From: Sediminivirga luteola
GTDB lineage: Bacteria; Actinomycetota; Actinomycetes; Actinomycetales; Brevibacteriaceae
Length of the DNA stretch: 64,000 nucleotides
Direction of reading: 5' to 3'
Assembly: GCF_014639315.1 (NCBI RefSeq)
Contig: NZ_BMFY01000001.1
Coordinates: 1-64,000, forward strand
Part shown: in pieces, positions 1 to 64,000 of the stretch
Position numbering within the stretch: the stretch's first letter is position 1
How the letters are laid out: each line of letters starts with the position of its first letter
Position numbers and translations under genes: made by a program
Notes under the pieces: generated by a model
What the model was told of the DNA's origin: nothing
Databases searched by the model: none
What the model saw: only the letters and a program-made list of their open reading frames with translations

Positions 1-412
1 TACCGATCATCGAGGACCTCGACCCCTACCCACCCTCAGCTACGCCGCGAGTCCCGCTCCCCACCAGAAGTCCGAAGAGCCGCTTTTTCATGCGCAACGC
101 AGAAGGAGATACACCATGGGAAAGCTCGCCGCGAACGCCGGACCCCAGCTCACGGGTTATAGGACAAAAGTGTGTCTGGCAACGGCGTGTCCGCAGCTGA
201 CTGGTGGGGATGGACTGCCCTCCGAGGATCCCGAGGGTCAGGGGTCGCGCGAAGACCTCACGCAGAACCCGGAGCCTGGATGCCGGCATGATGGCGCTGA
301 CGCCGCGGAGGCGCTGATTGTCCTTGTGTGCTCCAGCGGCGGACCTCGGTCTGTCAATCAGGATAATTTCGTACTACATTATGTGCAGTACGAAAGTACA
401 GGGAGATCGGCT
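1..412. other. Left edge, no confident gene
   Basis: No gene is recognised here. One plus-strand frame is open from the window edge (from nt 3) to a TGA at 198-200 and could be the 65-codon C-terminal end of a gene lying outside the window; its translation is Pro/Ser/Arg-rich and I do not recognise it. A second frame, from an ATG at 116 with a good ribosome binding site, runs without a stop into the toxin gene that follows. Its first hundred residues look non-coding and it is probably chance read-through. The last 50 bases hold the operator described separately. Confidence 0.4.
367..395 (+). promoter_or_regulatory. Palindromic operator of the toxin-antitoxin pair
   Basis: Arms TTTCGTACT (367-375) and AGTACGAAA (387-395) are perfect inverted repeats of 9 bp around an 11-nt centre. 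A -10-like GATAAT (362-367) touches the left arm, and the toxin GTG starts 17 nt after the right arm. Ribbon-helix-helix antitoxins typically autoregulate by binding such palindromes over their own promoter, so this is the expected operator. The palindrome is seen directly; the binding is inferred. Confidence 0.6.
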
Positions 413-667
413 GTGCGTGTGCGCGTGCACCTTAGAGCGTCAGCGAAGCGTCCTGAAATCAGCGATTCGGACGTCATAGCGGCGTTCGAAGGAGCCTTGC
501 GCAGTCGGGCACGCGACACCCATCCCGTCCAGTGGTTGGGTGTCGGGGTGGACCGGAGCGGCCGCCTACTCGAATGGATCGCAGTGGCGGTTGAGCCGGA
601 AGGATGGCTCGTTTTCCATGCGATGGCTGCTACCGCGAAGGTTCTCAAGGAACTGAGGATGAGGTGA
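413..667 (+). CDS. Putative type II toxin, partner of RHH protein
   Basis: A small protein of about 84 residues. I place the start at GTG 413 because GGGAG at 401-405 lies 7 nt upstream and the coding-like sequence begins there, although the frame is open further upstream. The layout is a short helical N-terminus, then a beta-rich half with 'GVGVDRSGRLLEWIAVAVE' and a terminal 'VFHAMAATAKVLKEL' helix. That pattern resembles small BrnT-like actinobacterial toxins (a beta strand 'GxDxxGrlLEI', then 'vfHAMpAr.ky') encoded beside CopG-type antitoxins. It ends 5 nt before the antitoxin ATG, so the pair is co-transcribed in toxin-first order. Toxic activity is inferred from family resemblance and context only. 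Confidence 0.6.
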   Translation: MRVRVHLRASAKRPEISDSDVIAAFEGALRSRARDTHPVQWLGVGVDRSGRLLEWIAVAVEPEGWLVFHAMAATAKVLKELRMR

Positions 668-672
668 ACGAC

Positions 673-936
673 ATGGGGAAATACACTGCGGCGGATGGTG
701 TGGAGTTCACTGACGAGGACATCGAACGCTGGGCCGCTGAAGCCGAGTCTGAGGAAGGTTATCAGGGCGGGCACCTCGGGCCGCCGCGGCGTGGGCGCCC
801 GATCAGCGTAGGAGCCGATGCTCGCCCTTTCACATTGCGTCTCGATGCGCATCGAAGGGCCAAGCTCGAGCAGATCGCCAAGGAGCGGCACACTTCTGCC
901 TCAGAACTCGTCCGGGAACTTATCGACACGCTCTGA
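673..936 (+). CDS. Ribbon-helix-helix (CopG-type) antitoxin
   Basis: An 87-residue protein. ATG 673 is chosen because AGGATGAGG lies just upstream and overlaps the end of the toxin gene. The N-terminal half is acidic (EDIERWAAEAESEE), typical of a toxin-neutralising segment. The C-terminal 45 residues form the DNA-binding fold: a short strand 'RPFTLRLDA' followed by two helices 'HRRAKLEQIAKER' and 'SASELVRELIDTL', the classic RHH layout. It should bind the palindrome at 367-395 and repress the pair. In many such systems the RHH domain is N-terminal; here it is C-terminal, as in the BrnA-like arrangement. Confidence 0.75.
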   Translation: MGKYTAADGVEFTDEDIERWAAEAESEEGYQGGHLGPPRRGRPISVGADARPFTLRLDAHRRAKLEQIAKERHTSASELVRELIDTL

Positions 937-1018
937 AATCCCCGCGGGGGCGATCCCGCGGACGGGTGGGTGAAACTGCCGTTCGAAGTGTGCTCCCCGC
1001 GGACGCGGGGGTGGCCTC
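935..1018 (+). CRISPR. Degenerate type I-E-like repeat-spacer-repeat unit
   Basis: Positions 990-1018 are a 29-nt element with the shape of actinobacterial type I-E CRISPR repeats: GTGCTCCCCGC, a 4-nt GGAC loop, GCGGGG and GTGGCCTC, so a 6-bp CCCCGC/GCGGGG stem at the canonical place. Positions 935-957 match the same repeat with 6 nt missing from the middle (GAAATCCCCGC then GGGGGCGATCCC). The sequence between them (958-989) is exactly 32 nt, the standard I-E spacer length. No third repeat follows and no cas gene is in the window. The first copy overlaps the antitoxin stop codon. A plain transcription terminator is the alternative reading. Confidence 0.45.
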
Positions 1019-1162
1019 GGATCGTCCGACTCCGATGGGCGGGAACCGGTCCGCCCGACGCAGCACCTCCCAGGTCACAGGCATGCCCCCATGTGGTGCT
1101 TCATCCACAGGGCCATCGCGGTCCGTAGCGTCGAAAGGGCCGGAAACCTCACGCTGGAGGGC

Positions 1163-2206
1163 ATGAGGAACCAGGTGCCACCGGCAATGCAACCGCCACG
1201 TATCGCGGTGCTCTCCTCGTTGATCAGCGTCTTGGAGGAGAGCCGGCGTCTGGCTGCCGGAGTCGGGGTCGAGATCGACGTGCTCGACTCGGTCCTGGCC
1301 GGTGGTGCGCGGCCCTGTCTGCTGATCGTGGGGGAGGACGTCGACGAGCCACCCGAACCTCCCGGCGTTCCGCGTGTCCTGGTAGCGCTCGACGCCGCTG
1401 AGCGTGCCGACAGCATATGGCGCCGCGCCGCGGCACTGGGGGTGGAACACGTCGCCCTCCTCCCCGGTGCCGAGGAGTGGCTCATCCAACGCATGATCGC
1501 CGCCGTTGAACCCCCGCAACAGCCCGCCCCCACCATAGGCGTCGTCGCGGGATCCGGCGGTGCCGGGAGCTCCCTGCTGGCCTGCGCCGCCGCCCGGCAC
1601 GCCGCCGCGCAAGGACGACGCACCCTGCTCATCGACGCCGACCCACTCGGCGGCGGCGTCGACCTCGTCCTGGGCATGGAAAGCCACGACGGTCTGCGCT
1701 GGCCCGCACTGGTCAACTCGCGCGGCCGCCTCAGACCCAGCACCCTCGTCGACGCTCTCCCTCGCGACGACCTGCTCTCCGTCCTGTCCTGGGACCGCTC
1801 TGGAACCCCGGACGTCGGCGACGATGTCTTCGATGCGGTCGTCTCCGCGGCGCAGCTGGCGTTCGACACGGTGATCCTGGATCTGCCCCGGCACGCCCCG
1901 CGAGGTTGGACCCGCCGGTGCCGGCACGTCCTCCTCATCGTCCCCACCCAGGTCAGAGCTGCCGTGGCCGCGGCACAGGTCGCACGACGTCTCACCTCGC
2001 TCCACCCCGACGTCCGCCTCGTCGTACGCCGTACACCCGGCGGCGTGCATCCGGGCGCTCTAGCCGACAGCCTCGGCCTGCCCTTCGCCGGGGAACTCAA
2101 GACCGACCGGGGCCTCGCCGACACCATCGACCGCGGTGAAGGCCTTCCCCACGGCAACCGCGGCATCACCCGAGCTGCCGGAGAACTCCTGGGAGCGCTC
2201 GGATGA
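1163..2206 (+). CDS. Ssd/TadZ-like septum-site regulator of Tad locus
   Basis: About 347 residues. It belongs to the MinD/ParA-like P-loop superfamily and matches the Ssd (septum site determining)/CpaE-TadZ type that opens actinobacterial Tad loci (Rv3660c in M. tuberculosis). The N-terminal 110 residues form a receiver-like domain. The P-loop region reads GVVAGSGGAGSS followed by a 'LLIDADPLGGGVDLVLG' strand. Both lysines of the deviant Walker A (KGGxGK) are absent, as is common in TadZ-type proteins, so ATP hydrolysis is doubtful. ATG 1163 is preferred; GTG 1175 (GAGG 6 nt upstream) and ATG 1187 are close alternatives. The stop overlaps the tadA start (ATGA). Confidence 0.8.
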   Translation: MRNQVPPAMQPPRIAVLSSLISVLEESRRLAAGVGVEIDVLDSVLAGGARPCLLIVGEDVDEPPEPPGVPRVLVALDAAERADSIWRRAAALGVEHVALLPGAEEWLIQRMIAAVEPPQQPAPTIGVVAGSGGAGSSLLACAAARHAAAQGRRTLLIDADPLGGGVDLVLGMESHDGLRWPALVNSRGRLRPSTLVDALPRDDLLSVLSWDRSGTPDVGDDVFDAVVSAAQLAFDTVILDLPRHAPRGWTRRCRHVLLIVPTQVRAAVAAAQVARRLTSLHPDVRLVVRRTPGGVHPGALADSLGLPFAGELKTDRGLADTIDRGEGLPHGNRGITRAAGELLGALG

Positions 2207-3519
2207 GCCGGACGCCCAGCACAGGCCACCCCACCCGCTATGACGGTGACGGCGCACGCGCCGGCCTCAAGCTACCGGGCGCCGGCGCACCAACTCCTCA
2301 GGGTGAGGCGGGCTACCGGAGACACCGCCGGAGCGACGACACCACGTCGCCGCAACCGTGGTTGGATCCGGACCTGGTCCGCCGCGTCCGGGAGAAGCTC
2401 CTCCACGATCCGGGCCCCGTCACCCCGGCTCGGGTGGCCGCCGCAGTCCGCGCCACCGGCCAGGTACTCGGTTCCGGTGCGCTGCTTGAACTCGTAGCGC
2501 AGTTATCCGCCGAACTCGCCGGTGCCGGCCCGCTGCAGCCTCTCCTCGACGATCCGCGCACGACCGACGTCTTCGTCAACGGCCCGCACGGCATCTGGGT
2601 CGACCGCGGCGAAGGACTCACCCGTCACCGGCTCAACCTCGGCGCGGAGGCCGACGTGCGGGCCCTTGCCGTCCGGCTCGCTTCCTCGGGAGGCCGGCGG
2701 CTCGACGACAGCAGCCCCCTCGTTGATGTCCGTCTGCCCGGAGGTGTCCGCCTCAACGCCGTCATCCCACCCATTTCCGGTGAGCACACGGTGCTCTCCT
2801 TGCGCGTCCCCAGGGCCGGAGGCTTCACCGTCGCAGACCTCGTCGCCTCCGGGTTCATCCCGCCGCCCTGGGCGGGTCTGCTCCACCAGCTGATTTCCCG
2901 CCGGATCAACTACCTCATCTCCGGCGGGACCGGCTCGGGCAAGACCGCACTGCTCGGCGCGCTTCTCGGTCTCGCGCCGGCCTCCGACCGGATCGTGCTG
3001 GTCGAGGACGCTCCGGAGCTCGCCGTGGATCACGATCACGTCGTCGCCCTCGCCGCGCGCCAGAAGAACATCGAAGGAGCCGGGGAGGTGACGCTCACAG
3101 CCCTGGTGCGGAACGCGCTGCGCATGCGCCCGGATCGCCTGGTCGTGGGGGAGTGCCGCGGTGAAGAGGTGCGGGACATGCTGGCGGCCCTCAATACCGG
3201 ACACGATGGCGGCTGCGCCACGATCCACGCCAATGCGGTCGAGGACGTTCCGGCCAGACTCGAGGCGCTCGGCGCACTCGCCGGCCTGAGCCCCGCGGCC
3301 GTTTCCGCGCAGGCCGGGTCCGCCTTCGATATGGTCCTTCACCTGCGCAGACATGGCGCCCGGCGGGGACTGGTACAGCTCGGCGTCGTGGTCCGCGACC
3401 GCACACAGACACACGTCGTCCCCGCTCTCTGGCGCGAGAGCCCCGAGCCTGCCGCGCCCCTCAGCACCGGCCCGGCCGCAGAGCATCTGCGTGCGCTGCT
3501 GGAAGGGGGCCGGCGATGA
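2203..3519 (+). CDS. tadA: TadA/CpaF-type secretion ATPase
   Basis: 438 residues; a type II/IV secretion hexameric ATPase that powers Flp/Tad pilus assembly at the inner face of the membrane. An N-terminal all-helical domain precedes the '[13 protein letters not shown]' motif of CpaF proteins. Walker A GGTGSGKT is at residues 241-248, the Asp box is VEDAPEL, Walker B is [12 protein letters not shown] near 312-323, and the His box is [12 protein letters not shown] near 333. All catalytic elements are intact and the length is normal for the family. Start ATG overlaps the ssd stop and the end overlaps tadB, so translation is coupled along the operon. Confidence 0.93.
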
Positions 3520-4223
3520 TCCTCCTGGCCGGCCTGCTCATCGCCGCGGCCGTGCTCCTCTGGGGCCGGTCCCGGCGACGATTGCCGGTGCTGCTGGCAC
3601 GCGGGAACACCCTCACGCCCGCACAGCGGGGCAACCCGGCTGGAAAACCGCGGGCTCCCGGAGCTGAGGACGCCGTCACCGTGATCGCCCAGAGCGCGGC
3701 GCTGCTGCGCATCGGCGCCACCCCGCACTCCTGCTTCGCCCATCTGGCGCGCGCTCACGAGGGGGACCAGCTCGGGCCGCCGCTTCACCGCGTGGCACGG
3801 GCGATCGAGCTGGGAACGCGCCCGCAACGCGCCATCCTCCAGCACACCGGCGCCCTCCCGGCAGAGACCGCGCAGGTCTTCGAAGGCCTCGGCGCGGCCT
3901 GGCACGTCGCCGAGACCAGTGGCGCCGCCCTGGGCGATGTCCTCGAAACCCTCGCCCAAGGCGCCCGGGACGGCGTGGACGCTCGCCGCGAACGCGATGT
4001 CGCATTGGCCGGTCCCCGTGCCACCGTGTCCGTCCTGAGCTGGCTGCCGCTCATCGGTCTCGGCCTCGGCGCGCTCATCGGCGCCGATCTCCTGGCCGTC
4101 CTCACCGGATCACCCTGGGGTGCCGCGACGATGGCCGGTGGCACTGCGCTGCTCCTGCTGGGCCGCTGGTGGATGAACCGGATGCTCACCGCATGCACTC
4201 AACCGCAGACAGGCCGCCGATGA
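3516..4223 (+). CDS. tadB: TadB-like type II secretion F domain protein
   Basis: 235 residues; inner-membrane platform protein of the Tad pilus. An N-terminal transmembrane segment (LAGLLIAAAVLLWG) is followed by a soluble T2SSF helical domain with the usual 'AIELGTRP...LAAAWHVAETSGAALGDVLETLA'-like pattern, then two C-terminal membrane spans near residues 168-225. Shorter than the enterobacterial GspF because TadB and TadC each carry one copy. ATGA overlaps at both ends tie it to tadA and tadC. Confidence 0.85.
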   Translation: MILLAGLLIAAAVLLWGRSRRRLPVLLARGNTLTPAQRGNPAGKPRAPGAEDAVTVIAQSAALLRIGATPHSCFAHLARAHEGDQLGPPLHRVARAIELGTRPQRAILQHTGALPAETAQVFEGLGAAWHVAETSGAALGDVLETLAQGARDGVDARRERDVALAGPRATVSVLSWLPLIGLGLGALIGADLLAVLTGSPWGAATMAGGTALLLLGRWWMNRMLTACTQPQTGRR

Positions 4224-4807
4224 CGGTCCCCGCTCTCCTCGCAGGACTGTGCGTCGCTCTGGCAGTGGTGTTGCTGCCCGGCCGGGGCGGCCGGCGGCTA
4301 GCGGCGGTGCTCACCCCCGCGGATGAGGATCGTTCCCTTCCGGCTACTCCCAGCCAGGGCGTCGACGAGGCGACCATCATCGACCTGGTCGGGATCGGCG
4401 TGCACGCCGGATTGCCGCCCGAGCGCGCGCTCGACCTGGTGGCACAAGCCACCGGACGAGACGGTCTGGGCGCGCTGGCACGCTCCCTGGAACTGAGAGC
4501 AGGAACCGAGAACACCGCAGCCTCACCGCGTGAGGCCCGCTCAGGTGCGGCCTCCGATCCGCTCACCGCCGAACTCGCCCGGACACTGGAATTCTCCGCC
4601 TCCAGCGGAGCACCCGTCGCGCCGCTCCTGCACGGGATGGCGAGTGATATCCGTGCCCGCACCAAACGTGAGGCGCAGCGCCGGGCGGCCAAGCTCGGGG
4701 TGCAGCTCGTGCTCCCCCTGGGCTTGTGCATCCTGCCCGCCTTCGTCCTGCTCGGCATCGTCCCGGTCGTCCTATCCCTACTGAGCGAGATGCTTGCCGT
4801 GCTCTGA
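4220..4807 (+). CDS. tadC: TadC-like type II secretion F domain protein
   Basis: 195 residues; second inner-membrane platform protein, partner of TadB. The start is ATG 4220, which overlaps the TadB stop as ATGA; an in-frame ATG at 4169 lies inside tadB and is rejected. The protein has an N-terminal membrane span (LLAGLCVALAVVLLPG), a helical T2SSF segment including 'ARTLEFSASSGAPVAPLLHGMA', and a C-terminal hydrophobic pair 'LVLPLGLCILPAFVLLGIVPVV' split by proline, as is typical. The operon then pauses for about 500 bp before the pilin. Confidence 0.85.
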   Translation: MTVPALLAGLCVALAVVLLPGRGGRRLAAVLTPADEDRSLPATPSQGVDEATIIDLVGIGVHAGLPPERALDLVAQATGRDGLGALARSLELRAGTENTAASPREARSGAASDPLTAELARTLEFSASSGAPVAPLLHGMASDIRARTKREAQRRAAKLGVQLVLPLGLCILPAFVLLGIVPVVLSLLSEMLAVL

Positions 4808-5315
4808 CCCGCCCGCGCTCCGCCGTGTGTCGCCGCGTCCCGCTGGTGCTCCCCCGGCCCCGGCACTCCTCCGCGAGCGTGCTCGGCCTTACCGGGATCC
4901 CGCCACGCCTAGAACATATCGCCGTGGACGGAACCAGGCCAGCGGTCCGCGCTCGATGTCCCGCCGCGCCGGGATTTATCCTCGGCTCCCGAGCTGGGCA
5001 TTACTTCGCAGGTCAACGCCCGTTTCCGGGGGCTTACCGCCGTCAGAGGGAGGATGCGGTCTCGGGGGCGCCCGGTGACGGCATCCCACAGTCATTCCGG
5101 TCCCACCTCTCCACCGTGCCTGTTCTGTTGAGACCGATTCCGTCGAGATGGAAACGCGCGATATCGGGCACGAGGTCACAGTGCGCCGAAGAACGAGGTC
5201 ACAACGGCCCCCGCCCGGCGCGGGCCATGCACAAGACATCCGACCCCCTGGCCGTGCCACCACCGGTGCGATGAAGGTGAAAGAGCCCCATCCCTGAAGA
5301 GAAAGGACACACGAT
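4808..5315. other. 508-bp gap upstream of the pilin gene
   Basis: No gene is supported here: the open frames have arginine/proline-rich shadow composition. The gap separates the pilus machinery genes from the pilin block and most likely carries the pilin promoter. The only pattern I see is the pair of 11-bp direct repeats at 5170-5203, listed separately. The pilin has a good ribosome binding site (AGAGAAAGGA) shortly before its ATG. Confidence 0.6.
5170..5203 (+). repeat. 11-bp direct repeats upstream of pilin
   Basis: ACGAGGTCACA occurs at 5170-5180 and again, identically, at 5193-5203, a start-to-start distance of 23 bp (about two helical turns). The second copy lies 112 nt before the pilin start codon. 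Same-face direct repeats of this kind are typical binding sites for a dimeric or response-regulator activator. The regulator is unknown. Confidence 0.5.
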
Positions 5316-5591
5316 ATGAGCACACCTCTCGCGGCCGCCGTACCCGAACCGCCTCGCGCGGTGGGGGCGGACGCTGTCCCGGACGCCACCGACCCGGACA
5401 CCACTGGTTCGGCCGGGGGCCCGGCAACCGTCCCGGCCCTCAGCGACGAAGGCGCCACTACGGCGGAGTACGCCATCACCACGCTGGCGGCGTGCGGTTT
5501 CGGCGCGCTCCTGGTGATGATCCTCAAGAGCGACACCGTGCGTGATGCCGTGCAGTCCATCATCACCACGGCGCTTGGGCTTGGAGGCTGA
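5316..5591 (+). CDS. DUF4244 Flp-type pilin
   Basis: 91 residues; the probable major pilin of the Tad pilus (homologous position to Rv3656c). After a long Pro/Ala/Thr-rich leader of about 42 residues, the sequence reads DEGATTAEYAITTLAACGFG, a prepilin-like cleavage region with G just before the A-TTAEY stretch and Glu at +5, followed directly by a hydrophobic helix and a short tail. The leader is longer than in most Flp pilins, which is usual for DUF4244. No prepilin peptidase is encoded nearby, so processing must be done by an enzyme elsewhere. Confidence 0.82.
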   Translation: MSTPLAAAVPEPPRAVGADAVPDATDPDTTGSAGGPATVPALSDEGATTAEYAITTLAACGFGALLVMILKSDTVRDAVQSIITTALGLGG

Positions 5592-5595
5592 CGTC

Positions 5596-5955
5596 ATGGG
5601 ACAGGCGGCCAGGAGAGCCCGGGATGAAGGCGCGGCGGCTGCGGAGTTCGCAGTCGTGATGCCTGCGATCGTCTTCGTGCTGCTGGTGCTCCTGGCCGCC
5701 GCCGCCTTCGGTCTGACGCAGGTGCGTGCCACCGACGCCGCCCGTGCGGGAGCCCGTGAGGCCGCCCGCGGCGAACCGGCCGCCGACGTGCGCACGCATG
5801 CCCGCACCCGTGCCGGGGAGAACGCCGAGGTCACTATCGACCAGCATGGGGGCACCACCACCGTCACCGTGGAGATCGGGTTTTCCCCGCCGCTGGGCCT
5901 CGTGCTGCGCGAACCCGTCCGTGCCTCCGCCACCGCCAGAACCGAAGGAGGGTGA
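5596..5955 (+). CDS. TadE-like minor pilin
   Basis: 119 residues. ATG 5596 is chosen over an in-frame ATG at 5542 because GGAGG sits 8 nt before it and the upstream ATG lies within the pilin gene. It shows the TadE hallmark: a short basic N-terminus, then DEGAAAAEFAVVMPAIVFVL, with Glu followed by a hydrophobic helix, then a mostly beta C-terminus exposed outside. It corresponds to Rv3655c in position. It starts 4 nt after the pilin stop, so it is co-translated. Confidence 0.82.
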   Translation: MGQAARRARDEGAAAAEFAVVMPAIVFVLLVLLAAAAFGLTQVRATDAARAGAREAARGEPAADVRTHARTRAGENAEVTIDQHGGTTTVTVEIGFSPPLGLVLREPVRASATARTEGG

Positions 5956-5960
5956 ACCCC

Positions 5961-6320
5961 GTGACTCAGCCTGCCGGCGGTACCGAGGACGGCTCCGCTT
6001 CGGTACTGGTCATCGCGCTTGCCGTGAGCGCGTTCTTCCTTGCGGCGCTGATCGTCCTGCTGGGTACGGCGGCCACCCTCAACGCGCGCGCCGCCACGGC
6101 CGCCGACCTGGCTGCTCTGGCCGCTGCGCAGGCACTGACCGGGCACACCGGCGAGGATGCCTGCGACGCGGCCGAGCGGATCGCCGAACGCAACGGTGCC
6201 ACGCTCACCGGGTGCATCGCCCGCCCCGATCTGGTGCGTGCCGGCGTCACGGTGGAAGTCACCGCCCCGTCCCCGTTCGAACCGGTCACTGCTGAGGCGG
6301 TGGCAGGCGATGGCCGCTGA
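5961..6320 (+). CDS. TadE/TadG-like pseudopilin (Rv3654c type)
   Basis: 119 residues from GTG 5961, preferred because GAAGGAGG ends 9 nt upstream; GTG 5952 is an alternative with no spacing. The N-terminus 'EDGSASVLVIALAVSAFF' is a pilin-like membrane helix, and the helix 'LNARAATAADLAALAAAQAL' is typical of the TadG/Rv3654c family. Two cysteines (DACDAAE, LTGCIA) may form a disulfide outside the cell. The last 35 bp overlap the 3' end of the convergent helicase gene, so the two transcripts collide tail-to-tail. Confidence 0.75.
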   Translation: MTQPAGGTEDGSASVLVIALAVSAFFLAALIVLLGTAATLNARAATAADLAALAAAQALTGHTGEDACDAAERIAERNGATLTGCIARPDLVRAGVTVEVTAPSPFEPVTAEAVAGDGR

Positions 6321-8628
6321 GCATCGTGCGCAGCAGTGCCAAGGCCGCGTCCTTGTCCAATGGCTCGTTGCCATTGCCGCATTTGGGCGACTGCACGCAC
6401 GACGGGCAGCCGGAGACGCACTCGCACGCCTCGATCGCTTCCGCCGTGGCCTGCAGCCACTGCGGTGCATGCCCGGCACCGTGCTCCGCGAAACCCGCTC
6501 CACCGGGATGACCGTCGTAGATGAAGATGGTCGCCTGCCCCGTGTCGGCATGCCGGGCGGTGGAAACCCCGCCGATGTCCCAGCGGTCGCAGGTGGCGAA
6601 CAGCGGCAGGATGCCGATGGCGGCGTGCTCCGCCGCATGCACCGCGCCCGGGACGTCCGCCGCGTCGATGCCGGCGGTCTCCAGCACGTGTTCCGGCAGC
6701 GTCCACCAGACCGCGCGCGTCAGGAGCTCACGCGCCGGAAGCTCCAGCGGCTCCTCCGACAGCAGCTGGTTGCTCACCAGCTGCCGCCGCTGGAAGGACA
6801 CCACCTGGTCACTGACCTCCACCGCCCCGAAATGCAGCGAGACTCCCGAGTCCCACCGCCGCGTCCACTCGGTGCGCGCGATCCTGATGTCGGTGACGTT
6901 CCTGGCTTGCGTCGTGAAATCCGGGTAGCCCCGGGTCAGCAGCGCCGCCTTACCGTCCAGATCCAGCTCGTCCACCAGATAGGTGCGGCCCTGATGCACG
7001 TACACCGCGCCCGCATGGGCCTGGGCATGCGCGGCCGCCTCGTCCACCGTCCCGATCAGCGTCCCGGTGTCCGATTCGACCAGGCGGATCGTGCCGCCGC
7101 TGGAACGGATGCTGGTCAGGGCGCTGGCACGTTCCCGCTTGGTCCAGAACCAGCCTGCCGGGCGCCGTCGCAGGAAGCCGCGTTCGGTGAGGGTGTCCAC
7201 GAGGATCCGGGCATGCGGCCCGAAGGACGCGATGGCCTCCTCGGTCAGGGGCAGCTCCTCGGCGGCCGCCAGCAGATGCCCGGCCTGCACATGCGGGTTC
7301 CCGGGGTCGAAGACACAGGCCTCCACCGGGGCATCGAAGATGGCTCCGGGATGGTGCACCAGATACGTGTCCAGCGGATCGTCCCGCGCGATGAGCACCG
7401 CCGCCCATTCCCCGTCGGCAGCTCGCCCGCCTCCGCGGCCAGCCCGGCCCGCCTGCTGCCACAGGGACGCGCGGGTGCCCGGCCAGCCGCCGATGATGAC
7501 CGTGTCCAATCCCGAGATGTCGATGCCCAGTTCCAGGGCATTGGTCGAGGCCACGCCGAGCAACCGGCCCGAACGGAGTGCCTCCTCCACCAGCCGCCGC
7601 TCCTCGGGGAGGTACCCGCCACGATAGGCGGCGACCCGCGGTGTGAGGTCGGCATCCACGTCGGCGAGCAGACGCCGGGTCATATCGGCGATGGCCTCGG
7701 CGCCCCCGCGGGAGCGGACGAAGGCGATGCTGCGAGCGCCGGCACAGATCAGATCGGTCAATGCGCTCGCGGCCTCACCGATCACCCCGCGACGCGCAGG
7801 TGCCCCGTGCTCTCCCAGCCCGGGCAGCTGCGGCGGCTCCCACAGCACGAAGGCCCCGGCCGGGCGGGGCGAGCCGTCCTCGGTGACCGCCTCGCAGTCC
7901 GCGCCGATCAACCGGGAGAACGACTCCGCCGGTTCGGCGATGGTCGCCGAGGCCCCCAGGACGACCGGAGTCGCCCCGTAGTGGCCGAGCAGCCGGAGCA
8001 GCCGCCGAAGCACCAGCGCCACATGGGAGCCGAACATGCCGCGGTAGTGGTGGCACTCATCGACGATCACGTGCGTGCACCGCCGCAGCAGCGCCGACCA
8101 GCGGGCGTGACCGGGCAGCACGCTCGAATGCAGGATGTCCGGGTTCGTCAGCACGTAGTTGGCATGCTTGCGGATCCACTCCCGGTCCTCCTGCGAGGCG
8201 TCACCGTCCAGTCGCGCGGCGCGCAACCCGCGCAGCCGGAGCCCTTCCAGAGTCGAGAGCTGGTCGGCGGCCAGTGCCTTCGTCGGAGCCAGATAGAGGA
8301 CGGTCGCTCCCCGGCCGTCGGGAGCATCCAGACCGCGCATGATGCTGCTGAGCGAAGGAAGCAGGAACCCCGCGGACTTGCCCGAGGCGGTCCCGGTCGC
8401 GATGACGGTGTGCCGGCCCCCGAAGGCGTGTCCGGCCGCCTGAGCCTGATGCGACCACAGCTGCGGCATCCCCGCCTCTTCGAAGACTCGCCGGACCTCC
8501 GGATGCACTTCGGCAGGCCACGGCGCCGTGCGCGCGGCCCGCGCCGGCAGCCGCCGGATATGCCTGATCCGGTCCTCGCGTGCCCCGAAGCCGCCGATCA
8601 CGTCCAGAAGCGCATCAGCAGTCGGCAT
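6286..8628 (-). CDS. MrfA/Rv3649-type DEAD/DEAH helicase with DUF1998
   Basis: About 780 residues. A superfamily 2 helicase with Walker A ATGTASGKS, motif II VIVDECHHYRG, helicase C motifs 'ALELGIDISGLDTVIIGGWPG' and 'QQAGRAGRGG', and a C-terminal DUF1998 domain with a four-cysteine metal site (CVSGCPSCVQSPKCG). Members of this family (MrfA in Bacillus, Hrq1-like) act in repair of crosslink damage. Start ATG 8628 is preferred because a CAGAAT -10-like hexamer ends 7 nt upstream (leaderless pattern); ATG 8649 is the longer option with no convincing site. It converges on the pilus operon. Confidence 0.88.
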   Translation of the reverse strand: MPTADALLDVIGGFGAREDRIRHIRRLPARAARTAPWPAEVHPEVRRVFEEAGMPQLWSHQAQAAGHAFGGRHTVIATGTASGKSAGFLLPSLSSIMRGLDAPDGRGATVLYLAPTKALAADQLSTLEGLRLRGLRAARLDGDASQEDREWIRKHANYVLTNPDILHSSVLPGHARWSALLRRCTHVIVDECHHYRGMFGSHVALVLRRLLRLLGHYGATPVVLGASATIAEPAESFSRLIGADCEAVTEDGSPRPAGAFVLWEPPQLPGLGEHGAPARRGVIGEAASALTDLICAGARSIAFVRSRGGAEAIADMTRRLLADVDADLTPRVAAYRGGYLPEERRLVEEALRSGRLLGVASTNALELGIDISGLDTVIIGGWPGTRASLWQQAGRAGRGGGRAADGEWAAVLIARDDPLDTYLVHHPGAIFDAPVEACVFDPGNPHVQAGHLLAAAEELPLTEEAIASFGPHARILVDTLTERGFLRRRPAGWFWTKRERASALTSIRSSGGTIRLVESDTGTLIGTVDEAAAHAQAHAGAVYVHQGRTYLVDELDLDGKAALLTRGYPDFTTQARNVTDIRIARTEWTRRWDSGVSLHFGAVEVSDQVVSFQRRQLVSNQLLSEEPLELPARELLTRAVWWTLPEHVLETAGIDAADVPGAVHAAEHAAIGILPLFATCDRWDIGGVSTARHADTGQATIFIYDGHPGGAGFAEHGAGHAPQWLQATAEAIEACECVSGCPSCVQSPKCGNGNEPLDKDAALALLRTMLSGHRLPPPQQ

Positions 8629-8740
8629 GCGCCCTATTCTGGCACGCATCCCAGTCCCGGAGTCGCGGGCCTTCCATGCATCCCGGAGTGCCCAGCCCGC
8701 GATGATACGACTGCCCCGCCCACCTCGATAAGCGCCCCTC

Positions 8741-8790
8741 CCGTCAGCTATTCCGGTCGTGACTTCCGTCGGCTATTCCGTTCGTGAGCT
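8741..8790 (+). repeat. 25-bp imperfect tandem repeat
   Basis: Two adjacent 25-bp units, 8741-8765 and 8766-8790, share CCGTC-GCTATTCCG-TCGTGA with four differences. They lie in the divergent region between the helicase and the methyltransferase, about 130 bp before the latter's start. They may be regulatory direct repeats or simple replication slippage. Nothing else is evident between 8650 and 8900. Confidence 0.55.
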
Positions 8791-8908
8791 CAGTTCGGCT
8801 GCGGAACAGGTGTTCGTGATCGATCGCGCAGGCGTTTCCGGGAGCCCTGCCGAGACCAGAAAGTTACGGGGAGCCCGTCCGTGCTGGAGGCGTGCCTCGC
8901 CCGGCGTA

Positions 8909-8914
8909 TAGGCT
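8909..8914 (+). promoter_or_regulatory. Leaderless -10 (TAGGCT) of methyltransferase
   Basis: TAGGCT is followed by 7 nt and then ATG 8922. This TANNNT-N7-ATG spacing puts the transcription start on or next to the start codon and decides the start over GTG 8892. Confidence 0.55.
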
Positions 8915-8921
8915 CGAGGGC

Positions 8922-10886
8922 ATGCCCGAGACCCCTTCCGAGCAGCCGACGAGCGCGGACGACATCGTTACCGCGGCCCTCGTCGAGGTGCGCGGACTGC
9001 TGGTTGCCCACGAATACGACCGCGCCGGCGTTGCCGAGCTCCTGGGTGAAGACGCGCTGCAGGCGCTGGAGGAACAGGATCCCAGCGCCGCCCGCCGGGC
9101 GCTGCGTCCGGCGCTGTTCCCGCAGTTGAACGGCAATCTGACCGAGGCGTGGGTGCCGCTGCTTCCCCGGGCAGTCCTGATCGCGCTCTTCCTCATCCGT
9201 GTGCCGGTCTCCGCCGGCCATCTCCGCGCTGCCCTCGGCGCCGACACCCTCAACCGGCTCCGCGATGCCGGGCTGATCGCCGAAGCCACGGCCGAGGAGA
9301 TCCGCGCCGCCACCGGCGCATCGTCCGCAGTGACCGACGCCCCGCCTGGCGCGGCCCGGACCTCGCCAGCAGGCACCGCTGAGACAGCTGCCGAGGTCTC
9401 CCCGGGCTCGCCCGATATGGAGGCCTCGCCAGCAACCGCTGGTGCCGGCGCAGACGGCGCAAGCGAGACAGAAGAGCATTTCGTCGGCGCGTTCCGCATC
9501 GTGCCGGAGGTGCTTCCGGCCGCGGTTCGATCCGCGCTGTCCGCCGTGGCACCGGCCGGGAACGCAGACGGACCACCGGCATGGGAGGCGCCCGCCCCGG
9601 CCGGTCCGCACGACCTTCTCATCGCCTCCGACTGGGACACCGGGACCCGCCCCGGCCGGCTGCCGGCGGACCACGTCCTCGGCGTCGGACGGGCCACCCG
9701 GACCCTCGCCGAGATCACCGAGCGCGAACCCGTCGGCACCCTGCTCGACCTGGGCACAGGCTGCGGTTACCACGCGCTGCTGGCGACATGGCACGCCGAG
9801 CAGGTGATCGGTACCGACGTCTCCGATCGGGCGCTGCGGTTCGCTCGCTGGAATCTGCTGCTCAACGAGGGCAGGCTCCCGCACACCAGGATCGAGTTCC
9901 GCGAAGGGTCGATGTTCGACCCCCTCGACGGGCCGGTCGACCAGATCGTCTCCAACCCGCCGTTCGTCATCACCCCGCGGGGCACTGGCCGGGCGGTGTA
10001 CGAGTACCGGGACGCAGGCCGGACCGGTGATGAGATCGTCGCCGCCATCCTGCGCGGAGCGGGTGCCCGGCTCACCCCCGGCGGCACCGCCCAGCTGCTG
10101 GCGAACTGGGAATACCGGGACGAGCAGCGGACCTCCCGCCGGCCAGGGGAAACCTCCGCAGCCGAGCCGGACGAGCGGCCGGCACGCCAGCCGGAGCAGG
10201 AGGCCGGGGACGAGCGGACCCAGGACGCCGCCCCAGCACTGGCGATGCTCGCGCAGGCCGAGGTCCCCACGCACGGTCTGATCGTCGAACGCGAGGTGCT
10301 CAGCCCGCTGCGCTACGCGCAGACCTGGATCCGCGACGCCGGCGAGGAACGCGGCAGCGCCAGCTGGCAGCGTGCCCTCGATGACTGGCTCGACGACTTC
10401 GCCGCACGCGGCGTCACCGGCATCGGCCTGGGCTGGGTCCTCCTCCAGCGGCCTGACGAGGAAGCCGAGCGCGCCGTCCACCGGGCCGAGCGCGTCACCA
10501 CCCCGGCGCCGCAGGACGGCACCCTGGGAGTCCAGCTGGCGGCCCGGCTGCGGGCCGGGATCTGGCTGGAGGGGATGAGCCAGGACGAGCTGATGGGCTT
10601 GCGGCTGCGCGTCGCCGACGACGTCACCGACGAGCGGCATTTCTGGCCCGGGCGAGGCGAGCCCAGCGCGCTCCTGCTGAGACAGGGCGGAGGAATAGGT
10701 GCTACTGTCCCTTCTGACACCGCCCTATCAGGGTTGGTCGGGGCCAGTGACGGCGAACTCACGGTCGGTCAGCTGGCCACCGCGCTCGCCGGGTTACTCG
10801 ACGTCGACGCCCGTGACCTGTCGGACCAGCTCGATGGGCAGGTACGCAGGCTCATCGCCCTGGGCCTGCTCCGGCTTGAGCGGTGA
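8922..10886 (+). CDS. Class I SAM-dependent methyltransferase, large form
   Basis: 654 residues. An N-terminal helical domain (DUF7059-like) is followed by a Rossmann methyltransferase with motif I 'LLDLGTGCGYHALL' near residue 274, an acidic 'VIGTDVSDRAL' strand end, and SNPPF at 344-348, the catalytic motif of N-methyltransferases of the PrmC/RsmC class. A C-terminal winged-helix-like domain closes the protein. It is the conserved neighbour of topA in actinobacteria. Two low-complexity inserts (about residues 133-185 and 408-440) enlarge it. The substrate is unknown; rRNA or a protein glutamine is possible. Confidence 0.82.
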   Translation: MPETPSEQPTSADDIVTAALVEVRGLLVAHEYDRAGVAELLGEDALQALEEQDPSAARRALRPALFPQLNGNLTEAWVPLLPRAVLIALFLIRVPVSAGHLRAALGADTLNRLRDAGLIAEATAEEIRAATGASSAVTDAPPGAARTSPAGTAETAAEVSPGSPDMEASPATAGAGADGASETEEHFVGAFRIVPEVLPAAVRSALSAVAPAGNADGPPAWEAPAPAGPHDLLIASDWDTGTRPGRLPADHVLGVGRATRTLAEITEREPVGTLLDLGTGCGYHALLATWHAEQVIGTDVSDRALRFARWNLLLNEGRLPHTRIEFREGSMFDPLDGPVDQIVSNPPFVITPRGTGRAVYEYRDAGRTGDEIVAAILRGAGARLTPGGTAQLLANWEYRDEQRTSRRPGETSAAEPDERPARQPEQEAGDERTQDAAPALAMLAQAEVPTHGLIVEREVLSPLRYAQTWIRDAGEERGSASWQRALDDWLDDFAARGVTGIGLGWVLLQRPDEEAERAVHRAERVTTPAPQDGTLGVQLAARLRAGIWLEGMSQDELMGLRLRVADDVTDERHFWPGRGEPSALLLRQGGGIGATVPSDTALSGLVGASDGELTVGQLATALAGLLDVDARDLSDQLDGQVRRLIALGLLRLER

Positions 10887-11054
10887 GCACACAGATGAGA
10901 CGAGCCCGCTCGGCTGGCGTACCCCGGAGATGACCTGTCCCCCGGCTTCGCTAGCCTTGAGGGAGCATCCGGGCAGCAAGAGGATGCGGACGCGTCGCGC
11001 AGAAACAGAACGCACGGACGGCGAGGAGCCGCCTGCGTGGAAGGAAGTCAACAC

Positions 11055-13781
11055 GTGCCAGCACGCAAGGCCCAGAGCCCCCGTCGATTGGTGATCGTCG
11101 AGTCGCCCACCAAGGCTCGCACCATCGTCGGCTACCTCGGCGACGGCTTCGACGTGGAGGCGTCCGTCGGCCATATCCGTGACCTTCCTCAGCCCTCCGA
11201 GCTGCCCGAATCCCTGAAGAAGGGGCCCTACGGCAAGTTCGCCGTCAACGTCGAGGACGGGTTCGAGCCCTACTACCGCGTCGATCCGGGCAAGAAGAAG
11301 AAGGTCGCGGAGCTGAAGAAGCTCCTGGCCGACGCCGACGAGCTCTACCTGGCCACCGATGAGGACCGGGAGGGAGAGGCCATCGCCTGGCACCTCCGCG
11401 AGGTGCTCAAGCCCAAGGTCCCGGTCAAGCGCATGGTCTTCCACGAGATCACCCGCGAGGCCATCTCCCGGGCACTGGAGAACACCAGGGAGATCGACGA
11501 GGACCTCGTCGATGCGCAGGAGACCCGGCGCATCCTCGACCGCCTCTACGGCTACGAGATCTCCCCGCTGCTGTGGCGCAAGGTCCGGCCCGGCCTGTCC
11601 GCAGGCCGCGTCCAGTCCGTCGCCACCCGCCTGGTGGTCGAGCGCGAACGCGAGCGGATGGCGTTCGTCGCCGCGGACTACTGGGACCTCACCGCCGAGC
11701 TGGCACCGGCGACGGGCGACGAGCAGGACAACGCTTTCCGGTCGCGGCTCGTCGCGGTCGACGGCGCCAAGGTGGCCACCGGCCGGGACTTCACCGACGC
11801 GGGCCAGCTGAAGAAGAACTCCAAGGCGACCGTCCTGGATCAGGAGACCACCGAACGCGTCGCCCGCGCCCTGGAGGGCCTGCCGGCCGGCTCGGTGACG
11901 GTGGCCCAGGTCGAGAGCAAGCCCTACACGCGCCGTCCGGCCGCGCCTTTCACCACCTCCACCCTGCAGCAGGAAGCCAGCCGGAAGCTCCGCTTCTCCG
12001 CCCGGCAGACGATGCGGGTGGCGCAGTCGCTGTACGAGAACGGCTACATCACCTACATGCGTACCGACTCCTCGGCGTTGTCCCAGCAGGCAGTGCAGGC
12101 CGCGCGCGGGCAGATCACCGAGCTGTACGGCGCCGAGTTCGTCCCGGCCAAGCCGAGGATCTACCAGGGCAAGTCCAAGGGCGCGCAGGAAGCGCACGAG
12201 GCGATCCGGCCGGCGGGCGATTCCTTCCGCACCCCGGCGCAGGTGGCCGGCACCCTCAAGGGTGACGACTTCCGCCTCTACGACCTGATCTGGAAGCGCA
12301 CCGTCGCCTCGCAGATGGAGGATGCCAAGGGCAAGACCGCGTCCCTGCGCCTGAGCGCCGAGACCGGCCTGAAGGACGGGCCCTCTCAGGTGGAGCTGGC
12401 CGCCTCTGGCACGGTCATCACCTTCCGCGGCTTCCTGGCCGCCTATGAGGAAGGCCGCGACGCGGACCGCTACGAGGACGGGCAGAAGGAAGCCCGGCTG
12501 CCCCAGGTGGCCGAGGGCGACACGCTCAACATCCTCGAGGTCGCCCCGGAAGGCCACCAGACCTCACCGCCACCGCGATACACGGAGGCGAGCCTGGTCA
12601 AGCGCCTGGAAGAGCTGGGCATCGGCCGTCCGTCCACCTACGCGGCTACCATCTCCACGATCCAGGACCGCGGCTACGTCACCACCCGCGGGAACGCCCT
12701 CGTGCCCAGCTGGCTGGCGTTCTCCGTCGTCGGCCTCCTGGAGCGCTACCTGGACTCCTACGTGGACTATGAGTTCACCGCTGACCTGGAGGCCGAGCTG
12801 GACCGCATCGCGGCCGGCCAGGACGACCGCAACGAGTGGCTGCAGCGGTTCTACTTCGGCGACGACGGCCGCATCGGCCTCAAACCGACCGTGGAGGACC
12901 TGGGCGAGATCGACGCCCGCGCGGTGAACTCGGTGCCGATCGACGAGGGCGTCGTGCTGCGCGTGGGCAGGTACGGGCCGTATCTGGAGGCCGCCGGCGA
13001 GGACGGCGAGCCCAAGCGCGCCTCCATCCCGGAAGACCTCGCTCCCGACGAGCTGACGGCGGAGAAGGCCCGCGAGCTGCTGGAGAAGCAGGACACCGGG
13101 GAACGCGTGCTCGGCGAGGACCCGGAGACCGGCCGCACCATCGTGGCCACCTCCGGCCGTTTCGGTCCGTATGTGACCGAGAAGCTGGAGGAGGACCAGC
13201 CGGCGCGGGGGCGCGGCGCCAAGAAGGTCAAGCCCCGCACGGCCTCCCTGTTCAAGGACATGGACCTGGAGACCATCACCCTGGAGCAGGCGCTCAAACT
13301 CCTGTCCCTGCCGCGCGAGGTGGGCGTGGACCCGGAGAGCGGCGAGGTCATCACGGCCCAGAACGGCCGCTACGGCCCCTACCTGAAGAAGGGCACGGAC
13401 TCCCGCTCACTGGAGCGCGAGGACCAGATCTTCGAGATCACCCTCGACGAGGCGCTGAAGATCTACGCTGAGCCCAAGCGGCGTGGCCGTGCTGCATCGG
13501 CGGCGTTGAAGGAACTGGGCACGGACCCCGTCTCGGAGAAGCCGGTGGTGGTCAAGGACGGCCGGTTCGGTCCCTACGTCACGGACGGGACCACCAACGC
13601 CACCCTGCGCAAAGACGACTCGGTCGAGGACATCACCCTTGAACGCGCCGCCGAGCTGCTGGCGGAGAAGCGGGCCAAGGGCCCCGCCAAGCGGAAGACC
13701 ACGGCGCGCAAGACCAGCGCCGCCAAGAAGACGACGACCAAGAAGACCACGAGCACCCGGAAGACGGCCGCCAAGAGCTGA
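11055..13781 (+). CDS. topA: DNA topoisomerase I
   Basis: 908 residues; relaxes negative supercoils by single-strand passage. GTG 11055 is the start, with GGAAGGAAG ending about 7 nt upstream. The TOPRIM domain opens with RRLVIVESPTKART and contains DEDREGEAIAWHL. The active-site tyrosine is in GYITYMRTDSS (Tyr334). The C-terminal half has several actinobacterial repeats 'GRYGPYL / GRFGPYV' instead of zinc fingers, and ends in a Lys/Thr-rich tail of about 35 residues that in mycobacteria binds DNA. Length and motifs are complete. TAGCCT at 10954 is a possible -10, giving a leader of about 90 nt. Confidence 0.97.
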   Translation: MPARKAQSPRRLVIVESPTKARTIVGYLGDGFDVEASVGHIRDLPQPSELPESLKKGPYGKFAVNVEDGFEPYYRVDPGKKKKVAELKKLLADADELYLATDEDREGEAIAWHLREVLKPKVPVKRMVFHEITREAISRALENTREIDEDLVDAQETRRILDRLYGYEISPLLWRKVRPGLSAGRVQSVATRLVVERERERMAFVAADYWDLTAELAPATGDEQDNAFRSRLVAVDGAKVATGRDFTDAGQLKKNSKATVLDQETTERVARALEGLPAGSVTVAQVESKPYTRRPAAPFTTSTLQQEASRKLRFSARQTMRVAQSLYENGYITYMRTDSSALSQQAVQAARGQITELYGAEFVPAKPRIYQGKSKGAQEAHEAIRPAGDSFRTPAQVAGTLKGDDFRLYDLIWKRTVASQMEDAKGKTASLRLSAETGLKDGPSQVELAASGTVITFRGFLAAYEEGRDADRYEDGQKEARLPQVAEGDTLNILEVAPEGHQTSPPPRYTEASLVKRLEELGIGRPSTYAATISTIQDRGYVTTRGNALVPSWLAFSVVGLLERYLDSYVDYEFTADLEAELDRIAAGQDDRNEWLQRFYFGDDGRIGLKPTVEDLGEIDARAVNSVPIDEGVVLRVGRYGPYLEAAGEDGEPKRASIPEDLAPDELTAEKARELLEKQDTGERVLGEDPETGRTIVATSGRFGPYVTEKLEEDQPARGRGAKKVKPRTASLFKDMDLETITLEQALKLLSLPREVGVDPESGEVITAQNGRYGPYLKKGTDSRSLEREDQIFEITLDEALKIYAEPKRRGRAASAALKELGTDPVSEKPVVVKDGRFGPYVTDGTTNATLRKDDSVEDITLERAAELLAEKRAKGPAKRKTTARKTSAAKKTTTKKTTSTRKTAAKS

Positions 13782-13836
13782 AGCGCCTGTCCGCCCTGCC
13801 CCGGCAGTACGGTCGTGGTGTTCGTGCCGTGCGCCG

Positions 13837-14646
13837 CTACCGCCGGGGCTCGCCGGGTGCTGCCGGCTGCACCGGCTGCCGGCCACGCGGCCGATGCGGG
13901 GGTATCTCGTGCCGGGCCAGATGCGCCCGGGCGGCGTCGATCACCTCTGCGTCCACGGCTCCGCGGCTCAGGGTCCAGCGGCGCGCGTATTCGCCGATGA
14001 CCGCCGCGGCGACGGCATCCACGGTCACCCCGGGCGCGGTCTCGGTGATGCTGCCGCCGGTGGCGGGGTCCCAGTCCAGGTCCAGTGCGGCGTAGACATC
14101 GGTGAGGACCGCGCGGATGGGAGCCGGATCGGTCACCACGATGGAGGACGAGAACAGGAACCCGCCCTTGACCACGCGTTGCGCGGTGCCGATGATCTTC
14201 ACCCGTCCCGCGGCATTGACGCTGTGCTCGCCCGGGCAGTACTCCCCGGGCACCGGTCCCAGCCGTGCATCGACGCCGAGGCCTCGCAGCGCCCGGACGT
14301 ACTGCTCGCCGAACCGCTCGAACCGCCCCCGCGTATCCGCGAGGAAACTATCGTCCGGCTCGATGTGGTCGATCACGAGACTGCCCTCGTGGTACGCGGC
14401 GGCACGACCTCCAGGCCCGCGCAGCACCGGCGTGAAGCCGTGCGCGCGGGCGGCCTCGGCAGCCGCCTGGAACCCCGGCAGCAGCCGGTCCCGGGCGCCG
14501 AAAGCCACCGTCGGGCGTGGCCGGTAGACCCTCAGCAGCGGCCCCTCCTGCCCGCGCTGGACCCGGCGCAGCAGCTCGATCCCCATCGACAGCGCCAGCG
14601 CCGGCGCCACGGCCTCCTCGCCGGTCAGCAGACGCATCGGGGTCAT
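13837..14646 (-). CDS. Lipoate-protein ligase A family protein
   Basis: 269 residues. The protein has the biotin/lipoate ligase fold with a 'LRVYRPRPTVAFGARDRLLPG' entry, a 'RGPGGRAAAYHEGSLVIDH' glycine-rich loop equivalent to the RR-GGG-VYH loop of LplA, and a 'VKIIGTAQRVVKGGFLFSSSIVV' strand pair containing the catalytic lysine position (GR-VKIIGTAQR). The family attaches lipoate or octanoate to carrier lysines. The first arginine of the LplA loop is changed (LRGPGGRAAA), so the exact substrate is open. ATG 14646 has TATCCT 8 nt upstream, compatible with a leaderless start. Convergent with topA. Confidence 0.8.
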   Translation of the reverse strand: MTPMRLLTGEEAVAPALALSMGIELLRRVQRGQEGPLLRVYRPRPTVAFGARDRLLPGFQAAAEAARAHGFTPVLRGPGGRAAAYHEGSLVIDHIEPDDSFLADTRGRFERFGEQYVRALRGLGVDARLGPVPGEYCPGEHSVNAAGRVKIIGTAQRVVKGGFLFSSSIVVTDPAPIRAVLTDVYAALDLDWDPATGGSITETAPGVTVDAVAAAVIGEYARRWTLSRGAVDAEVIDAARAHLARHEIPPHRPRGRQPVQPAAPGEPRR

Positions 14647-14699
14647 GCTTCACAAGGATAATCCAGTCACCGGGAGAGCCTGGCGTCCGTGCCGCCGCG

Positions 14700-14705
14700 T
14701 ACCCT
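14700..14705 (+). promoter_or_regulatory. Leaderless -10 (TACCCT) of tmk fusion
   Basis: TACCCT is followed by 6 nt and ATG 14712. No Shine-Dalgarno is present. This supports ATG 14712 rather than the long in-frame extension that reaches back into the divergent ligase gene. Confidence 0.55.
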
Positions 14706-14711
14706 GGTGAC

Positions 14712-17249
14712 ATGGCTGACGCACCCGCGACCACCCGTTACCACCCGGCCCAGCTGGTCACCGCCGCCATCGTCACGGCTGGCTGGATGGCGGCGCTGTC
14801 GGTGGCGGTGCTCTCGTTCGGGTACGGCGGTGCCGCCGGGCTGCTGCAGGGCGCGCAACTGCCCGCCCGCGGACCCGAGGCGCCTTTGCTGGCTGAGTTC
14901 TCCCTGCGGGAGGGCACGGCCGCGCTGCTCATCAGTCTCGTCATCGTCGCCGGTGTCCAGCTGGTGCCGGCCGGAGCCGCGCAGCGGCTGATTCCCAAGC
15001 TGCCGATCGGGTTCAGCGCGGGCATCCTGGCGGTCGCGCTGGGTGTCGTGCTCGGGCTGGCCAGCGTGCTGCGGTTCGCGTGGTGGATCTGGATCGCCGC
15101 ATTGCTGCTGAGCCTGCTCACCCGTGCGGTCCTGGCCCTGCACCCGGACGGCCTGCACAAGCCCTGGCGGCTGGCGGGCATCAGCGCCTCCGCCATGCTC
15201 TTCCTGACCTGGGCGTTCCAAATCTTCGGCGGCAGCGGCATGGGCACCGTCGCGGTCGTGGTGCTCACCATCGTCGCCGCCGTGCTCCTGGTCGCCGCCG
15301 GCGTGCTGAGCATCGTCGTCTTCCGCACGGAGGATCCGACCGGGCTGCCACAGACCGGCACGCACACCTCGGTCCGCCGGGAGGGGATCCGCGCCGCGGA
15401 GGACATCCGCCTGCCGTGGCCCTGCCACGTGCTGTTCGCGCTGCTGGGAGCTCTCATCGCGCTCGCGCAGCCGATGACCTGGAGCCTGCAGGTCGGTCAG
15501 GCCGGTTTCGCGTTCATCATCGTGCTCGTGCTGCTCGGCTGGGCCGTCGGATTCGAACTCGGACCCACGTTCGCCCCGGGTATGTCCCGGCCGCGGGTCA
15601 CCGCTTTCGCGCTACTGGGCGCCGGCATCCTGACCACCGCCGGCGGTTTCGTCCTGGAGCTGACCGCCAGCGCCATCTTCGCCGCCACCGCCGCGGTGCT
15701 GATCGGCATCGGCGTGCGGGCGCAACCGTACGGCTTCTCCCGCCGGATCGGCTTCAGCGTAGGTCTCGCGGTCGCGCTGCTGCTCGTACTGCTGCTGCCC
15801 GGCGGCACCATCGCGCTCTCGGAGTACGTCGCCTGGGCGGTGACGCCGGTCGACTCGGCCCTCCTGATCGTAGGCCTCATCGCCACCCTTGCCGGGGTGG
15901 TCGCGGTGCTGCGCTTCGACCCGCGCGGCACCACCGGCCTGGGAGTGGACATCATGTATGCCTTCCAGCCGCGCACCCCCGCGAGGCGGTCCGGCGAGGG
16001 CGTTACCGGGGTGCGCGAGCACACGTACCCGAGGGGTGCGTTCATCGTCTTCGAAGGCGGCGACGGCGTCGGCAAATCCACCCAGGCGGCCAAACTGGCG
16101 ACCTTCCTGGTCGACCGGTGCGGTCTGCGGGTGGAAGTCACGCGCGAGCCCGGCGGCACCGAGGTGGGCCGCCAGATCCGCAGCGTTCTGCTCGATGGCG
16201 ACGACGTGGCGCCGCGGTCCGAGGCGCTGCTGTACGCCGCCGATCGCGCTCACCATGTCGCCCGGCTGGTGGAACCGGCGCTCGACCGCGGCGAGGTCGT
16301 CATCTCGGACCGGTACATCGACTCGTCGCTGGCGTATCAGGCACGCGGACGGGAGCTCTCCGTCGAGGCGGTGCGGGATATCTCGCGCTGGGCCACCGAC
16401 GGTCTCGTGCCCCACCTGACAGTGCTACTGGACCTGGAGCCGGACGCCGCCCGGGGGCGCTTGGCAGCCCGCGGCGAGGCCGACCGCATCGAGCGTGAGG
16501 AGGGAGACTTCCACGCCCGGGTCCGCAGCGCGTTCCTGGAGCTGGCGGGGGCGCAGCCCGGCCGCTACCTCATCGTCGACGCCTCACAGCATGAGGACGC
16601 CATTGCCGCGACCGTCCGCGACGCCGTGGTCCAGGTCCTCCGCCAGAACGGCGTGCTGCCGCAATCGGGAGCTCCGGCAAGCCTGGTGCCGCCAGCAGCG
16701 CAGGGTCCCGACGAGAGTCAGGGCCGGGAGTCGTCAAGCGCAGCGGGTGCGGTCCCAATGCCTCAGGACGCGGCGCCGTCTCAGGGTGAGGCGCCCGGGC
16801 AGGACCGAGAGCCGTCCGGTGCGTCAGCGGGACCTCAGCGCCAGCGCTGGGAACCACCCAGCGCAACGCGCCCGGTGCCGCCACCTCAGGGTGCGGTGCC
16901 CCCGTCCCAGGGCGCGGAGCCGGCGGGAGCCGCGCCGCACGGGACCCCGCTCGGACAGCAGCCGGACCGTTCGCCCGGCGACGGGGCGACGAGCAGCGCC
17001 GGTACGCCTGGGGGAGCCGACGACGCCACCACCGTCCTGCCCGATGCCGGGGACGGGGCCTCCGCCGCCGCCGCCAGCACGCAGGACCGGGACCACACCG
17101 GCGGGGCCGGCGATGCCGCTACCACGGTGCTGCCCGGCAGCCCGCGCCCCGGCTCTGCCCGGGACCGCGCCAGACTGCTGGCCCAGGCCAAACGGGAACG
17201 AGAGGCCCGCGACCGGCTGCGCCGTGCACGTGAGGAGCGCGGCGAGTGA
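14712..17249 (+). CDS. tmk: Membrane-domain/thymidylate kinase fusion
   Basis: 845 residues. The first 420 residues are an integral membrane domain with roughly 10-12 hydrophobic spans. Next comes a complete dTMP kinase: P-loop FEGGDGVGKST at about 448-457, REPGGTEVG, the DRY motif SDRYIDSSLAYQ near 533, and a LID segment RLAARGEADRIE. Tmk phosphorylates dTMP to dTDP. After residue 650 the protein continues as a Pro/Gln/Gly-rich tail of about 190 residues with the element ATTVLP repeated twice, ending in a basic helix (RDRARLLAQAKRERE). Large Tmk proteins with N-terminal membrane modules occur in other actinobacteria beside holB. Its stop overlaps holB. Confidence 0.9.
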   Translation: MADAPATTRYHPAQLVTAAIVTAGWMAALSVAVLSFGYGGAAGLLQGAQLPARGPEAPLLAEFSLREGTAALLISLVIVAGVQLVPAGAAQRLIPKLPIGFSAGILAVALGVVLGLASVLRFAWWIWIAALLLSLLTRAVLALHPDGLHKPWRLAGISASAMLFLTWAFQIFGGSGMGTVAVVVLTIVAAVLLVAAGVLSIVVFRTEDPTGLPQTGTHTSVRREGIRAAEDIRLPWPCHVLFALLGALIALAQPMTWSLQVGQAGFAFIIVLVLLGWAVGFELGPTFAPGMSRPRVTAFALLGAGILTTAGGFVLELTASAIFAATAAVLIGIGVRAQPYGFSRRIGFSVGLAVALLLVLLLPGGTIALSEYVAWAVTPVDSALLIVGLIATLAGVVAVLRFDPRGTTGLGVDIMYAFQPRTPARRSGEGVTGVREHTYPRGAFIVFEGGDGVGKSTQAAKLATFLVDRCGLRVEVTREPGGTEVGRQIRSVLLDGDDVAPRSEALLYAADRAHHVARLVEPALDRGEVVISDRYIDSSLAYQARGRELSVEAVRDISRWATDGLVPHLTVLLDLEPDAARGRLAARGEADRIEREEGDFHARVRSAFLELAGAQPGRYLIVDASQHEDAIAATVRDAVVQVLRQNGVLPQSGAPASLVPPAAQGPDESQGRESSSAAGAVPMPQDAAPSQGEAPGQDREPSGASAGPQRQRWEPPSATRPVPPPQGAVPPSQGAEPAGAAPHGTPLGQQPDRSPGDGATSSAGTPGGADDATTVLPDAGDGASAAAASTQDRDHTGGAGDAATTVLPGSPRPGSARDRARLLAQAKREREARDRLRRAREERGE

Positions 17250-18421
17250 CCACCGCCTGGCCCGAAGCGCTGTGGTCCGATGTGGTGGGTCAGCCCAAGG
17301 CCGTCGGCGAACTGCGGCGAGCCGCCGAGGCGGCCCACCGCACCGGTGCCACCAGGTCCGCGGCCATGACCCACGCCTGGTTGCTCACCGGACCGCCCGG
17401 CTCTGGGCGCTCGACAGCGGCACGCAGCTTCGCCGCGGCCCTGCTCACCGACCCGGCCGGCGGTCCGGACGCCACGCAGGACGCCGCGCGGGTCTTCGCC
17501 GGAACCCACCCGGATCTGACGGTCGTGGCGACGGACAAAGCCCTCATCTCCATCGACGAGGTCAGGGCGCTCGTCAGCGAGGCGCAACGGGCACCAAGCG
17601 GGGGACGCTTCCGGATCATCCTGATCGAAGACGCCGACCGGATGACCGAGCGCACCTGCAATGTGCTGCTCAAAGCCATCGAGGAGCCGCCGGAGCGGAC
17701 GGTCTGGCTGCTGTGCGCCCCCAGCCCCAGCGACGTGGTCCCCACCATCCGCTCCCGTTGCCGGGTGGTGGGCCTGCGCGTGCCGAGCGCCACCGACGTC
17801 CAGGAGCTGCTGCATCGCAAACACGGCGTCGAACCGGACGTGGCGCTCTGGGCGGCGGCCGCCTCGCAGAACCACATCGGACGCGCCCGCTACCTGGCCT
17901 CGAACGAGACCGCGCGAGCCCAGCGCACCGCCATCCTCTCCATCCCTGAACGCTTAGGAACGGTGGGAGACGCGGTTCGCGCCGCCGGCCGCATCGTCGA
18001 GGAGGCCGCCGACGCAGCCAAAGCGGCGACGGAGGACCGCGCCGCCCGCGAACGCGCCGAGCTGCTGCAGACCCTGGGGGTGGAAGCAGGCAAAGCGGTG
18101 CCCCCGGCGTTACGCGCACAGATCCGGCAGCTGGAGGAAGACCAGAAGCGCCGCGCCACCCGCGCCCGGCAGGACGAGCTCGACCGGGTCCTGCTGGACC
18201 TGCTCTCCCTGTACCGGGACGTGCTCCTGGTGCAGCTCGGCGCCGGCGGCGCCGAGATCAACCGGGGAGCCGAGCAGCAGATCACCGCCATGGCACAGCG
18301 GTCATCGGCCACCCTCACCCTGCGGCGGGTGGAGGCCATCGCCGAGGCGCGCCGCCGGCTGCAGACCAACACGGCTCCGCTCCTGGTACTCGAAGCGCTC
18401 TTCCTGCAACTGCGTGACTGA
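17246..18421 (+). CDS. holB: DNA polymerase III subunit delta'
   Basis: 391 residues; AAA+ subunit of the sliding-clamp loader. GTG 17246 overlaps the tmk stop (GTGA). It begins with WSDVVGQPKAVGEL, has a P-loop-like GPPGSGRST in which Arg replaces the Walker A lysine, as is known for many delta' proteins that do not hydrolyse ATP, and has the 'IDEVRALVSEAQRAPSGGRFRI', 'CNVLLKAIEEPPE' and sensor 'SPSDVVPTIRSRC' (SRC motif) elements of the clamp-loader family. The lid and collar domains follow. Translational coupling of tmk and holB is conserved. Confidence 0.94.
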   Translation: MTTAWPEALWSDVVGQPKAVGELRRAAEAAHRTGATRSAAMTHAWLLTGPPGSGRSTAARSFAAALLTDPAGGPDATQDAARVFAGTHPDLTVVATDKALISIDEVRALVSEAQRAPSGGRFRIILIEDADRMTERTCNVLLKAIEEPPERTVWLLCAPSPSDVVPTIRSRCRVVGLRVPSATDVQELLHRKHGVEPDVALWAAAASQNHIGRARYLASNETARAQRTAILSIPERLGTVGDAVRAAGRIVEEAADAAKAATEDRAARERAELLQTLGVEAGKAVPPALRAQIRQLEEDQKRRATRARQDELDRVLLDLLSLYRDVLLVQLGAGGAEINRGAEQQITAMAQRSSATLTLRRVEAIAEARRRLQTNTAPLLVLEALFLQLRD

Positions 18422-18580
18422 ACTGTAGACCTCGGCGACTGTGTCCCTCAACCGGCGTCACCGGCGACCCCGGCGCACCAGGGGCCGTGACCCGAAAGCC
18501 GGCGCGCTGAGCATGCTGGTGCGGCGAGGCCAGGGGTGTCAAGGGCCGCGCTGTTCTGCCGGCTCGTGGCAGAGCGCCGT

Positions 18581-18609
18581 GAGGCCCCGGCTACTCCATC
18601 CGGGGCCTC
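18581..18609 (+). terminator. Hairpin terminator after holB
   Basis: A perfect 10-bp stem (GAGGCCCCGG at 18581-18590 with CCGGGGCCTC at 18600-18609) around a 9-nt loop, followed by a T-rich stretch (ATCCTTTGCTGCGTTTC). It lies 160 nt past the holB stop and before the SRPBCC promoter. The rest of the 298-bp gap holds nothing I recognise. Confidence 0.7.
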
Positions 18610-18682
18610 GCATCCTTTGCTGCGTTTCTGTCACCGGGGCCGGGCCGTCGGGGTCGGGCCGGAGAAGGAAGTGCAACAGAAG

Positions 18683-18713
18683 TATTGCATGTGGGCGCAA
18701 TGTGCAATAGGTT
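18683..18713 (+). promoter_or_regulatory. ArsR-type operator and -10 box
   Basis: TATTGCA (18683-18689) and TGCAATA (18703-18709) form an inverted repeat with a 13-nt centre. The right arm overlaps a -10 hexamer TAGGTT (18708-18713) that ends 6 nt before ATG 18720 (leaderless spacing). A further ATTGCAT half-site overlaps the start codon. The position is ideal for repression by the ArsR protein encoded as the second gene of this pair. Confidence 0.6.
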
Positions 18714-18719
18714 GATTGC

Positions 18720-19202
18720 ATGACGGAGCAGAGAACGGCAGGAAACGAACTCGACCGCATCGAACGGGAGATACGCATAGATGCCCCACTGGAGCGTGTC
18801 TGGGACCTCGTCAGTGCCCCCGGCTGGTGGATCAACGACGGCAGCGAGGTGGCGCAGGACGTGGAACGTGTCGCCCCGGATCGCGTCCTCGTGCATGATC
18901 CCGCTTACGGAGATTTCGCCGTCGCGACGGTAGCCCTGGAGCGGCCCCGCTACGCGGCCTTCCGCGGCTACCTCGGCGCCGATGCCCAGAAGCGGACAGG
19001 CGATTTGGGGCCCGGGGCGTCCACTCTCGTCGAGTTCTTCCTGCAGGATGCGGGAGGCGAAGTGATTCTGCGCGTGGTGGAGAGCGGGTTCGCGACGCTG
19101 GCTGAGGATGCCCGCGCTCTCCGGGCCATGATCGAGAGCAACTCCGCCGGCTGGGAAGAAGAACTCGCTCTGGCGGCGCGCGCTCTGACCGGCCGCCGAT
19201 GA
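18720..19202 (+). CDS. SRPBCC (AHSA1-like) domain protein
   Basis: 160 residues. The family hallmark is present: 'IEREIRIDAPLERVWDLVSAPGWWINDG' at the N-terminus, a beta-sheet core, and a C-terminal amphipathic helix 'SNSAGWEEELALAARAL' preceded by a 'VVESGFATL' strand. AHSA1/SRPBCC proteins bind small hydrophobic ligands. They very often occur in a two-gene unit with an ArsR regulator, as here, where the stop overlaps the next ATG. Physiological ligand unknown. Start fixed by the leaderless -10 spacing. Confidence 0.88.
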   Translation: MTEQRTAGNELDRIEREIRIDAPLERVWDLVSAPGWWINDGSEVAQDVERVAPDRVLVHDPAYGDFAVATVALERPRYAAFRGYLGADAQKRTGDLGPGASTLVEFFLQDAGGEVILRVVESGFATLAEDARALRAMIESNSAGWEEELALAARALTGRR

Positions 19203-19522
19203 GCCAGGCTCACTCGCCCGCCGTCGTGTTCGCCGCCCTCGGCGACGACACCAGGTGGGAGATCCTCCAGCGGGTCGGCGCCCGGGCTGCCTCCGCCTCG
19301 GCGTTGGCCGTCGAGCTGCCAGTCACCAGACAGGCCGTCGCCCGGCACCTCGAGGTGCTGCACGCTGCCGGCTTGGTGGAGAAGGAACGGCACGGGCGGG
19401 AACTGCGCTACCGCGCGATCGCAGCCGCGCTTTCGGCTGCGGCCGCCGAGCTCGAGCAGATCGCGGCGGGCTGGGACCGGCGTCTGGAACGGCTGCGGGC
19501 CCGCGCCGAGAAGGAGGACTGA
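19199..19522 (+). CDS. ArsR-family transcriptional regulator
   Basis: 107 residues; winged helix-turn-helix protein with 'VFAALGDDTRWEILQRVG' (helix 1-2), recognition helix region 'ASALAVELPVTRQAVARHLEVLHAAGLVE' and wing 'KERHGRELRYRAI'. No metal-binding cysteine motif (CxC) is present, so it is not a metalloregulator of the classic kind. This subclass pairs with AHSA1/SRPBCC proteins. The 'PVTRQAVARHL' segment identifies it closely. It probably autoregulates through the operator at 18683-18709. Confidence 0.92.
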   Translation: MSQAHSPAVVFAALGDDTRWEILQRVGARAASASALAVELPVTRQAVARHLEVLHAAGLVEKERHGRELRYRAIAAALSAAAAELEQIAAGWDRRLERLRARAEKED

Positions 19523-19539
19523 GCGTTCGGCACCCGCCC

Positions 19540-20685
19540 TCAGGTGCGTGCCGCCGCAGCGTGGCCGAGCAGTTCGGCGGTCAGCTCCGCCAGGAGCGCG
19601 GTGCGCTCCTCCAGCCAGCTGATCTCGACGTGCTCGTTCGCCGCATGCGCCCCGCCGCCGACGGTGCCGAGCCCGTCCAAGGTCGGGGTGCCGATGCCCG
19701 CCGTGAAATTACCGTCGGAGCCGCCGCCCACCGTGATGGACCTCACTGGCCGGTGCCCCAGGCGGTGAGCGATCCGCTGCGCCCGGGCGAACAGGCCCAT
19801 CGCGTTCTCGGCCTCCATCGGCGGCCGGTTGATCCCGCCGAGGAGCTCCAGGCCCGCTGCGGAGTTCACCGGCGCGAGCCCGCGCAGATCTGCGTCGACG
19901 CGGCGCTGCTCGGCCACTGTGGTGGCGCGTGAGTCGATCGCCAGTGACGCCTCGGCCGGCACCGTGTTGGTCACGGTTCCGGCCCGTAGCACGCTCGGCA
20001 CCACCGAGGTGCCGGCTCCGGGGTTGCCCAGCTGCGCGATCCGCAGCACCTGGTGGGCCGCTTCGATCCCGGCGTTGACGCCCTTCTCCGGCTCGACGCC
20101 GGCATGCGCGGCACGGCCGTGCACGCGCAGCTCGTAGAACGAGACGCCTTTCCTGCCGATCTTCAGCTCCCCGTCCGGCCCGGCGGACTCCAGGACCAGC
20201 GCGGCATCCGCGCCGCGGGCGGTCTCCTCGATCAACGACCTCGAGGTGGGCGAGCCGATCTCCTCATCGGCGGTGCACAGGATGGTCAGGCCCTCCAGCC
20301 CCGCTTCACCATGCCTGCGGAGCAGTTCGGCGGCGGCGTGGAATGACATCAGCAGGCCGCCCTTCATGTCGTAGCAGCCGGGGCCGCGGACGATGCCATC
20401 GGTGATGCTGAACGGCATGCCGGCCAGTGTGCCCAGCGGCCACACGGTGTCCATATGGGCCAGGTGCAGCACCCGCGCCGTGCCGGTTCCGAAGGTCCAG
20501 CGCAGATGCCGGCGGCCGTCGCGTTCCAGCACCTCGGCCGGGCGGCCCAGATGGGCGGCGCCGATGTCCGCCACCAGCTCCGCGAACGCCCTCATCGCGG
20601 GAAGGTCATGGGAGGGGGACTCGGTGTTCACCAGCCTCTCCAGTTCGTTCAGGAAACGGCGGAGATCGAACCAGGCGGTGGACAC
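19540..20685 (-). CDS. M20 family zinc metallopeptidase
   Basis: 381 residues from GTG 20685, chosen because GGAAAGG lies 6 nt upstream; the open frame extends further but crosses into the tRNA promoter. Metal-ligand motifs are in order: LAHMDTVWPLG (His, Asp), GCYDMKGG (bridging Asp), TADEEIGS (catalytic Glu and ligand Glu), and near the C-terminus GGGAHAANEHVEIS (His). The dimerisation domain sits between them ('RKGVSFYELRVHGRAAHAG'). It resembles glutamate carboxypeptidase (CPG2-type) enzymes, which release C-terminal glutamate from folate-like or peptide substrates. Exact substrate unknown. Confidence 0.88.
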   Translation of the reverse strand: MSTAWFDLRRFLNELERLVNTESPSHDLPAMRAFAELVADIGAAHLGRPAEVLERDGRRHLRWTFGTGTARVLHLAHMDTVWPLGTLAGMPFSITDGIVRGPGCYDMKGGLLMSFHAAAELLRRHGEAGLEGLTILCTADEEIGSPTSRSLIEETARGADAALVLESAGPDGELKIGRKGVSFYELRVHGRAAHAGVEPEKGVNAGIEAAHQVLRIAQLGNPGAGTSVVPSVLRAGTVTNTVPAEASLAIDSRATTVAEQRRVDADLRGLAPVNSAAGLELLGGINRPPMEAENAMGLFARAQRIAHRLGHRPVRSITVGGGSDGNFTAGIGTPTLDGLGTVGGGAHAANEHVEISWLEERTALLAELTAELLGHAAAART

Positions 20686-20810
20686 GGATGGCCTTTCCAC
20701 GAGGGGCTGGGGACATGCGCGGGCACGGACCGAAGCAGACGGAGCCCCAGGGGGCTCATCTTCGGCGTGGTGCTCCCTATGGAGGGGGATCCTCGGACCG
20801 CTCGTCCGCT

Positions 20811-20840
20811 TTGACCGTTCGCGCGCTACTCCACTACAGT
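20811..20840 (+). promoter_or_regulatory. tRNA-Thr promoter
   Basis: TTGACC (20811-20816) and TACAGT (20835-20840), separated by 18 nt, are near-consensus -35 and -10 boxes. Predicted transcription start is about 23 nt before the mature tRNA 5' end. It lies inside the upstream flank of the divergent peptidase gene. Confidence 0.75.
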
Positions 20841-20869
20841 AAACCGGTGGCTGCACACCTTGTGCACCT

Positions 20870-20942
20870 GCCCTCGTAGCTCAGTCGGCAGAGCGATTCA
20901 CTCGTAATGAATAGGTCAGGGGTTCGATTCCCCTCGAGGGCT
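20870..20942 (+). tRNA. tRNA-Thr (anticodon CGU)
   Basis: A 73-nt cloverleaf. The acceptor stem is GCCCTCG pairing with CGAGGGC, the D-arm is GCTC-AGTCGGCA-GAGC, the anticodon stem is ATTCA/TGAAT with loop CTCGTAA (anticodon CGT at DNA level, reading ACG Thr codons), and the T-arm is AGGGGTTCGATTCCCCT. The CCA end is encoded (20943-20945). Confidence 0.97.
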
Positions 20943-20945
20943 CCA

Positions 20946-21320
20946 CGCAAAGTCCCGCACCATCGTCCCGGCGATGTCGCGGGACTTTGACGTCTCAGTC
21001 CCGGCGCAACTCGCGGGACGTAGCCCCGGCTCTGCCCGCTTACGCCCAAATGGTCACGTTGACCGGATATTCACGGGCAACGTGACCGTGTCGTCCACAT
21101 CGCTGGGTAAGCGGGCGGTTACCGGAACAGTGTGTATGGCCCAAGCGTGTCAGAGTCTGCTTGCCCATCCTGATCGGCAGGAATCCGGGGGTAAGCGGCA
21201 GAGATGTCTGTGGGCGATACGTGTACGGGCCCGGTGTGCCAGCCTCAGCCGGCGCCCGTTCCGGGCAAGCAGCTGGCCCACCCGTTCCTGGTGAGCAGCA
21301 GAGCAGCGCGGCTGTCCGGG
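20946..21320. other. Structured 375-bp gap downstream of tRNA-Thr
   Basis: No gene is supported. The region is dense in inverted repeats. AAAGTCCCGC (20949-20958) pairs with GCGGGACTTT (20978-20987), probably the tRNA terminator. GTCCCG/CGGGAC follows at about 20999-21019. A nested structure has outer arms 21035-21048 and 21104-21115 (CCCGCTTAC...GTAAGCGGG) and inner arms 21052-21060 and 21079-21087 (GGTCACGTT/AACGTGACC). The motif GGTAAGCGG recurs near 21107 and 21190. No integrase or clear attachment duplication is seen. Confidence 0.5.
20949..20987 (+). terminator. Hairpin after tRNA-Thr
   Basis: AAAGTCCCGC (20949-20958) and its perfect complement (20978-20987) enclose a loop that itself can pair (CATCG with CGATG). 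It starts 4 nt after the encoded CCA. There is no strong T-run after the stem apart from the CTTT of its last arm. Confidence 0.55.
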
Positions 21321-21950
21321 TCACCGCAGGCCCAGCGCCCCGCGAGCGGCTTCGGTCAGCTGTTCGCGCACGAGGCGGTGCGGCATGCGCGTCCCGAGGT
21401 GCGGGGTGGAGTTGATCAGTCCGAACACGGCCTGAACCCGGACGGTCGCGGCCGCCGGATCACCCTCGGCCGGCCGCCCGGCACCATTGCCGGACGTCTC
21501 GCGCTGATACCGCTGCAGCGCCTCCGCCCAGCACTGCACGTAGATGCGCTGGAGCTTGCGCACCTGGCGCTGCGCCTCCTGCGGCAGAGCGGGAAAATCA
21601 CGGTCCTGGATGCGGATCAGCTCCGGGTGCGAGACCGCGAAGTCCACGTGGAAGTCCACCAGCCCGCGCATCGCCGCCTCCGCCGAGCCTGCCCCGGTGC
21701 CGGCGTTCCCCACGACCGTCCGGCCGCCGTCGGCCAGGCGTTCGGAGATGCCGACCAGCAGCTCGGTGAGCACCGCCTCCTTCGACGCGAAGTGCCGGTA
21801 CACGGCGGGCCCGGACACCCCCGCCCCGGCGCCGATGTCCTCCAGCCGGACCGCACGGAAGCCGTGCTCCGCGAACAGTCCGGCGGCCGCGCGCAGCAGT
21901 TGCTCGCGGCGCTGTGCCTTCTGCGCGCTGCGGCTCATCGGCTCGGCCAT
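21321..21950 (-). CDS. TetR-family regulator of the mcc operon
   Basis: 209 residues; N-terminal helix-turn-helix with 'REQLLRAAAGLFAEHGFRAVRLEDIGAGAGVSGPAVYRHFASKEAVLTEL', all key TetR positions present. The long C-terminal helical domain would bind the effector, plausibly an acyl-CoA of the adjacent pathway. It is transcribed away from the carboxylase operon, and a symmetric site at 22291-22308 lies just past that operon's -10. TetR repressors beside isovalerate/leucine catabolism genes are common in actinobacteria. An in-frame ATG five codons in (MSRSAQ) is an alternative start. Confidence 0.88.
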   Translation of the reverse strand: MAEPMSRSAQKAQRREQLLRAAAGLFAEHGFRAVRLEDIGAGAGVSGPAVYRHFASKEAVLTELLVGISERLADGGRTVVGNAGTGAGSAEAAMRGLVDFHVDFAVSHPELIRIQDRDFPALPQEAQRQVRKLQRIYVQCWAEALQRYQRETSGNGAGRPAEGDPAAATVRVQAVFGLINSTPHLGTRMPHRLVREQLTEAARGALGLR

Positions 21951-22254
21951 GGCACACGCTCCTTTCGTTCTCGCCCCGTCCCTCCGCGCAGTCCCGCCCT
22001 CGGAGCGCCGGCATTTAGGTGAGGCGACCGGAGGCCGCCATCGTGCCTCTCGCCTTCCTGTTCCTGGAGCCGGGCATACCTGGCGGGGGCGGTGCCCAGC
22101 CGGAGCGCCGGATCGCTCCGCGCGGGCGGTCCCGGTCTGAGGGCACGGGCCGGAGTGCCACGCCGCGCCCCCGGAGGCGCATGCCTGCCGGCGCGCGCCC
22201 CGGGCGCTGCCAGCCGCCTTGGACGCCGCGCCGCTCCATCCGCATCAGACTCCC

Positions 22255-22284
22255 TTGCTCCGTCCGCCGGGACGTGCCTACACT
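22255..22284 (+). promoter_or_regulatory. mcc operon promoter
   Basis: TTGCTC (22255-22260) and TACACT (22279-22284) with 18-nt spacing. Transcription would start at about 22291, inside the operator that follows, giving a leader of about 40 nt before ATG 22332. Confidence 0.6.
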
Positions 22285-22290
22285 GCAGTC

Positions 22291-22308
22291 AGTTAATCAT
22301 AGTTAACT
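22291..22308 (+). promoter_or_regulatory. Palindromic TetR operator
   Basis: AGTTAA-TCATAG-TTAACT: 6-bp perfect arms with a 6-nt centre, A/T-rich and therefore conspicuous in this GC-rich surround. It covers the predicted transcription start of the mcc operon, the classic place for repression. The divergent TetR gene product is the likely ligand-controlled binder. Confidence 0.7.
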
Positions 22309-22331
22309 CAAGTGGCAACGGAGCTACGGAT

Positions 22332-23933
22332 ATGCGCCCTATCGGTCATCCCGTCGACGAGTCCCGGGCCGCGCCCACGCGGGCCCGCCATGAGGAACTC
22401 ATCGGCGAACTGCGCGAGCGCTCGGCCCGCGCAGCACTCGGCGGGAGCGAGTCCGCTCGCACCCGGCACACTGCCCGCGGCAAGCTCTTGCCACGGGACC
22501 GGGTTCACCGGCTGCTCGATCCCGGCACGCCCTTCCTGGAGCTCTCCCCGCTCGCCGCGACCGGCATGTACGACGATGCCGCTCCCGGTGCGGGCATCAT
22601 CACCGGGATCGGGCGGGTCTCCGGCCGGGAGTGCGTCATCGTCGCCAACGACGCCACGGTCAAGGGCGGCACCTACTTCCCCATGACGGTCAAGAAGCAC
22701 GTCCGCGCCCAGGAGGTCGCCCGGGAAAACCGCCTGCCGTGCATCTACCTGGTGGATTCCGGCGGCGCGTTCCTGCCGCTGCAGGACGAGGTGTTCCCCG
22801 ACCGGGACCATTTCGGCCGGATCTTCTACAACCAGGCACAGCTGTCCAAGCAGGGCATCGCCCAGATCGCTGCGGTGATGGGCTCGTGCACCGCCGGCGG
22901 CGCCTACGTCCCGGCCATGGCCGATGAGACCGTGATCGTGCACAAGCAGGGCACCATCTTCCTGGGCGGCCCCCCGCTGGTGAAGGCCGCCACCGGCGAG
23001 GAGGTCACGGCGGAGGAGCTCGGCGGCGGTGAACTGCACGCCCGCACCTCCGGCGTGGTGGACCATCTGGCCGCCGATGACGCCCATGCCCTGGAGATCG
23101 TCCGTGACATCGTGGCCGGCCTGCCACCGAAGCGGCAGCCCTTGTGGCCGGTCCGAGAGTACGCGGCGCCGGCGTTCGAGCCGGCCGAGCTCACCAGCGT
23201 CGTCCCCACGGACTCCCGCACCCCCTACGACGTCCGCGAGGCGATTGCCCGGATCGTCGACGGGAGCCTGTTCCACGAGTTCAAAGCCGAGTACGGCACC
23301 ACCCTGGTCACCGGGTTCGCCAGCATCCACGGCCACCCGGTCGGCGTGATCGCGAACAACGGAGTGCTGTTCGGCGAATCGGCCCTCAAGGGGGCGCATT
23401 TCATCCAGCTGTGCGACCAGCGCCGTATCCCGCTGGTCTTCCTGCAGAACATCTCCGGCTTCATGGTGGGGCGCGACTACGAGGCCGGCGGCATCGCCAA
23501 GCACGGCGCCAAGATGGTCAACGCCGTCGCGACCGCCTCGGTGCCCAAGTTCACCGTCGTCATCGGCGGCTCCTACGGGGCGGGCAACTACTCCATGTGC
23601 GGACGCGCCTACAGCCCGCGGTTCCTGTGGATGTGGCCCAACGCCCGGATCTCGGTGATGGGCGGCGAACAGGCTGCGTCCGTCCTGGCGACGGTGCGCC
23701 GGGATCAGGTCGAGGCGAAGGGCGAGGAGTTCACCGCCGAGCAGGAGGACGCGCTCACCGCCCCGGTCCGGGCCCAGTACGAGGCACAGGGAAACCCCTA
23801 CTACTCGACCGCGCGGCTGTGGGACGACGGAGTCATCGAGCCGGCGGACACCCGCCGGGTGCTCGGACTCGCCCTCGACCTCGCCCGCCATTCGGTGCCG
23901 GAGCCGGACGGCTACGGCGTCTTCAGGATGTGA
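22332..23933 (+). CDS. mccB: Acyl-CoA carboxylase beta subunit (MccB/AccD1-type)
   Basis: 533 residues; carboxyltransferase half of a biotin-dependent acyl-CoA carboxylase, most similar in pattern to methylcrotonyl-CoA carboxylase beta (AccD1 in M. tuberculosis). Crotonase-type N and C domains are complete: the oxyanion-hole glycines appear in '[16 protein letters not shown]' and '[21 protein letters not shown]', and the '[25 protein letters not shown]' segment is diagnostic of MCC/GCC-type subunits. ATG 22332 is 5 nt after GGAGCTACGGA. First gene of a five-gene operon whose order equals accD1-accA1-fadE19-Rv2499c-Rv2498c. Upstream in-frame ORF extension is non-coding. Confidence 0.92.
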
Positions 23934-23938
23934 TCGCC

Positions 23939-26137
23939 ATGACCACCCCACCCGAGAACGCCACTCCACCCCAGAGTGCCAGCCCATCCCAGCACCCGGC
24001 CCGGTCAGGCGCCGCGCCGGCAGCCTCCGCGTCCACCGGACCGGCGGATCCCCTGTTCGGCACGGTGCTGGTCGCCAACCGCGGTGAGATCGCCTGCCGC
24101 GTCATCCGCACCCTGGACCGGCTGGGCATCGCCTCGGTCGCGGTGTATTCGGACGCCGATGCGGCAGCACCCCACGTGAGGGCCGCCACCCGGGCCGTAC
24201 GGATCGGCCCGGCATCGGCCGCCGAGAGCTATCTGAACATCGACGCCGTCATCGACGCCGCCCGCGCCACCGGCGCCGAAGCCATCCACCCCGGGTACGG
24301 GTTCCTGAGCGAGAACGCCGCCTTCGCCCGGGCCTGCGAGGACGCCGGGATCGTGTTCCTCGGACCCGGCCCGGAGGCGCTGGAGACGATGGGCGACAAG
24401 ATCACGGCGAAGGCCGCCGTCGCCCGGCGCGGAGTGCCGCTGGTACCGGGGATCGCCGAACCGGGACTGAGCGACGAGCAGCTCGTCGCGGCGGCCGGCC
24501 AGATCGGTTTTCCCGTCCTGGTCAAGCCCTCGGCAGGGGGCGGCGGCAAGGGCATGCGCGCCGTGCACGATCCGGCGGAGCTGCCTGCGGCACTGGCGTC
24601 GGCCCGGCGGGAGGCGGCTGCGAGCTTCGGTGATGACACCCTCTTCCTGGAACGGCTCGTCGCCACCCCGCGGCACATCGAAGTCCAGGTCATCGCCGAC
24701 GCCCACGGTGCCGTGGTGCACGCCGGCGAACGCGAATGCTCGCTGCAGCGACGGCACCAGAAGGTCATCGAGGAGGCGCCGAGTCCGCTGATCGACCCCG
24801 CGACCCGCGCCCGGCTGGGCGAAGCCGCCTGCGAGACGGCCCGGAGCGTGGGCTACCGGGGTGTCGGCACGGTGGAGTTCATCGTCTCCGCGGACGCTCC
24901 CGAGGAGTTCTTCTTCATGGAGATGAACACCCGCCTGCAGGTGGAGCACCCCGTGACCGAGGAGATCACCGGGATCGATCTGGTGGAGCAGCAGTTGCGC
25001 ATCGGCGCCGGCGAGCCCCTCGCGCTGGACCAGGAGGCGATCGACGCGCGCCTGGCCACCGGCGGTCACGCGGTCGAGGCGCGGGTCTACGCCGAGGACC
25101 CGTCCCGGGGCTTCTTGCCCACCGGCGGGGAACTGCTCGACGCGGTCCTGCCCGCCGGTGAGGGGATCCGGGTGGATTCAGGCATCGCGGCAGGCCAGCG
25201 CATCGGCACCGAGTACGACCCGATGCTGGCGAAGGTGATCGCCCACGGCAGCGACCGAGTTCAAGCGCTGTCGCGGCTGGAGCGGGCGCTGGCGGAGACG
25301 GCGCTGCCCGGCGTCGTCGCCAATACCGGATTCCTGCGCCTGCTGCTGGCACGCGAGGACGTCAGGGCCGGGGACATGGACACGGACCTGATCGACCGGC
25401 TCACCGCCGAAGCCGATCCGCAGCAGCTCGCGCAGCCGGTCACCGAGGAGCACTGGAGGGCGGCTGCCGTTGCCCTCGCCCGTTCCGAGCTGGACCAGGC
25501 CGCCCGCGACGATCAGGGACCGCCGAGTCCCTGGGCCGTGCCCGATGGCTGGCTCGTCTCCGGGCGGCGCGACACCGTCATCACCCTCAGCCGTGCCGCC
25601 GGCTCCGGTGCGGACCAGGGCGAGGAGACCCGCGAGATCGTCCTGCCGGCCGCTGCCCTGGCCGCCGGCGACGGCTCGGCGCCGTCGGCGGAGTTCCGGA
25701 CCTGGGTGCGCCGCATTCCCGGTGCCGTGCAGGCGACCGTCTGGGTGGGCAACGCCGCCTTCGAACGACGCGGTGCCCAGACGTCCCTGGAACCCGGGGC
25801 CGCCGGTCAGCGGATCACCGCGCCCATGCCGGGCACAGTCATCGACGTGCGCGCGGCGGACGGGGACGAGGTCTCCGCGGGGCAACCCGTCATCGTGCTG
25901 GAGGCGATGAAGATGGAGCACGTCCTGACCAGCCCCGGTGACGGGGTGCTGCGGCTGGCCACGCACACCGGTGCGCAGGTCGCCGTGGACGAGGAACTGG
26001 CGGCAGTGCTGCCGCCGGAGGACTCCGCAGCGGACAATCCCGGCCCGGGCACTCCTGGATCGGACAGCCCCGGATCGGGCGACCGCGGGGCCGGCGGCCC
26101 GGCGCAGGAACAGCCACCGGCAGGTGAGGGCGGCTGA
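23939..26137 (+). CDS. mccA: Acyl-CoA carboxylase alpha subunit (biotin carboxylase-BCCP)
   Basis: 732 residues. A Pro/Ser/Ala-rich leader of about 36 residues precedes a biotin carboxylase domain ('VLVANRGEIACRVIRTL', ATP-grasp loop 'KPSAGGGGKGM', 'HIEVQVIAD', 'MEMNTRLQVEHPVTE'). A BT-like linker then leads to the biotinyl domain with the biotin lysine in EAMKMEH (Lys658). A disordered Gly/Pro tail of about 40 residues follows. It carboxylates its own biotin for MccB. Likely substrate is 3-methylcrotonyl-CoA in leucine breakdown, inferred from operon context; other branched acyl-CoAs are possible. Starts 5 nt after mccB. Confidence 0.93.
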   Translation: MTTPPENATPPQSASPSQHPARSGAAPAASASTGPADPLFGTVLVANRGEIACRVIRTLDRLGIASVAVYSDADAAAPHVRAATRAVRIGPASAAESYLNIDAVIDAARATGAEAIHPGYGFLSENAAFARACEDAGIVFLGPGPEALETMGDKITAKAAVARRGVPLVPGIAEPGLSDEQLVAAAGQIGFPVLVKPSAGGGGKGMRAVHDPAELPAALASARREAAASFGDDTLFLERLVATPRHIEVQVIADAHGAVVHAGERECSLQRRHQKVIEEAPSPLIDPATRARLGEAACETARSVGYRGVGTVEFIVSADAPEEFFFMEMNTRLQVEHPVTEEITGIDLVEQQLRIGAGEPLALDQEAIDARLATGGHAVEARVYAEDPSRGFLPTGGELLDAVLPAGEGIRVDSGIAAGQRIGTEYDPMLAKVIAHGSDRVQALSRLERALAETALPGVVANTGFLRLLLAREDVRAGDMDTDLIDRLTAEADPQQLAQPVTEEHWRAAAVALARSELDQAARDDQGPPSPWAVPDGWLVSGRRDTVITLSRAAGSGADQGEETREIVLPAAALAAGDGSAPSAEFRTWVRRIPGAVQATVWVGNAAFERRGAQTSLEPGAAGQRITAPMPGTVIDVRAADGDEVSAGQPVIVLEAMKMEHVLTSPGDGVLRLATHTGAQVAVDEELAAVLPPEDSAADNPGPGTPGSDSPGSGDRGAGGPAQEQPPAGEGG

Positions 26138-26260
26138 GGAGACGCGACGAACCCATGCGAGGAACGTGAAAAGGACCCGAGACCGCTGCCGGGAGTGAAC
26201 GAGCGTCATCGCGGCAGCAGCGTGACACGCGTTCAAGGATCTGAAGGACAAGGAGCAGAT

Positions 26261-27421
26261 ATGACAGCGCTGACCCCGGGCGAGCTCCCGGACGAATACG
26301 AGGACCTGCGCCGGGTGGTGGCCGAGTTCGCCGATGAACAGGTCGCCCCCGTCTCCGCGGAGCTCGACGCCGCGCACGCCTTCCCCTACGAGCTGGTCGC
26401 AAAGATGGGGGAGCTGGGCCTGTTCGGGCTCCCCTTCCCGGAGGAGTATGGCGGGATGGGCGGTGACCCCTTCGCCCTCTTCCTTGCCATTGAGGAACTC
26501 GCGCGAGTGAACCAGTCCCTCGCCGTGACCCTGGAAGCCGGCGTCTGCCTGGGCGCGATGCCGCTCTACCGGCACGGCACCACGGAGCAGAAGGAGACCT
26601 GGCTGCAGGACCTCGTCACCGGACGCGCTCTGGCCGGATTCGGCCTCACGGAGCCCGGCGCCGGCACGGATGCCGGCGGCACCCGCACGACGGCGCGGCT
26701 GGAAGGCGGGGAGTGGGTCATCGACGGCGCCAAGGAGTTCATCACCAACTCCGGCACCGAGATCACCTCCCTGGTCACGGTGACCGCGGTGACGGGCACG
26801 CGGGAGAACGGCAAACCGGAGATCTCCACCATCATCGTGCCCTCCGGGACCCCCGGTTTCACCGTCGAGCCGGCCTACGACAAAGTGGGCTGGAATTCCT
26901 CGGACACCCATCCGCTGAGCTTCTCCGGCGCGCGCGTTCCGGAGGCGAATCTGCTCGGCGAGCGGGGCCGCGGTTACGCCAACTTCCTGCACGCCCTTGA
27001 CGAGGGCCGGGTGGCGATCGCCGCGCTCGCGGTCGGCGCCGCGCAGGGCTGTGTGGACGAATCGGTCCGCTATGCCAAGGAGCGCACCACCTTCGGCAAG
27101 CCCATCGGCGCCTACCAGGGGATCTCTTTCAAGATCGCCCATATGGAGGCCCGCGCCGCGACCGCGCGCGCCGCCTACTACGCGGCGGCGTCGAAGATGC
27201 TCGCCGGCAAGCCCTTCAAGAAGGAGGCGGCGGTCGCCAAGCTGGTGGCCGGCGATGCGGTCATGGAGAACGCCCGCGATGCCACCCAGGTGTTCGGCGG
27301 CTACGGGTTCATGAACGAGAGCCTGGTCGCCAGGCACTATCGCGACTCGAAGATCCTGGAGGTCGGCGAGGGCACCACGGAGGTGCAGCTCATGCTGATC
27401 GCACGGGAACTCGGGCTCTAG
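26261..27421 (+). CDS. Acyl-CoA dehydrogenase (FadE19-like)
   Basis: 386 residues; FAD flavoprotein forming the alpha-beta double bond in acyl-CoA. ATG 26261 with AAGGAGCAGAT upstream is preferred to GTG 26195. It shows the three-domain ACAD fold: 'GLPFPEEYGGMGGD', the FAD/substrate motif 'GFGLTEPGAGTDAGG', 'RTTFGKPIGAYQGISFKIAHM', and the C-terminal 'ATQVFGGYGFMNESLVARHYRD' with 'EVGEGTTEVQLMLIARELGL'. A Glu is present in the EGT motif, the usual catalytic base; the isovaleryl-type base position (LDLER) reads LDEGR here. By context it oxidises isovaleryl- or methylbutyryl-CoA. Confidence 0.9.
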   Translation: MTALTPGELPDEYEDLRRVVAEFADEQVAPVSAELDAAHAFPYELVAKMGELGLFGLPFPEEYGGMGGDPFALFLAIEELARVNQSLAVTLEAGVCLGAMPLYRHGTTEQKETWLQDLVTGRALAGFGLTEPGAGTDAGGTRTTARLEGGEWVIDGAKEFITNSGTEITSLVTVTAVTGTRENGKPEISTIIVPSGTPGFTVEPAYDKVGWNSSDTHPLSFSGARVPEANLLGERGRGYANFLHALDEGRVAIAALAVGAAQGCVDESVRYAKERTTFGKPIGAYQGISFKIAHMEARAATARAAYYAAASKMLAGKPFKKEAAVAKLVAGDAVMENARDATQVFGGYGFMNESLVARHYRDSKILEVGEGTTEVQLMLIARELGL

Positions 27422-27678
27422 GTCCCGTATCGGCCAAGCGGCGTGCCGGGGCGGTCGCGACACGGATCTGGCGCCGTTCCGGCGCTGACCGGGCTCAACC
27501 CCGGTTCGATGCCGGTCCGGCTCCGGTGCGGTGCTGGCGCAGTGCCGGTGCGGTGCCGGTGCAGTGCCGGTTCGGGTGTGCTGCCGGTGGTGCGCCCGCG
27601 GGCGTTGTCGGTGCGGTGACGGCCCGCCGTCGTGGCGGAGCACGGGTATGACAGGCTGAAGACGAGGAGAGGAGCACG
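27422..27678. repeat. Low-complexity CGGTGC-rich degenerate repeats
   Basis: Roughly 27485-27620 is built from short degenerate units of the type TGCCGGTGCGGTGC/CAGTGCCGGTTC repeated about ten times. This accounts for the repetitive antisense frames (HRTGTAPAPHR-like). It interrupts the otherwise tightly packed catabolic operon between the dehydrogenase and the MaoC gene. GAGGAGAGGAG before the next ATG is a strong ribosome binding site. No gene is supported. Confidence 0.65.
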
Positions 27679-28326
27679 ATGGCTGAGATCGTCCAGCGCG
27701 GACTGTGGTTCGAGGAGTTCACCGCCGGAGACGTCTACCGGCACGCCCCGGGGCGCACCATCACGGAGGCGGACAACACCTGGTTCTCCGCGGTCACGAT
27801 GAACCCTCAGGCGATCCACGTGGACGCGGCGTTCGCCGCGGAGCAACCCTTCGGGCAGCGGCTGGTGAACTCGATGTTCACCCTGGCCACGCTGGTCGGG
27901 CTGTCGGTGTCGCAGCTGAGCCAGGGGACCATCGTGGCGAACCTGGGTTTCTCCGAGGTGTCGTTCCCGGCGCCGCTGTTCCACGGTGACACCCTCTACG
28001 CCGTCACCGAGATCAAGGAGACGCGCCTGTCGAAATCCCGCCCCGGCCAGGGCATCGTCACGCTGGAGCACCGCGGCTACAACCAGGACGGGGTGCTGGT
28101 CGCCCGCGCGGTTCGGCAGACGCTCATGCACTGCCGCCCGCAGGACGCCGATGCTGCCGACGGTCCGGGCGGTGCCCAGGGAGACGCTGGCGGCCCGTCC
28201 GGTGCACCAGGTGCTGAGGTCGCTGCGGGCGCCCAGGCTAGCCTCGGCCCGGCAGGCGCTGGCGGGGGAAGCGGCATCGCCGATGCCGGCGGTGCCGCAG
28301 GAACGACGACGGAGGGAACCCGATGA
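27679..28326 (+). CDS. MaoC-family (R)-hydratase (Rv2499c-like)
   Basis: 215 residues. The hot-dog-fold core (residues 1-150) reads 'GRTITEADNTWFSAVTMNPQAIHVD', with the Asn-Pro...His hydratase signature seen in mesaconyl-CoA hydratase-like MaoC proteins, and 'FPAPLFHGDTLYAVTEI'. In the equivalent M. tuberculosis operon the enzyme hydrates 3-methylglutaconyl-CoA (or a related enoyl-CoA) for the next enzyme. A Gly/Ala/Pro-rich tail of about 62 residues has been added at the C-terminus and is absent from typical family members. The stop overlaps the following ATG. Confidence 0.85.
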   Translation: MAEIVQRGLWFEEFTAGDVYRHAPGRTITEADNTWFSAVTMNPQAIHVDAAFAAEQPFGQRLVNSMFTLATLVGLSVSQLSQGTIVANLGFSEVSFPAPLFHGDTLYAVTEIKETRLSKSRPGQGIVTLEHRGYNQDGVLVARAVRQTLMHCRPQDADAADGPGGAQGDAGGPSGAPGAEVAAGAQASLGPAGAGGGSGIADAGGAAGTTTEGTR

Positions 28327-29147
28327 CGCACCCGCTGGTACGCCGGCCCGGCTGGCTCTTCTGCCCGGCAGACCGTCCGGACCGCTACGGCAAGGCGGCC
28401 GAGCGCGCCGACGTCGTCATCCTCGACCTGGAGGACGCCGTCCTGCCGCAGGACAAGCCCGCCGCCCGTGAGGCGCTGCTCGCCTCGCCGCTGGACCCGG
28501 AACGCACCGTCGTGCGGATCAACGCCGCGGATACCGGGGAACAGGAAGCGGACCTGGAAGCGCTGCGCAAGACCGGCTACTGCTACGCGATGCTCGCCAA
28601 GACCGAGTCCGCCGCGCAGGTTGAGGTCCTGGCCGGATACGAGGTCATCGCGCTGATCGAGACCGCCGCGGGAGCGCTGCGGGTGGAGGAGATCGCCGCC
28701 GCGGAGCACATTGCCGGGCTCATGTGGGGCGCCGAGGACCTGGTGGCCTCGCTCGGGGGGACCTCCAGCGTGTTCCCCGGCGTGCCCGGGGTGCCGGGCC
28801 TGCGGGACGTCGCTCGCTACGTGCGGGCGCGCACCCTCATCGCCGCCGGCGCCTTCGGCCGGTTCGCGCTCGATTCGGTGCACCCGGACATCGGCGATCT
28901 GGACGGCCTGCGCGCCATCGCCGAGGACGCCGTGGCCAGCGGTTTCGACGCGAAGGTGAGCATCCATCCCGCGCAGGTGCCCGTGGTGCGCGAGGCTTAC
29001 CGGCCGGACCCGGAGCGGCTCGAGTGGGCGCGCGGAGTGCTGGCCGCGGCGCAGGGGGCGCAGGGCGCGTTCAGCTACCAGGGCGCCATGGTGGACGCGC
29101 CGCTGCTGCGCCAGGCCGAGGCCGTCGTCGCCCGCGCCGAGGCGTGA
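28323..29147 (+). CDS. CitE-like (HpcH/HpaI) acyl-CoA lyase
   Basis: 274 residues; Mg-dependent TIM-barrel lyase. Conserved CitE-like elements are 'RRPGWLFCPADRPDRYGKAAERADVVILDLEDAVLPQDKP' at the N-terminus (Asp/Glu metal region), 'LIETAAGALRVEEIA' with the metal Glu, 'GLMWGAEDLVASLG' and 'KVSIHPAQVPVV'. The M. tuberculosis counterpart in the same operon position (Rv2498c) is established as a (R)-HMG-CoA/(S)-citramalyl-CoA lyase acting in leucine and itaconate breakdown. That makes acetoacetate plus acetyl-CoA the probable end products here. Last gene of the operon, followed by two hairpins. Confidence 0.88.
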   Translation: MTHPLVRRPGWLFCPADRPDRYGKAAERADVVILDLEDAVLPQDKPAAREALLASPLDPERTVVRINAADTGEQEADLEALRKTGYCYAMLAKTESAAQVEVLAGYEVIALIETAAGALRVEEIAAAEHIAGLMWGAEDLVASLGGTSSVFPGVPGVPGLRDVARYVRARTLIAAGAFGRFALDSVHPDIGDLDGLRAIAEDAVASGFDAKVSIHPAQVPVVREAYRPDPERLEWARGVLAAAQGAQGAFSYQGAMVDAPLLRQAEAVVARAEA

Positions 29148-29168
29148 GCGGGCTGTTGATTCCGGCGT

Positions 29169-29210
29169 TGTGTACTAGTTCCTGGTGAGCTCACCGGGAA
29201 CTAGTACACA
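29169..29210. terminator. 42-bp near-perfect palindrome, cruciform-capable
   Basis: Left arm 29169-29189 and right arm 29190-29210 are 21-bp reverse complements with a single T/G mismatch and no spacer; the centre is the GAGCTC site. In RNA the mismatch is a U-G wobble. It lies 22 bp after the lyase stop codon and two bases before a second hairpin. It probably ends the catabolic operon, but perfect symmetry without a loop is unusual for a terminator. Confidence 0.75.
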
Positions 29211-29211
29211 C

Positions 29212-29235
29212 CCCCGGAGCTAAGGAGCTCCGGGG
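29212..29235 (+). terminator. Second hairpin terminator
   Basis: CCCCGGAGCT (29212-29221), loop AAGG, AGCTCCGGGG (29226-29235), followed by TGTTCCC. A compact 10-bp perfect stem with a tetraloop; a standard intrinsic terminator shape apart from a weak T-tract. Together with the preceding palindrome it insulates def from the upstream operon. Confidence 0.75.
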
Positions 29236-29297
29236 TGTTCCCGGTGGATGCCCGAGTTCGCTGATGCCTAGGCACAGGCGTCGTTGCCGGGCGCCAG

Positions 29298-29303
29298 TAG
29301 AGT
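29298..29303 (+). promoter_or_regulatory. Leaderless -10 (TAGAGT) of def
   Basis: TAGAGT, 7 nt, then GTG 29311. It decides the start in favour of this GTG, since no Shine-Dalgarno precedes it. Confidence 0.55.
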
Positions 29304-29310
29304 GGGCGGT

Positions 29311-29991
29311 GTGAGCCGACACGTGTACGACCAGATCCATGCCGCCCTCGACGACGCCCGTCAGAACGAGGGGATCCTGCCGCTCGTCCCTGCCGGCGCG
29401 CCGGTGCTGCGCGAACGCGCCGAGCGCTTCGACGGCCAGGTCGACGACGACGTGCTCGCCGAGCTCATCCAAGCGATGCGAGAGACCATGCGCGCCGCTC
29501 CCGGCGTCGGGCTGGCGGCCCCGCAGGTGGGCATCGGCGTGCAGTTGTTCGTCGCGGAAGATCCCGTCCCGGACCATGTCCCGCCCGAGGCCCAGGACGC
29601 CCGTGAGCGGTCCCATCTGCCGTTCCGCGTGATCCTCAACGGCGAATACGAGGACATCGGCGACGAGCGGGTCTCCTTCTACGAGGGCTGTCTCTCGGTG
29701 CCCGGGTATCAGGCGGTCGTCGAGCGGTCCCGCCAGGTGCGGCTCACCGGCGCCGATGCCTCCGGCGCCGCCGTGGACGAACTCATGACCGGCTGGCCGG
29801 CACGCATCATCGCCCACGAGACCGATCATCTGCACGGCATCCTGTACCTCGACCGTGCCGAGATGCGGTCCCTGGCCAGCGACGAGGCCGTCGCGGTGCT
29901 CTGGAACCAGGCCACCCCCGATGCCGCCGCTCGGGCGCTCGGCTTCCCGCTGGCGCAGGGGACCCTCGCCGCGCCGGGACAGATCCTCTGA
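29311..29991 (+). CDS. def: Peptide deformylase
   Basis: 226 residues; removes the N-formyl group from nascent proteins using a bound Fe(II). All three PDF motifs are intact: GVGLAAPQVGIG (motif 1), EGCLSVPGYQ (motif 2, metal Cys) and HETDHLHG (motif 3, HExxH). An insertion between motifs 1 and 2 (PVPDHVPPEAQDARERSHLP) and a longer N-terminus match actinobacterial PDFs of the larger class. Start GTG 29311 follows a TAGAGT -10. Its stop overlaps the SDR ATG by one base, so the two are co-expressed. Confidence 0.94.
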   Translation: MSRHVYDQIHAALDDARQNEGILPLVPAGAPVLRERAERFDGQVDDDVLAELIQAMRETMRAAPGVGLAAPQVGIGVQLFVAEDPVPDHVPPEAQDARERSHLPFRVILNGEYEDIGDERVSFYEGCLSVPGYQAVVERSRQVRLTGADASGAAVDELMTGWPARIIAHETDHLHGILYLDRAEMRSLASDEAVAVLWNQATPDAAARALGFPLAQGTLAAPGQIL

Positions 29992-30794
29992 TGGCGGGCA
30001 CCGCGCCCACGACCTACGAGCCGGACCGGATCGCCGGCCGCACCATGCTCGTCACCGGTGCCGGCAACGGCCTCGGACGCGCCATCTCGCTTGCGCTGGC
30101 CGCCCGCGGCGCCCGCGTGGTCCTCGTCGGCCGCCGTGAGCACACCCTCGCCGAGGTGCACCAGGAGATCTCCGCTGCCGGCGGCCAGGCACGTACGGCG
30201 CCGTGCGATACGAGCGATCCGGAGGCGGTCGCCGGGCTTGCCCGCGAGCTGGCCGGGGAGGACGTCTCCGTGCTGGTCAACAATGCCGGCATCGCCGGTC
30301 CCGTCGCCCAGCTGACGGACATCGAGCCAGAGGAGTGGGACGAGGTCTTCGACATCAACGTCCGCGGCGTCTACCTCATGTGCCGGGCGTTCCTGCCGCC
30401 GATGGTGGAGCGCGGCACGGGAGACGTCATCAACCTGGCCTCCGTCTCGGGGAAACGGCCCCTTCCGGGCCGCACGCCCTACGTCGCCTCGAAGATGGCC
30501 GTCATCGGGCTCACCGCGACGCTCGCCTATGAGGTGGGCCCCGCGGGCGTGACCGTCAACTCCCTGTCGCCCGGTCCTGTGGAGGGACCGCGCATGGACC
30601 GCAACTTCCGGCTGGAAGGCGAACGCCGCGGGATACCGGCAGAACAGGCATACGCCGAGTTCGCCGGCCGGGCCGCACTGAATCGCCTGGTCACCGAGGA
30701 CGAGGTCGCCGCCGCAGTCGTGGCGATGCTGCACATGCCAGGCATGTGCGGTGCCGACATCGATCTCTCCGCCGGCATGATCGCCCGTTCCTGA
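29991..30794 (+). CDS. Short-chain dehydrogenase/reductase
   Basis: 267 residues. Classical SDR: nucleotide motif VTGAGNGLG, 'LVNNAGIAG', catalytic Ser in 'NLASVSGKRP' and YVASK catalytic Tyr/Lys, then 'TVNSLSPGPVEGPRM'. An Arg following the first beta-alpha unit (VVLVGRREHTL) suggests NADP(H) preference. Substrate is not deducible. It is translationally coupled to def, but no functional link is evident. Confidence 0.88.
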   Translation: MAGTAPTTYEPDRIAGRTMLVTGAGNGLGRAISLALAARGARVVLVGRREHTLAEVHQEISAAGGQARTAPCDTSDPEAVAGLARELAGEDVSVLVNNAGIAGPVAQLTDIEPEEWDEVFDINVRGVYLMCRAFLPPMVERGTGDVINLASVSGKRPLPGRTPYVASKMAVIGLTATLAYEVGPAGVTVNSLSPGPVEGPRMDRNFRLEGERRGIPAEQAYAEFAGRAALNRLVTEDEVAAAVVAMLHMPGMCGADIDLSAGMIARS

Positions 30795-30874
30795 GGGGGC
30801 GCAGCCGGCCCGCCGCGCCGGAGCGCAGCGGCGTCCTGCTGCCGCGCGCCCCGGCCCGGCAGCGGCCGAACCGG

Positions 30875-30880
30875 CATAAT
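30875..30880 (+). promoter_or_regulatory. Leaderless -10 (CATAAT)
   Basis: CATAAT, then 7 nt (GGGGCCC), then ATG 30888. Same spacing as the other leaderless starts in this window. Confidence 0.55.
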
Positions 30881-30887
30881 GGGGCCC

Positions 30888-31832
30888 ATGAGTGCAGCCC
30901 GGTATGAATCCGCAGCCCAGACCATGGACGAGCTCAACCGGCAGCGCGCCGCCCTCAGAAGGGGAGCGGAACTCGCCGCTGCGACCGCGGTGGCCGGCGT
31001 GCAGTCGCTCATGCGCCCGGACGACGTCAGGCCGGGGCCGGGTCGCCTCGCCTACCGGCTGGGCTACGCCGGACTGACGGCCGCCGGTTCCTGGCTGACC
31101 AGGAACCTCGGCAAGGAGGACGACGCCGCCCCCAACGTACGCCTGGACGCCGGCCTGGCAGCCGGGGCCGGCATCCTCGGCTATGCCCTCTTCAGCCCGC
31201 GGGTCAAGGCCAACTGGTGGACCGACCGCTGGCTGGAGCGCGCCGGTGTCCGCAGCCCGCGCCTGGTGGGTGCTCTCGGTACGACCGCGCTCATGGCCGC
31301 CGCCTACATCGCCGCGGAACGTGCCGCCCGCCGCGGGGATCTGGAATTCTCGATGGACCCGGGCCAGGGCGTGTGGCAGGCTTTCGCGCCGCTCGGCGGG
31401 AGCATCTTCCAGCCAGGCGAGGACGAGGACGATGTCGAGGAGATCGAGCTGACGGACCGGCAGCGTGCCGTCCTGGACGCTCTCGTCCCGGGCAACTCGG
31501 CCAATGCCCGTGCGCTGCGCGCGCAGCTGGGCGCCGCCCGGTTCAGCGCGCTCGGCGGCCACGAGTTCCTCCTCGCTGAAGTGGATGAGGACGCCGTCGC
31601 CGAACGGCTGGTCCCGCACGAGCACACCCACCCGGTGCGCGGCCGCTTCCGCGACGCCGGCGGCGCCGTCCTGGAGATCAGCATCGGCATCATGGACGGG
31701 CGGCTGGAGCACATCGCGATCCTTCCCGTGCTGGACGAGGACGGCGATGGCGAGGAGGCCGACGTTTCCGGCCTGAGCGCCGCCGACTGGCCTGATCCGG
31801 AAGACCTGGAGATCGTCAAGGACGAACGCTGA
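30888..31832 (+). CDS. Hypothetical membrane protein
   Basis: 314 residues; not recognised. The N-terminal half contains hydrophobic segments (for example 'VRLDAGLAAGAGILGYALF' near residues 82-102 and 'GALGTTALMAAAYIAAERAA' near 127-146). The C-terminal half is acidic and soluble, with two short beta-rich stretches ('FSALGGHEFLLAEVDEDAV', 'VLEISIGIMDGRLEHIAILPV') and a DEDGDGEE patch before the end. Monocistronic with its own leaderless -10. Conserved-looking coding statistics support a real gene. Confidence 0.7.
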   Translation: MSAARYESAAQTMDELNRQRAALRRGAELAAATAVAGVQSLMRPDDVRPGPGRLAYRLGYAGLTAAGSWLTRNLGKEDDAAPNVRLDAGLAAGAGILGYALFSPRVKANWWTDRWLERAGVRSPRLVGALGTTALMAAAYIAAERAARRGDLEFSMDPGQGVWQAFAPLGGSIFQPGEDEDDVEEIELTDRQRAVLDALVPGNSANARALRAQLGAARFSALGGHEFLLAEVDEDAVAERLVPHEHTHPVRGRFRDAGGAVLEISIGIMDGRLEHIAILPVLDEDGDGEEADVSGLSAADWPDPEDLEIVKDER

Positions 31833-31891
31833 GGTGATGGCTCCGCGCGGCTGGCGGAATATTCTCCCGCGGGTGTTCCTTCACGGTTGAT

Positions 31892-32416
31892 ATGAGCACT
31901 GAACTGACGCTGGCGGCCGGCTGTTTCTGGTGCCTGGACGCCGTGCTGCGGCGGACCCGGGGAGTGGAGGAGGTCGTGAGCGGCTACACCGGCGGCCACA
32001 CTCCCGACCCGGACTACGAGTCCGTCTGCAGCGGCACCACCGGTCACGCCGAGGCGGTGCGGGTCCGCTTCGACGAGAACGTCGTCCCCGAGCAGGTGAT
32101 CCTCGACATCTTCTTCACCTCGCACGACCCGACCTCCCTGAACCGTCAGGGCCACGATGTGGGCACCCAGTACCGATCGGCCATGTTCTACCGCGATGAG
32201 GCGGAGAAGGAACGCTTCGCCGCCGCCATCAAGGCGCAGCAGGCCAACTGGGACCGTCCCATCGTGACCACGCTGGAGCCGCTGGGAGAGTTCCACCCGG
32301 CCGAGCCGGTGCACCAGGACTTCTACGCGCGCAACCCGTTCAACGGCTACTGCCAGGTGATCATCAACCCGAAGCTGGCGAAGGCCCGCGCTGGCTTCGC
32401 CGACTGGGTCGCCTGA
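31892..32416 (+). CDS. msrA: Peptide methionine (S)-S-oxide reductase
   Basis: 174 residues; repairs oxidised methionine in proteins. The catalytic motif is GCFWC near the N-terminus, followed by 'VVSGYTGGHTPDPDYESVCSGTTGHAEAVRV' and 'HDPTSLNRQGHDVGTQYRSAMFY', all diagnostic of MsrA. The resolving cysteine is probably the one in the C-terminal 'NGYCQVIINPKLAK'. Normal family length. ATG 31892 lacks a Shine-Dalgarno. Confidence 0.96.
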   Translation: MSTELTLAAGCFWCLDAVLRRTRGVEEVVSGYTGGHTPDPDYESVCSGTTGHAEAVRVRFDENVVPEQVILDIFFTSHDPTSLNRQGHDVGTQYRSAMFYRDEAEKERFAAAIKAQQANWDRPIVTTLEPLGEFHPAEPVHQDFYARNPFNGYCQVIINPKLAKARAGFADWVA

Positions 32417-32452
32417 GCAGACGACGACGCCCAGACCGAGGAGGGGACGCCG

Positions 32453-33178
32453 ATGACGGAGCACACCCCGCAACCGCCGGCCGAGGCCGCCGGGGGCTCT
32501 GGGCCCTCTGCCCGGCGTGAGCCCAGGAATGAGCCGGCGGGTACGGCCGGCGCGGACGGCATGGAATCAGCCGGCCTGCACCCGGCCGGATTCGACCGCG
32601 AGGCGTTCCTGACGGCGATGGCGTCCCGTCGCTCCCTGGCCTCCTCGGGCGACGAGGCGCCGGACGACGAGGAACTCGCCCGGCTGTTGCGTGCCGTGGC
32701 GCCGGTCGCCGATCACGCCGGGCTGCGCCCCTGGCGGTTCATCGCACTGCGCGGCGATGACCGCAAGGCCCTGGGCCGTGCCTTCGACGACGCCACCGGC
32801 ACGCTCTCCGACGATCCTTCCGTCTACAGCCGGCGGCCACTGCGATCCCCGCTACTGCTGGCCCTCGTCGGCGTCCACCGGCCGCACCCCAAGGTCCCCG
32901 AATGGGAGCAGCACGCCAGTGCCGCCGGGGCGGGGCATCTGCTGTCCCTCGCCCTGTGGGCCGCCGGCTGGGCCGTGCACTGGCGTACGGGACCTCTCGT
33001 GCGCAGCGAGCCGGTGCGCCGCCTGCACGGGCTGAGTGAGGACGAGGTGCTCATGGGCTGGCTCTACATCGGCCGGCCGGATCCGCAGCGAGCCCGGCCC
33101 AAGCCGCGGGAGCTGGACGTGGACGCCGTCCTCTCCCGCCTGCCCGCGCCGCAACCGCCCCTGCGGGCACAAGACTGA
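32453..33178 (+). CDS. Nitroreductase-family flavoprotein
   Basis: 241 residues. The first 40 residues are a Pro/Ala/Gly-rich disordered leader; an in-frame ATG at 32561 (MESAGL) would remove it. The nitroreductase core has 'FLTAMASRRSLASSG' (FMN phosphate contacts), 'ADHAGLRPWRFIAL', and a C-terminal 'WAVHWRTGPLV...GWLYIGRP' segment as in YdjA-type small nitroreductases. NAD(P)H-dependent reduction of an unknown acceptor. GAGGAGGGG lies 7 nt before ATG 32453, so I keep the long form. Follows msrA closely; both could serve redox defence. Confidence 0.82.
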   Translation: MTEHTPQPPAEAAGGSGPSARREPRNEPAGTAGADGMESAGLHPAGFDREAFLTAMASRRSLASSGDEAPDDEELARLLRAVAPVADHAGLRPWRFIALRGDDRKALGRAFDDATGTLSDDPSVYSRRPLRSPLLLALVGVHRPHPKVPEWEQHASAAGAGHLLSLALWAAGWAVHWRTGPLVRSEPVRRLHGLSEDEVLMGWLYIGRPDPQRARPKPRELDVDAVLSRLPAPQPPLRAQD

Positions 33179-33200
33179 AGCAGTCGCGCACGGCCGGCAC

Positions 33201-33216
33201 CATGACGTCTGTCATG
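33201..33216 (+). promoter_or_regulatory. CATGAC-N4-GTCATG inverted repeat
   Basis: A perfect 6-bp inverted repeat with a 4-nt centre, in the gap before the RND permease gene. Symmetry and size fit a LuxR/NarL-type response regulator or another dimeric regulator. It sits about 127 nt upstream of a possible -10 (TACCGT, 33343-33348). No regulator gene is adjacent. Confidence 0.4.
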
Positions 33217-33279
33217 CCCGGCCGGTGACGGCCCCGACTACCGGGAGAACGGGTCTCTCTGGTGGAGTAGGGGGAGACA

Positions 33280-33297
33280 GCGGGGGATAACCCCCGC
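33280..33297. terminator. GC hairpin before the RND gene
   Basis: GCGGGGG (33280-33286), loop ATAA, CCCCCGC (33291-33297). A 7-bp stem about 100 nt past the nitroreductase stop, which may terminate that transcript. No T-tract. Confidence 0.45.
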
Positions 33298-33392
33298 CGC
33301 CTAGTAGGGCGGGCCACGCGGCGCATGGTCCGCGCCCTCGCGTACCGTAGTGGCCGCACCCCTCTTGTCATGTTCGCGCAATAAGGAGTCCC

Positions 33393-36300
33393 ATGACCGC
33401 GCTCACCCGGATCAGCCTGGCCAATCGCGCTCTGATCGCTCTGCTGGCGGTCGTGGTGATCATCTTCGGGCTGCTCGGGGCGCGCATGCTCAAACAGGAG
33501 CTCCTGCCGCCGATCGAGTTCCCCCAGGCGCTCGTGCTGTCCACCTACGAGGGCGCTTCGCCCGAGGCGGTGGAGTCCGAGGTCACCGAACCGCTGGAGA
33601 GCGCGCTGGCCGGGGTGGCCGAGGTCGAGCAGATGGATTCCACCTCCTCGACCGGGAACTCCCAGATCATGGTGGAGACCTCCTACGGCACGGACTCCGA
33701 CGACATCGTGCGCTCCCTCCAGCGAACTGTCGCCCAGGTGGAGGCGCAGCTGCCCGACGGCGTCGAGCCGCAGGTGATCACCGGATCCCTGGATGACTTC
33801 CCCGTCGTCATGCTCGCCGTCACCTCGGATGAGTCCCAGGACCGGGTGGCCGAGCAGCTCGAGAACGTGGTCGTGCCCAAGCTGAACGATGTGCCGGGCG
33901 TGCGGAATGCCAGCGTCTTCGGACAGCAGACCCAGGAAGTCGCCATCACCGTGCGTGCCGACGACCTGGAGGACGAAGGCGCCTCGCTGGAGGAGATCGC
34001 CCAGGTCCTCACCGCCAACGGCGTCGCCGTCTCCGCCGGCTCCCTCAGCGACGACGGCACCGAGAAACCGGTGCAGGTGGGCACCCGGCTGGAGAGCGTC
34101 GAGCAACTGCGCGAGCTCGTCATCATGGGTGCCGACGGCCCGGTCCGGCTGGACGCCGTCGCCGATGTCGACCTCGTCGACGAAACGCAGTCCAGCATCT
34201 CGCGTACGAACGGGCAGGAGTCGCTGTCCCTCTCCATCACGAAGACCCCGAGCGCCAATACCGTCGAGGTCTCCCACGGCGTCGCCGCGGCCCTGGACGA
34301 AGCCCGCTCCGAGCTGGGCGGCTCGCTGGAGTTCGTCACGGTCTTCGACCAGGCGCCGTTCATCGAGGACTCCATTGAGTCCCTCGCCGCGGAGGGCATG
34401 CTGGGCCTGGTCTTCGCCATCGTCATCATCCTGGTATTCCTGCTATCCGCGAGGGCCACCGTCATCACCGCGGTGTCCATCCCGCTCTCCCTCCTGGTGG
34501 CCCTCGCCGGGCTGTGGGCCGGCGGGTACTCGCTCAACCTGCTCACCCTGGCGGCGCTGACGATGGCCGTCGGCCGCGTGGTGGACGACTCCATCGTGGT
34601 GGTGGAGTCCATCCGGCGGCATCACAGCCTGGGCACCGAGAAATGGCAGAGCATCATGAGCGGCGTGAAGGAGGTCGCCGGCGCGATCACCTCGTCGACC
34701 TTCATCACGGTGGCGGTCTTCCTGCCGCTGGCACTCGTTCAGGGCGAGGCCGGCGAGCTCTTCCGTCCCTTCGCCATCACCTCTGCCATCGCGCTGCTGG
34801 CCTCTCTGCTGGTCGCCCTGACCATCGTCCCCGTGCTGGCGTACTGGTTCCTGCAGCGCCGGGTCAGCCGTACCAAGCTCCGTGGCGACGCCCGCAAGGA
34901 GATGCGCACCCAGCGGCGCAGCGCGCTGGCTGAGTGGCGCGCCGGCCGTAAGCAGGCGCGCGCGCAACGGCGCCGCGGCGCGCACGCCGCGCCGCTGCCT
35001 GAGCCTGATGAGGTCCTGGACCAGGACGAGGAGCTCCGCCAGCCTGTGCTCTCCCGCCGGGAGAAGCGCCGCCAGGAGGTGCTCTCCACTCAGCGGGCCA
35101 TCGCCGAGCCGCCCACCCGGCTGCAGAAGTCGTACCTTCCGGTGCTCCGGGTGGCGATCGCCCACCCGGTGCTGAGCGTGATCGCCGCGCTGCTGATCTT
35201 CGCCGGCAGCATGGCGCTCACGCCCCTGCTGAAGACCGACTACATCGGCGACAGCGGCGAGAACACCCTGATGGCGACGCAGGAGCTGCCCGCCGGTGCC
35301 ACGCTGGAGGAGACCGCGGAGGCCGCCGAGCAAGTCGAGGCTATCCTCGGTGAGGACGCCGACGTCGAGTCCTTCCAGGTCACCATCGGCGGCGACGGCT
35401 ACATGTCCTCACCGGATCCGAACGTCGCCACCTTCACCGTCACCCTGCGTCCTGACAGCGACGTCGCCGCCGCGAACGAGCGTCTGGGCGCGCGGTTCCA
35501 GGAGCTCGACGAGGACGCCGGCGAGGTCGAACTGATGTCCGGCGGCGGCTTCGGCGGCACGAGCGCCATGAGCGTGCGCGTGCAGTCCGTGGACCAGGAG
35601 GCGCTCACCGAGGCCACCGAGCAGATCAGCGAGACGCTCTCCGGTCTGGACGGACTTAGTCACGTGACGAACGATCTGCAGCCGACCCAGCCGTTCATCG
35701 AGGTCCGCGTTGATCACGAGCAGGCCCGGGAAGAGGGATTCACCGAGGCCGAGGTGGGGCAGATCGTGATGCGCGCGATGCGCGGCCAGCAGCTGGGCAG
35801 CATCGTCATCGACGACATCACCCGCACGGTGCAGCTGTACTCCGACACGCCCGTGGAGACCATCCAGGAGCTGCGCGAACTCGAGCTTCCCGTCTCCCAG
35901 CGGCAGCTCCAGCTCGCCCAGGAGGAAGCCGCCGAGGAAGCCGCCGAAGAGGCCGCGCAGCAGCAACAGCAGCAGGCGGTCCCCGGCGCGCCGCAGGATC
36001 CCGGCGCCGGGCAGCCCCAGCAGCCGGCCGCGCCCGCCCAGCCGGCGCCGGCCGAGCCGGAGGACGTGGAGGTGGAGCCCATCCAGCTCGATGAGATCGC
36101 CACGGTCGAGGAGGTCACCACGGCGCCGTCGATCACCCGCATCGACGGGCAGCGCGCCGCGACCGTGACCGCGGAACTCAGCGGTGATGACGTCGGCGCG
36201 GCGACCCGCGCCGTGACGGCGGAGCTGGACGCGCTGGATCTGCCCGAGGGCGCCACGGCGGATCTGGGCGGCGTCTCGCAGGAACAGCAGGAGGCCTTCG

Positions 36301-37196
36301 AGCAGCTCGGCCTGGCGGTCGGCGCGGCCATCCTGATCGTCTTCGTCATCATGGTCGGAACCTTCCGCTCCTTCGTGCAGCCGCTCATCCTGCTGGTGTC
36401 GATCCCGTTCATGGCGACCGGCATCGTCGGGGCGCTCCTGCTGACCGACACGGCGCTGGGCGTCCCGGCGATCATCGGCGTGCTCATGCTGGTCGGCATC
36501 GTGGTGACCAACGCGATCGTGCTGATCGACCTGATCAACCAGTACCGGCGCGACGGGGTGCCGTTGCGTGACGCTGTGCTGCACGGATCCAGGCTGCGCT
36601 ACCGGCCGATCCTGATGACCGCCGCGGCTACCATCGGCGCACTCACGCCGATGGCGCTCGGCCTGACCGGTGGCGGCATCTTCATCTCCGCGCCGCTGGC
36701 GATCGTCGTGATCGGCGGTCTGCTGTCCTCGACCGTGCTGACGTTGGTCCTGGTGCCCGTCCTGTACGTGCTGGTGGAAGGCGTCAAGGAGCGCCGGGCG
36801 GAGAAGCGAGCCGTCAAGAACCAGGTGCACGATGCCGCCCTCGCCCGTGCCGGTGCGGGTTCCGCTCCCGGCGCGGCCGATGCCACCGGCGCGGCCGATG
36901 CCACCGATGCATCGCCGGGCACCGCGGATCCCGGTCTGGCCGTGGGCGGCGGCGCGTCCGCCGGGCACGACCGGGCACCGTCTGCCAGCCCGGCCGAGCG
37001 GCAGCCGGAGGCGCCGGGGACCGGCGGTTCAGATGATGCTCCGGCTGGGGACACCTGGTCGCGGGGCGCAGGGGAACCCCAGAGCGGAACCGGGGAGCCC
37101 GGCGCCACAGGGCACGGTGACGGGCCTTCGCATCCGGACCCTGGGCCTGATGGCGGCGAGTCCGGTCCCGGCGATTCGCCGGAGCCGCGGGGGTGA
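33393..37196 (+). CDS. RND-family efflux permease with large insertions
   Basis: 1267 residues; proton-driven transporter of the HAE1/SwrC branch of RND permeases. The first transmembrane helix (residues 9-30) is followed by porter domain 1 ('QELLPPIEFPQALVLSTYEG'), a membrane block around residues 335-490 including 'MAVGRVVDDSIVVVESIRRH', a very basic cytoplasmic insert (about 492-580), porter domain 2, and a second membrane block about 970-1130 ('GIVVTNAIVLIDLINQYR'). A QQQQQQ/Pro-Ala insert breaks porter domain 2 near 845-892, and a 135-residue disordered tail ends the protein. No membrane-fusion or outer-membrane partner is adjacent. AAGGAG precedes ATG 33393. Confidence 0.9.
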   Translation: MTALTRISLANRALIALLAVVVIIFGLLGARMLKQELLPPIEFPQALVLSTYEGASPEAVESEVTEPLESALAGVAEVEQMDSTSSTGNSQIMVETSYGTDSDDIVRSLQRTVAQVEAQLPDGVEPQVITGSLDDFPVVMLAVTSDESQDRVAEQLENVVVPKLNDVPGVRNASVFGQQTQEVAITVRADDLEDEGASLEEIAQVLTANGVAVSAGSLSDDGTEKPVQVGTRLESVEQLRELVIMGADGPVRLDAVADVDLVDETQSSISRTNGQESLSLSITKTPSANTVEVSHGVAAALDEARSELGGSLEFVTVFDQAPFIEDSIESLAAEGMLGLVFAIVIILVFLLSARATVITAVSIPLSLLVALAGLWAGGYSLNLLTLAALTMAVGRVVDDSIVVVESIRRHHSLGTEKWQSIMSGVKEVAGAITSSTFITVAVFLPLALVQGEAGELFRPFAITSAIALLASLLVALTIVPVLAYWFLQRRVSRTKLRGDARKEMRTQRRSALAEWRAGRKQARAQRRRGAHAAPLPEPDEVLDQDEELRQPVLSRREKRRQEVLSTQRAIAEPPTRLQKSYLPVLRVAIAHPVLSVIAALLIFAGSMALTPLLKTDYIGDSGENTLMATQELPAGATLEETAEAAEQVEAILGEDADVESFQVTIGGDGYMSSPDPNVATFTVTLRPDSDVAAANERLGARFQELDEDAGEVELMSGGGFGGTSAMSVRVQSVDQEALTEATEQISETLSGLDGLSHVTNDLQPTQPFIEVRVDHEQAREEGFTEAEVGQIVMRAMRGQQLGSIVIDDITRTVQLYSDTPVETIQELRELELPVSQRQLQLAQEEAAEEAAEEAAQQQQQQAVPGAPQDPGAGQPQQPAAPAQPAPAEPEDVEVEPIQLDEIATVEEVTTAPSITRIDGQRAATVTAELSGDDVGAATRAVTAELDALDLPEGATADLGGVSQEQQEAFEQLGLAVGAAILIVFVIMVGTFRSFVQPLILLVSIPFMATGIVGALLLTDTALGVPAIIGVLMLVGIVVTNAIVLIDLINQYRRDGVPLRDAVLHGSRLRYRPILMTAAATIGALTPMALGLTGGGIFISAPLAIVVIGGLLSSTVLTLVLVPVLYVLVEGVKERRAEKRAVKNQVHDAALARAGAGSAPGAADATGAADATDASPGTADPGLAVGGGASAGHDRAPSASPAERQPEAPGTGGSDDAPAGDTWSRGAGEPQSGTGEPGATGHGDGPSHPDPGPDGGESGPGDSPEPRG

Positions 37197-37933
37197 ACCA
37201 GCGGCGGCTCGGCTGGGAGGTGCTGCTGGTCCTGGGCGTGTCCCTGGGCCAGTCGGCCGTCTACGCGGTCGTGCGCCTGGCGGACATGCTCTCCCGTGGC
37301 CCGCTCTCGGAGGCGCAGGCGCGGATGAACACCTCGCAGTCCGAGCGGCCGTGGTTCGACCTGACCTACCAGCTGCTGGGCATCGGCTTCGCGCTCGTGC
37401 CGGTGCTGCTGGCGCTGTACCTGCTCGCTCGCGAGGGCAATCCGTTCGACCGGATGGGATTCGACTTCCACAGGCCCCGGCGCGATGCGCTCCACGGCGT
37501 GCTGCTGCTCCTGGCGATTGGCATCCCCACGCTCGGGGTGTACGCCGCCGGGCGGGCGCTGGGCCTCACCGCGGAGATCCATCCGGCGAACCTCGGCGCC
37601 CACTGGTGGACCGTGCCCGTGCTGATCCTGGCGGCGGTCAAGAACGGCGTCCTCGAGGAGGTCCTCGTGGTCGGCTACCTGAGCGAACGGCTGCGCGAGA
37701 TGCGCTGGGGCTGGCCCGTCATCATCGGCGTCTCCGCCCTCCTGCGCGGCTCGTATCACCTCTACCAGGGAATCGGGCCGTTCTTCGGGAACGTCGCGAT
37801 GGGCGTGCTCTTCGGGCTGTACTACATGCGCACCGGGCGAGTCATGCCCCTGGTCGCGGCACACACCGCCATCGACGTCATCGGCTTCACCGCACCCGGT
37901 GTCCTGGCGGCCGTGGACCCGACCAGCTCCTGA
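37193..37933 (+). CDS. CPBP family intramembrane metalloprotease
   Basis: 246 residues; about eight membrane helices. The ABI/CAAX signatures are present: 'KNGVLEEVLVVGYLSERLR' (Glu-Glu pair), 'GSYHLYQGIGPFFGN' (second motif His) and 'LVAAHTAIDVIGF' (third motif His). The Arg of the canonical EExxxR is replaced by Val, a common actinobacterial variant. The family processes prenylated or membrane substrates, or acts in bacteriocin immunity. GTG 37193 overlaps the permease stop (GTGA), so it is coupled to the RND gene, which hints at a role in processing or quality control of the pump. Confidence 0.85.
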   Translation: MNQRRLGWEVLLVLGVSLGQSAVYAVVRLADMLSRGPLSEAQARMNTSQSERPWFDLTYQLLGIGFALVPVLLALYLLAREGNPFDRMGFDFHRPRRDALHGVLLLLAIGIPTLGVYAAGRALGLTAEIHPANLGAHWWTVPVLILAAVKNGVLEEVLVVGYLSERLREMRWGWPVIIGVSALLRGSYHLYQGIGPFFGNVAMGVLFGLYYMRTGRVMPLVAAHTAIDVIGFTAPGVLAAVDPTSS

Positions 37934-37976
37934 GCCGCGGCCACATCGGGCAGCCGGCACCGGGGAGCGGAGTTCC

Positions 37977-38435
37977 TCAGGAGGTCACGGCCTTGGCCAG
38001 CAGGTCTTCCGGCAGGTGCTCGAACAACAGGCGATCGTCGTCTGGCCGGAGGATCCACTGCAGCGTGGCGGCGGTGGCGTCGAAGGTGGCCGTGACGACC
38101 ATCGCGGCCTTGCCGATTCCGGTCCCGCGATGCAGGGTCGAGGTGCAGGCGACGACCCAGCCCAGATTCACCACCGCGGCGGCGGTCATGAGCGCCGCCG
38201 GTGGTCTCCGGCGGCTGGCACCGGTCATGCACAACCCGGCAGTGGCGCCGAGCGCCGCCACCAGGGGCCACCTGCTCCGCCGTCTGAGGCCCAGGACCGG
38301 TAGCGCTGCAGGGGCCGCGGCGAGCATACTCGCTGCGGCCGCGCACAGTATGCCGTCCGCGGTGAGAACCTGACGTGCCGCCTGAGCCCGCTGATACCGC
38401 GTGCCCTCGTGGTACCGAATGCCCGCACTGCTCAT
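37977..38435 (-). CDS. Hypothetical four-helix membrane protein
   Basis: 152 residues from ATG 38435. The start is decided by TAGCCT (complement of 38443-38448) ending 7 nt upstream, the leaderless pattern; an ATG two codons earlier is too close to this box. The N-terminus is soluble (SSAGIRYHEGTRYQRAQAARQ), followed by four hydrophobic segments with basic loops. Function unknown. Convergent with the protease gene. Confidence 0.65.
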   Translation of the reverse strand: MSSAGIRYHEGTRYQRAQAARQVLTADGILCAAAASMLAAAPAALPVLGLRRRSRWPLVAALGATAGLCMTGASRRRPPAALMTAAAVVNLGWVVACTSTLHRGTGIGKAAMVVTATFDATAATLQWILRPDDDRLLFEHLPEDLLAKAVTS

Positions 38436-38512
38436 GCGCATAAGGCTATCGGCCGGACGTCGCGTGCTGCGGAGCCGGACCGGGCTCACGCTGCGCTCGC
38501 ACCACCGCCGGC

Positions 38513-39151
38513 TCAGATCGTGACGAGGCCCTTGGGGGTCTCGAAGGTCACCGAGAGCACGCCCGGGGTGCCGTTGGGCGCCACCCAGTCGATCTTGGTG
38601 TCGGAGATCGGCTTCTCCTCGTCGGTGCCGAGCCAGTCCCGCAACCGGTCGCGGTTGCCGGCGATCTGCAGGCTCTCGATGCGCACCTGACCGTTGTTCG
38701 GCGCTGAAGGGTGCTCCTCGGAGGGGCAGAGCCAGTGCACGAAGAACGGCAGCTGCGGGTCCGCGAGCGTGCCCTTGACGCCGATCTGCTTCCAGCGCAG
38801 CTCGGGGCGGCCCTCGGGAGTGCGGTTGCCTTCCACCGCTTCACGGCCGAGTCGTTTCTCGATGGGCGCGAGGTCGTCCACCCGGACCACCCAGCCCATC
38901 CAGCCGCCGCCGGCCTCGGAGCGGGTACGGACCACCTGGCCGAAGGGCGTGCCGAGCGCCGCGGGGTGCTCGAGTGCCTCCACGACCTCGATGTAACGAC
39001 CGTCGGCAAGCGGGAAGATCAGGTTCCTGGTACCAAATCTCGGGTGGACGCCGCCGTCGTAGGGCAGGATCCCGAGTTTCTCCGCGATCCGCGCCGCGGT
39101 GGCCACATGGCCGTCCTTCTCGCTGGCATAGGACACGTGATCGAGTTCCAT
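38513..39151 (-). CDS. VOC (glyoxalase-like) domain protein
   Basis: 212 residues; matches the Glyoxalase_3-like VOC proteins: 'MELDHVSYASEKDGHVATAARIAEKLG', 'HPRFGTRNLIFPLADGRYIEVVEAL' (metal-ligand Glu at the strand end) and 'QLPFFVHWLCPSEEHPSA'. VOC proteins bind a metal and act on varied small molecules; the substrate is unknown. The start has CATCCT 6 nt upstream (complement of 39158-39163). Divergent from the secreted phosphoesterase. Confidence 0.8.
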   Translation of the reverse strand: MELDHVSYASEKDGHVATAARIAEKLGILPYDGGVHPRFGTRNLIFPLADGRYIEVVEALEHPAALGTPFGQVVRTRSEAGGGWMGWVVRVDDLAPIEKRLGREAVEGNRTPEGRPELRWKQIGVKGTLADPQLPFFVHWLCPSEEHPSAPNNGQVRIESLQIAGNRDRLRDWLGTDEEKPISDTKIDWVAPNGTPGVLSVTFETPKGLVTI

Positions 39152-39202
39152 GACCCGAGGATGGCACAGCCCGGGATATGACGCAGTTTAGGCTCCGGCA
39201 AG

Positions 39203-39263
39203 TTGACAAGTCCCCGCCGTAGTGATCCACGTCACATATCCCGGCGGTGAATCGGTCTAAGTT
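39203..39263 (+). promoter_or_regulatory. CRP/GlxR-like site and promoter of phosphoesterase
   Basis: AGTGATCCACGTCACA (39221-39236) differs from the CRP-family consensus TGTGA-N6-TCACA at one base. TAAGTT (39258-39263) is a possible -10; the start it predicts (about 39270) would place the CRP-like site at -41.5, the class II activator position. TTGACA at 39203-39208 lies just upstream and may serve another start. The remaining leader to ATG 39420 is about 150 nt. Confidence 0.45.
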
Positions 39264-39419
39264 CATCCTGCCGTCCCCTTCCGTTCAGCGCCTCCTGATT
39301 GCCTGGGGCGGTGGCTGGCGCGCAGTGCCGGTCCGCGCCAGCGCCGCCGGTCGCTCATACCTCGCCGGTGCGTGCATACCGGCGCTCGTTCGTCCCCACT
39401 GGTCTGGAACAGGAGAACA

Positions 39420-42068
39420 ATGCCTCCCCGAACAGGAATCACCTCCGGCAGGGCGATCGCGGCCGCAGGCGTGGTGACCGCCGTGCTGGCGGGCATGATC
39501 ACCGCGCCGGTCGCCGCCGGTGCGCAGCCCGCGGCGGAAGAGAGCTCCCGCTGGACTCTTGCCACGCTGCCGGACACTCAGTTCTACTCCCGCTACGCCT
39601 TCGACCAGTTCGAGCCGCGGTACGGCAGCAACCCGTACCAGGTGCAGACCGAATGGCTCGGTCAGGTCCAGGACGATCTGAACATCCCGCTGGTGGCCCA
39701 TCTGGGCGACGTCGTCGACCGCGCCACGGTGGAATCCGAGTGGGTCGCGGCCGACGCAGCCCACAAGGCGCTGGAGGACGCCGCGCTGCCGTACTCCATC
39801 CTGCCGGGCAACCACGACGTCAGGAACTCGGCCAGCCACCTCACCGACCGGGACTACGATCTCGCGGAGGAGCCCTATCTGCAGTGGTTCCCGCCGGAGC
39901 GCGCTGCCGCCCAGAGCACCGAGTCCGGCCGCGACGAGACGGGCTTAAGCGAGTACCAGATCTTCGAAGCAGAGGGACAGCGGTACCTCATGCTCGCCCT
40001 CGCCTGGCGGGTCTCCGATGAGACCCTGGCCTGGGCGGAGCAGGTGATGGCCGAGCATCCGAGCCTGCCGACGATCCTCACCTCCCACGACATCCTCGGC
40101 GTCGAGTCGGACGGCCGGACGGCCACCAGCGGCACCAACGGCGACCGGCTGTGGGAGGAACTCATCCGGTCGAACGACCAGATCTTCCTGACCATCAGCG
40201 GCCACAATCACGGCTCGGCCTACCGCACCATGACCAACGACGCGGGCAACGAGGTCTTCCAGGTGCTCCAGGACTGGCAGATGGCCTACGAGGGCGGCAA
40301 CGGCTACCTGGGCCTGTTCGAGTTCGACCTCGAGCACGACGCGATCCATGTCTCGGCGCCCTCCCCCTGGGTGGCGTGGAAGCCGGCGGACTCGCTCACG
40401 GTGTACGACCAGCCGTTCCTGGAGGCGCCGAACGAGCAGTTCACCCTCGGCATCGACTTCGAAGAGCGGTTCTCAGGGTTCAACGCCGAGTGGACCGCCG
40501 GGGACAGCGACCTTCCCTCCCTGACCCAGCGTGCGCGCGAGATCATCCTGGACGGCTTCGAGGGCGTGCCGCCGGTGACCGCGGAGCTTCCCGGCTCGGC
40601 GGAGGACTACCCGCGGCTGGGCGAGGACGCCCTCGCGCACTGGCGGCCGGGCATCGCCGAGACCGGCGAGGACGGTGTGCTGGACGAGGGAGCCGCCGTG
40701 CCGGACGTCATCGGCGGCGGCGATATGACCCGCGTGAGCATCGAGGAGTCCGGCTCCCCGGCCGCGCAGCCCGGAGACGTCACCGTCCGCAGGGAGGGCC
40801 ACGCGTTCTCTTCCGACGGGGCGGGCGTGTGCTTCGCCGACAGCAGCGGCGAACGGTACAGCTACCTGTCCACCGCGCCCGATGCGGCGGTCAACGACGC
40901 GGACTTCTCAGCTGGCTATACCATCGAGGTCTTCGTGTACCTGGACGAGGCCTGGACCGCGGACCAGAATGCCTGGAGCAAGGCCTTCAACCGCACTGGC
41001 AACCGCTCGCGGATGGGCATGCCGCCCTCCCGCTACGACTACACCACCGGCGCAGCCTCGCTCGGTTTCTCCAATCTGCGCGAGTTCCAATGGACCGAGC
41101 TGCCCCAGGATCCGACGGTGGGGGACAAGGTCTCCTGGTCCGGTGAGATCCCGCTGGGACGCTGGTTCCACGTCGCGCTCGTCAACGACATCGACGACGC
41201 CCGTACCACCATGTACGTCGACGGCGCGCCCATCCTGCGCAATGCCACCGGCACCGGTGGGATGAGCTTCGAGGAGGGCATGCCCTGGATCATCGGCGCG
41301 GCGTGGGAGAACGATCAGGCCTCCAACGGCTGGCACGGCTGCGTGGGTGAGCTGCGGATCGCCGACCGGCCCACGGAGCAGACCGAATGGCTCATCCACC
41401 GCCCCGATGTGGACGATTTCACCGCCGACGCCGAGCGGGTGGAGATCGCCGAAGGGGAGTCCCTGCCGGCGCTGACGGGCACCGGCAAGCCCGGCGCCAC
41501 CGTGGTGGCGGAGGGGGCCGTGACCGGTGAGGCGGTCGTCGCCGAGGACGGCACCTGGACGCTGGAGGGCGAGCTGGATGCCGATGCCGCGGCCGGAACC
41601 GCCCAGCAGGCGGCGCTCGACGCTGCGCCCGGCACCTACGCCTTCTCGCTGACGCACGGGTTCGGGGAGCGGCGTTCGGAGGCCCGCGCCGGTGAGGTTG
41701 TCGTCCTGGCCGATGACGATCCGGGCGCTCCGTCGCCGGAACCGACCGAGCCCGGGGCCGACCCGACCGATCCTGGCGGCGACCCGACCGATCCTGGCGG
41801 TCAGCCCGGTGAACCGGGGCAGCCGGGAGGGGACCAGACATCGGAGCCGACGGCTGATCCCGGCGCGCCGGGGCAGCCGGGAGGAGAGCCGTCGCCGGGC
41901 GCTTCCCCGCAGCCGAGTGATCCGGGCAGCGGTCCGGGTGCGGGCGATGGCAAGCCTCTGCCGCGCACCGGCAGCGACGTGCTGGCCATGAGCCTGGCCG
42001 CGCTCGCGCTGCTCGGCCTCGGCGGCGGTGCCGTCTACCTGGCCCGCCGTCGCAGCGCCGAGGGCTGA
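39420..42068 (+). CDS. Secreted LPXTG-anchored metallophosphoesterase with LamG-like domain
   Basis: 882 residues. A signal peptide (AAAGVVTAVLAGMITAPVAAGAQP) precedes a calcineurin-like phosphoesterase domain with metal motifs 'ATLPDTQFYS', 'VAHLGDVVDRA', 'ILPGNHDVR', 'ILTSHDILG' and 'TISGHNHGS'. From about residue 490 a concanavalin/LamG-type beta domain follows ('AGYTIEVFVYLDEAWT', 'RWFHVALVNDIDDARTTMYVDG'), then an Ig-like repeat ('GTGKPGATVVAEGAVTGEAVVAEDG'), a Pro/Gly/Asp-rich spacer, and a sortase signal LPRTGSD, membrane helix and RRR tail. It should be displayed on the cell wall. Substrate unknown. ATG follows AGGAG. Confidence 0.9.
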   Translation: MPPRTGITSGRAIAAAGVVTAVLAGMITAPVAAGAQPAAEESSRWTLATLPDTQFYSRYAFDQFEPRYGSNPYQVQTEWLGQVQDDLNIPLVAHLGDVVDRATVESEWVAADAAHKALEDAALPYSILPGNHDVRNSASHLTDRDYDLAEEPYLQWFPPERAAAQSTESGRDETGLSEYQIFEAEGQRYLMLALAWRVSDETLAWAEQVMAEHPSLPTILTSHDILGVESDGRTATSGTNGDRLWEELIRSNDQIFLTISGHNHGSAYRTMTNDAGNEVFQVLQDWQMAYEGGNGYLGLFEFDLEHDAIHVSAPSPWVAWKPADSLTVYDQPFLEAPNEQFTLGIDFEERFSGFNAEWTAGDSDLPSLTQRAREIILDGFEGVPPVTAELPGSAEDYPRLGEDALAHWRPGIAETGEDGVLDEGAAVPDVIGGGDMTRVSIEESGSPAAQPGDVTVRREGHAFSSDGAGVCFADSSGERYSYLSTAPDAAVNDADFSAGYTIEVFVYLDEAWTADQNAWSKAFNRTGNRSRMGMPPSRYDYTTGAASLGFSNLREFQWTELPQDPTVGDKVSWSGEIPLGRWFHVALVNDIDDARTTMYVDGAPILRNATGTGGMSFEEGMPWIIGAAWENDQASNGWHGCVGELRIADRPTEQTEWLIHRPDVDDFTADAERVEIAEGESLPALTGTGKPGATVVAEGAVTGEAVVAEDGTWTLEGELDADAAAGTAQQAALDAAPGTYAFSLTHGFGERRSEARAGEVVVLADDDPGAPSPEPTEPGADPTDPGGDPTDPGGQPGEPGQPGGDQTSEPTADPGAPGQPGGEPSPGASPQPSDPGSGPGAGDGKPLPRTGSDVLAMSLAALALLGLGGGAVYLARRRSAEG

Positions 42069-42094
42069 GCGGGCATGAGGCACTCCCAGGCCTG

Positions 42095-42160
42095 AGCGAA
42101 ACCGAACGGCTCAAGGTTCTAAGCGAAGCCGAGCGGTCTCGTTTAAGCGAAGCCGAGCGG
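42095..42160 (+). repeat. Three tandem AGCGAAGCCGAGCGG copies
   Basis: The 15-bp core AGCGAA(G/A)CCGA(G/A)CGG occurs at 42095-42109, 42122-42136 and 42146-42160 (periods 27 and 24 bp), each followed by a C/T-rich stretch. It lies between the phosphoesterase stop and its terminator. Purpose unknown; slippage or a protein-binding array are both possible. Confidence 0.65.
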
Positions 42161-42183
42161 CCTCAGGTCTGAGGGAGACGAGA

Positions 42184-42229
42184 ACGGGTGTCGGGCCCGG
42201 GCGGAAACTCGCCCGGGCCCAACACCCGT
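42184..42229. terminator. 20-bp hairpin terminator (bidirectional)
   Basis: Arms 42184-42203 and 42210-42229 are complementary over 20 bp with one mismatch, loop GAAACT. This is the strongest hairpin between the phosphoesterase and the convergent ppa gene. The remaining 260 bp to ppa (42230-42489) show no gene or pattern that I can support. Confidence 0.8.
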
Positions 42230-42489
42230 CTGTGTACCCTGGGCTGCCGCGGCCTCGTTGAGTGCCACCGGCCGAACCGAACCTCCGCCCGTGGTACGGC
42301 GGGTCCGTATCCGGTGGACCTGGTGATGCCGTCATCTGGCCCGTACGTCGCCGTGCTCCAGGCGCGGAGGGCGACGACCTACGGGCTGGGCGACGACGTA
42401 AGGCCATGGCGGCCGGAAAGGCTGCCGGTTCCCCGCCCCCGGCCCGGTGCCGAGGCGCCCGCCGCTCAGCGCTGGTGCGGGACCGGCTT

Positions 42490-42530
42490 CAGCGGCCCTC
42501 GGCCTTGAGTTCAGTGGCCCTCGGCCTTGA
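42490..42530 (-). repeat. Tandem duplication of the ppa 3' end
   Basis: The 19-nt string CAG(T/C)GGCCCTCGGCCTTGA is present at 42512-42530 (the last codons and stop of ppa) and again at 42490-42508, 22 bp further on, with one substitution. The duplicated copy lies beyond the stop and repeats the KAEG(H/R)-stop coding sequence. Confidence 0.7.
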
Positions 42531-42999
42531 AGCGCTCCTGGGAGGCGCGGACCTCGGCCTCGGCCTCGGCGCGGCCGACCCAGCTGGAGCCCTTGACGAA
42601 CTTGCCCGGCTCCAGGTCCTTGTAGCGCTCGAAGAAGTGCTTGATGGCGTCCAGGGTGAACTGATCGACGTCCGTGACGTCCTGGATGTTGTCCCAGCGC
42701 GGGTCCCCGGCCGGCACCGCGAGCACCTTGTCGTCGCCGCCGGCCTCGTCCTCCATCTTGAACATGCCCACCGGGCGCGCGTCGACGAGCACGCCGGGGA
42801 AGACGGGCGCCGGGAGCAGCACGAGCACATCGAGCGGATCGCCGTCCTGGCCCAGGGTGTCCTCGATGAAACCGTAGTCGGCGGGGTACTCCATGGAGGT
42901 GTACAGGTAGCGGTCGAGCTTGACCCGCCCGGACTCGTGATCGACCTCGTACTTGTTGCGCTGTCCGCGCGGGATCTCGATGGTGGCTTCGAACTCCAC
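42511..42999 (-). CDS. ppa: Inorganic pyrophosphatase
   Basis: 162 residues; family I Mg-dependent PPase that hydrolyses PPi released by biosynthesis. GTG 42999 is chosen because AAGGAG ends 7 nt upstream and the protein then begins with the expected [20 protein letters not shown]. Active-site residues are all present: '[24 protein letters not shown]' contains the DxDPxD core, with '[17 protein letters not shown]' and '[15 protein letters not shown]' following. Length is typical of actinobacterial PPases. Confidence 0.96.
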
Positions 43000-43149
43000 T
43001 GCTGCACTCCTTAGGGGTGTCGACTGGACGGTGAATTCCTCATTTACTGTATCCCGGCAGCACCGCACGCAGGCACGATCACTGCGGCCTGCAGCCCGCG
43101 CGCGAGTTCGTCTTTCGAGGCGGGGACAGTCACGGATGCCGCGCTGGGT

Positions 43150-43470
43150 TCAGCGCTGGGAGGTCACCGGCAGCCCGGCTTCGGCCCAGGCCTCGATGCC
43201 GCCGCTGAGGTTCCGCACCTGCTCGTACCCGGCCGCGCTGAGCGCCTCGGCCACGTTCCCCGAGCGGTACCCGGACTTGCAGTGCAGCACGAGCGGCTCA
43301 TCGCGGGGAAGCTGGACCGTCCCGGAGAGGATGTCGTGCATCGGCACGAGGCGGGCGCCGGGGATCGCCTGCGCGGCGTGCTCATCGGGTTCGCGGACGT
43401 CGATGAGCGTGACGGAGCCCGAGTCGAGTTCTGCTTTCAGCTCGGCCGGGGAGACTTCGGCGATGGCCAT
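43150..43470 (-). CDS. Single-domain rhodanese
   Basis: 106 residues; sulfurtransferase-fold protein with active-site loop CKSGYRSG (catalytic Cys) and the flanking 'VTLIDVREPDEHAAQAIPGARLVP' and 'NLSGGIEAWAEAGLPV' segments. Single-domain rhodaneses of this size bind persulfide or act in thiol metabolism; partner unknown. AAGGAGG lies 9 nt before the ATG, on the complement of the promoter that drives the divergent carboxypeptidase unit. Confidence 0.9.
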   Translation of the reverse strand: MAIAEVSPAELKAELDSGSVTLIDVREPDEHAAQAIPGARLVPMHDILSGTVQLPRDEPLVLHCKSGYRSGNVAEALSAAGYEQVRNLSGGIEAWAEAGLPVTSQR

Positions 43471-43485
43471 CTGAGAGGCCCTCCT

Positions 43486-43491
43486 TACACT
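43486..43491 (+). promoter_or_regulatory. Leaderless -10 (TACACT) of the dac unit
   Basis: TACACT, then 7 nt, then GTG 43499, the start of a 17-codon mini-ORF that ends on the carboxypeptidase start codon. Confidence 0.5.
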
Positions 43492-43498
43492 GGGAGGC

Positions 43499-43552
43499 GT
43501 GAACCGGTCACAACCCTATCTGCTGACGCGCCCCGCAGGGGAGACGCGGTGA
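43499..43552 (+). CDS. Leaderless 17-residue mini-ORF coupled to dac
   Basis: GTG 43499 follows a TACACT -10 by 7 nt. The frame encodes MNRSQPYLLTRPAGETR and stops with TGA at 43550-43552, overlapping the carboxypeptidase GTG (43549-43551) as GTGA. The peptide has no recognisable function or attenuator codon run. If translated, it would deliver ribosomes to the downstream start by coupling. It could also be a chance product of the promoter spacing. Confidence 0.35.
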   Translation: MNRSQPYLLTRPAGETR

Positions 43553-45396
43553 CCGATCGCGCAACGGAGCCGCCGGAGGAGCAGCCGCGAACAGAGGGCA
43601 GCGCGGAGACGCCCCCCGCGGAGACACCGCCTGAGGACGTTCCTTCGCAGCCTTCCAGCGATACAGGCGATACGGGCAATACAGGCGATGCAGGTGGTGC
43701 AGTCGATGCGGCCGCTTCAGCCGGGCCTGGCCGGGAGGCTCCCGCGGCCGAGGCTGAGGGACAGCCCGGGCAACAGCCGTCGTCGCCTCAACCGCAACCA
43801 GCGGCGCCCTCGGCTCAACCCCAGCTGACGACGCAGCCGTTTCAACCCCAGCCGACTATGCAGCCGTTTCAACCCCAGCCGCGCACGCGATGGGAGGCAC
43901 GACTGGCGGAGGCCGACCCCCAGTCAGCGCGCGGGTCGCAGAACGAGAGACAGGACCGTGCCTCGCGCGGCCGCCGGCGTGGGCGCGGCTGGCGATGGAC
44001 CGCCGGCATCCTGACGGTCGTCGCGCTGCTAGGCGGCTACGGCTACGCCGATGTGGTCGACGCGGTGCCGGGAGTGCTCACCGCCGAACCGCCGCGTCCG
44101 GATCCTGTGCCGTTCCCCACCCCCACCCTGCGCGTGACCACCACGGAAGGCGCGACGCCGGTCGGCGATGCCGCGCCGACGCCCGCGGCGGAGTCCGTGA
44201 ACGACCTGGTGGAGGAAGCGCTGGCCGACGGCCTTCCCGCCAGCACCGGCATCGACATCCGCGATGCCCTCACCGGGGACGTCCTCTACGCCCGCGACGC
44301 CGGGGCGAGCCGTACCCCGGCCTCCACCACGAAGGTGCTCACCGCGGCGGCGGCGCTGGCCGAGGCCGGGGCGGAGACCCGGTTGCCCACCACTGCCTAT
44401 CTCCACGCGCCGGAGAACGAAGCAGATCCGCCGCTGGTCATCCTGCACGGCGGCGGCGATGTCCTGCTCGGCGCGGGGGAGAGCGATCCCGATGCGGTGG
44501 ACGGGCACGCCGGACTGGCCAGCCTCGCGCAGGAGACCGCGCATGCCCTGCGCGGCCACGGTATCGACGAGGTCGCCGTCGCCCGTGACGAGAGCCTCTT
44601 CTCCGGCGCCGACTTCCACCCCACCTGGGACCGCGCCGACATCGGGCACGGATTCGTCGCCCCGCTGTCCCCGCTGATGATCGCCGCCGGCCGCACCGGG
44701 GAGGGCATGCCCCGCAGCGACCGGTCCGGAGAGGACGCCGCGCGCGCTTTCGCCGAGGCGCTGCAGGACGCCGGCATCGAGGTGCGCGGGCACGACGGTT
44801 CCGCACAGGCCGCCGACGCCGACGATGAACTCGCGCAGGTGCTCTCCGCGCCGCTGCGTGCTCAAGCGGAGCATCTGCTCGTCACCTCGGACAACGTCGT
44901 CTCCGAGGCGGTCGGCCGCCAGGTCGCGCTCGCGCGGGGCGAGGAAGCCGACTTCGCCGGAGCCGCGCGCGCGGTGGAGGATGCCATGGCGGACCTGGGC
45001 CTGGAGGACGAGGACGGTGCGATCTCCCTGACCGATCTGTCCGGTCTCAGCTACGACAACCGCATCCCGCCGGAAGCGCTCAGCCGCCTGCTGGTCCTGG
45101 CTGTCGCCGGCGAAGGCCCGCTGGCGGAACTGCCCTCGCTCATGCCGGTCGGCGGCTGGTCCGGCACGCTCTCCTCGCGCTACCGCAGCGAGGAGAGCGC
45201 CGACGGCGCCGGGATCGTCCGCGCCAAGACCGGCAGCCTGCGCTCGGTCACCTCTCTGGCGGGGACGCTGGTGACCGCCGACGGGCGCCTGCTGGCCTTC
45301 GCGGTGATGGGGGACGGCCTCGAACCGGCCGAGGTCTCCCGCGCCCGCCCTGCCATGGACGCCCTGCTGGCCGGCCTGGCCCGCTGCGGCTGCTGA
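43549..45396 (+). CDS. dacB: D-Ala-D-Ala carboxypeptidase/endopeptidase (PBP4 type)
   Basis: 615 residues. GTG 43549 has GGGGAG upstream. A 135-residue Pro/Gln/Thr-rich cytoplasmic region, including two PFQPQP repeats, precedes one membrane helix (about 148-165), so the catalytic domain is outside the cell. The peptidase S13 triads are intact: SxxK in PASTTKVL (Ser259, Lys262), SxN in TSDN (447-449) and KTG in AKTGSL (Lys560). It trims peptidoglycan stem peptides or cross-links. The lone Cys pair at the very end (RCGC) is unusual. Confidence 0.9.
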   Translation: MTDRATEPPEEQPRTEGSAETPPAETPPEDVPSQPSSDTGDTGNTGDAGGAVDAAASAGPGREAPAAEAEGQPGQQPSSPQPQPAAPSAQPQLTTQPFQPQPTMQPFQPQPRTRWEARLAEADPQSARGSQNERQDRASRGRRRGRGWRWTAGILTVVALLGGYGYADVVDAVPGVLTAEPPRPDPVPFPTPTLRVTTTEGATPVGDAAPTPAAESVNDLVEEALADGLPASTGIDIRDALTGDVLYARDAGASRTPASTTKVLTAAAALAEAGAETRLPTTAYLHAPENEADPPLVILHGGGDVLLGAGESDPDAVDGHAGLASLAQETAHALRGHGIDEVAVARDESLFSGADFHPTWDRADIGHGFVAPLSPLMIAAGRTGEGMPRSDRSGEDAARAFAEALQDAGIEVRGHDGSAQAADADDELAQVLSAPLRAQAEHLLVTSDNVVSEAVGRQVALARGEEADFAGAARAVEDAMADLGLEDEDGAISLTDLSGLSYDNRIPPEALSRLLVLAVAGEGPLAELPSLMPVGGWSGTLSSRYRSEESADGAGIVRAKTGSLRSVTSLAGTLVTADGRLLAFAVMGDGLEPAEVSRARPAMDALLAGLARCGC

Positions 45397-45449
45397 GCCG
45401 GAAGACGCCCATGTCACCGCCGGACCGCTCGACCCGAGAGGAAACGCCG

Positions 45450-46553
45450 ATGGACCAGGACGCCAGCTCCCGTTCGCGGATCGGCGAGGTGCTCTCCGCC
45501 TCCGCCGCGGAGGCGACCGCCCGCAGTCTGATCCCGCCCGGCCCGGCGCTGCCCGCGGCCGAGATGACGGCCGTGGTGGCCGAACTGCGCGAGAGCGCCG
45601 CCACCGCGACGGATCTGGTCCTCGACGTGATGCGCCTGCCCACATCACAGGCGGACCCGGTACGGCGCCGCCTGGCCGCCGGTGAGATCCTCGTCGTCGA
45701 CCGGCTCAGCTGGGCCCGCGCCAACATCGGCGCCATGAGCGCCATGCTGGATGGTCCCGTCACCGCCGTTCTCGACCGCCGGGCGAGCGAGTCGTTCGGC
45801 AAGAAGGCACCCAGCCGGGCTGCCGCCCGGGCCAGCGGAGTGGAGCTCGGCGGCCTGCTGTCCTACCTGAGCACCCGGGTGCTGGGCCAGTACGAGCCCT
45901 TCGGCACCGACGCCGGCCGGCTGCTGCTGGTCGCCCCCAGCATCACCGCCACCGCGGCCAAGATCGGCGCCGATCAACGCGATTTCCGGCTGTGGGTGGC
46001 CCTGCACGAGGAGACGCACCGGGTCCAGTTCGCCGCGGCGCCGTGGCTGCGCGAGCATCTGCTCGGGCTGTTGGAAGAACTGGTCGCCAGCATGCTGGGG
46101 GAGGAATCGCCGGCGGAGCGCCTGACCGGGGGGCTGTCGGGGATGCGCGAGGTATTCGGGCCGCAGGGCAGCGGACGCCTGGTCGATCTGATCCAGAACG
46201 AGGTCGAGAAGGACCTGATCGACCGGATCACGGCGGTGATGTCCCTGTTGGAGGGTCACGCCGACGTCGTCATGGATCAGGTCGGCCCGGGAGTCATCCC
46301 CAGCGTGCGGCAGATCCGCCGCTCCTTCGATCGCCGCCGTGCCGAGAGCACCGGGCTGCACGGCGTGCTCACCAAGTTCCTGGGGCTCGACGCGAAGCTC
46401 GAGCAGTACCGCCACGGGGCGGCCTTCGTCCGCGGGGTGCTGCGGCAGAAAGGCCACGAGGGCCTCAACCGGGTATGGGATGACCCCGCTCTGCTGCCGG
46501 ACCTGGACGAGATCGCCAGACCGCGGGACTGGGTGCGCCGGGTCCATGGCTGA
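45450..46553 (+). CDS. DUF2342 zinc-dependent metalloprotease-like protein
   Basis: 367 residues. ATG 45450 (MDQDASS) is preferred to ATG 45411 because GAGAGGAAA lies 7 nt upstream. A zincin-like HEETHRVQF motif at about residue 192 is followed by the family pattern 'AAPWLREHLLGLLEEL' and 'VMSLLEGHADVVMDQVG' (possible third ligand). Members are annotated as zinc-dependent metalloprotease or F420-biosynthesis-associated protein, and sit beside dac and tilS across actinobacteria. Enzymatic activity is not established. The stop overlaps tilS by 8 bp. Confidence 0.85.
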   Translation: MDQDASSRSRIGEVLSASAAEATARSLIPPGPALPAAEMTAVVAELRESAATATDLVLDVMRLPTSQADPVRRRLAAGEILVVDRLSWARANIGAMSAMLDGPVTAVLDRRASESFGKKAPSRAAARASGVELGGLLSYLSTRVLGQYEPFGTDAGRLLLVAPSITATAAKIGADQRDFRLWVALHEETHRVQFAAAPWLREHLLGLLEELVASMLGEESPAERLTGGLSGMREVFGPQGSGRLVDLIQNEVEKDLIDRITAVMSLLEGHADVVMDQVGPGVIPSVRQIRRSFDRRRAESTGLHGVLTKFLGLDAKLEQYRHGAAFVRGVLRQKGHEGLNRVWDDPALLPDLDEIARPRDWVRRVHG

Positions 46554-47781
46554 ACGCCGGCCACGCCTCGACCCGGACACCGCCGCGGTGCGGGGCGCCG
46601 TCCGGCGCGCCCTTCAGGACCATGCCGCTGCCGGCGGATTCACCCGGCCGTCCGGGGGCCTCCCCGCCGGAGGCCGGGACGCCGCGGCGCAGGGGCACGG
46701 CGAGTCTCCCGGGGCGCCCGGCAGGTTCCCCTCCGGCGAGCGGGCCCCGGTGTCCGGGAGTCTCGGGGAGCGCAGTGAGCCTCCACGCACGCCCGCCCGC
46801 CCCGCCGGAGACGGGCGGCCGGCGGAGCCCGGCGCTGAAGATCCGTGGCGGGTGGTCATCGGCGTCTCCGGCGGCGCGGACTCGATGGCGCTCGCGGCCG
46901 CGACGGCCTTCCTGCAGCGCGCGCTGCCGCTCCGGGCGCAGGCGGTCCTGGTCGATCACGGCCTGCAATCCGGCGCCCGCCGCGCCGCGGAAAGCGCCGC
47001 GGAGCAGCTGCGCACCCTCGGTCTGGAGACGCTCGTCGTGCCGGCCGCGGTCGACCGCGAACACCCCGCCGGCCTGGAGGCCGCTGCCCGCCGGGCCCGC
47101 TACGCCGCGCTGGAGGCAGCCCGCCGCCGCTACGGGGCTGCGGCCATCATGCTGGGGCACACCCTGGACGACCAGGCCGAGACCGTCCTGCTGGGGCTGG
47201 CCCGCGGTTCCGGCGCCAGATCCCTGGCCGGCATGGCGCCGGCGCGCGGCATGCTGCTGCGGCCCCTGCTGGGCCTGCGGAGGGCGCAGCTGCGGGCCTC
47301 CTGCCATGCGCAGGGCCTGCGGGTCTGGGACGATCCGATGAACGCCGATGATGCCTACGCCCGGGTGCGCGCCCGCAGGCACGCCCTGCCCGCCCTCGAA
47401 CAGCAGCTGGGACCCGGCATCACGGAAGCGCTCGCGCGCACGGCGGCGCAGCTGCGGGCCGATGCCGACCACCTGGAAGCGGAGGCCGCGCAGGCGGCGG
47501 AGCGGCTGCTCGGAGACTCCCGCGACCGCCGGCTGGACCGCGCCCCGCTGGCCGCCGTTCCCGAGGCGCTGCGCACCCGCGTGCTGCGCCGCTGGCTCGT
47601 GGATCTCATCGGCACCGGCCAGGACCTGAGCTACGAGCACGTCCGGGCCGTCGACGCCCTCGTCACGGGCGCCCGGCGCGGCGCCGTCTCCCTCCCGGGC
47701 GACGTCATCGCCGTCGCCGAGGGGACGTCCCTGCGGCTGCGCGATTCCGGCCCCGGCCAGGACGGGCCGCAGAACCTATAA
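46546..47781 (+). CDS. tilS: tRNA(Ile)-lysidine synthase
   Basis: 411 residues; modifies C34 of the CAU-anticodon tRNA-Ile with lysine so that it reads AUA. The PP-loop VSGGADSMALA is near residues 106-116, and the family motifs 'VDHGLQSGARRAAESA' and 'GHTLDDQAETVLLGLARGSG' are complete. A Pro/Gly/Arg-rich insert of about 70 residues separates the first helix from the P-loop and is not usual for TilS. ATG 46546 lies inside the DUF2342 gene end. Its stop codon forms part of the next promoter. Confidence 0.93.
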   Translation: MAERRPRLDPDTAAVRGAVRRALQDHAAAGGFTRPSGGLPAGGRDAAAQGHGESPGAPGRFPSGERAPVSGSLGERSEPPRTPARPAGDGRPAEPGAEDPWRVVIGVSGGADSMALAAATAFLQRALPLRAQAVLVDHGLQSGARRAAESAAEQLRTLGLETLVVPAAVDREHPAGLEAAARRARYAALEAARRRYGAAAIMLGHTLDDQAETVLLGLARGSGARSLAGMAPARGMLLRPLLGLRRAQLRASCHAQGLRVWDDPMNADDAYARVRARRHALPALEQQLGPGITEALARTAAQLRADADHLEAEAAQAAERLLGDSRDRRLDRAPLAAVPEALRTRVLRRWLVDLIGTGQDLSYEHVRAVDALVTGARRGAVSLPGDVIAVAEGTSLRLRDSGPGQDGPQNL

Positions 47782-47782
47782 T
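47777..47782 (+). promoter_or_regulatory. Consensus -10 of hpt, overlapping tilS stop
   Basis: A perfect TATAAT whose TAA is the tilS stop codon. No good -35 is seen 17 nt upstream. It gives hpt (and possibly ftsH) a promoter of its own with a leader of about 90 nt. Confidence 0.6.
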
Positions 47783-47880
47783 CGAGGGGCGGGCCCTCAC
47801 GCCCGTCCTCGACGCTCGATCCCGCACACCCGACCCCACCTCGCACGCACGACCATCCGATCAAGGAGCTGAACCTCAGC

Positions 47881-48432
47881 GTGGACGCCAAAGACCTGGG
47901 CAGTGACATCGAACGCATTCTCGTCACCGAGGAGGAGATCAAGGCGCGGCTGGCCGAGCTGGCGGAGCAGATCGACGCGGACTACGCCGGCCGGGACGTG
48001 CTCTTGGTGGGGGTGCTCAAGGGCGCGGTCATGGTGATGGCCGATCTGGCCCGCTCGCTGCGCAGCCACGTGGAGATGGACTGGATGGCGGTGTCCTCCT
48101 ACGGCTCCGGCACCAAGTCCTCCGGCGTGGTCCGGATCCTCAAAGACCTCGACACCGACCTCACCGGGCGCGACGTGCTCATCGTGGAGGACATCATCGA
48201 CTCCGGCCTGACCCTGTCGTGGCTGGTCTCCAATCTCCGCTCGCGCGGGGCGAACTCCGTCGAGATCTGCACCCTGCTGCGCAAGCCGGAGGCGGCGAAA
48301 GTGGAGATCGACGTGAAGTACGTCGGTTTCGACGTCCCGAATGAGTTCGTCATCGGCTACGGGCTCGACTACGCGGAGAAGTACCGGAACGTGCCGTTCG
48401 TGGCGACCCTCGCCCCGCACGTGTACAGCTGA
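47881..48432 (+). CDS. hpt: Hypoxanthine phosphoribosyltransferase
   Basis: 183 residues; salvages hypoxanthine/guanine with PRPP to IMP/GMP. The PRPP-binding motif is VLIVEDIIDSGLTLSWL, with the upstream 'LLVGVLKGAVMVMADLARSL' and flexible-loop 'SSYGSGTKSSGVVRILKDL' typical of the family, and a terminal 'VGFDVPNEFVIGYGLDYAEKYRN'. GTG 47881 with AAGGAG 12 nt upstream. The order tilS-hpt-ftsH-folE is the standard actinobacterial arrangement. Confidence 0.97.
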   Translation: MDAKDLGSDIERILVTEEEIKARLAELAEQIDADYAGRDVLLVGVLKGAVMVMADLARSLRSHVEMDWMAVSSYGSGTKSSGVVRILKDLDTDLTGRDVLIVEDIIDSGLTLSWLVSNLRSRGANSVEICTLLRKPEAAKVEIDVKYVGFDVPNEFVIGYGLDYAEKYRNVPFVATLAPHVYS

Positions 48433-48562
48433 CTCCCACCCGCGCGCACTAGCGTCGTACCGGCACCGCGCAGGCCGGCATCCGATGCGTCCCACGGCGG
48501 CAGGCGCGTAAGAGACCGACGAAAGGGGAACGCCGGCCGGGCCTGGCCCGGTCGTCACCGAC

Positions 48563-50784
<2,222 letters not shown>

Positions 50785-50788
<4 letters not shown>

Positions 50789-51366
50789 GCGGGATCGATC
50801 AGCCGCGCATCGAGGCCGCCGTTCGGGAGATCCTCCTGGCGGTCGGCGAGGATCCCGACCGCGACGGCCTGCGCGATACCCCGGCACGCGTGGCGCGTTC
50901 TTACGCCGAGATCTTCGCCGGCATGCACCAGGAGGCGGAGGACGTCATGGGCGTCTCCTTCGATCTGGGGCATGACGAGATGGTGCTGGTCCGGGACATC
51001 CCGGTCTACTCCACCTGCGAGCATCATCTGGTGCCGTTCCACGGCATGGCGCACATCGGGTACATCCCCGGCGGCGAGGGCCGCGTGACCGGCCTGTCCA
51101 AGCTCGCCCGGCTGGTCGAGGTCTACGCCCGCCGGCCGCAGGTGCAGGAGCGGCTCACCACCCAGGTCGCGGACGCGCTGATGCGGATCCTGGAGCCGCT
51201 TGGCGTCATCACGGTGTTCGAGTGCGAGCACCTGTGCATGTCCATGCGCGGTGTGCAGAAACCCGGCGCCACCACCATCACCTCGGCGGTGCGCGGGCAG
51301 TTCCGCGAGGCGACCAGCAGGTCCGAGGCGATGAGCCTCATCATGGGCGGGGGGCACAGCCGATGA
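50785..51366 (+). CDS. folE: GTP cyclohydrolase I
   Basis: 193 residues; first step of tetrahydrofolate synthesis, GTP to dihydroneopterin triphosphate. Zinc and active-site motifs are present: '[23 protein letters not shown]' (Cys and His ligands), '[23 protein letters not shown]', and '[26 protein letters not shown]' (second Cys). Normal length. Translationally coupled to ftsH upstream and folP downstream through ATGA overlaps. Confidence 0.97.
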
Positions 51367-52253
51367 ACGCCGACTGGGTTCCGCCCGGCGGCGCCGGCCC
51401 GGCCCCGGCCGGCACCCGCATCATGGGGGTGCTCAACGTCACGCCCGACTCGTTCTCCGACGGCGGCCGTTATTTCGAGGTCGGGAAAGCCATCGAGCAC
51501 GGGCTCTCGCTGGCCCGCGCCGGTGCGGACATCATCGACGTCGGCGGGGAGTCCACCCGGCCCGGTGCCGCCCGCGTGGAGGAGGACGAGGAACTGCGGC
51601 GGGTCGTGCCGGTGGTGCGCGAGCTTGCCGAGCAGGGTCTCGTGATCAGCGTGGACACGATGCGCGTGCGGGTCGCCGAGGCGGCCCTGGAGGCGGGTGC
51701 CGCCATCATCAACGACGTGTCCGCCGGCCAGGCCGAGGCGGGGATGCTCGGCCTGGCCGCGCAGGCGCAGGCACCCATCGTGCTGATGCACTGGCGCGGC
51801 CACTCCGCCGGGATGCAGCAGCGCGCGGTCTATCAGGACGTCGTGGCCGAGGTGCTGGCTGAGCTGCGGCAGCGGGTGCAGGCCGCCGTGGGTGCCGGGG
51901 TCGCCGAATCGCAGATCATCCTCGATCCGGGGATCGGCTTCGCCAAGACGGCTGAGCACAACTGGCGGTTGCTGGCCGCGCAGGAGGCACTGGCCGGACT
52001 CGGCTACAAGGTGCTCATCGCCGCCTCGCGGAAGCGGTTCCTCCGCACGCTCGTCTCGCCGTCCGCGCCGGACGAGGCCGCCGAGCCGGAGCTGGACCAG
52101 GCGACGGCGGCGCTGACGGCGTTCGCGGTGGCCCGCGGTGCCTGGGCCGTCCGCGTGCACGATCCCCGCAGCTCCCGCATCGCCGCCGATGTCGCCGCCG
52201 CGCTGGCGGCCCACGCGCCCGCCGACGTCCCTCTCCGGCTGGAGGAGGAATGA
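51363..52253 (+). CDS. folP: Dihydropteroate synthase
   Basis: 296 residues; joins p-aminobenzoate to the pterin pyrophosphate; the sulfonamide target. Both signatures are intact: '[18 protein letters not shown]' and '[15 protein letters not shown]', with '[17 protein letters not shown]' and the SRKRF loop ([11 protein letters not shown]) that contacts pterin. ATG 51363 overlaps the folE stop. Length typical for actinobacterial FolP1. Confidence 0.97.
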
Positions 52254-53254
52254 GCGCCGTGCCGGACCGGATCTCCCTGACCGGGCTCGCCGCGCGCGGC
52301 TTCCACGGCGTGTTCGAGCGCGAGCGGCGCGAGGGCCAGGAGTTCCTGGCCGATATCCACCTTGAGGTCGACGCCGGCAAGGCCGCGGCCACCGACGATC
52401 TCGCCGACACGGTCGACTACGGCGCCCTGGCCGGCCGGGCGGTGGAGATCATCGGCGGGGAGCCGGCCGATCTGATCGAGACCGTCGCCGAACGGCTGGC
52501 CGATGCCGCCCTGTCGTTCCGTGGTGTCCGGGCCGTGGACGTCGAGCTGCACAAGCCACAGGCACCCATCCCGCATGCGTTCCGCGACGTCAGCGTACGC
52601 ATCCGCCGCGAGCAGCCGGGGCCGCAGGAGGCCGCCGGGACACCGCGGATCGGGCAGAACGGCGGCGGGGCACCCGGTTCCGCCGCGGCCGCGCCCGGCC
52701 CCGGCGGAACGACGGCCGCCGGCAGGACGGACGCCGCGCCGCTGGAGGCGATCATCGCGCTGGGCGCCAACCTGGGCGATCCGCATGCCGCCCTGCAGGC
52801 GGCCGTGGACGCGCTGCGCCTGCACCCGCACATCGACGTCACCGCCGTCTCCGGTGTCTACCGCACCGCGCCGGTCGGCGGCGTGCCGGACCAGCCCGAC
52901 TTCCTCAACGCGGCGGCCGCCGTGCGCACCGTGCTGAGCCCGCACGAGCTGCTGGCGGCGCTGCTGGGCATCGAGGCGATGGCCGGCCGGCGGCGGGAGG
53001 TCCACCACGGGCCGCGGCTGCTGGACCTGGACCTGATCGCCGCGGGCGGGATCCGCATCGACGACGACCGTCTCACCCTGCCGCATCCGCGCGCCCGCGA
53101 GCGCGCCTTCGTCCTGGTGCCCTGGGCGGACATCGACGCCGGGGCGACCCTGCCGGACCCGCACGGGCGCCCGCGTCCGATCACCGAACTCGCCGCGGCG
53201 GCCCCGGACCGTCCCGGCCTGCGCGCCGACGGCACGCGACTGGTGCTGGACTGA
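52250..53254 (+). CDS. folBK: FolB-FolK fusion
   Basis: 334 residues. Residues 1-120 are dihydroneopterin aldolase ('LTGLAARGFHGVFERERREGQEFLADIHLEV', 'ETVAERLADAAL'). A Gly/Ala/Pro linker of about 45 residues follows, then 6-hydroxymethyl-dihydropterin pyrophosphokinase ('IIALGANLGDPHAAL', 'VYRTAPVGGVPDQPDFLNAAAAV', 'HHGPRLLDLDLIA'). The enzyme would perform two consecutive folate steps. Separate folB and folK genes are more usual; fusions are known. It shares ATGA with folP. Confidence 0.95.
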   Translation: MSAVPDRISLTGLAARGFHGVFERERREGQEFLADIHLEVDAGKAAATDDLADTVDYGALAGRAVEIIGGEPADLIETVAERLADAALSFRGVRAVDVELHKPQAPIPHAFRDVSVRIRREQPGPQEAAGTPRIGQNGGGAPGSAAAAPGPGGTTAAGRTDAAPLEAIIALGANLGDPHAALQAAVDALRLHPHIDVTAVSGVYRTAPVGGVPDQPDFLNAAAAVRTVLSPHELLAALLGIEAMAGRRREVHHGPRLLDLDLIAAGGIRIDDDRLTLPHPRARERAFVLVPWADIDAGATLPDPHGRPRPITELAAAAPDRPGLRADGTRLVLD

Positions 53255-53258
53255 TCCG

Positions 53259-53738
53259 ATGCGCTCCACCCGCCCCTTCACCCTCGCCCAGCTGGCAGTC
53301 CTGGGCCTGGTGCTGTCCGGCCTGGCGCACCGGCTGTGGGAGTCCCAGGGAATGCTGCTGCCCGGCGTGCCTTGGGTGGCGGTGCTAGGACTGAGCGTGC
53401 TCTCCGCGGTGCTGTTCTTCCTGGGCTGGCGCGTGCGCGCCTGGACCCAGGGCGATCGCAAACGGGAACTCGATCTGCTTCAGGCCGCCCGCGTCGCGGT
53501 GATGGCCAAGGCGGCGTCCCTGACCGGCGCGGGGCTAGTAGGGTGGTACGGGGGAGCGGCGCTCTACCTGATGTTCGGTACCGGCGGAGCCCGTGCGGAC
53601 ACCGGCATGCAGATGCTCATCGCCGTGGCGGTCTGCCTCGTCACCACGGTGGTGGGGATGATCGTCGAGTGGTTCTGCCAGCTTCCCCCGGACGATGGCG
53701 CCGACGGCGCCGAGGGCGAGGAACCCGAAGGAGTGTAG
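53259..53738 (+). CDS. DUF3180 membrane protein
   Basis: 159 residues; four membrane helices in two pairs ('LAQLAVLGLVLSGLAHRL', 'PWVAVLGLSVLSAVLFFLG', 'AASLTGAGLVGWYGGAALY', 'MQMLIAVAVCLVTTVVGMI') joined by a basic cytoplasmic loop with 'GDRKRELDLLQAARVAVMAKA', which is the DUF3180 signature. Always found just after folK in actinobacteria. Function unknown. Confidence 0.88.
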   Translation: MRSTRPFTLAQLAVLGLVLSGLAHRLWESQGMLLPGVPWVAVLGLSVLSAVLFFLGWRVRAWTQGDRKRELDLLQAARVAVMAKAASLTGAGLVGWYGGAALYLMFGTGGARADTGMQMLIAVAVCLVTTVVGMIVEWFCQLPPDDGADGAEGEEPEGV

Positions 53739-53742
53739 GACC

Positions 53743-54285
53743 ATGATGGCGTCCCAGATCCCGCCGAGCTGGACGCCGCCCGGCGCCATGCCGCTGCGAG
53801 AGGACCTCGGTGACCCCGCGTTCCGGCGGGTCTCCAGGCGGCTCATCCCCCTCTACCTGCTCGGCCACGCCATCGGCACCGTCATCTTCCTGGTGGTGAT
53901 CCTGGTGGCCGCGCTGCTCATCGCCTTCGGCACCGACCAGTACTGGCTGCTCGTCTTCGCGGTCGTCCCGGTGCTGATCTTCGCGATCATGGCCTTCGTC
54001 ATCGTGCGCCAGGTGAAGGCCATCGGCTACGCGGAGCGGGAGGACGATCTGCTCATCGCCACCGGCATCATGTTCCGCCGGGTCACGGTGATCCCCTACG
54101 GCCGGCTGCAGTACGTGGACGTCAAGTCCGGCCCCCTGGAACGGGCTTTCGGCCTGGCGACCCTGCATCTGCACACCGCTTCGGCCAGCACCAGCGCGGT
54201 GATCCCCGGGCTCCCGCGCGAGGAGGCGGTGCGGCTGCGGGAGAAGCTCGCCAGCCGCGCTGAACGGAACCTGGCGGGCCTGTAG
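53743..54285 (+). CDS. PH domain membrane protein (YdbS-like)
   Basis: 180 residues. Two membrane helices (about 37-82) are followed by a bacterial PH (bPH_2) domain: 'GIMFRRVTVIPYGRLQYVDVKSGPLERAFGLATLHLHTAS'. It is paired with the larger PH protein that follows with no gap, as YdbS/YdbT are in Bacillus, where the pair gives resistance to certain bacteriocins. ATG 53743 with GAAGGAG upstream. Confidence 0.88.
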   Translation: MMASQIPPSWTPPGAMPLREDLGDPAFRRVSRRLIPLYLLGHAIGTVIFLVVILVAALLIAFGTDQYWLLVFAVVPVLIFAIMAFVIVRQVKAIGYAEREDDLLIATGIMFRRVTVIPYGRLQYVDVKSGPLERAFGLATLHLHTASASTSAVIPGLPREEAVRLREKLASRAERNLAGL

Positions 54286-56733
54286 ATGTCCCAGCAGCCC
54301 CCTCCCCAGTCCCCGGAGCCTGGCGCCCCCGGTTCTGGCATCCCGGACCCCGGCGTTCCGGGGCCTCGCCCGCCGAGGCCTGGCGCTCCGGAGCCTGGAA
54401 GCTCAGAGCCTCATGCGCCGGAGGCTCATGAGGCGAAGCCCAACGCCCCGGAGCCTGGCGCTCAAGGCGAACTCCCCCGCTCCGGCCCTCACGATCCGGC
54501 CGGCTCGCACGGCGTGCCGCCGCAGAACGCCGCCCCGGGCGTGCCGTCGCAGCCCATTCCCGGTGCGCCGCAGCCTCCCGTCCCGCCGCAGCCGGCGCCC
54601 GGCGGGTTCCCGCCCGGCAACGCCGCTCCGCCGGGAGTGCCGCGCTACGGTGGCGCCCCGCCGGCCGGCGGGATTCCCGCAGCGGGACCCGGGTCTCACC
54701 CCGCCGGTCCGGCAGGTGCGCACCCGACGGCGGCTTTCCCGGCCCCGCCCGGCGGAAACGCCGGGCCTCCGCCCGGTGTGGTGCCGTCTGCAGCTCCGCC
54801 TTACGGGGCAATCCCGCCGCCCGTGCCCGCGGCCGGCCCGCAAGGCGGAGCGACCTACGGCGCAGCCTCCGGCCCGCAGAGCGGGCCTCCCTACCACGCA
54901 CCGCCGCCGCAGGGCGGGCGGCCTCTGGCCCCGGGTGCCGCCCCGGCCCACGGGTCACCGCCCGTGCCGCCCCAGCGGGGACAGCGGCAGGTGCCCGTGC
55001 CGCCGCGGGAACCGGTGCGCTTCGAGGCCGATCCACCGGGCCAGTGGCGGCGGGTCCATCCCTTCACGCCCTTCGTGCGGTCATGGCTGGCGTTCGTCGC
55101 CGTCATCGGCGGCCTGATCACGTTCGGGTTCAACACCCTCGTCGACATCGTCACCGGCGTCGGGGAAGGCGAGGTCTTCGAGTTCATCGGCTCGTTCCCG
55201 CTGTGGCCGCTCGTGCTCATCGGCGCCCTGCTGCTCGTCCTGCTCGTCGTCGGGCTGGGCTCGTGGCTGCTGTGGCGGTCCATGGGATACCGCGTGGACG
55301 CCGAATCCGTGAGCCTGCGCAAGGGCCTGCTCAACCGGAGCCATCGCACCGCGCGGCTGGACCGCGTTCAGTCGATCGACATCGCGCAGCCGCTCCTGGC
55401 GAGGCTGCTGAACCTGTCCTCGCTCACCTTCGACGTGGCCGGCGGGGACGACTCCGAGATCGCCATCGAGTTCCTCGCCAAAGACGAGGCGCTGCGCCTC
55501 CGGGATCAACTGCTCGCCCGGGTGCGGGAACTCCGCTCCCAGCGGGAAGCCGCTCGGCAGGGCGGCCCCGGCGCGCACGGCTTACAGGGCCAGCACAGTC
55601 CGCAGGGCTCCGGGACATCAGAGGCGCCGGGTGCCGGCGATCTCGGGGTACCGGGCGTTCCCGCCTCCGCTGGATCATCGTCCGCTCATCCCGACGGGCC
55701 GGGACCGTCCGGGCCGGGGAACGCCGCCACCGCAGGCGCTCCCGCCGGGATGCCGGCGCAATCCTCGCCCGAGCATCGCGCGCTCAGCCAGCTCCGTACC
55801 GCCGCCGGCGCCGGGATCGACGATCTCAGCGCGAGCTTCAATCAGCTTCTCAAGGGCTATCAGGCCCGGCGCGAGCTCGGCCACGACGGGCGTCTCCTCT
55901 ACGTCCCCACCGGCCGGGTCCTGGCCTCTACGCTTTGGCGCGGCGACACCCTGATCCTGACCGCGGCGGCCGTGGCGGTCGTCCCCGTGGTCACGGTCCT
56001 GGCCGGCCCGGTCGCCATTCCCGCGCTCCTGGGCATCCTGGGTGGCCTGGCCGCGGCCTGGGGCCGCTTCACCGAGCTGGCCAACTTCTCCGTGCAGCTC
56101 ACGCCCGACGGAGTCCTCGTCAGCCGCGGCCTGACCAGCACGCGCCGGACGATCGTTCCACTGGAGCGGTTGCAGGCGATCGGCATCAGCCAGCCGCTGC
56201 TCTGGCGCGCAACCGGATGGTGGGAGGTGCGCTTCAACATCGCCGGGACCAAGACCTCCGAGGTCAGCGGCGCCTCCAGCGTGATCCTGCCCGTCGGCAG
56301 CCGGGAGGACGTGCTGGCCCTGATGGCGCTCGCCTTGCCCGACCCCGGCACCGAGCGCGGCGCCGAACTGCTGGACGCGGCCAACACCAGCCCGGGGCCC
56401 GACGACTGGTTCGCGCCGGTGCCGGAGAGCGCTCGCTGGGTCAACCCGGCCCAGCGCCGCCGGATGGGCGTCGCCGTGACCGGCACCGTCCTGGTCTGGC
56501 GCGAGGGGCGCATCGGCCGGCGGTCCGTGTGGGTGCCGCATCCGCGGGTGCAGTCGATGGCGTTCACCCAGGGCCCGTTGCAGCGGGTGCTGGGTCTGGC
56601 GAATGTGCACCTGCACTCCACCACGGGGCCGCTGAAGCCGGTGGCCCGCAATCTGGACGTGCGCGCCGCCGCGGCGCTCTTCGCGCAGCACGCCGAACGG
56701 ACGCGCCTGGCACGGAAGGAAATGGACCGATGA
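54286..56733 (+). CDS. Multi-PH-domain membrane protein (YdbT-like) with long Pro-rich leader
   Basis: 815 residues. The first 245 residues are disordered Pro/Gly/Ala (repeats such as EPGAP, PDPGVPG, PPGG). Two membrane-helix pairs (near 265-325 and 550-595) alternate with bPH_2 domains: domain 1 'RSHRTARLDRVQSIDIAQPLL' near 345, domain 2 'TRRTIVPLERLQAIGISQPLLWRATGW' near 620, and domain 3 'GRRSVWVPHPRVQSMAFTQGPLQRVLG' near 745. The YdbT family has this three-domain layout without the leader. ATG directly follows the previous stop (TAGATG). Role in envelope protection inferred from the Bacillus pair. Confidence 0.87.
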   Translation: MSQQPPPQSPEPGAPGSGIPDPGVPGPRPPRPGAPEPGSSEPHAPEAHEAKPNAPEPGAQGELPRSGPHDPAGSHGVPPQNAAPGVPSQPIPGAPQPPVPPQPAPGGFPPGNAAPPGVPRYGGAPPAGGIPAAGPGSHPAGPAGAHPTAAFPAPPGGNAGPPPGVVPSAAPPYGAIPPPVPAAGPQGGATYGAASGPQSGPPYHAPPPQGGRPLAPGAAPAHGSPPVPPQRGQRQVPVPPREPVRFEADPPGQWRRVHPFTPFVRSWLAFVAVIGGLITFGFNTLVDIVTGVGEGEVFEFIGSFPLWPLVLIGALLLVLLVVGLGSWLLWRSMGYRVDAESVSLRKGLLNRSHRTARLDRVQSIDIAQPLLARLLNLSSLTFDVAGGDDSEIAIEFLAKDEALRLRDQLLARVRELRSQREAARQGGPGAHGLQGQHSPQGSGTSEAPGAGDLGVPGVPASAGSSSAHPDGPGPSGPGNAATAGAPAGMPAQSSPEHRALSQLRTAAGAGIDDLSASFNQLLKGYQARRELGHDGRLLYVPTGRVLASTLWRGDTLILTAAAVAVVPVVTVLAGPVAIPALLGILGGLAAAWGRFTELANFSVQLTPDGVLVSRGLTSTRRTIVPLERLQAIGISQPLLWRATGWWEVRFNIAGTKTSEVSGASSVILPVGSREDVLALMALALPDPGTERGAELLDAANTSPGPDDWFAPVPESARWVNPAQRRRMGVAVTGTVLVWREGRIGRRSVWVPHPRVQSMAFTQGPLQRVLGLANVHLHSTTGPLKPVARNLDVRAAAALFAQHAERTRLARKEMDR

Positions 56734-57656
56734 GCAGCACACAGGACGGGCTTGGCCGGGACTCGACGCGGCTGGGAGCGGGAATCATCGGCTGCGGCCG
56801 CGTCGGCGCCGTCATCGGCGCGGCGCTGCGGGGAGCCGGGCACGCCGTGATCGGGGTCTCCGCCACCAGCGAGGCCAGCAGGGAACGCGCCGATGCGATG
56901 CTCCCGGGCGTCCCGGTGCTGGAGATCCCGGAGATCGTGGAGCGCGCCGAGCTGCTCATGGTGACCGTCAGCGACGACGCCATCGGGCCGCTGGTCTCCG
57001 GGCTCGCCAAGGGCGGGCACTTCCAGGAGGGGCAGATCGTCGCGCACTGGGCCGGCAGGTTCGGCACCGAGGTGCTGCGGCCGGCCGCGGAGGCCGGTGC
57101 CATCACCATCGCCTTCCACCCCTCCCTCTCCTTCACCGGCACCAGCATCGACCTGCCGCGGCTGCGCGAAGCCACCGTCGGCGTCACCGCCGCCAAGCCG
57201 GTCCTGCCGATCGGCCAGGCGCTCGTGGTGGAGATGGGCGCCGAGCCGGTGATCCTCGCCGAAGCGGACCGCGCGTTGTATCACGCGGCGATCTGCCACG
57301 CCTCGAATCACGTCGTCACGGTGCTGTCCCAGGCGATGCGGACCCTGGAGTCACTCGGCGTCGACCAGCCCTCGCGGGTGCTGGACGCGCTGGTGACCGC
57401 GAGCGTGCGCAACACGCTCGAAAGCGGCGCCAAAGCCCTCACCGGCCCGGTGTCCCGCGGGGACGTGAGCACCGTCGAAGCGCATCTGGAAGCCCTCGCG
57501 GAGCAGGCCGCCCAGGACGGCAGCACCGAGATCCTGGACGCCTACCGCCAGATGTCCCGCGCCACCGCCCAGGCGGCACTGCAGACCGGCCGGATCACCC
57601 CGGAGACGGCCGAACGCCTGCTAGAGGTCCTGGCGGATCCGGGCAGCCGGCGCTGA
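56730..57656 (+). CDS. Rossmann-like/DUF2520 protein
   Basis: 308 residues. An N-terminal NAD(P)-type Rossmann fold ('LGAGIIGCGRVGAVIGAALRGAGHAVIGVS', 'LMVTVSDDAIGPLVSGLA') and a C-terminal helical DUF2520 domain ('ALYHAAICHASNHVVTVLSQAMRTLESLG') resemble ketopantoate reductase-like or ProC-like oxidoreductases. The usual actinobacterial order continues with panC before lysS; here panC is absent. Function probably linked to pantothenate metabolism by that association, but unproven. Overlaps the PH gene by ATGA. Confidence 0.85.
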   Translation: MSSTQDGLGRDSTRLGAGIIGCGRVGAVIGAALRGAGHAVIGVSATSEASRERADAMLPGVPVLEIPEIVERAELLMVTVSDDAIGPLVSGLAKGGHFQEGQIVAHWAGRFGTEVLRPAAEAGAITIAFHPSLSFTGTSIDLPRLREATVGVTAAKPVLPIGQALVVEMGAEPVILAEADRALYHAAICHASNHVVTVLSQAMRTLESLGVDQPSRVLDALVTASVRNTLESGAKALTGPVSRGDVSTVEAHLEALAEQAAQDGSTEILDAYRQMSRATAQAALQTGRITPETAERLLEVLADPGSRR

Positions 57657-57760
57657 CCGCCGGCATCGTGCGCGGCGGCGCTGGTGCCGCCGCGAGACGG
57701 TGCCTCCGCAGGCGGGGTGAGCTGGCTCTCAGCCGTCGGAGGTGCCGGGCCGCGGTGAAG

Positions 57761-57766
57761 TAGCCT
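57761..57766 (+). promoter_or_regulatory. Leaderless -10 (TAGCCT) of lysS
   Basis: TAGCCT, 7 nt, ATG 57774. No Shine-Dalgarno is present between them. Confidence 0.55.
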
Positions 57767-57773
57767 AGGACGT

Positions 57774-59357
57774 ATGTCGAACACCCCTGACCCCAGTGGC
57801 GGCCGCGTGCCCAGCGCCCCGTCAGCGCAGACCGCTCCGGCGGCCCGGAACGCCGCCGATGCGGCTGCCTCCGCTGAGACCGACCTCCCCGAGCAGTTGC
57901 GGATCCGGCGCGCCAAGCGCGCCCGGCTGCTGGAGCGCGGCGAGGATCCCTACCCGGTCGCGGTGGAGCGCACGCACAGCCTCGCGCAGGTGCGCGCCGG
58001 GCATCCCGATCTGGATCCGGGGCAGGAGACCGACACCGTCGTCGGCGTGACCGGCCGCGTGGTCTTCGTCCGCAATACGGGCAAGCTGTGCTTCGCCACG
58101 CTGCAGGAGGGTGACGGCACCCGCCTGCAGGCGATGCTCAGCCTCGCCGAGGTCGGCAAGGAGCGTCTGGATCAGTGGAAGGAAGACGTGGATCTGGGCG
58201 ACCACGTCTTCATCCGCGGCAGGGTGATCGCCTCTAAGCGCGGGGAGCTCTCGGTGCTGGCCGATTCCTGGCAGCTGACCGCGAAAGCGTTACGGCCCCT
58301 CCCGGTGCTGCACGCCGAGCTGTCCGAGGAGGCCCGGGTGCGGCAGCGTTACGTCGATCTGATCGTGCGCGACGAGGCGCGCAGGCTCGCCAGGCTGCGG
58401 CCGCAGGTGCTCAGCAGCCTGCGCCGGACGTTCGAGCAGCAGGGCTTCCTGGAGATCGAGACGCCCATGCTGCAGACGCTGCACGGAGGCGCCGCGGCCA
58501 GGCCGTTCGTCACGCATATGAACGCCTACGACATCGACCTCTACCTGCGGATCGCGCCGGAGCTGTTCCTCAAGCGCGCCCTGGTCGGCGGGCTGGAAAG
58601 TATTTTCGAGATCAACCGCAATTTCCGCAACGAGGGCGCAGACTCCACGCACTCGCCCGAATTCGCGATGCTGGAGGCGTACCAGGCCTACGGTGACTAT
58701 CACTCCATTGCGGAACTGACGAAGCAGCTCATTCAGAATGCCGCGCTCGAGGCATGTGGTTCGCTTCGCGTTACCCTTGCCGACGGAACGGAGTACGATT
58801 TCGGCGGCGAGTGGGAGTGGATCGGGATGTACGAGTCTCTTTCCGCCGAGCTCGGCGAGGAAATCACCCCGCGCACGCCGGTATCCCGGCTGGAGGAAAT
58901 CGCCGCCCGGCTGGATGTGGACCTGAGCGGGGTCTTCATTTCGCATGGGAAATTGGTGGAGGAGCTGTGGGAGCACTTCTACGCGGATAGGCTCCATGCG
59001 CCCACCTTCGTACGAGATTTCCCGCTCGACACGTCTCCTCTGACCCGATCGCACCGCAGCGTGGAGGGTGTCGTCGAGAAGTGGGATCTGTACGTCCGGG
59101 GCTTCGAACTCGCCACCGGATACTCGGAACTGGTCGATCCCGTAGTGCAGCGCGAGCGGTTCCTGGCGCAGGCGAAGGCGGGCAAGGCCGGCGACGAGGA
59201 GGCGATGCAGCTGGACGAGGAATTCCTGGCGGCGATGGAGTACGGCATGCCGCCGGCCGGCGGCATGGGCATGGGCATCGACAGGCTCCTCATGGCGCTG
59301 ACCGGACGCGGAATCCGGGAAACGATCCTGTTCCCTCTCGTAAAGCCGGCTGAGTAA
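57774..59357 (+). CDS. lysS: Lysyl-tRNA synthetase, class II
   Basis: 527 residues; charges tRNA-Lys. An N-terminal Ala/Pro extension of about 37 residues precedes the OB-fold anticodon domain ('[33 protein letters not shown]'). Class II motifs are motif 2 '[32 protein letters not shown]' and motif 3 '[21 protein letters not shown]'. All are intact. Between about 58590 and 59050 the codon usage changes visibly (ATT, TTT, AAT, GAA, TCT, CTT, GTT, TTG instead of GC-ending codons), unlike the rest of the gene and its neighbours. Confidence 0.97.
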
Positions 59358-59377
59358 TTGCTTTATCTGTTCGTTAT

Positions 59378-59629
59378 GTGAATAATGGGGTGACTGTGGA
59401 GGAGTACCTGAAGGTTCTGTTGCCGTCGATCGGCGTCGCTCTCATCTTCTTCCTGGTAATGCGTTCCATCCTGATGGCCGACCGCAAGGAGCGCGCCGCG
59501 ATGGAGGAGTTCTACCGGAATGAGGAGTCTGGCCGGCCGGTGGCTGGGGCCGACCGCGGTGAAAACGCCGCGGACGGGTTCGCTGGTGCGCCTGATTCGG
59601 CGGAAACCAGCCGGGACACTCCGCGCTGA
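59378..59629 (+). CDS. Small membrane protein downstream of lysS
   Basis: About 83 residues. One membrane helix ('LLPSIGVALIFFLVMRSILMA') is followed by a basic stop-transfer (DRKER) and a soluble acidic tail rich in Glu, Gly and Ala. Small proteins of this type occur between lysS and lsr2 in Micrococcales; function unknown. The start is uncertain: GTG 59378, 59390 or 59396 are in frame and none has a strong ribosome binding site. The sequence just upstream is A/T-rich (59355-59390). Confidence 0.65.
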   Translation: MNNGVTVEEYLKVLLPSIGVALIFFLVMRSILMADRKERAAMEEFYRNEESGRPVAGADRGENAADGFAGAPDSAETSRDTPR

Positions 59630-59663
59630 GCACCAGCACCCCGAGCACAAGGAGCTTTTCGAT

Positions 59664-60002
59664 ATGGCACAGAAAGTCAAAGTCATCCTGATCGACGATC
59701 TGGATGGCGGCGAGGCGGCGGAGACCGTCCGATTCGGTCTTGACGGCGTGGACTACGAGATCGACCTGTCCCAGGAGCACGCGGAGGAACTGCGAGGAGC
59801 GCTCTCCCCGTACCTCGGCAAGGCTCGCCGGGTGTCCGCGGCGCGCAGCCGGGCCCGTCGCACGCAGAGCGGCGGGAGCGGCAGCAGCAGCGGCGGCTCC
59901 CTGACCAAGGTCCGCGCCTGGGCCCGCGAGCAGGGCTACCAGATCGGCGATCGCGGCCGGGTGCCGCAGGAGATCGTGGAAGCCTACAAGGCAGCGCACT
60001 GA
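59664..60002 (+). CDS. lsr2: Lsr2 nucleoid-associated protein
   Basis: 112 residues; H-NS-like silencer that bridges AT-rich DNA. The N-terminal dimerisation domain 'MAQKVKVILIDDLDGGEAAETVRFGLDGV' and the C-terminal DNA-binding helix pair with its AT-hook-like RGR ('YQIGDRGRVPQEIVEAYKAAH') are both canonical. A Ser/Gly-rich linker joins them. ATG 59664 with AAGGAG 9 nt upstream. In this GC-rich genome its targets would be horizontally acquired A/T-rich regions. Confidence 0.96.
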   Translation: MAQKVKVILIDDLDGGEAAETVRFGLDGVDYEIDLSQEHAEELRGALSPYLGKARRVSAARSRARRTQSGGSGSSSGGSLTKVRAWAREQGYQIGDRGRVPQEIVEAYKAAH

Positions 60003-60010
60003 ACCACTGA

Positions 60011-60048
60011 GAACACGCTGACAAGAGCGGAACACGCTGACAAGAGCG
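60011..60048 (+). repeat. 19-bp perfect tandem duplication
   Basis: GAACACGCTGACAAGAGCG at 60011-60029 is followed immediately by an identical copy at 60030-60048, starting 8 nt after the lsr2 stop. It is a recent-looking direct duplication in the lsr2-clpC gap. Confidence 0.8.
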
Positions 60049-60193
60049 CCGGACGGGTGCCGCCATACTGGCGAGCCCCGATCCGGCACTGGTCTGCATG
60101 AGGCGGTTTCCCGGACGGGGAGCCGCCTCACTGCGTCTGCCCGGTCCGGGCACCCCGGAACGGACGACGACTGGAGGGGGCTGTTCCTTACGG

Positions 60194-60213
60194 GTTTCGG
60201 CTCAGAGTGAAAC
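60194..60213 (+). promoter_or_regulatory. GTTTC-N10-GAAAC inverted repeat before clpC
   Basis: Short perfect inverted repeat 28 nt upstream of a TAGCAT hexamer (60241-60246) that may be the clpC -10. clpC genes in actinobacteria are usually under stress regulators (ClgR and others); this repeat is not a canonical ClgR box, so the assignment is open. AGGAGG precedes the clpC ATG. Confidence 0.35.
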
Positions 60214-60270
60214 GGGCAATACACGGCGGCCCAGGCTGGTTAGCATCAAAGAATCTTCTAGGAGGGTGCA

Positions 60271-62889
<2,619 letters not shown>

Positions 62890-62899
62890 GGGAGTAGTC

Positions 62900-63784
62900 A
62901 TGGGTGAGACGACACGGCCGGCCGGGCCGCAGGGGGTTTCCCCTGCGGCCCGGTCCGCCGCGGCCGGACGGCCGCCGAAGGTCCGCGATGCGGATAAGAC
63001 GAAACTGGCGGGCGCCGACGGGCGCATCGCCGACGAGGACTCCGGCGAGAAAGCGCAGCCGGAGGACTCCTCCGAGGGTTCGTCCGGCGCCGACTCCGGC
63101 GACGAGGCCGACGACGAAGACGACTCCGGGTCCTGGCCCGCGGGCCGGGGACACCACGTGGTGACGCCCCTCCGCCGGGGTGGCGGCGCGACCGGCGGTG
63201 CCGGTTCCCGCGTCACCGCCCCGGCGTCCGCCGGCCGGGCCGGGCACGCGCCGTCGGCCACGGCGACGGAACAGCCGGTGACGGTGCGCAAGGCCGTCGT
63301 CGCGGATATCCCCCGCATCTTCGATCTGGTGGCGCCGATGGCGGAGTCACGCCTCCTGGTGGCCAAGGAGAAGGTGGCCTACTACGAGAGCGTGCAGGAG
63401 TTCCGCGTCGCGGAGGTGACCGGTGCCGACGGCGCACCGGTTCTGGTCGGCTGCGCGGCTCTGCATGTGATGTGGAGCGATCTGGCCGAGGCGCGCACCG
63501 TGGCCACGCACCCGCAGTACCGCGGGCTGGGCATCGGCAAGGCCCTGATGGAACAGCTCTTCGCCGACGCCCGGGAACTGGGCGTCAAGCGGATCTTCTG
63601 CCTGACCTTCGAGACGGAGTTCTTCTCCCGCCTGGGCTTCGAGGAGATCGAGGGTACCCCGGTCGAGCCGGAGGTCTACATGCAACTGCTGCGCTCGCAC
63701 GACGAAGGCGTGGCCGAGTTCCTGGATCTGGCAAGGGTCAAGCCCAACACTCTCGGCAACAGCCGCATGCTCAAGTACCTCTGA
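62900..63784 (+). CDS. GNAT amino-acid N-acetyltransferase (ArgA-like) with disordered leader
   Basis: 294 residues. The first 125 residues are disordered and strongly acidic in the middle (EDSSEGSSGADSGDEADDED). The C-terminal 165 residues are a complete GNAT domain: 'VRKAVVADIPRIFDLVAPMA', acetyl-CoA loop 'ATHPQYRGLGIGKALMEQL', and 'FCLTFETEFFSRLGFEEIEGTPV', the pattern of the actinobacterial N-acetylglutamate synthase (Rv2747 type), which starts arginine synthesis. Such enzymes are normally about 170 residues. It lies 10 nt after clpC, so is likely co-transcribed. Specificity is inferred. Confidence 0.8.
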   Translation: MGETTRPAGPQGVSPAARSAAAGRPPKVRDADKTKLAGADGRIADEDSGEKAQPEDSSEGSSGADSGDEADDEDDSGSWPAGRGHHVVTPLRRGGGATGGAGSRVTAPASAGRAGHAPSATATEQPVTVRKAVVADIPRIFDLVAPMAESRLLVAKEKVAYYESVQEFRVAEVTGADGAPVLVGCAALHVMWSDLAEARTVATHPQYRGLGIGKALMEQLFADARELGVKRIFCLTFETEFFSRLGFEEIEGTPVEPEVYMQLLRSHDEGVAEFLDLARVKPNTLGNSRMLKYL

Positions 63785-63868
63785 GCGTCCCGTCCGGCGT
63801 GCTCCGCTCCGGCAGGACCCGGTCGCCGGTATCCCGGCGTCTGCTGAGGCCCGCCGCCGGGAGAGGGA

Positions 63869-64000
63869 TCAGACCAACTGGACAGGCGGGCCGTAGCGGC
63901 CTACGTGGACATCCGCGGTGAGGAGCGTGACGCCTTCATCTCGGGCCTGAGCGACGAGGAGCCGGTCGAACGGGTCTTTGTGGAGCATGGGGAGCCCTGA
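63869..64000 (-). CDS. PIN-domain (VapC-like) toxin, C-terminal fragment
   Basis: The minus strand is open from the window edge to a TGA at 63869-63871. The 43 visible residues read ...LPMLHKDPFDRLLVAQARDEGV, then LLTADVHVGRYGPPVQLV. This matches the C-terminal end of PIN-domain VapC-type ribonuclease toxins (the DPFDR...LLvAQA and TAD motifs with the conserved acidic metal ligands). The start and any cognate antitoxin lie outside the window. Partial only. Confidence 0.75.
   Translation of the reverse strand, partial: SGLPMLHKDPFDRLLVAQARDEGVTLLTADVHVGRYGPPVQLV

Follow-up and report, generated by a model that had tools for sequence, protein, structure and literature searches.

In the window, a stretch of 64,000 nucleotides from Sediminivirga luteola, a 17-codon mini-ORF with a GTG start and a TGA stop (positions 43499..43552, + strand; MNRSQPYLLTRPAGETR) precedes and overlaps a dacB-like gene, and we consider, with a confidence slightly short of even, that it is a translated, lineage-specific mini-ORF coupled to dacB whose peptide has no function. 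The initial annotation had described TACACT-N7-GTG, a 17-codon frame and an overlap of its TGA with the dacB GTG as GTGA, and all of this is directly observed in the sequence: TACACT (43486..43491, + strand) is followed by gggaggc, a GTG at 43499-43501, 17 codons reading (M)NRSQPYLLTRPAGETR, and a TGA at 43550-43552 that overlaps the dacB GTG at 43549-43551. TACACT is a −10-like element of the presumed dacB promoter; TANNNT located 6-8 nt upstream of RTG is a common start signature in this genome. GGGGAG, a Shine-Dalgarno-like sequence that by eye matches AGGGAG at five of six positions, lies within the mini-ORF, 5 nt upstream of the dacB GTG (43538..43543, + strand).

The following course of events would fit this layout. 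The dacB mRNA most likely starts at or beside G43499 from the TACACT promoter, so that its 5′ end would be GTG. This GTG would be read by leaderless initiation, as expected in this lineage, and the 17-codon frame would be translated at some level, with translation ending on the dacB start. The ribosome might then restart at dacB, aided by GGGGAG, or its passage might open a predicted helix over the dacB start. The peptide itself would have no role, and the mini-ORF, if active at all, would be a constitutive ribosome-delivery leader and not a sensor. If it is translated, the class of coupled leaderless small ORFs would extend from mycobacteria to Brevibacteriaceae and would there be linked to a cell-wall enzyme.

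Evidence for this reading comes from the leaderless start signature, which we observed directly in about half of the genome. The sample covered 1.86 Mb (48% of the genome) with 1,108 ATG/GTG gene starts, and genes were called with a simple script of our own instead of a published gene finder. For the spacing histogram, which spans 0-30 nt, the starts were selected without use of the −10 element and had at least 30 nt free upstream. TANNNT was located 6-8 nt upstream of ATG/GTG at 132 sites. The first part of the sample (640 starts) contained 37, 36 and 9 sites at spacings 6, 7 and 8, in total 82, versus 48 over the 28 other spacings, and the second part (468 starts) contained 30, 10 and 10 sites, in total 50, versus 41 over the 28 others. 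The presence of this peak in both parts indicates that the genome has many leaderless-type starts. The spacing of 7 nt in front of the mini-ORF falls within the peak, which here serves as a proxy for the mapped transcript start used as a criterion by Shell et al.

The sequence around the mini-ORF start also resembles that of other leaderless-like starts. A C is present at −1 in 39 of 54 such starts, as it is at position 43498; these 54 starts were picked with a bonus for a −10 element at 5-8 nt, and none fell at 5. The extended −10 of the mini-ORF ranks 19th from the bottom among these 54, a score that 26% of 426 TANNNT sites also reach. Its best −35 match is 4/6, which is equalled by 63 of the 426 TANNNT sites and by 12 of the 54 leaderless-like starts, and a full sigma-70 promoter was not called at the dacB leader. 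Initiation at 43499 is thus plausible, TANNNT at 6-8 nt from ATG/GTG being a frequent leaderless signature of the genome; the signature permits leaderless initiation at this position without proving it. As for the earlier proposal that the mini-ORF is both leaderless and coupled, the −10 element, the spacing of 7, the C at −1 and the stop/start overlap all fit it, and the transcript start and the translation are what we infer from them. Translation of the mini-ORF is plausible since the leaderless signature of the genome fits and a coupled stop/start is present.

The alternative that survives best, and that we hold to be quite possible though not probable, is a chance frame in an ordinary leader: dacB would use its own Shine-Dalgarno sequence, the transcript would start elsewhere or its 5′ GTG would be idle, and the 17 codons would be meaningless. 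Overlaps of this kind are frequent. In 464 kb there are 284 gene starts preceded by 30 nt or more of free DNA, and in 102 of them an A follows the start codon (75 ATG, 25 GTG and 2 TTG). An upstream ATG/GTG frame of any length ends in an overlapping TGA at 49 of the 284 starts, and a frame of 5-50 codons does so at 39, which is about 1 in 7 gene starts, so that an overlapping upstream mini-ORF is not to be taken as design. In contrast, the leaderless signature of the genome, at 6-8 nt, is genuine. Of the 49 overlapping upstream frames, 2 have a −10 element at 6-8 nt, and upstream ATG/GTG codons after TANNNT, gene starts excluded, are hardly in excess at the leaderless spacings (17 over the three spacings of 6-8 nt versus 126 over 28).

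We also counted exact overlaps among mini-ORFs of 5-50 codons after TANNNT as a function of spacing, with gene starts selected by a procedure that favoured a −10 element at 5-10 nt. In the first 1.064 Mb, 6 of 19 mini-ORFs at spacings 6-8 overlapped exactly versus 19 of 125 elsewhere (one-sided p = 0.08), and in the next 0.8 Mb these numbers were 4 of 15 versus 15 of 104 (p = 0.20). The pooled counts are 10 of 34 leaderless-spaced mini-ORFs versus 34 of 229 controls (odds ratio 2.4, one-sided p = 0.036), the dacB case of the window being one of the ten. The enrichment of the coupled leaderless-spaced class is therefore weak, and at the control rate about five of the ten cases would be expected by chance, a point in favour of the chance reading. 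The direction of the RTGA excess agrees with a report that RTGA-coupled leaderless small ORFs are over-represented in M. tuberculosis (PMC4633059), but the effect seen here is weak. Narrowing the class to spacings 6-7 gave 6 of 13 in the first part of the sample, a choice made post hoc, and it was abandoned when the second part gave 2 of 7 (p = 0.31). The same layout as at dacB was seen at L172:6930 (− strand; contig C1:250930), where TAGCAT-N6-GTG opens a frame of 10 codons (MTSSYLRLRA) that ends as ATGA on the next gene; by eye, this gene resembles a LysE/RhtB-type exporter.

Three further observations speak for a chance frame. A coding signal is absent from the mini-ORF (synonymous log-odds of −2.57 for its 17 codons; GC1-3 of 0.71/0.59/0.76), and the frame is not conserved in the relatives examined, as described below. 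Moreover, TACACT lies in part over the complement of the rhodanese Shine-Dalgarno sequence at 43480-43487 (by eye), so that part of TACACT is constrained for another reason. This has to be weighed against the fact that the −10 element, the spacing of 7 and the C at −1 all match the leaderless-like promoters of the genome, and that TACACT-N7-GTG at 43499 is the sole TANNNT-N6-8-RTG in the gap between the rhodanese gene and dacB. A translated coupled mini-ORF remains the reading that we prefer.

The mini-ORF was not found in any of the relatives compared. The conservation set consisted of 49 other loci, 36 from the family (out of 59 other family genomes) and 13 from the order; together with the window these are 50 of the 58 genomes with a dacB match, eight with such a match and 23 other family genomes lying outside the set. 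The family comprises 60 genomes, Brevibacterium among them, and the genus is represented by one genome, that of the window, so that the comparison applies to the family and order levels. TANNNT-N6-8-ATG/GTG was directly observed to be absent upstream of dacB in all 36 family loci and all 13 order loci. The idea that the frame is kept in relatives, which the initial annotation had named as the check that could overturn it, thus fails at the family level, with 36 of the 59 other family genomes compared. By a loose count, 47 of the 50 loci, window included, do have some TANNNT in the interval that separates the divergent gene from the dacB homology. A DNA search with 43471-43570 against the 60 family genomes gave, apart from the region itself, two short matches (24 and 19 bases), and a single-protein scan across named genomes found no relative. 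In an alignment scan, of which the best 80 of at least 576 confirmed stretches were considered, the top matches were from Brevibacterium and none among the matches listed exceeded 48% identity, very near records being possibly missing; the upstream regions of these 80 loci stand outside the 49-locus count.

The synteny of the locus, also directly observed, bears on this absence. The divergent ppa gene, encoding inorganic pyrophosphatase (42511..43005, − strand, start codon provisional; Pfam E 3.8e-59), adjoins dacB in 48 of the 49 other loci, the exception being L036, where there was no ppa match within the stretch examined. A divergent rhodanese-domain gene (43150..43470, − strand; Pfam Rhodanese E 4.4e-22) lies between ppa and dacB in the window, and a rhodanese match beside dacB was found in only 1 of the 50 loci, the window itself, which indicates that the dacB upstream region was altered in this lineage. 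Since the genus is represented by one genome and the upstream DNA was altered by the rhodanese gene, the absence in the family is compatible with a young functional element. In Brevibacterium, short overlapping frames ahead of dacB (for example ATG-AGA-..., with TTGA at the end) were weighed as a possible conserved coupled mini-ORF, but were rejected because they start off the leaderless spacing. By eye, dacB apparently begins with TTG in L020, L016, L023 and similar Brevibacterium, where a short ATG frame (for example ATGAGAATGAGAGCCCGCGCTTGA) ends as TTGA on the start. These overlapping short frames seem, by eye and uncounted, to be tied to a purine-rich stretch before the dacB start.

The identification of the downstream gene as a PBP4-type carboxypeptidase was upheld. 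The dacB-like gene (43549..45396, + strand) codes for a D-Ala-D-Ala carboxypeptidase of the S13 type whose N-terminus is long and of low complexity (Pfam Peptidase_S13 E 6.1e-67), and the residues S259, T261 and K262 (SxTK, here STTK), S447-D-N449 (SDN) and K560-T-G562 (KTG) are invariant in an alignment of eight sequences. We take STTK, SDN and KTG to be the SxxK, SxN and KTG motifs of S13/PBP4-type carboxypeptidases. Its start is less clear-cut, and a second alternative, which we regard as unlikely, is that the gene begins downstream, for example at ATG 43858, in which case the mini-ORF would not touch the real start. The 103 codons of 43549-43857 lack a coding signal (synonymous log-odds −30.5; GC3 of 0.65 versus 0.89 in 44008-45393), our home-made start caller favoured ATG 43858 over 43549, and by eye the dacB N-termini of several relatives look shorter. 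On the other hand, 43549-43857 is free of stops in the dacB frame only, with two stops in each other forward frame, the Shine-Dalgarno match of ATG 43858 is poor (3/6), and open frames suggest long N-terminal dacB extensions in two family genomes (L028 and L036). A low-complexity N-terminus would explain the poor codon signal of this region. In several of the background counts the dacB start was fixed by hand at 43549, the caller's own choice being 43858. The 5′ part of the gene, 43549-43857, consists of about 100 low-complexity codons rich in Pro, Gln, Glu and Asp with a low GC3, and by eye it is in places repetitive at the DNA level (gatacaggcgat... and caaccccagccg...).

The predicted structure of the leader offers a possible physical link between the two frames. 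In the minimum-energy fold, CGGTCAC at 43505..43511 (+ strand), made up of bases of mini-ORF codons 3-5, would form a 7-bp helix with GTGACCG at 43549..43555 (+ strand), which comprises the dacB start codon and the next four bases. The predicted unpaired probability of the dacB GTG is 0.004 in the free leader and rises to 0.352 if the first 15 nt are kept unpaired, as a ribosome would keep them. A start equally buried was found for 3.2% of 345 background starts and 4.2% of 500 shuffles of the leader. The overall fold of the leader is no stronger than that of shuffled sequences (z of −0.24, and of +0.20 for a short stretch), and the Shine-Dalgarno-like sequence of dacB is ordinarily exposed, at the 35th percentile. 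That the helix may keep the dacB start hidden as long as no ribosome occupies the 5′ GTG is suggested by a 3-4% tail, a hint obtained after several structural tests. The stronger version, a start-occlusion switch in which codons 3-5 pair with the dacB start and dacB is translated only after leaderless loading on the 5′ GTG, appears quite improbable to us. If true, conditions favouring 70S leaderless over 30S Shine-Dalgarno initiation would directly raise the level of a cell-wall carboxypeptidase. Start occlusion was also considered as a rule of the coupled class and discarded, since it is not common to the ten coupled leaderless-spaced cases (p = 0.35).

An attenuator leader peptide combines a run of codons for the regulated product with an intrinsic terminator. 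A regulated leader peptide, that is an attenuator or stall sensor tuning dacB to a cell-wall or translation signal, is very improbable, because its location ahead of a cell-wall gene and the predicted helix, which would hide the dacB start and open on occupancy of the 5′ end, are set against a 17-codon peptide with no residue run, a stretch (42950-43700) in which no terminator was predicted, a leader that Rfam did not match (one weak match lay elsewhere) and a lack of conservation in the relatives examined. We found no evidence for a sensing or attenuating role of the mini-ORF. The initial annotation had seen in it what would be a distinct regulatory design; that view found no support, as the class is already published for mycobacteria, the arrangement is present in none of the 49 other loci, and neither a residue run, nor a terminator in 42950-43700, nor a coding signal was found.

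The closest counterparts are the coupled leaderless small ORFs of Mycobacterium (PMC4633059), described as having 5-50 codons, an RTG at the transcript start and an RTGA overlap. The dacB mini-ORF is like them in its 17 codons and its GTGA, provided that dacB starts at 43549, and in having an RTG at its presumed transcript start. It differs in belonging to another family of the Actinomycetes, in being known from sequence alone and in not having been found in the relatives examined, whereas for some members of the Mycobacterium class the architecture is reported to be kept in relatives, which is supportive and not defining (PMC4633059). In mycobacteria, RTG at the transcript start was reported to be necessary and sufficient for leaderless initiation (Shell et al. 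2015, PMC4633059). E. coli mRNAs with a 5′-terminal uAUG, such as ptrB, likewise have a 5′ start codon ahead of a main gene with its own Shine-Dalgarno sequence (Beck et al. 2016, PMC4965119); there the codon is AUG and here it is GUG, and RTGA overlap is apparently not a criterion in that report. Reporters and toeprints indicated that the 5′ codon of these mRNAs can change downstream expression, and the effect at ptrB was reported not to depend fully on translation of the upstream frame (PMC4965119). The mini-ORF further resembles the pervasively translated short ORFs of M. tuberculosis, which are short and mostly without codon signal (Smith et al. 2022, PMC9094748). Those were seen by ribosome profiling, whereas the dacB mini-ORF is predicted, and most of them are considered probably not functional (PMC9094748). 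Ribosome delivery by a short upstream ORF is one proposed use of coupling (review, PMC12548453). A literature search for dacB with a leaderless upstream ORF, which covered open-licence papers, found no paper.

A conserved leaderless coupled leader is present elsewhere in the same genome, and it illustrates how a conserved element of this kind appears in this family; at dacB none of this is seen. Two CNNM/CorC genes (Pfam) on contig C3 have near-identical leaders, located at L256:1511-1666 and L207:11909-12066, in which TAGCAT-N6-ATG opens a 47-codon frame that ends at the gene start; in relatives the leader lies at L257-L270. The general pattern is TANNNT-N6/7-ATG-NNN-AGTGACAGT, followed by a GCCGGC/GCCGGC hairpin whose 5-nt loop is variable, within a frame of 38-47 codons that stops at the gene start. 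DNA related to this leader was found in 30 of the 60 family genomes, that of the window included, and the exact core pattern adds G008 and G010. Among 149 order genomes the exact core pattern matched four, all within this family. Rfam gave no match at the element, and literature searches showed no description of it among the papers listed. The 13 other family genomes that were read have TANNNT 6-7 nt before the ATG and a frame of 38-40 codons whose end lies at most a few bases from the CNNM start. A 6-bp hairpin, with a 5-nt loop that varies, is shared by the seven distinct leader sequences, those of the window's genome included. The CNNM/CorC leader may be an undescribed 5′ regulatory element.
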